Below, piece after piece: positions 1 through 13,503 of a stretch of DNA of 13,503 nucleotides. A program made the position numbers and the translations under genes. The notes beneath the pieces are model-generated. The model saw only the letters and a program-made list of their open reading frames with translations, was not told where the DNA came from and did not search any database. Location: positions 1 to 13,503 of the forward strand of contig JAGBAU010000312.1 in the NCBI GenBank assembly GCA_017938785.1. Direction: 5' to 3'. How positions within the stretch are numbered: the first letter of the stretch is position 1; every line of letters begins with the position of its first letter. Source of the DNA: Clostridia bacterium. Its GTDB lineage: Bacteria; Bacillota_A; Clostridia; Christensenellales; Aristaeellaceae.

Positions 1-391
1 GGATAACCACGTGGCTCCCTATAACGGAAAGAAGGCGCAGAAGAAGTGGTGCGAAGGATATCTGTGCGTGGAAATGGAGCTTCCTGCGCAGAACGAACCG
101 GTTATGGAAGCGTTTACGCCCGGTTTTTTCCAAACCCAGGTCTGGCGGAGCTTTACCTATGCGGCGGAGCTTTGCACCCGGCTGTGTCGGAAGTACAATC
201 TGAATCCGGAAGGAAAGGGCGTTCTGGTATCCCATGCGGAAGCAGCGATGGATGGGCTGGCTTTCCCCGGAAAGTATCCCGAAAAACTATGGGATCCCTA
301 TAACCTGACGATGCTCAGCTTCCGCATCACTGCGGGCCGGATCAGAAAAGATGATCGGAACAAAGAATACAAAACAAAAGGAACAGCTTAA
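1..391 (+). CDS. Probable N-acetylmuramoyl-L-alanine amidase, C-terminal part (5' end outside window)
   Basis: The reading frame is open to the left edge (first full codon at base 2) and ends with TAA at 389-391, leaving about 129 residues. The GTG at 11 is probably an internal valine. The segment with ELC, LCRKYNLNP, GVLVSHAEAAMDGLA and then KLWDPYN resembles the last third of amidase_2 (PGRP-like) domains of clostridial and phage-type amidases, where a helix of the form ELC..LC.KY is followed by a GH(S)E-type segment carrying a zinc-ligand histidine and a late Asp/Cys-Pro zinc-site segment. Such enzymes cut the bond between muramic acid and L-alanine in peptidoglycan. The domain containing the first zinc histidine is not visible, so family membership is inferred from this tail alone. 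After the domain comes a short basic tail rich in K and R. The gene converges on the minus-strand operon and shares its terminator. Whether it is a host autolysin or a phage remnant cannot be told from this fragment. Confidence 0.55.
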   Translation, partial: DNHVAPYNGKKAQKKWCEGYLCVEMELPAQNEPVMEAFTPGFFQTQVWRSFTYAAELCTRLCRKYNLNPEGKGVLVSHAEAAMDGLAFPGKYPEKLWDPYNLTMLSFRITAGRIRKDDRNKEYKTKGTA

Positions 392-402
392 GCTGTTCCT
401 TT
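377..402. terminator. Bidirectional intrinsic terminator, perfect 26-base palindrome
   Basis: The 13-base arm 377-389 (AAAGGAACAGCTT) is the exact reverse complement of 390-402. As RNA it would fold with a tetraloop centred on TTAA. On the plus strand it is followed by TTTATTTTATT, and on the minus strand the continuation is also T-rich (TTTTGTTTTGT). It contains the stop codon of the amidase (389-391), and its right edge touches the stop codon of the minus-strand fusion gene (401-403). It therefore serves both convergent genes. Confidence 0.9.
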
Positions 403-1666
403 ATTTTATTTCTGCAATCACCAGCAGGGTTCCCGTTTTTGTTCCGATTTCTGCGGTATCATCGATGAAATCGTTGCCCATGCCCAAGGGATAGTCCGTG
501 GTGAGAGTTGCGTTTTCCACGTTGTACTTTGCGCCGCGGATGAAAACGCCTTCACACTTGCCGCTCAGTGCAAATACGCTCAGCTTGCCGTTTGTGCGGG
601 GAACGCGGATGCTGCCTTCCTTCACGGCATGGATGCGCTGACTGCCGTCGCAGAGCTCAGCTTGTCCGCCGTGCTCAATGATGTAGGAGAGGGTTTGCAG
701 GTTGGCGATGGTGTGGTCCAGCCGCCCGCCGATGCCGCCCACAATCAGGAAGGACCGCAGGCCCAGTCCCAGCGCATGGTTGATGCACAGGATGGTGTCC
801 GTATCGTCCTTGATCACCGGATGGCGGATGATTTCCTCGCCTTCGGGGGCGTCCATGGAGTCAAAGTCGCCGATCACGACGTCCGGCTTCACGCCCAGCT
901 TCCGGGCCAGCTCATAGCCCGCATCGGCGCAGAGGATGAAGTCGTTTTCCCGGCGGTCTGCGTATGCCTTCGCCAGATCGCCCTCGCAGCGGGCGGTGAA
1001 GATTACGCAGCGGGGCAGGATATCCAGGAAACAATCTACCATATTGTCCGCAAAGGTTTCAATTTCCGGATGCGCGTGGCTGTTGGATGCATCCTTGGCG
1101 CAGCAGGCCAGCATGCCCGCTTTCTTTGCACCGCTCAGACCCTCCAGGGTGTCCTCAAATACGATGCATTTCTCCGGTTCCACGCCCAGCCGGCTGGCTG
1201 CCAGCAGGAAAACCTCGCCGTTCTTCTTGCCGCGTCCGCCGGTTTCATCGGTGGAGCACAGGGCTTCGAACATGTCCAGCACACCCAGATGCTCCAGGCA
1301 GGGTTTATACAGATATTCCGGCAGCGCCGTGGCTACGGCAAGCTTTACGCCCGCAGCCTTCAGGAAGGTCAGGTATTCCCGCGCACCCTTCTTCAGGGGT
1401 ACATGCAGGGCATATTCCTCCCGGGCCAGGGTCGTCCATTCCTGAACGATTTCCTCCCAGGGCTCGGGGAAGCCGAAGCGGGCCTTGGTGTATTCGGCGC
1501 TCTCCCGGTAGCTGAGCCCGGCAAGGGCGCGACCGTAGTCCGGGGGCGTCTTCATACCCCGGCGGGCGAAATAGACGTCGTCGATGTGGTGCCATACGTA
1601 CATGCTGTCCAGCAGCGTGCCGTCCAGGTCGAATATGGCGGCGTCAAAGGGAAGAATCTTTCTCAT
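401..1666 (-). CDS. HAD-family phosphatase fused to thiamine pyrophosphokinase
   Basis: Two domains in one 421-residue protein. Residues about 1-215 are a HAD subfamily I phosphatase: motif I FDLDGT (D13, D15), motif II VAT (T113), a Lys near 147-148 before NGEVFLLAASRLG, and motif IV VFEDT (E171, D172). Residues about 219-421 are a thiamine pyrophosphokinase: GDFDS (D267, D269), DDTD (287-290) and GGIGGRLDHT (from 310), matching the family's ATP/Mg and thiamine-binding motifs. The kinase makes thiamine diphosphate from thiamine and ATP. HAD proteins fused to or clustered with thiamine genes in Clostridia have been reported as thiamine monophosphate phosphatases, so this chain plausibly converts ThMP to thiamine to ThDP; substrate choice is inferred. 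The start at 1666 is chosen because it overlaps the upstream stop as ATGA (1663-1666) and has GAGG at good spacing. A further upstream in-frame ATG (1702) lies inside the previous gene. It is the last gene of the helD operon. Confidence 0.88.
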   Translation of the reverse strand: MRKILPFDAAIFDLDGTLLDSMYVWHHIDDVYFARRGMKTPPDYGRALAGLSYRESAEYTKARFGFPEPWEEIVQEWTTLAREEYALHVPLKKGAREYLTFLKAAGVKLAVATALPEYLYKPCLEHLGVLDMFEALCSTDETGGRGKKNGEVFLLAASRLGVEPEKCIVFEDTLEGLSGAKKAGMLACCAKDASNSHAHPEIETFADNMVDCFLDILPRCVIFTARCEGDLAKAYADRRENDFILCADAGYELARKLGVKPDVVIGDFDSMDAPEGEEIIRHPVIKDDTDTILCINHALGLGLRSFLIVGGIGGRLDHTIANLQTLSYIIEHGGQAELCDGSQRIHAVKEGSIRVPRTNGKLSVFALSGKCEGVFIRGAKYNVENATLTTDYPLGMGNDFIDDTAEIGTKTGTLLVIAEIK

Positions 1667-3249
1667 GCGTTTTCCTCGTTGTGGATCAGGGCTTCGGCGC
1701 ATTTCAGGCCGTCTACCGCGGCGGAGAGTATGCCGCCTGCGTAGCCTGCACCTTCACCGCAGGGATAGAGCCCCCGTACGTTCAGGGAATTCAGGGTCTG
1801 CATATCGCGGTTGATGCGCACAGGCGAGGAGGATCGGGTTTCCACGCCGGTGAGCACCGCGCCGGGATGGGCAAAGCCGCGCAGCTTGCGGTCGAAGATG
1901 GCGATGGCCTGCTTCATATCTGCGATCACGTAATCCGGCAGGCAGTTTTCAAGGGTTGTCCAGGCGACGCCGGGACGATAGCTGGGATGAACATCCTTTT
2001 CGCCCGTGGAGGGCTTGCCGTTCAGGAAATCACCCACCAGCTGGGCCGGAGCGCGGTAGTTGTAGCCACCGGCTGCAAAGGCAGCCTGCTCCCATTTGCG
2101 CTGGAAGCGTACGCCTGCCAGAGGATCGTCTCCGCCGTAGTCGCCGGGGCCCACGGAAACCAGCAGCGCGCTGTTGGCGTTTTCACCGTCGCGGGCAAAG
2201 AGGCTCATGCCGTTGACCACGCATCCGCCTTCCTCGCTGGCTGCTGCGACCACCTGGCCGCCGGGGCACATGCAGAAGGTGTAGGCCGCGCGCCCATCCG
2301 GCAGGTGGCAGCTGAGCTTGTAATCTGCTGCGCCCAGGGCGGGATGGTCTGCCGCCGCGCCGTACTGGCTGCGGTTGACCATGGATTGCTTGTGCTCGAT
2401 GCGCGCACCCAGGGAGAAGGGCTTTTGCTCCATATGTACGCCCGCATCGCAGAGCATTTCAAAGGTATCCCTGGCGCTGTGGCCGATGGCCAGGATGATG
2501 TTTTCAGTTTCGATTTCCTCGCCGCCGATGACCGCGCCGGTGAGGCGTTCATTTTCGATTTTTACGCCGGTGAGCTTGGTTTCAAAGCGTACCTCGCCGC
2601 CCAGGCGGATGATCTCCTCGCGCAGGTTGCGAACCACTGTGCGCAGGTGGTCGGTGCCGATGTGGGGTTTGGCGTTGTACAGGATTTCCTCCGGCGCGCC
2701 CATGCGGTGGAAGGTTTCCAGAACCTCACGGCAGCGGGGATCCTTGATGCCGGAATTCAGCTTGCCGTCGGAGAAGGTGCCTGCGCCGCCTTCACCGAAT
2801 TGTACGTTGCTGACGGCGTCGAAGCTGCCGCCGGACCAGAATTTTTCTACATCCGCCGCGCGTTCGTCCACGCTGCGCCCGCGCTCGATGACGAGGGGCT
2901 TCAGGCCCGCCTGTGCAAGCCGCAGCGCCGCAAACAGGCCCGCCGGGCCCATGCCTGCAACCACCGGGCGGTGGGCCAGAGGTTTTGCTGCCTGGATGGG
3001 CGGGATATCCTTTTTGGGAGGCAGGATTTCTGCGTTCCGGGGCAGGAAGCGGGGCGCGATGTTCACCTCAACGTCCAGCATCAGTGTGAAGTGTACGTCC
3101 CGCTTGTCGCGGGCGTCCACGCTCTTTTTAATGATGCGCACGCTGAGGATTTCCTCCGGACGCAGCTTCAAAGCCCGCGCCGCAACGGGAATGAGCGGCC
3201 GGGCGATATCGTCCAGTTTGATTTTGACCTGGGAGATGCGAATGATCAT
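1663..3249 (-). CDS. FAD-dependent dehydrogenase, uncharacterised COG2509-type
   Basis: A 528-residue flavoprotein. An N-terminal region of about 90 residues (MIIRISQVKI onward, ending near PPIQAAKP) precedes the dinucleotide fold with GMGPAG at 99-104 and the acidic ERG that follows it. The segment FGEGGAGTFSDGKLNSG (151-167) and the C-terminal GEGAGYAGGI near 498 are hallmarks of the large uncharacterised family often labelled 'FAD-dependent dehydrogenase' or 'NAD(P)/FAD-dependent oxidoreductase'. The substrate is unknown for this family, and I do not assign one. The protein should be cytosolic, as no signal peptide or membrane segment is visible. AGGAG (3256-3260) overlaps the stop codon of the preceding gene, giving a 10-base intergenic gap. 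The 3' end overlaps the HAD-kinase start by four bases. Length and motifs look intact. Confidence 0.85.
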   Translation of the reverse strand: MIIRISQVKIKLDDIARPLIPVAARALKLRPEEILSVRIIKKSVDARDKRDVHFTLMLDVEVNIAPRFLPRNAEILPPKKDIPPIQAAKPLAHRPVVAGMGPAGLFAALRLAQAGLKPLVIERGRSVDERAADVEKFWSGGSFDAVSNVQFGEGGAGTFSDGKLNSGIKDPRCREVLETFHRMGAPEEILYNAKPHIGTDHLRTVVRNLREEIIRLGGEVRFETKLTGVKIENERLTGAVIGGEEIETENIILAIGHSARDTFEMLCDAGVHMEQKPFSLGARIEHKQSMVNRSQYGAAADHPALGAADYKLSCHLPDGRAAYTFCMCPGGQVVAAASEEGGCVVNGMSLFARDGENANSALLVSVGPGDYGGDDPLAGVRFQRKWEQAAFAAGGYNYRAPAQLVGDFLNGKPSTGEKDVHPSYRPGVAWTTLENCLPDYVIADMKQAIAIFDRKLRGFAHPGAVLTGVETRSSSPVRINRDMQTLNSLNVRGLYPCGEGAGYAGGILSAAVDGLKCAEALIHNEENA

Positions 3250-3259
3250 ATGTAGCTCC

Positions 3260-4477
3260 TTAACGGATGCGTTCGAGTATGGCCTGTGCGCAGAGATTTG
3301 CAGAAGCCCAGGCCCAGTGCAGGTTAAAGCCGCCGCAGTCGCCGTCCACGTTCAGCACTTCGCCGGCGGCGAACAGGCCGGGAGCCCGGCGGGATTCCAG
3401 GGTTTCGGGATCAAAATCCTTCAATTCTGCACCGCCGCAGGTGACCTGCGCCTGGTCAAAGCCCAGGGTGGATTTTACGTTCAGGGTCCAGCCGGTCAGT
3501 TCCCGCTGGATGGCGGCGCACTGGCTTCGGGTGAGATCGCCTGCCAGCATGGACAGGGGGGTGATACCTGCGTTCTTAATGAGCACCTGTCCGAGCCGCT
3601 TGGGCACGATGCCGCTCAGGAAATCCTCCAGCGGACGTTCAGACAACACGCCTGCACGCTGGACGATGAAATCCTCCGCAGCGCCGGGCAGGAAATTCAG
3701 GCGCACGGCGCATTTCTTGCCGCGCTGCATTTCCAGATTGACGGCGCGGGCCAGCTGCATGGCGGCGATACCGGATACGCCGGTTTCGCTGAACAGCATT
3801 TCGCCCTTTTCTCTGCGCAGGACTTTATCGCCGGAGATCAGTTCGATTTCACCCTGCATGCGGATGCCCTTCAGGGCGCGCACGGCTTCAGGGTCGGTTT
3901 TGAGCGCGGCGATGGCGGGGAAGCGGGGAGAGATCTTGTGACCGAAGCTCTCCAGCAGTTTATAGCCGTCCCCGCAGCCGCCCAGCTTCGGAGCAGCCAG
4001 GCCGCCGCAGGCGATGATGACGAAATCCGCCGTCAGCTTGCGTCCGTCGGCGGCTTCCACGATGAAGCTGTTCTTTTTACGGACAATGCTTTTTACTTCA
4101 AATTCGGTGATGGTTTCGCAGCCCTGTTCATCCGCATACAGGCGAAGCGCGTCCAGCACGCCGGCAGCCTGGTTGCTCAGGGGATAAACGCGGCCTTCTT
4201 CATCCGGGCAGCAGATCAGGCCGATGGATTCAAAGAAATCCACAGCCTGCTGGGGCGTGAGGGCCTTCAGGGCGGTGCGGATATAACGTGCATCGCCGAA
4301 ATAACCCTTTTCGGATGCGTTCAGGTTGGAAAGATTGCACCTTCCATTGCCGGTGGAGAGCAGTTTCCTGCCTACCCGGTTCTGCTTTTCCAGCAGCGTG
4401 ACCTGTGCGCCGCTTCGGGCGAGGGTGCAGGCGGCAAAGAGGCCTGCCGCGCCACCGCCGATGATGATGGTTTTCAT
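3260..4477 (-). CDS. NAD(P)/FAD-dependent oxidoreductase, HI0933/YhiN/BaiN family
   Basis: A 405-residue protein beginning MKTIIIGGGAAGLFAA, with the FAD-binding GGGAAG at 7-12 and the family signature GRKLLSTGNGRCNLSN at about 36-51. The C-terminal segment from about 367, GLFAAGEVLNVDGDCGGFNL, is the second FAD contact typical of COG2081. Members have been called YhiN, HI0933 and 'aminoacetone oxidase family'. The Clostridium scindens member BaiN was reported to reduce bile-acid intermediates, but the family is broad and no other bile-acid gene is seen here, so a bile-acid role is not claimed. Start ATG 4475-4477 overlaps the stop of helD as ATGA (4474-4477). AAGGAG lies 14 bases upstream inside helD, a long spacing, which favours translational coupling over independent initiation. 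The next gene, also a flavoprotein, follows after 10 bases. Confidence 0.87.
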   Translation of the reverse strand: MKTIIIGGGAAGLFAACTLARSGAQVTLLEKQNRVGRKLLSTGNGRCNLSNLNASEKGYFGDARYIRTALKALTPQQAVDFFESIGLICCPDEEGRVYPLSNQAAGVLDALRLYADEQGCETITEFEVKSIVRKKNSFIVEAADGRKLTADFVIIACGGLAAPKLGGCGDGYKLLESFGHKISPRFPAIAALKTDPEAVRALKGIRMQGEIELISGDKVLRREKGEMLFSETGVSGIAAMQLARAVNLEMQRGKKCAVRLNFLPGAAEDFIVQRAGVLSERPLEDFLSGIVPKRLGQVLIKNAGITPLSMLAGDLTRSQCAAIQRELTGWTLNVKSTLGFDQAQVTCGGAELKDFDPETLESRRAPGLFAAGEVLNVDGDCGGFNLHWAWASANLCAQAILERIR

Positions 4478-6615
4478 AGTACGATACCCAGCTCCTTGAT
4501 CAGCTTGCCGCCGCCCAGCAGCGCCACGGAATGCAGTGCGCGGGAACAGGCGGTGTAGAGCCTTCTCCTTTCGCCGTCGGTGAGCTCAGCCTCGGGCCAG
4601 ACTACGATGACCGCATCAAACTCCATGCCCTTGACCATGTGGTAGCAGCCCACAACATTATCGGTGCTTTCGTAATTGAGGTCCTCGTCGCCGCCGTCCA
4701 GGCGGTATACGTTTTCAAGCTTTGTGGACAGGGAATCTGCCTGGGCCTGGGTGCGGGTGATCACGGCGATGGAGCTGTGCCCTTCCCTGCGCAGCTTCTC
4801 CAGGGTGTCCTTCAGCAATTTTTCACTGTACTGGGCCACCAGGGGCATTTCACCCTCGCGGCCGAAGGGATTGAGCCGCTCGCCGCCCGGCAGCAGTGCG
4901 TTGCACAGCCGGGTGATGGGCAGGGTGGAGCGGTAGCAGCGGGTCAGGTTGAACAAGGGAGCGTCCTTCACTTCGAAGCATTCGCCCCAGTTGGCGGGTT
5001 CGCAGGCGTTCATGCCCGGGCAGGTGCGCTGCATGGGATCGCCCAGCAGGGTGACCCTTGCGTTGGGAAAATAGGCGTGCAGCAGGGCCAGCTCCGTTTC
5101 GGAATAATCCTGGCATTCGTCCACCAGCAGGTGATATACGCTCTTATCCGGCTGCACAAAGCCCAGCTGTACCAGCAGATAGGCCTGGGCTGCAGCATCC
5201 TCCCACCAGAGGAGGTTGGCTTCCTTGTTCTCAAAGAAGGCATCCCGGAGCGCCTTGGGGGCATCCTTCATGGCCTCCTGAAGCAGGGTCCAGCCGTTTA
5301 CGTTGGTGAGCTTTCGCAGCTGGGCGCGCACGCCTTGCAGCTGCTGAACGGCAGCCATTTTGGCTACAAATTTCAAATCCTTGCCGGAATACTTGCCTGC
5401 ATAGCTCTGCTCGTACTGGCGAATCAGCTTCTCCTCCCAGCTGGCCATGCGGGTGTCCAGCGTAGCCTTCAATCTTTCCACACGCTGGGCGGGAGAGAGC
5501 AGGGAAAACTCGTTTTTATACATTCGCCGCAGCTCTTCGCGGCGGATGAGAATCTGGTCGTCCATGCGCACGTTGCCGAAGTTCGGACCGAAGGTGGCGA
5601 AGGATTCGGCGGTCTTGCGCAGGGAGCGCAGGAAATCGATGCCCGTCTTGTGGGCTACGGAGGCGTAGCGCAGGTCCTCGTTGCCCTCCAGCAGGTTTTC
5701 CATCTGGCGTACCAGCGGTTCCACCTTGCGGCCAAGGATGTGCTCCACCAGTTCGCGCATGGTGCGGGCGCGGATGTTTTCCTCGCCCAGCTCCGGAAGC
5801 ACGTTGGAAACGTACTCGGAGAAGGCGGTGCTGGGGGAGATGATCTGGATCTTGCTGGCGTCCAGAATGTCACGGCGGCGGTACATCAGGAAAGCTGCGC
5901 GGTGCATGGCCACGCTGGTCTTGCCGCTGCCGGCGGAGCCCACAACGCACACAACGGGCGCGTCATCGGAGCGGATGGCGGCATTTTGCTCGGCTTGGAT
6001 GGTGGCTACGATCTGGCGCATATAATGGCTGCTGGCGCCGGACAGGATGTCCAGCAGTACGCTGTCGTCGATGGACAGGTGGGTGTCCACATAGTACTTC
6101 AGCTGGCCGTTTTCCATGCGGTACTGGCGCTTGAGGGTCATCTTGCCCAGGATGGTGCCGCTGGGACTGTTGTAGGAGACGTCGCCGGGCTCGGAATCAT
6201 AATACAGGCTGCAAACAGGAGCGCGCCAGTCGTGCACCAGCAGCTTGCCTTTTTCATCGCCCAGGCTGTAGAGGCCGATGACGATCTTTTCGATCTCGTT
6301 TTCGCCCTTTTCAATGAAATCCACGCGGGCAAAGAAGGGGTTCATCAGCATGCGGCGGTAGCGCTCCGCCAGTTCGCGGGTGAATTCGCGGCGGGCGGTG
6401 ATGCGGTTCAGCTCCACGCTGAGCTGTTCCAGATCCTGCACGGACAGCTGGGTGGGACGCACGCGCAGCTCCTCCCACGCATCGGCAATGATGGCGTGAA
6501 TGGATTCCGAATGGCTTCCGGATATGATATCCGCCTGCTCGATGATGGCCAGCATCAACTGCTGCACCCTCTCGGTATAGGCCTGTTCCTCGCGGAAATC
6601 CCTGAGCTGATCCAT
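4474..6615 (-). CDS. helD: HelD-like RNA polymerase-associated superfamily 1 helicase/ATPase
   Basis: A 713-residue protein of UvrD/Rep superfamily 1. An N-terminal alpha-helical region of about 95 residues is followed by the HelD-typical block IGLYSLGDEKGKLLVHDWRAP (113-133), which marks COG3973 rather than UvrD or PcrA. Walker A is GSAGSGKT (226-233), the Walker B/DExQ motif LLVDECQD lies near 495-502, and the late helicase motif YHMVKGMEFDAVIV lies near 656-669. In Bacillus and mycobacteria HelD binds RNA polymerase and uses ATP to remove it from nucleic acid and recycle it. Bacillus HelD is about 774 residues, so this one is slightly short but has all core motifs. Start ATG 6613-6615 is preceded by GGGAGGAA. 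It is the first gene of the operon, behind an extended -10 promoter, and its stop overlaps the next start. A related helicase of unknown role is the main alternative. Confidence 0.88.
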   Translation of the reverse strand: MDQLRDFREEQAYTERVQQLMLAIIEQADIISGSHSESIHAIIADAWEELRVRPTQLSVQDLEQLSVELNRITARREFTRELAERYRRMLMNPFFARVDFIEKGENEIEKIVIGLYSLGDEKGKLLVHDWRAPVCSLYYDSEPGDVSYNSPSGTILGKMTLKRQYRMENGQLKYYVDTHLSIDDSVLLDILSGASSHYMRQIVATIQAEQNAAIRSDDAPVVCVVGSAGSGKTSVAMHRAAFLMYRRRDILDASKIQIISPSTAFSEYVSNVLPELGEENIRARTMRELVEHILGRKVEPLVRQMENLLEGNEDLRYASVAHKTGIDFLRSLRKTAESFATFGPNFGNVRMDDQILIRREELRRMYKNEFSLLSPAQRVERLKATLDTRMASWEEKLIRQYEQSYAGKYSGKDLKFVAKMAAVQQLQGVRAQLRKLTNVNGWTLLQEAMKDAPKALRDAFFENKEANLLWWEDAAAQAYLLVQLGFVQPDKSVYHLLVDECQDYSETELALLHAYFPNARVTLLGDPMQRTCPGMNACEPANWGECFEVKDAPLFNLTRCYRSTLPITRLCNALLPGGERLNPFGREGEMPLVAQYSEKLLKDTLEKLRREGHSSIAVITRTQAQADSLSTKLENVYRLDGGDEDLNYESTDNVVGCYHMVKGMEFDAVIVVWPEAELTDGERRRLYTACSRALHSVALLGGGKLIKELGIVL

Positions 6616-6646
6616 GGTGGTTCCTCCCTGCTTGGATATTTAAATA

Positions 6647-6675
6647 ATTATAGCACGCCCGAAGCGAAAAATAAA
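6647..6675 (-). promoter_or_regulatory. Extended -10 promoter of the helD operon
   Basis: Read on the minus strand, TGCTATAAT gives a perfect -10 hexamer (6647-6652) with an upstream TGn extension. A weak -35 TTTATT lies at 6670-6675 with a 17-base spacer. It is 31 bases upstream of the helD start codon, which has its own GGAGG. The extended -10 would compensate for the poor -35. Confidence 0.7.
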
Positions 6676-6707
6676 GGAAAAATGATGGAACCCGTCCCCT
6701 GTTGCCT

Positions 6708-6742
6708 CCGTCAAAAAATGGAAAGCATTTTTCAACTGACGG
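6708..6742. repeat. Imperfect inverted repeat between two divergent promoters
   Basis: CCGTCA (6708-6713) pairs with TGACGG (6737-6742), and the adjacent AAAAATG (6714-6720) pairs with CATTTTT (6726-6732). A four-base asymmetric bulge and a five-base loop complete it. It ends four bases before the -35 of the exported-protein gene and lies 33 bases beyond the -35 of helD. No transcript start lies upstream of it on the plus strand, so an operator is as likely as an RNA hairpin. Confidence 0.45.
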
Positions 6743-6746
6743 GTGC

Positions 6747-6775
6747 TTTACATATCCGGAAAAATCAGGCATAAT
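6747..6775 (+). promoter_or_regulatory. Sigma-A-type promoter of the exported acidic protein
   Basis: -35 TTTACA (6747-6752), a 17-base spacer and -10 CATAAT (6770-6775). The ATG follows 36 bases later behind AAGGAGG. It diverges from the helD promoter. Confidence 0.7.
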
Positions 6776-6811
6776 CAAAGTGTGGAACGATTTTATTAAG
6801 GAGGATACGTT

Positions 6812-8722
6812 ATGAACGCAATACTTTCCTTTATTGTATGCATTGCAATGCTGCTGAGCCCCACCGGCGTGCTGCCGGCTCAGCCGGAAACCGCCACTAC
6901 CTGGACTATCAGCAACCTGACCATCTCTGTGGGCGACGAAGCCGTTACCCTGGCTCCCGAGGCACGGCTCACCACCGCCATGGGCACTGAGGAGGCTCAG
7001 CTGCACTTTGAGCTGGGCAGCGGCGAAAGAACGCTCATGCCCATGTCCGGCGCCATCAACAAGGACGGTGTGCGCTTCACCCTGGGTACCGGCACCAAGA
7101 CCTACACCCTGAGCAATGAAACCTTCATGGAGCTTACCGGAATGACCGAGGAAGACGCCCAGCTGTTCGGCGTGTTCGGCGATTTCTTCCTGAGCTACGG
7201 CAAGGTTCTGAGCCTGATGAAGGATCAGGAAAAGTATGCCCAGTTCTATGATCTTTCCTGGGACCTGATGGAGGATATGCTGGGCGCAGAATTCACTGAG
7301 ACTGAGGTTGAGGTGGAGGGCGAAATGCTGCCCGGCCGTCAGATCAAGGGTGGCCTGACCGTCGGCGGTATGCTGAACATGCTGGACGTCATGGGCGAGT
7401 GCGGCATTCCCGAGATGGAAGAGCTCGTGGATGCAACGCTGAAGCTGGTGAACCTGACCAGCGGCGAAACTGTTGAAAAGTTCTCAGATCTGGCTGCAAT
7501 GGTGGAGGCCGAGGAAGAGCTTGAAGGCGTGATCATGGAAATGGATTGCAGCTATGTGACCGGCGATCCCATGTATTCCAAGGTGGATATGACCATGGAC
7601 GTGGAAGGCCAGTCCATGACTGCCCAGACCGAATCCATCACCCGCGGCGAAAACACCGTGGCAATGATGGTGATGGATATGAATGTTGAAGATACCGCCA
7701 TGTCCTATGCCATTACCATGGATTACACCGGCCCCATCACCGCTCCCACCCGCATGGGCCTGACCTACGATGTCCGCGTTGCCAACGATTACAGCTATGA
7801 ATACACCGAGGATGATGGCAGCGTTGTCAACTACCGCAGCGTGGATACCACCGCCATGCGCGCAGTTGCGAATGCAGAAATCGTTGACGGCCTGCAGAAT
7901 GCCAGCGCAGAGCTGATCGTGGACAACATCAGCACCTCTGGTTATGGCGAGGATCTGAATACCGACGAAGAAACCATAAACATGAACGTGGCTTACACCG
8001 AGCGCCTACAGGAGAACGGTAGCATCACCGGTTCCTGTGCGCTGGATGTGAACGCCATGGATGAAACCGTGGGCATTTCCTTTGATATCAACCGTGCCCA
8101 GGGTGAGGTTGTGGATTACTTCGCCGACACCGCCGAGCAGCCCCTTACCGCCGATACCGAGGACGCCGGCTACAGCGCCCTGATGGCAGATTTCATGGGC
8201 GTTGCTGCTGATGGCATGGCCCTGACCGCTGATGATAGCGTGATGCAGCTGATGTCCATGTTTGAAGTCATGGCCGACGGCGGCGAAGTGTATGAGGATA
8301 CCAAATACGAGGATGAAACCGCCGAAGAAACCTACGAGGAAGACGTTGAGGACGAAGCAAGCGTAGTTGCCACCCTCGAGGAAGCGGCCGCCATCTTTGA
8401 TGGCACCGTTCCCGCCTACACCGCCCCCGAAGGCTACAGCCTGCAGGAAGTTACGGTGGATGAATACAGCCTCTATGCCACCTACGCATCCGCGGATGAT
8501 GAATTTGAAATGTGCGTATATGCCTACAGCTCCGATGACGTCTACTACAATATGACGGAAGACGGTACCCTCACTGCCATCGAAGGCATGGTTGTGGAAA
8601 TGAGCATGTACGGCGATAACGTGGGCAGTGCCACCGTCCGCGGCAATGGAGGCGAGGTTACCTTCTACTTCAGCGGCGTGGATATGGCCACTGCGGAAGC
8701 CGTAATGGAAGGCCTTCTCTGA
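6812..8722 (+). CDS. Exported, very acidic protein of unknown function
   Basis: I do not recognise the family of this 636-residue protein. It begins with a short hydrophobic signal-like segment (MNAILSFIVCIAMLLSPTGV) and a likely cleavage near residues 23-24 (LPAQ). The rest has no further membrane span and no LPxTG-type anchor at the end. The mature chain is rich in D, E, M, T and Y and very poor in K and R. Its middle (about 240-430) alternates short hydrophobic and polar strands, as in large beta-sheet lipocalin- or LolA-like exported proteins. A low-complexity linker at about 491-515 (repeated YED, EET and EED blocks) leads to a C-terminal domain of about 110 residues (APEGYSLQEV ... ATAEAVMEGLL) whose layout resembles DUF4367-type domains; this is only a resemblance. 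AAGGAGG is placed well before the ATG. It is transcribed alone between its promoter and a bidirectional terminator. Confidence 0.8.
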   Translation: MNAILSFIVCIAMLLSPTGVLPAQPETATTWTISNLTISVGDEAVTLAPEARLTTAMGTEEAQLHFELGSGERTLMPMSGAINKDGVRFTLGTGTKTYTLSNETFMELTGMTEEDAQLFGVFGDFFLSYGKVLSLMKDQEKYAQFYDLSWDLMEDMLGAEFTETEVEVEGEMLPGRQIKGGLTVGGMLNMLDVMGECGIPEMEELVDATLKLVNLTSGETVEKFSDLAAMVEAEEELEGVIMEMDCSYVTGDPMYSKVDMTMDVEGQSMTAQTESITRGENTVAMMVMDMNVEDTAMSYAITMDYTGPITAPTRMGLTYDVRVANDYSYEYTEDDGSVVNYRSVDTTAMRAVANAEIVDGLQNASAELIVDNISTSGYGEDLNTDEETINMNVAYTERLQENGSITGSCALDVNAMDETVGISFDINRAQGEVVDYFADTAEQPLTADTEDAGYSALMADFMGVAADGMALTADDSVMQLMSMFEVMADGGEVYEDTKYEDETAEETYEEDVEDEASVVATLEEAAAIFDGTVPAYTAPEGYSLQEVTVDEYSLYATYASADDEFEMCVYAYSSDDVYYNMTEDGTLTAIEGMVVEMSMYGDNVGSATVRGNGGEVTFYFSGVDMATAEAVMEGLL

Positions 8723-8730
8723 ACCCGATA

Positions 8731-8758
8731 AAAAAGCGATCCGAAAGGATCGCTTTTT
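8731..8758. terminator. Bidirectional intrinsic terminator
   Basis: AAAAAGCGATCC (8731-8742) and GGATCGCTTTTT (8747-8758) form a perfect 12-bp stem closed by a GAAA tetraloop. T-runs lie on both strands. It sits between the stop of the exported protein (8722) and the stop of the convergent Myb-like gene (8763), serving both. Confidence 0.93.
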
Positions 8759-8762
8759 CTTG

Positions 8763-9515
8763 TTATGCCTGGGGCATGGCCGCCTCCACCATGCCGATTC
8801 GAACAGAAAGCGCTTCGCAGAAGGGTTCCAGTTCGGTATGGCGGGTTTCCTCCGGCAGTGCCAGGTAGTCCTTGATGGGGGAGATCAAATCCGTCACGGC
8901 GGATGCCAGGGGCGCTGACAGGGCGCTGCGCCTGTCGCGCAGGTATTTACAGATCACATCGCAGGCCCGCGCCAGGTCCGCATCCCCTGCCCTCTGGGCT
9001 TCGGACACCAGCTGCTCGCAGGATGCGTTCAGGTCGCTGCGGGTGCGGTGGTTCACCTGGGGCGTATCACAGTTCACGCCCTCGCTGTTGAGCCTGTCCA
9101 CCAGTTCGCGTACGTAATCCGGCCGGGTCTTGATCACTGCGCGGTATTTATTCTGATAGCGCAGCATCAGGCTGTGGTCGCCGCCGGAGAGCTTCTGCAG
9201 GCAGCTGCGTACGCTCTGCCCCTCTGCCCGGGCGATGAGCACCTGTTCCATCAGCCAGTCCACCTCCGGCTGGGTGAAGGGCACGAAGCGCGCGGCGTGG
9301 GGCTGGCCGTCCTCCCGGCTGCGCACCTGCGCGTAGTAGTAATTGCGTATGCTGTTGGGCCGGCGGCCGGTCTGGCGCGCGATCTGTTCAAATACTGCCT
9401 TCAGCGGCAATCCCTGCTGCTGCGCTTCATCTGCGGTTTCCCACAAAAGCTTGTTTTCGCTCTCGCTCCATCCCGTGCGTCTGCCCATTTTCACAACTGC
9501 CTGCTCCATGTTCAT
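8763..9515 (-). CDS. Protein with two tandem Myb/SANT-like (RsfA-like) DNA-binding repeats
   Basis: A 250-residue cytosolic protein. Residues about 14-66 (TGWSESENKLLWETADEA ... SIRNYYYAQVR) have the tryptophan-spaced three-helix layout of the Myb/SANT-like domain seen in the RsfA/YlbO prespore regulators of Bacillus. Residues about 78-128 (VPFTQPEVDWLMEQVL ... LMLRYQNKYRAVIK) look like a second, diverged copy. The C-terminal 120 residues are helical and unassigned. A DNA-binding role is inferred from the repeats; a link to sporulation is possible but not shown. The start at 9515 (MNMEQ) is chosen because GGAGG lies at 9520-9524. The next ATG at 9509 is equally plausible, since the first is only 4 bases from GGAGG. 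The in-frame extension to 9590 lacks a ribosome site. It is divergent from luxS. A TATATT at 9565-9570 (minus) is the best but weak -10 candidate. Confidence 0.75.
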   Translation of the reverse strand: MNMEQAVVKMGRRTGWSESENKLLWETADEAQQQGLPLKAVFEQIARQTGRRPNSIRNYYYAQVRSREDGQPHAARFVPFTQPEVDWLMEQVLIARAEGQSVRSCLQKLSGGDHSLMLRYQNKYRAVIKTRPDYVRELVDRLNSEGVNCDTPQVNHRTRSDLNASCEQLVSEAQRAGDADLARACDVICKYLRDRRSALSAPLASAVTDLISPIKDYLALPEETRHTELEPFCEALSVRIGMVEAAMPQA

Positions 9516-9648
9516 GTATCCTCCAAAGCCTTGATGATTTAGAGTATGCGCTTCATGTGCGATAAATATACTCGGTGCACACATCTTCAAAAGTTTTTCA
9601 CAAGTTAAGGAAATTGAAAGCCTTTTCCAAATCTTACCCCGTTAAGGC

Positions 9649-9676
9649 TTGACTTCTCAGCCGGAAAGCTTACAAT
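9649..9676 (+). promoter_or_regulatory. Strong sigma-A-type promoter of the luxS operon
   Basis: -35 TTGACT (9649-9654), a 16-base spacer and -10 TACAAT (9671-9676). The luxS ATG follows at 9712 behind TTGGAGG. An inverted repeat AAGCCTT (9618-9624) / AAGGCTT (9644-9650) overlaps the -35, and a further AAGCCTT occurs at 9526-9532. Confidence 0.8.
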
Positions 9677-9711
9677 AGAAGTGGTTTACCAGAAAGATTT
9701 GGAGGATCATT

Positions 9712-10191
9712 ATGCAGAAGATCACCAGCTTTACCATCGATCATATCCGCCTGCTTACCGGCCTGTACGTTTCCCGCGTGGACCGCATCGGCAATGAGGC
9801 GGTTACCACCTTTGATATCCGCATGACCCGTCCCAACCTTGAGCCGGTGATGGATACCGCCGCCGCTCATGCCTTTGAGCACCTGGGCGCCACCTGGCTG
9901 CGCAACAATCCCGAATGGAAGGATCAAATTATCTACTTCGGCCCCATGGGCTGCCGCACGGGCTTCTACCTGCTGCTGGCGGGCGAGCGCACTTCCGAGG
10001 AAATCCTGCCCCTGGTGGACGGCATGTTCCGCTTCGTGGCCGCTTTCGAGGATGAAATTCCCGGAGCATCCGCCAGGGACTGCGGCAACTACCTGGATAT
10101 GAACCTGTCCATGGCCAAATACCATGCAGAAAAGTATATCCGCGAGGTTCTGGACAAGCCCGAACCCGCGCGCCTGAGCTATCCCGAATAA
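9712..10191 (+). CDS. luxS: S-ribosylhomocysteine lyase LuxS
   Basis: A 159-residue protein of the usual LuxS length (about 155-160). It splits S-ribosylhomocysteine to homocysteine and DPD, the precursor of autoinducer-2, in the activated methyl cycle. The metal-site motif HAFEH (H53, E56, H57), the catalytic segment GPMGCRTGFY with C81, and the third metal ligand C124 in DCGNYLDM are all present. The start region SFTIDHIRL matches the conserved SF.LDH opening. TTGGAGG precedes the ATG. It is the first gene of a three-gene operon, followed after 15 bases by the DUF2148 gene. The downstream partners are not the methyl-cycle genes (pfs, metK) often associated with luxS. The enzyme appears intact. 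Whether this organism uses AI-2 as a signal or just recycles SAM by-products is unknown. Confidence 0.96.
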   Translation: MQKITSFTIDHIRLLTGLYVSRVDRIGNEAVTTFDIRMTRPNLEPVMDTAAAHAFEHLGATWLRNNPEWKDQIIYFGPMGCRTGFYLLLAGERTSEEILPLVDGMFRFVAAFEDEIPGASARDCGNYLDMNLSMAKYHAEKYIREVLDKPEPARLSYPE

Positions 10192-10206
10192 AAGGAGGGC
10201 ACAATC

Positions 10207-10749
10207 ATGATCTACAATTCCGAAGATATGGAAATGCGCGCCGCGCTGGAAGCAGCTGCACGCGTTTGCGCCGCCGCCCGCACCGCCCCCAAGGCCTGCG
10301 GCATCGACCACATGCACACCCTGACCCTCACCGGCGCGGATAAGGACGCTGTCGCCGACGAGATGGAGCGCATCGGCAATGAACTGGGCGCAAGCTTCTT
10401 CATCCGCGATGCAGGCAATGTGCGCGCCGCCCTGGTTCTGGTGCTCATGGGCATCGAGGAAACCCAGCGTGGTCTGGGCGAAATCTGCGGCTACTGCCAC
10501 TACAACGACTGCGGCGATTGCAAGGCCAACAACGGCGTATGCGTATACGATCCCATCGATGTGGGTATCGCCCTGGGCAGCGCCGCCGCCACTGCCGCTG
10601 ACTGCCGCATGGACAGCCGCATCCTTTTCTCTGCGGGCCGCGCAGCCCAGCAACTGGGTCTGATGGGCGAAAACGTGAAGCTGATTTACGGCCTGCCCCT
10701 GGCCTGCACCGGCAAGTCTCCGTTCTTTGACCGCAAGCCCAAGAAATAA
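10207..10749 (+). CDS. DUF2148 ferredoxin-domain protein
   Basis: A 180-residue protein of the uncharacterised DUF2148/COG4739 group ('protein containing a ferredoxin domain'). The cysteine cluster C94, C97, C102, C105 and C112 in ICGYCHYNDCGDCKANNGVC is the expected metal or Fe-S site. It is followed by YDPIDVGIALGSA, which is diagnostic for the family. C133 and C167 are additional candidate ligands. The N-terminal helical part (AAARVCAAARTAPKACGID) resembles the start of nitroreductase-like proteins in the same family. No signal peptide or membrane segment is seen. The biochemical role is not known. It starts 15 bases after the luxS stop with AAGGAGG, so it is co-transcribed. The family is typical of anaerobes, which fits the proposed host. 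Confidence 0.88.
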   Translation: MIYNSEDMEMRAALEAAARVCAAARTAPKACGIDHMHTLTLTGADKDAVADEMERIGNELGASFFIRDAGNVRAALVLVLMGIEETQRGLGEICGYCHYNDCGDCKANNGVCVYDPIDVGIALGSAAATAADCRMDSRILFSAGRAAQQLGLMGENVKLIYGLPLACTGKSPFFDRKPKK

Positions 10750-10778
10750 ACCGATTACCAAGGAAGGAAACGATACCA

Positions 10779-11690
10779 ATGAATAAACCCACCCTCGTCA
10801 TCATGGCCGCAGGCATGGGCAGCCGCTTCGGTGGATGTAAGCAGATCACTCCTGTGGATACCGCTGGTCATGTGATCATGGATTATTCCATTTTTGACGC
10901 CCTGGCCGCAGGCTTTGGCAAGATCGTCTGCGTCATCAAGCCGGAGATGGAAGCCGACTTCCGCGCCGTCATCGGCGACCGCATCGCAAAGAAGGCCAAT
11001 CTGGCCTACGCCTACCAGACCATCGACCGCCTGCCCGAGGGCTATTCCGTGCCCGAAGGCCGCGTGAAGCCCTGGGGCACCGCCCATGCAGTGCTCTGCG
11101 CTGCGGATGAAATCGAGGGCGATTTCTGCGCCATCAATGCGGACGACTTCTACGGCCGCTATGCCTTCAAGGCCGCTGCGGATTTCCTGATGGGCGATCA
11201 TGCAGATAACCAGCATGCCATGGTGGGCTATCTGATCGAGAATACCCTCACCGAAAACGGCTATGTTTCCCGCGGTGTGTGCGAGCCCGATGAGAACGGC
11301 ATGCTCAAAAAGATCACCGAGCGCATCCACATCGAACCCCGCGAGGGCGGCGCCGCCTACATCGAGGAAGGCGAAGAGGAAGTTTTCATCCCTGCAGGCA
11401 CCAAGGTTTCCATGAACATGTGGGCCTTCAGCCACAGCATTCTGGATGAAATGAAGAAGCGCTTCGTGGACTTCCTGAATACCCGCGCTGTTGAAAATCC
11501 CCTGAAGGCGGAGTACTACCTGCCCAGCGTTCCGGATGCACTCATCCGCGAAGGCAAGGGCCAGGTTCGTCTGTTGGAAACCCCGGAAAAGTGGTACGGT
11601 GTAACCTACCACGAGGACCTGGCTGCCGTTCAGGCTGCCATGGCCAGGATGCGCGCCGAAGGCGTGTATCCCGAAAAGCTCTGGGATTGA
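10779..11690 (+). CDS. Nucleotidyltransferase (sugar-phosphate NTP-transferase family)
   Basis: A 303-residue protein starting with the NTP-transferase signature IMAAGMGSRFGGCKQITPV (8-26, with K21), which binds the nucleotide triphosphate. RVKPWGTAHAV (95-105) and the metal-binding INADDFYG (119-126, D122/D123) follow. The fold is that of glucose-1-phosphate nucleotidylyltransferases, and the usual reaction would be NTP plus sugar phosphate to NDP-sugar plus pyrophosphate. The family is often annotated only as 'nucleotidyltransferase', and the particular sugar and nucleotide cannot be told here. It begins 29 bases after the DUF2148 stop with AAGGAAGG and is the last gene of the luxS operon, closed by a terminator. 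The functional link with LuxS is not evident. Confidence 0.85.
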   Translation: MNKPTLVIMAAGMGSRFGGCKQITPVDTAGHVIMDYSIFDALAAGFGKIVCVIKPEMEADFRAVIGDRIAKKANLAYAYQTIDRLPEGYSVPEGRVKPWGTAHAVLCAADEIEGDFCAINADDFYGRYAFKAAADFLMGDHADNQHAMVGYLIENTLTENGYVSRGVCEPDENGMLKKITERIHIEPREGGAAYIEEGEEEVFIPAGTKVSMNMWAFSHSILDEMKKRFVDFLNTRAVENPLKAEYYLPSVPDALIREGKGQVRLLETPEKWYGVTYHEDLAAVQAAMARMRAEGVYPEKLWD

Positions 11691-11704
11691 TCCAATTTTC
11701 TGGA

Positions 11705-11743
11705 AAAAGAGGGGAATAAACTGGAACTTATTCCCTTTTCTTT
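11705..11743 (+). terminator. Intrinsic terminator of the luxS operon
   Basis: GGGAATAA (11712-11719) pairs perfectly with TTATTCCC (11728-11735) around an eight-base loop. The stem can be lengthened outward by wobble and A-T pairs (11708-11711 with 11736-11739). TTTTCTTTC follows. It starts about 15 bases after the stop of the nucleotidyltransferase. Confidence 0.82.
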
Positions 11744-11783
11744 CGTCTAAAAACTGTATTTTCTAAGGAAGGAAGAACCCCAA

Positions 11784-12284
11784 ATGAAAAAGATTCTCGT
11801 TTTTGCACTGATTTGCACCATGATCCTCGGCGCAGCCATGGCTGAAACTATGCCCTGCATGACCGGTGAAAATAGCGCCTGCCCCATGAACGGCAGCTGC
11901 ATGATGGCCGAAGGCGAAACCGCCTGCCCCATGGAGAGCTGCTGCGCCGCAGACGGAGATTGCGTATGCATCACCGAAGAGGGCGGCGAATGCACCTGCG
12001 AAGCGTGCGAAGCCTGCGCCGTTGAGCCCTTCTACCTGCTGCCTGAGAGCGACGTCCGCCTGATCGAAAAGGAAGAATTGAAGGACGCCGACAAGGAGAC
12101 CCTGGCCCTGATGCGCAACGAAATCCTGGCCCGTCACGGCTATCCCTTCAAGAAGGCCCAGTATCAGGAGTACTTCGGCAGCCAGATCTGGTATGAGGAG
12201 AATCCCGATTTCGATTACAACATGCTCAGCAAGATCGAAATGGAAAACGTGGAAACCATCAAGAAGCTGGAAGAGGCCAAGTAA
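11784..12284 (+). CDS. Exported Cys/Met-rich protein with C-terminal YARHG domain
   Basis: A 166-residue protein with a clear signal peptide (MKKILVFALICTMILGAAMA, cleavage likely after residue 20). Residues 21-80 hold twelve cysteines (25, 33, 39, 48, 53, 54, 60, 62, 70, 72, 75, 78) and many methionines, with repeated PCM/CPM and a closing CTCEACEAC, suggesting metal binding or disulfide cross-linking outside the membrane. Residues about 105-160 (LALMRNEILARHGYPF ... YFGSQIWYEENPDF) match the YARHG domain, an extracellular domain of unknown function common in Firmicutes. The Cys/Met-rich block upstream of it is unusual. AAGGAAGG precedes the ATG. No convincing promoter is seen between the luxS-operon terminator and this gene; low-level read-through or a non-consensus promoter would be needed. 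Metal binding is inference only. Confidence 0.82.
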   Translation: MKKILVFALICTMILGAAMAETMPCMTGENSACPMNGSCMMAEGETACPMESCCAADGDCVCITEEGGECTCEACEACAVEPFYLLPESDVRLIEKEELKDADKETLALMRNEILARHGYPFKKAQYQEYFGSQIWYEENPDFDYNMLSKIEMENVETIKKLEEAK

Positions 12285-12285
12285 T

Positions 12286-12314
12286 TTGACAGAAAACCCT
12301 CCGTATGGTACATT
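12286..12314 (+). promoter_or_regulatory. Consensus promoter of the HAD-IB gene
   Basis: -35 TTGACA (12286-12291), a 17-base spacer and -10 TACATT (12309-12314). It begins two bases after the stop codon of the YARHG gene. Expected transcription start is about 12320-12322, giving a leader of only about 18 bases that carries GGAGG (12326-12330). Confidence 0.85.
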
Positions 12315-12338
12315 GTTTGCTGTACGGAGGGATTTTTT
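12297..12338 (+). terminator. Terminator-like hairpin overlapping the promoter and ribosome site
   Basis: CCCTCCGTA (12297-12305) pairs perfectly with TACGGAGGG (12323-12331). Wobble-containing pairs extend the stem inward to 12310/12318. Six T residues (12333-12338) follow directly and abut the ATG at 12339. The 5' arm lies in the promoter spacer and the 3' arm contains the Shine-Dalgarno sequence of the next gene. It can form in transcripts entering from the YARHG gene but not in those started at the local promoter. Confidence 0.75.
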
Positions 12339-12899
12339 ATGAACGTATACGATTTTGATAATACCATCCTGCGCGGCGACAGCACAGCGCGGTTTTATGC
12401 ATACTGCATGCTGCATTATCCGAAGATGTGGCTGGATATCCCCGGCCAGGCGGTCAACGGCCTGCTCTTTGCCCTGAAGATCCGCAAAAAACAGGTGTTC
12501 AAGCAGCGGATGCTGGCCTTCCTTACCCGCATTGGCGATGTGGATGCTGCCGTTTCCAGATTCTGGGAGAAGAATTTCTGCCGCATTAAGCCCTTCTACC
12601 GGGAAACCCAGCAGCCGGACGATGTGGTGATCTCCGCCTCCCCGGAGTTCCTGATTCGCCCCGCCTGCGAGAAGCTGGGCATCAAGTGCATCATGGGTTC
12701 GCCCGTGGATAAGAATACCGGTGTGTTTTCCGGGCTCAACTGCCACGGAGAGGAAAAGGTGCGCCGCTTCTACAAGGTTTTTCCAGACGGAGAGATCAAC
12801 GATTTCTATTCCGATTCCTATTCTGATGATCCCCTGGCCCGCATTTCCAGGCGCGCCATCCTGGTCAAGGGCGACCAGCTCCTGCCCTGGGACAAATAA
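12339..12899 (+). CDS. HAD superfamily subfamily IB phosphatase-like hydrolase
   Basis: A 186-residue cytosolic protein. It has motif I YDFDNT (D5 nucleophile, D7 acid/base), motif II ISASPEF (S99), motif III Lys K140 in GEEKVRRF, and motif IV DSYSDDPLA (D159, D163, D164), the order and spacing of subfamily IB phosphatases related to SerB. The helical cap between motifs I and II (about 15-90) includes hydrophobic stretches but no certain membrane segment. Substrate is not assignable; a small phosphomonoester is typical of the family. It has its own consensus promoter, and its GGAGG sits 8 bases before the ATG within a hairpin arm. No U-tailed terminator follows: the dyad at 12927-12971 lies in the right place but lacks a T-run on this strand. 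Confidence 0.87.
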   Translation: MNVYDFDNTILRGDSTARFYAYCMLHYPKMWLDIPGQAVNGLLFALKIRKKQVFKQRMLAFLTRIGDVDAAVSRFWEKNFCRIKPFYRETQQPDDVVISASPEFLIRPACEKLGIKCIMGSPVDKNTGVFSGLNCHGEEKVRRFYKVFPDGEINDFYSDSYSDDPLARISRRAILVKGDQLLPWDK

Positions 12900-12926
12900 G
12901 GATTTTCCGCCTTTATATCCAAAAAT

Positions 12927-12971
12927 TTTTAGCCTTCAAACGCTTGACGCAAAGCCGTTTGGAGGCTAAAA
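12927..12971. repeat. Long dyad overlapping the mgtE promoter
   Basis: TTTTAGCCTTCAAACG (12927-12942) pairs with CGTTTGGAGGCTAAAA (12956-12971) over 16 positions with a single G-T wobble, around a 13-base centre. The right arm covers most of the spacer and the -10 of the promoter, and the -35 lies in the centre. It lacks a T-run on the plus strand, so it may be an operator or a weak terminator for the upstream gene. Confidence 0.65.
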
Positions 12972-12972
12972 T
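12944..12972 (+). promoter_or_regulatory. Promoter of mgtE and its leader
   Basis: -35 TTGACG (12944-12949), a 17-base spacer and -10 TAAAAT (12967-12972). Transcription should start near 12979-12980, about 325 bases before the mgtE start codon, leaving room for a long regulatory leader. Confidence 0.75.
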
Positions 12973-13025
12973 GATAGGAGGGAAACTTCCCATTTTTGAC
13001 ACATTTTTATTGGAGGTGGCAAAGC

Positions 13026-13097
13026 ATGGACGACGGCGGAAGAAGTATGTCGGCTGATGGCGTGCCTCGAAGCATGCGTTCATTGCTGCGTCGCTGA
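13026..13097 (+). CDS. Short leader ORF (23 codons) upstream of mgtE
   Basis: ATG at 13026, TGA at 13095-13097. The SD GGAGGTG (13012-13018) matches the 16S tail over seven bases with a seven-base gap to the ATG, the best ribosome site in the window. The peptide starts MDDGGRSM, has one proline in the middle and ends with a basic RSMRSLLRR. No family is recognised. It lies within the leader of mgtE, and its last codons form one arm of a hairpin described separately. The acidic start followed by an Arg-rich end recalls the enteric leader peptide MgtL upstream of mgtA, which senses Mg2+ through translation; that comparison is by layout only. It is most likely a cis-acting leader peptide rather than a functional product. 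Confidence 0.6.
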   Translation: MDDGGRSMSADGVPRSMRSLLRR

Positions 13098-13137
13098 TTG
13101 ATTCTTAAAACGGTCAGCGCACACGCAATACGCTGAC
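13087..13137 (+). promoter_or_regulatory. Mutually exclusive hairpins in the mgtE leader (candidate attenuator)
   Basis: Structure A pairs TGCGT and CGCTGA (13087-13097, the end of the leader ORF including its stop codon) with TCAGCG (13114-13119) and ACGCA (13123-13127), leaving a three-base bulge. Structure B pairs GTCAGCG (13113-13119) with CGCTGAC (13131-13137). Both need the same central segment, so only one can form. A ribosome at the leader stop codon would block A and favour B. Confidence 0.5.
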
Positions 13138-13304
13138 ATCATCTTGGCAGGCCTTCATTCTTCACACAAATCCGAACGTCAAATCGGTCGGCAGCTTCGG
13201 CTGGCGAAAGCCCGGTCGGCGCACCCTGGGTGCGCGGATTGCTTTCCTGTTGCCGGAATTGCCGGAAATCGTGTGCAAACACACAAAAAAGGAGGATGAA
13301 GCCA
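13138..13304 (+). promoter_or_regulatory. Structured remainder of the mgtE 5' leader
   Basis: No gene is seen here. It contains CAGC-TTCG-GCTG (13192-13203), GGC-GAAA-GCC (13203-13212), a perfect 7-bp GC-rich hairpin GCGCACC/GGTGCGC (13219-13235, three-base loop), two abutting copies of TTGCCGGAA (13250-13267), GTGTG-CAAA-CACAC (13271-13284), and the mgtE ribosome site AAAGGAGG (13288-13295). GGCCTTCAT (13150-13158) can pair, with one bulged C, with ATGAAGCC (13296-13303) between the ribosome site and the start codon. No clear U-tailed terminator is visible. The M-box segments typical of Mg2+ riboswitches are not recognised. Confidence 0.5.
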
Positions 13305-13503
13305 ATGGATTTTGATCGCATTAAATCCCGCCTGGACGCACTGCTGGAAGCGGGCCGCAAGGCCGAGCTGCGCGGCGCCCTGAATATGCTCAACGAAGTT
13401 GACATTGCGGAATATCTGGAAACCCTTGACAATGAAAAAATGCTGCGCGTGTTCCGCCTGCTGCCCAAGGACATCTCGGCGGAGGTCTTCTCCTACATGG
13501 ACA
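13305..13503 (+). CDS. mgtE: Magnesium transporter MgtE, N-terminal part (3' end outside window)
   Basis: Sixty-six residues are visible before the window ends. The sequence (LDALLEAGRKAELRGALN.., then NEVDIAEYLETL, then NEKMLRVFRLLPKDISAEVF) matches the helical N domain of MgtE, where the phrase RLLPKD(x)AAEVF is highly characteristic. MgtE is a dimeric Mg2+ channel of the cytoplasmic membrane, gated by its cytosolic N and CBS domains; those CBS and membrane parts lie beyond the edge. Start ATG 13305 follows AAAGGAGG by nine bases. An in-frame ATG at 13296 touches the ribosome site and is unlikely. The long leader upstream suggests control by a cis-acting RNA element, fitting a Mg2+ transporter. 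Confidence 0.88.
   Translation, partial: MDFDRIKSRLDALLEAGRKAELRGALNMLNEVDIAEYLETLDNEKMLRVFRLLPKDISAEVFSYMD

Follow-up and report, generated by a model that had tools for sequence, protein, structure and literature searches.

Genes of the mgtE type are controlled in Bacillota by the M-box (ykoK, RF00380), the textbook mgtE sensor of this phylum, whereas enterobacteria are known to sense Mg2+ by a different route, namely how stable the ribosome is during translation. The locus considered here raises the question of which kind of control acts on an mgtE gene whose long leader contains a short ORF. The window, i.e., the whole stretch of 13,503 nucleotides that was analysed, ends within this gene, and the leader of about 330 bases lies between the end of a HAD-family gene (12899) and the mgtE ATG (13305). 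An earlier note, made from the sequence alone, had proposed that this leader, apparently not an M-box, is switched by ribosomes which move along the ORF according to Mg2+ and thereby choose between two hairpins, A and B. The Rfam covariance search that it called for gave no M-box and no other family in the window, even at E-values up to 5, the five matches listed being far below the cut-offs, nor any such family before mgtE in the thirteen nearest relatives (L001-L013) at the gathering threshold. The same scan returned an M-box of 153 bits in our positive control (L034), and the view that the present leader is not an M-box was thus upheld. The elements to which the following paragraphs refer are these:

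12944-12972, forward strand: promoter-like sequence TTGACG-17-TAAAAT for the mgtE transcript (10 of 12 consensus matches)
13012-13018, forward strand: Shine-Dalgarno (SD) sequence of the leader ORF, GGAGGTG, with a seven-base gap (from the sequence; comparable SD in relatives)
13026-13097, forward strand: leader ORF of 23 codons and stop, MDDGGRSMSADGVPRSMRSLLRR (ATG at 13026, TGA at 13095-13097)
13051-13077, forward strand: putative anti-sequestor inside ORF codons 9-18, able to pair with 13136-13161
13092-13119, forward strand: hairpin A, predicted by folding (arms 13092-13100/13111-13119), which includes the ORF stop
13113-13137, forward strand: hairpin B, predicted by folding (arms 13113-13119/13131-13137)
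13150-13163, forward strand: putative sequestor S, GGCCTTCATTCTTC, behind the ORF stop, which could pair with the mgtE ribosome-binding site (RBS) or, within the longer stretch 13136-13161, with the ORF
13188-13265, forward strand: G+C-rich hairpin between sequestor and RBS, without a U-run (13180-13304 fold z -2.37)
13290-13304, forward strand: mgtE RBS, AGGAGGATGAAGCCA, target of the sequestor, with SD AGGAGG at 13290-13295
13305-13503, forward strand: 5' part of mgtE, running off the window (Pfam MgtE_N, E 1.3e-8)

The promoter-like site, the 23-codon ORF and its seven-base SD match with a seven-base gap, all described in the earlier note, were indeed found, and the entire leader folded better than its shuffles (z -3.2). 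Promoter-like sites of this quality are expected by chance at a mean of 0.5 per shuffle of the region. Promoter-like hexamers were seen by eye at the equivalent place in most of L002-L013, and sites with at least 9 of 12 matches stood 5' of the ORF in 67 of 155 ORF leaders, compared with 36 of 775 shuffles, in a scan whose distance limit places the window itself outside. The promoter-like site of the window is overlapped by a 16-base near-perfect inverted repeat (12927-12971, fold z -6.6) that lies 27 bases 3' of the HAD gene and has no U-run; it may serve as an operator or as a combined terminator/promoter element.

Conservation of the leader ORF was evaluated among relatives of this mgtE. 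Species genomes scanned with the 66 MgtE residues visible in the window yielded 44 loci, and an ORF of 23-27 codons with an SD was present at the same place in 13/13 of the nearest ones (L001-L013), which are all the loci with at least 59% identity across the whole MgtE query. Further family members were chosen by MgtE similarity alone, and an ORF encoding an acidic second or third residue was found in 52 of 61 new loci in one set (six repeats left out) and in 30 of 30 in another (L301, a repeat of L009, left out). Four of the nine blank loci of the first set (L222, L220, L225, and L214) do hold the ORF according to a pattern search (G399, G420, G438, and G360), these blanks being due to an SD filter that misses real cases. 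The start codon varies between ATG, GTG and TTG with the frame kept, and the family alignment shows strong divergence between leaders everywhere except in the ORF and in the pairing elements described below. The earlier note had staked its proposal on homologous leaders keeping at least the ORF or the alternative pairings, and the ORF is kept. At one relative's locus (L010), two mgtE copies each seemingly have their own leader ORF, MGDGVRCQAKEDIPRSRRVPVALPE and MVSGEKCRAVEDEPRGSSAVSALSA.

In the family ORFs, the head (MxDGxRCxxx[DE]GVPRS) is constrained and the tail is free, and conservation within the head is spaced (Gly4, Arg6, Cys7, Glu/Asp11, Val13, Pro14, Arg15, and Ser16). Near-identical leaders were collapsed before alignment, substitution and covariation counts. 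In 56 distinct 48-base heads, codons 2-16 gave a pN/pS of 0.56 in frame versus 1.66 and 1.02 in the shifted frames, a value reached by only 1 of 200 column shuffles; these heads had been selected by an expression fixing the residue class at positions 6, 11, 13, 14, and 15, which lowers pN at those positions and makes Pro14 invariant by construction. The ratio was 0.66 on the ten codons outside the selecting expression. When 87 heads were chosen by SD strength alone, it was 0.73 in frame versus 1.12 and 1.00, a value as low as this occurring in none of 60 column shuffles, and [VI]P[RLE] was present in 65 of the 87 heads. Synonymous variety, which such residue-class selection of rows leaves unaffected, was wide: all four codons at Pro14, three at Val13, AGY and TCN at Ser16, and both at Cys7. 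This in-frame substitution pattern and the synonymous variety indicate that the ORF head is selected as a peptide, the tail being free. The acidic start of the peptide, to which the earlier note had pointed, held well (residue 2 or 3 was acidic in 83 of the 87 SD-chosen heads), and its Arg-rich end did not, codons 17-23 being without protein constraint (pN/pS 0.97). The window peptide itself has Asp2-Asp3 and Pro14, and no EPDP-like run.

Some codons were nearly fixed in the family heads (Arg15 CGA in 54/54 of the heads with Arg at this position, Gly12 GGC in 45/45, and Asp3 GAC in 46/46), and hence the nucleotides are constrained too. CGA is a poorly decoded codon. At Arg15 (13068-13070 in the window) it is fixed although neighbouring codons vary synonymously, which may reflect either a pairing constraint or a slow codon.

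The association of this device with mgtE was then evaluated at a wider scale. The SD and ORF-start pattern in the style of the window, with two mismatches allowed, occurred in 68 of 308 family genomes, once in each; it covers window-style heads only, and an MgtE N-terminal match was present in 192 of the 308. Sixty-seven of these 68 places lay 147-368 nt 5' of an MgtE match on the same strand, the last (G403) being a two-mismatch match in a genome without a listed mgtE match, and the reversed pattern gave 0 matches in the 308 genomes. Wider samples were taken from the order (mgtE in 89 of 200 genomes), from the class (112 of 148) and from the 44-locus scan, with matches fetched in part. Under a rule accepting ORFs of 10-50 codons that match the SD in six or more bases and start with Met-Asp or Met-Glu (the M[DE] rule), 82 of 173 usable distinct mgtE upstream regions contained such an ORF; the count leaves out the window and L155 (a repeat of L034), and regions with less than 280 nt upstream were dropped. 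The controls gave 0 of 175 antisense regions, 10 of 875 shuffled ones, 1 of 29 corA genes (one family) and 0 of 153 other genes, the last figure being obtained after removal of the initial positives (11 of 164), which were mgtE genes missed by the motif filter. The ORF with the best SD had Asp or Glu as second residue in 81 of 100 cases. By eye, the distant leader peptides share an acidic start, Gly/Ser and often Pro, as in MDSDPLPGK (L126), MDYDPLPIL (L122), MDPGPLPSL (L124), MDAGSSSG (L064), MEPDGCYL (L026), MDGSSESIPLGPER (L031, Anaerotignum lactatifermentans), and MDEIPKS (L044, Erysipelotrichaceae); the start could not be placed in L095. Comparison thus indicates that the leader ORF is real, conserved and specific to mgtE, far beyond chance. 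The one positive among the corA genes (L306) has its ORF, MEGDSGASGNCKN..., about 145 bases 5' of the gene, with an eight-base SD match and in the style of the mgtE leaders; the device may occasionally serve corA.

The distribution of this ORF was compared with that of the M-box. In the order sample (62 leaders), 28 had the ORF only, 15 the M-box only, 1 both and 18 neither; the corresponding numbers in the class sample (69 leaders) were 28, 11, 5, and 25, so that neither M[DE] ORF nor M-box was called in 43 of the 131 leaders. An M-box followed by a leader ORF that starts with Met-Asp was found in 6 of the 131 (L124, L126, L133, L134, L144, and L079), an ORF beside an M-box having been counted only if it began after the M-box, so that the order with the ORF between M-box and mgtE was required by the rule. 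In L124, L126, L133, L134, and L144, this tandem of M-box, Met-Asp ORF and mgtE has the ORF end 13-22 bases before mgtE. Duplicates, truncated leaders or second tandem copies (L049, L051, L059, L060, L097, L108, and L116) were left out of these counts, as were regions with less than 280 nt upstream, and L050, whose ORF starts with Met-Gly-Asp, falls under "neither" by the M[DE] rule. The leader ORF therefore appears to replace the M-box or, in six of the 131 leaders, to come after one.

As regards the RNA, two pairings were predicted to compete for the sequestor: one with the mgtE RBS (S:RBS, 13150-13163 with 13291-13303, -18.1 kcal/mol) and one with the ORF (ORF:S, 13051-13077 with 13136-13161, -21.1 kcal/mol). 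RNAalifold on MAFFT alignments of whole leaders revealed S:RBS in the window's group and was otherwise mostly uninformative, as a result of length variation. Covariation was therefore measured segment by segment, the mutual fit of each leader's segments being compared with their fit to the segments of other leaders of the same group, in 64 leaders, seven groups and 1000 within-group permutations; the groups were drawn after inspection of the alignment and the permutations ignore the tree, a weakness common to the control pairings. Both S:RBS (z -4.96) and ORF codons 9-18:S (z -3.93) exceeded all permutations (0/1000 each), compared with z values of -1.68 to +1.24 for 14 other pairings involving codons 1-9, the ORF tail, the upstream region, the next downstream segment, reversed segments and others, the best of which (codons 9-18 with the mgtE coding start) reached p 0.049. 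Taken by group, ORF:S covaried in c5, the largest (24 leaders, 0/2000), and in the window's group (p 0.0065), the signal being absent in c1, c3, c4, c6, and c7 (p 0.14-0.84), which are mostly small. S:RBS covaried in c5 (0/2000) and c7 (0.002), more weakly in c3 (0.033) and c1 (0.037), and without significance in the group of the window (p 0.12) and in c4 and c6; the sequestor had been placed by its distance from the stop codon in five groups and by motif in the window's group and c3, where this placement favours S:RBS, not ORF:S. Coordinated changes were visible in single leaders, such as L276, where GGAAGGCGTGCCC of the ORF pairs with GGGCATGCTTTTCC, and L219 (codon 12 = ACA), where GAAACAGTGCCC pairs with GGGCTTGTTTC. 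Two mutually exclusive, covarying pairings thus appear to share the sequestor, one of them using the ORF, the latter in two of the seven groups, and the ORF:S pairing would offer a reason for part of the codon-level constraint in the head.

Other pairings of the ORF were considered and rejected. Codons 1-9 with the CGTC motif before the terminator gave a mean duplex z of -0.8 over 54 leaders and no consistent register, and codons 1-9 showed no covariation with S or with the next downstream segment in the 64 leaders. In L199, L201, L202, and L203, GGACG-AA-GGCGG at the ORF start complements CCGCC-AC-CGTCC before the terminator by eye, with no family-wide covariation.

Hairpins A and B, which the earlier note had taken as the switch itself with A using the stop-codon region, do exist, share 13113-13119, and A does use the ORF stop. 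Both fold, although the stretches that hold them exceed shuffles by a modest margin only (z -1.4 to -2.2). In L002, B has a counterpart with changed bases that can be seen by eye. However, the spacer that carries them is nearly missing in L190 and L191: there the next conserved element follows the stop after just a few bases, and ORF, sequestor and RBS persist. A and B therefore look local, other pairings being conserved instead, and it is highly improbable that they constitute the switch. The idea that two pairings exclude each other and that the ORF takes part in one of them stood nonetheless, S:RBS and codons 9-18:S being in the place of A and B.

Of 77 family leaders, 54 had an intrinsic terminator between the ORF and mgtE; the figure was 6 of 231 for shuffled leaders and 0 of 8 for the window's group, window included; under a looser U-run rule, terminator candidates appeared in L001, L002, L003, and L005, not in the window. 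The G+C-rich hairpin of the window (13188-13265) occupies the place of most relatives' intrinsic terminator. In the window's group, RBS sequestration must consequently do the work, unless Rho acts.

Taken together, comparison of the leaders speaks for a conserved coding ORF, for its specificity for mgtE, for competing covarying pairings and for terminators in the relatives. Our preferred reading, to which we give a probability of about 0.57, is that of a ribosome-controlled leader-peptide switch for mgtE, with Mg2+ as the signal and the two competing pairings as its RNA part. We infer translation of the ORF in the cell, Mg2+ as the signal, drop-off rather than stalling of ribosomes, and the following order of events. 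The mgtE mRNA would begin just 5' of a leader ORF of 21-32 codons, the first 16 residues of which would act inside the ribosome (Met, an acidic side chain within the first three positions, Gly/Ser, and in the window's family usually Val-Pro-Arg-Ser). When Mg2+ is plentiful, ribosomes would pass through codons 9-18 and cover the anti-sequestor; the sequestor would then pair with the mgtE RBS and turn expression off, a state that the intrinsic terminator would reinforce in most relatives. When Mg2+ is low, ribosomes would be lost at the acidic start, as described for MgtL and, as regards acidic residues, for mgtQ, and codons 9-18 would capture the sequestor during transcription, leaving the mgtE RBS open and expression on. 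ORF:S can form first since its bases are transcribed before the RBS. Against this model, equilibrium folding revealed no switch: mean RBS accessibility was 0.26 with the ORF free and 0.24 with the ORF covered in 70 leaders (those above 330 nt skipped, the window excepted), and 0.13 in every state in the window. As the RBS is then equally closed whether the ORF is covered or free, the model depends on folding during transcription.

Other findings also speak against the drop-off switch: the ORF:S signal comes from two of the seven groups, S:RBS lacks significance in the window's group, c4 and c6, some codons are nearly fixed as nucleotides, 43 of the 131 sampled leaders gave neither an M[DE] ORF nor an M-box, and the window's group has none of the U-run terminators. 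A drop-off signal, moreover, would not require a motif as specific as Val13-Pro14-Arg15-Ser16. The head may instead be an arrest peptide, with a stall at Val-Pro-Arg-Ser (codons 13-16), perhaps Mg2+-dependent, and a stalled ribosome on the anti-sequestor that sets the fold. The spaced and specific conservation of the head, its free tail and the CGA fixed at Arg15 speak in favour of such an arrest, which we nevertheless consider rather unlikely: CGA is equally explainable by pairing, a stall over codons 9-18 would switch mgtE off and would thus need high Mg2+, and the other groups lack the GVPRS motif, having only an acidic start with Gly/Ser and Pro (MDSDPLP, MDGSSESIPLGPER, MDAGSSSG).

The architecture is that of a ribosome-driven attenuator, which, together with the fixed Arg and Pro, would suit classical attenuation in which the signal is not Mg2+ but a charged tRNA (for Arg, Cys or Pro) or translation stress in general; in Salmonella, mgtP has been described, in the parts of the article available, as a sensor of charged tRNA-Pro (PMC8092293). 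But these ORFs contain no single-codon runs, what the groups have in common is the acidity of residue 2 instead of Arg, Cys or Pro, and they sit on mgtE and alternate with the M-box, which makes tRNA sensing quite improbable. It is slightly less probable still that the leader is an unrecognised Mg2+ riboswitch or another aptamer in which the ORF is incidental. Several codons are conserved at the nucleotide level and the window has a strong G+C-rich fold, as would be expected of an aptamer; against this stand the coding substitution pattern, the ATG/GTG/TTG starts with the frame kept, the strong divergence outside the ORF and pairing elements and the lack of any Rfam match. The ribosome-controlled Mg2+ switch thus remains our preferred reading.

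This switch would have known counterparts in other bacteria. In the accessible parts of the reports on enteric MgtL, the leader peptide of mgtA, the peptide has an acidic residue 2 with Pro nearby (EPDP, Glu2/Asp4; PMC11282234), and ribosome drop-off alters the leader fold and turns the gene on (PMC11282234; PMC11552253). The clostridial leaders resemble it in having a short ORF before a Mg2+ transporter gene, an acidic residue 2 and Pro. By contrast, they belong to another phylum, precede MgtE instead of MgtA, and carry GVPRS instead of EPDP, the likeness being a loose pattern only; as to output, they would act by RBS sequestration, by an intrinsic terminator or by both, where mgtA relies on Rho. 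The peptides are very short. An independent origin seems more likely. Closest in output logic to the window's leader is Salmonella mgtQ, located before mgtB, which is described in the available parts of its report as a drop-off ORF (Asp2/Glu5) whose RNA joins in alternative stems, so that the RBS 3' of it is either masked or set free (PMC8092293); it has 8 codons and is intergenic between mgtC and mgtB, whereas the present ORF comes first in the transcript, before mgtE. The logic of the proposed switch, MgtL-like as in the earlier note, agrees with both MgtL (Glu2/Asp4 of EPDP) and mgtQ-mgtB (Asp2/Glu5, RBS release).

Other leaders linked to Mg2+ differ more. Sensing in the M-box, absent here, is by an aptamer and would be by the ribosome in the proposed switch. 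The mycobacterial M-box uORF rv1805A is described as a short ORF of a Mg2+-related leader in which the N-terminus and a Pro are conserved; in that case the uORF is itself under M-box control, and the peptide is called mycobacteria-specific (PMC12810186). The mgtE motif of Thioalkalivibrio (SRC-65-1) is an RNA motif before mgtE, a riboswitch candidate of one genus only, with no leader ORF described in the accessible part of the source (PMC11109978). Within the open-access literature as far as it could be seen, we came across no description of a leader ORF that precedes mgtE in clostridia. Control of this kind is known from MgtL and MgtQ; the phylum, the transporter, the motif, the spread and the link with the M-box are apparently new.

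A broader proposition can be put forward tentatively, at somewhat short of even odds. About half of clostridial mgtE genes may be under independently evolved nascent-peptide Mg2+ sensors of the form Met-[Asp/Glu]-Gly/Ser-rich-[Val/Ile/Leu]-Pro-[Arg/Leu], at least as frequent there as the M-box, behind which they would sometimes lie in tandem. In the window's family, the head of 16 residues would be a specific sensing peptide whose codons carry the anti-sequestor, peptide and RNA being read from the same 30 bases. If this is true, clostridial mgtE genes would use ribosome-based sensing at least as often as a riboswitch, and evolution would have swapped or stacked two Mg2+ sensors on one gene. 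It would open the question of whether acidic-start drop-off responds to physiological Mg2+ outside Proteobacteria. These leaders would also provide a large natural set of nascent-chain sensors, and would annotate short ORFs that gene finders may miss.
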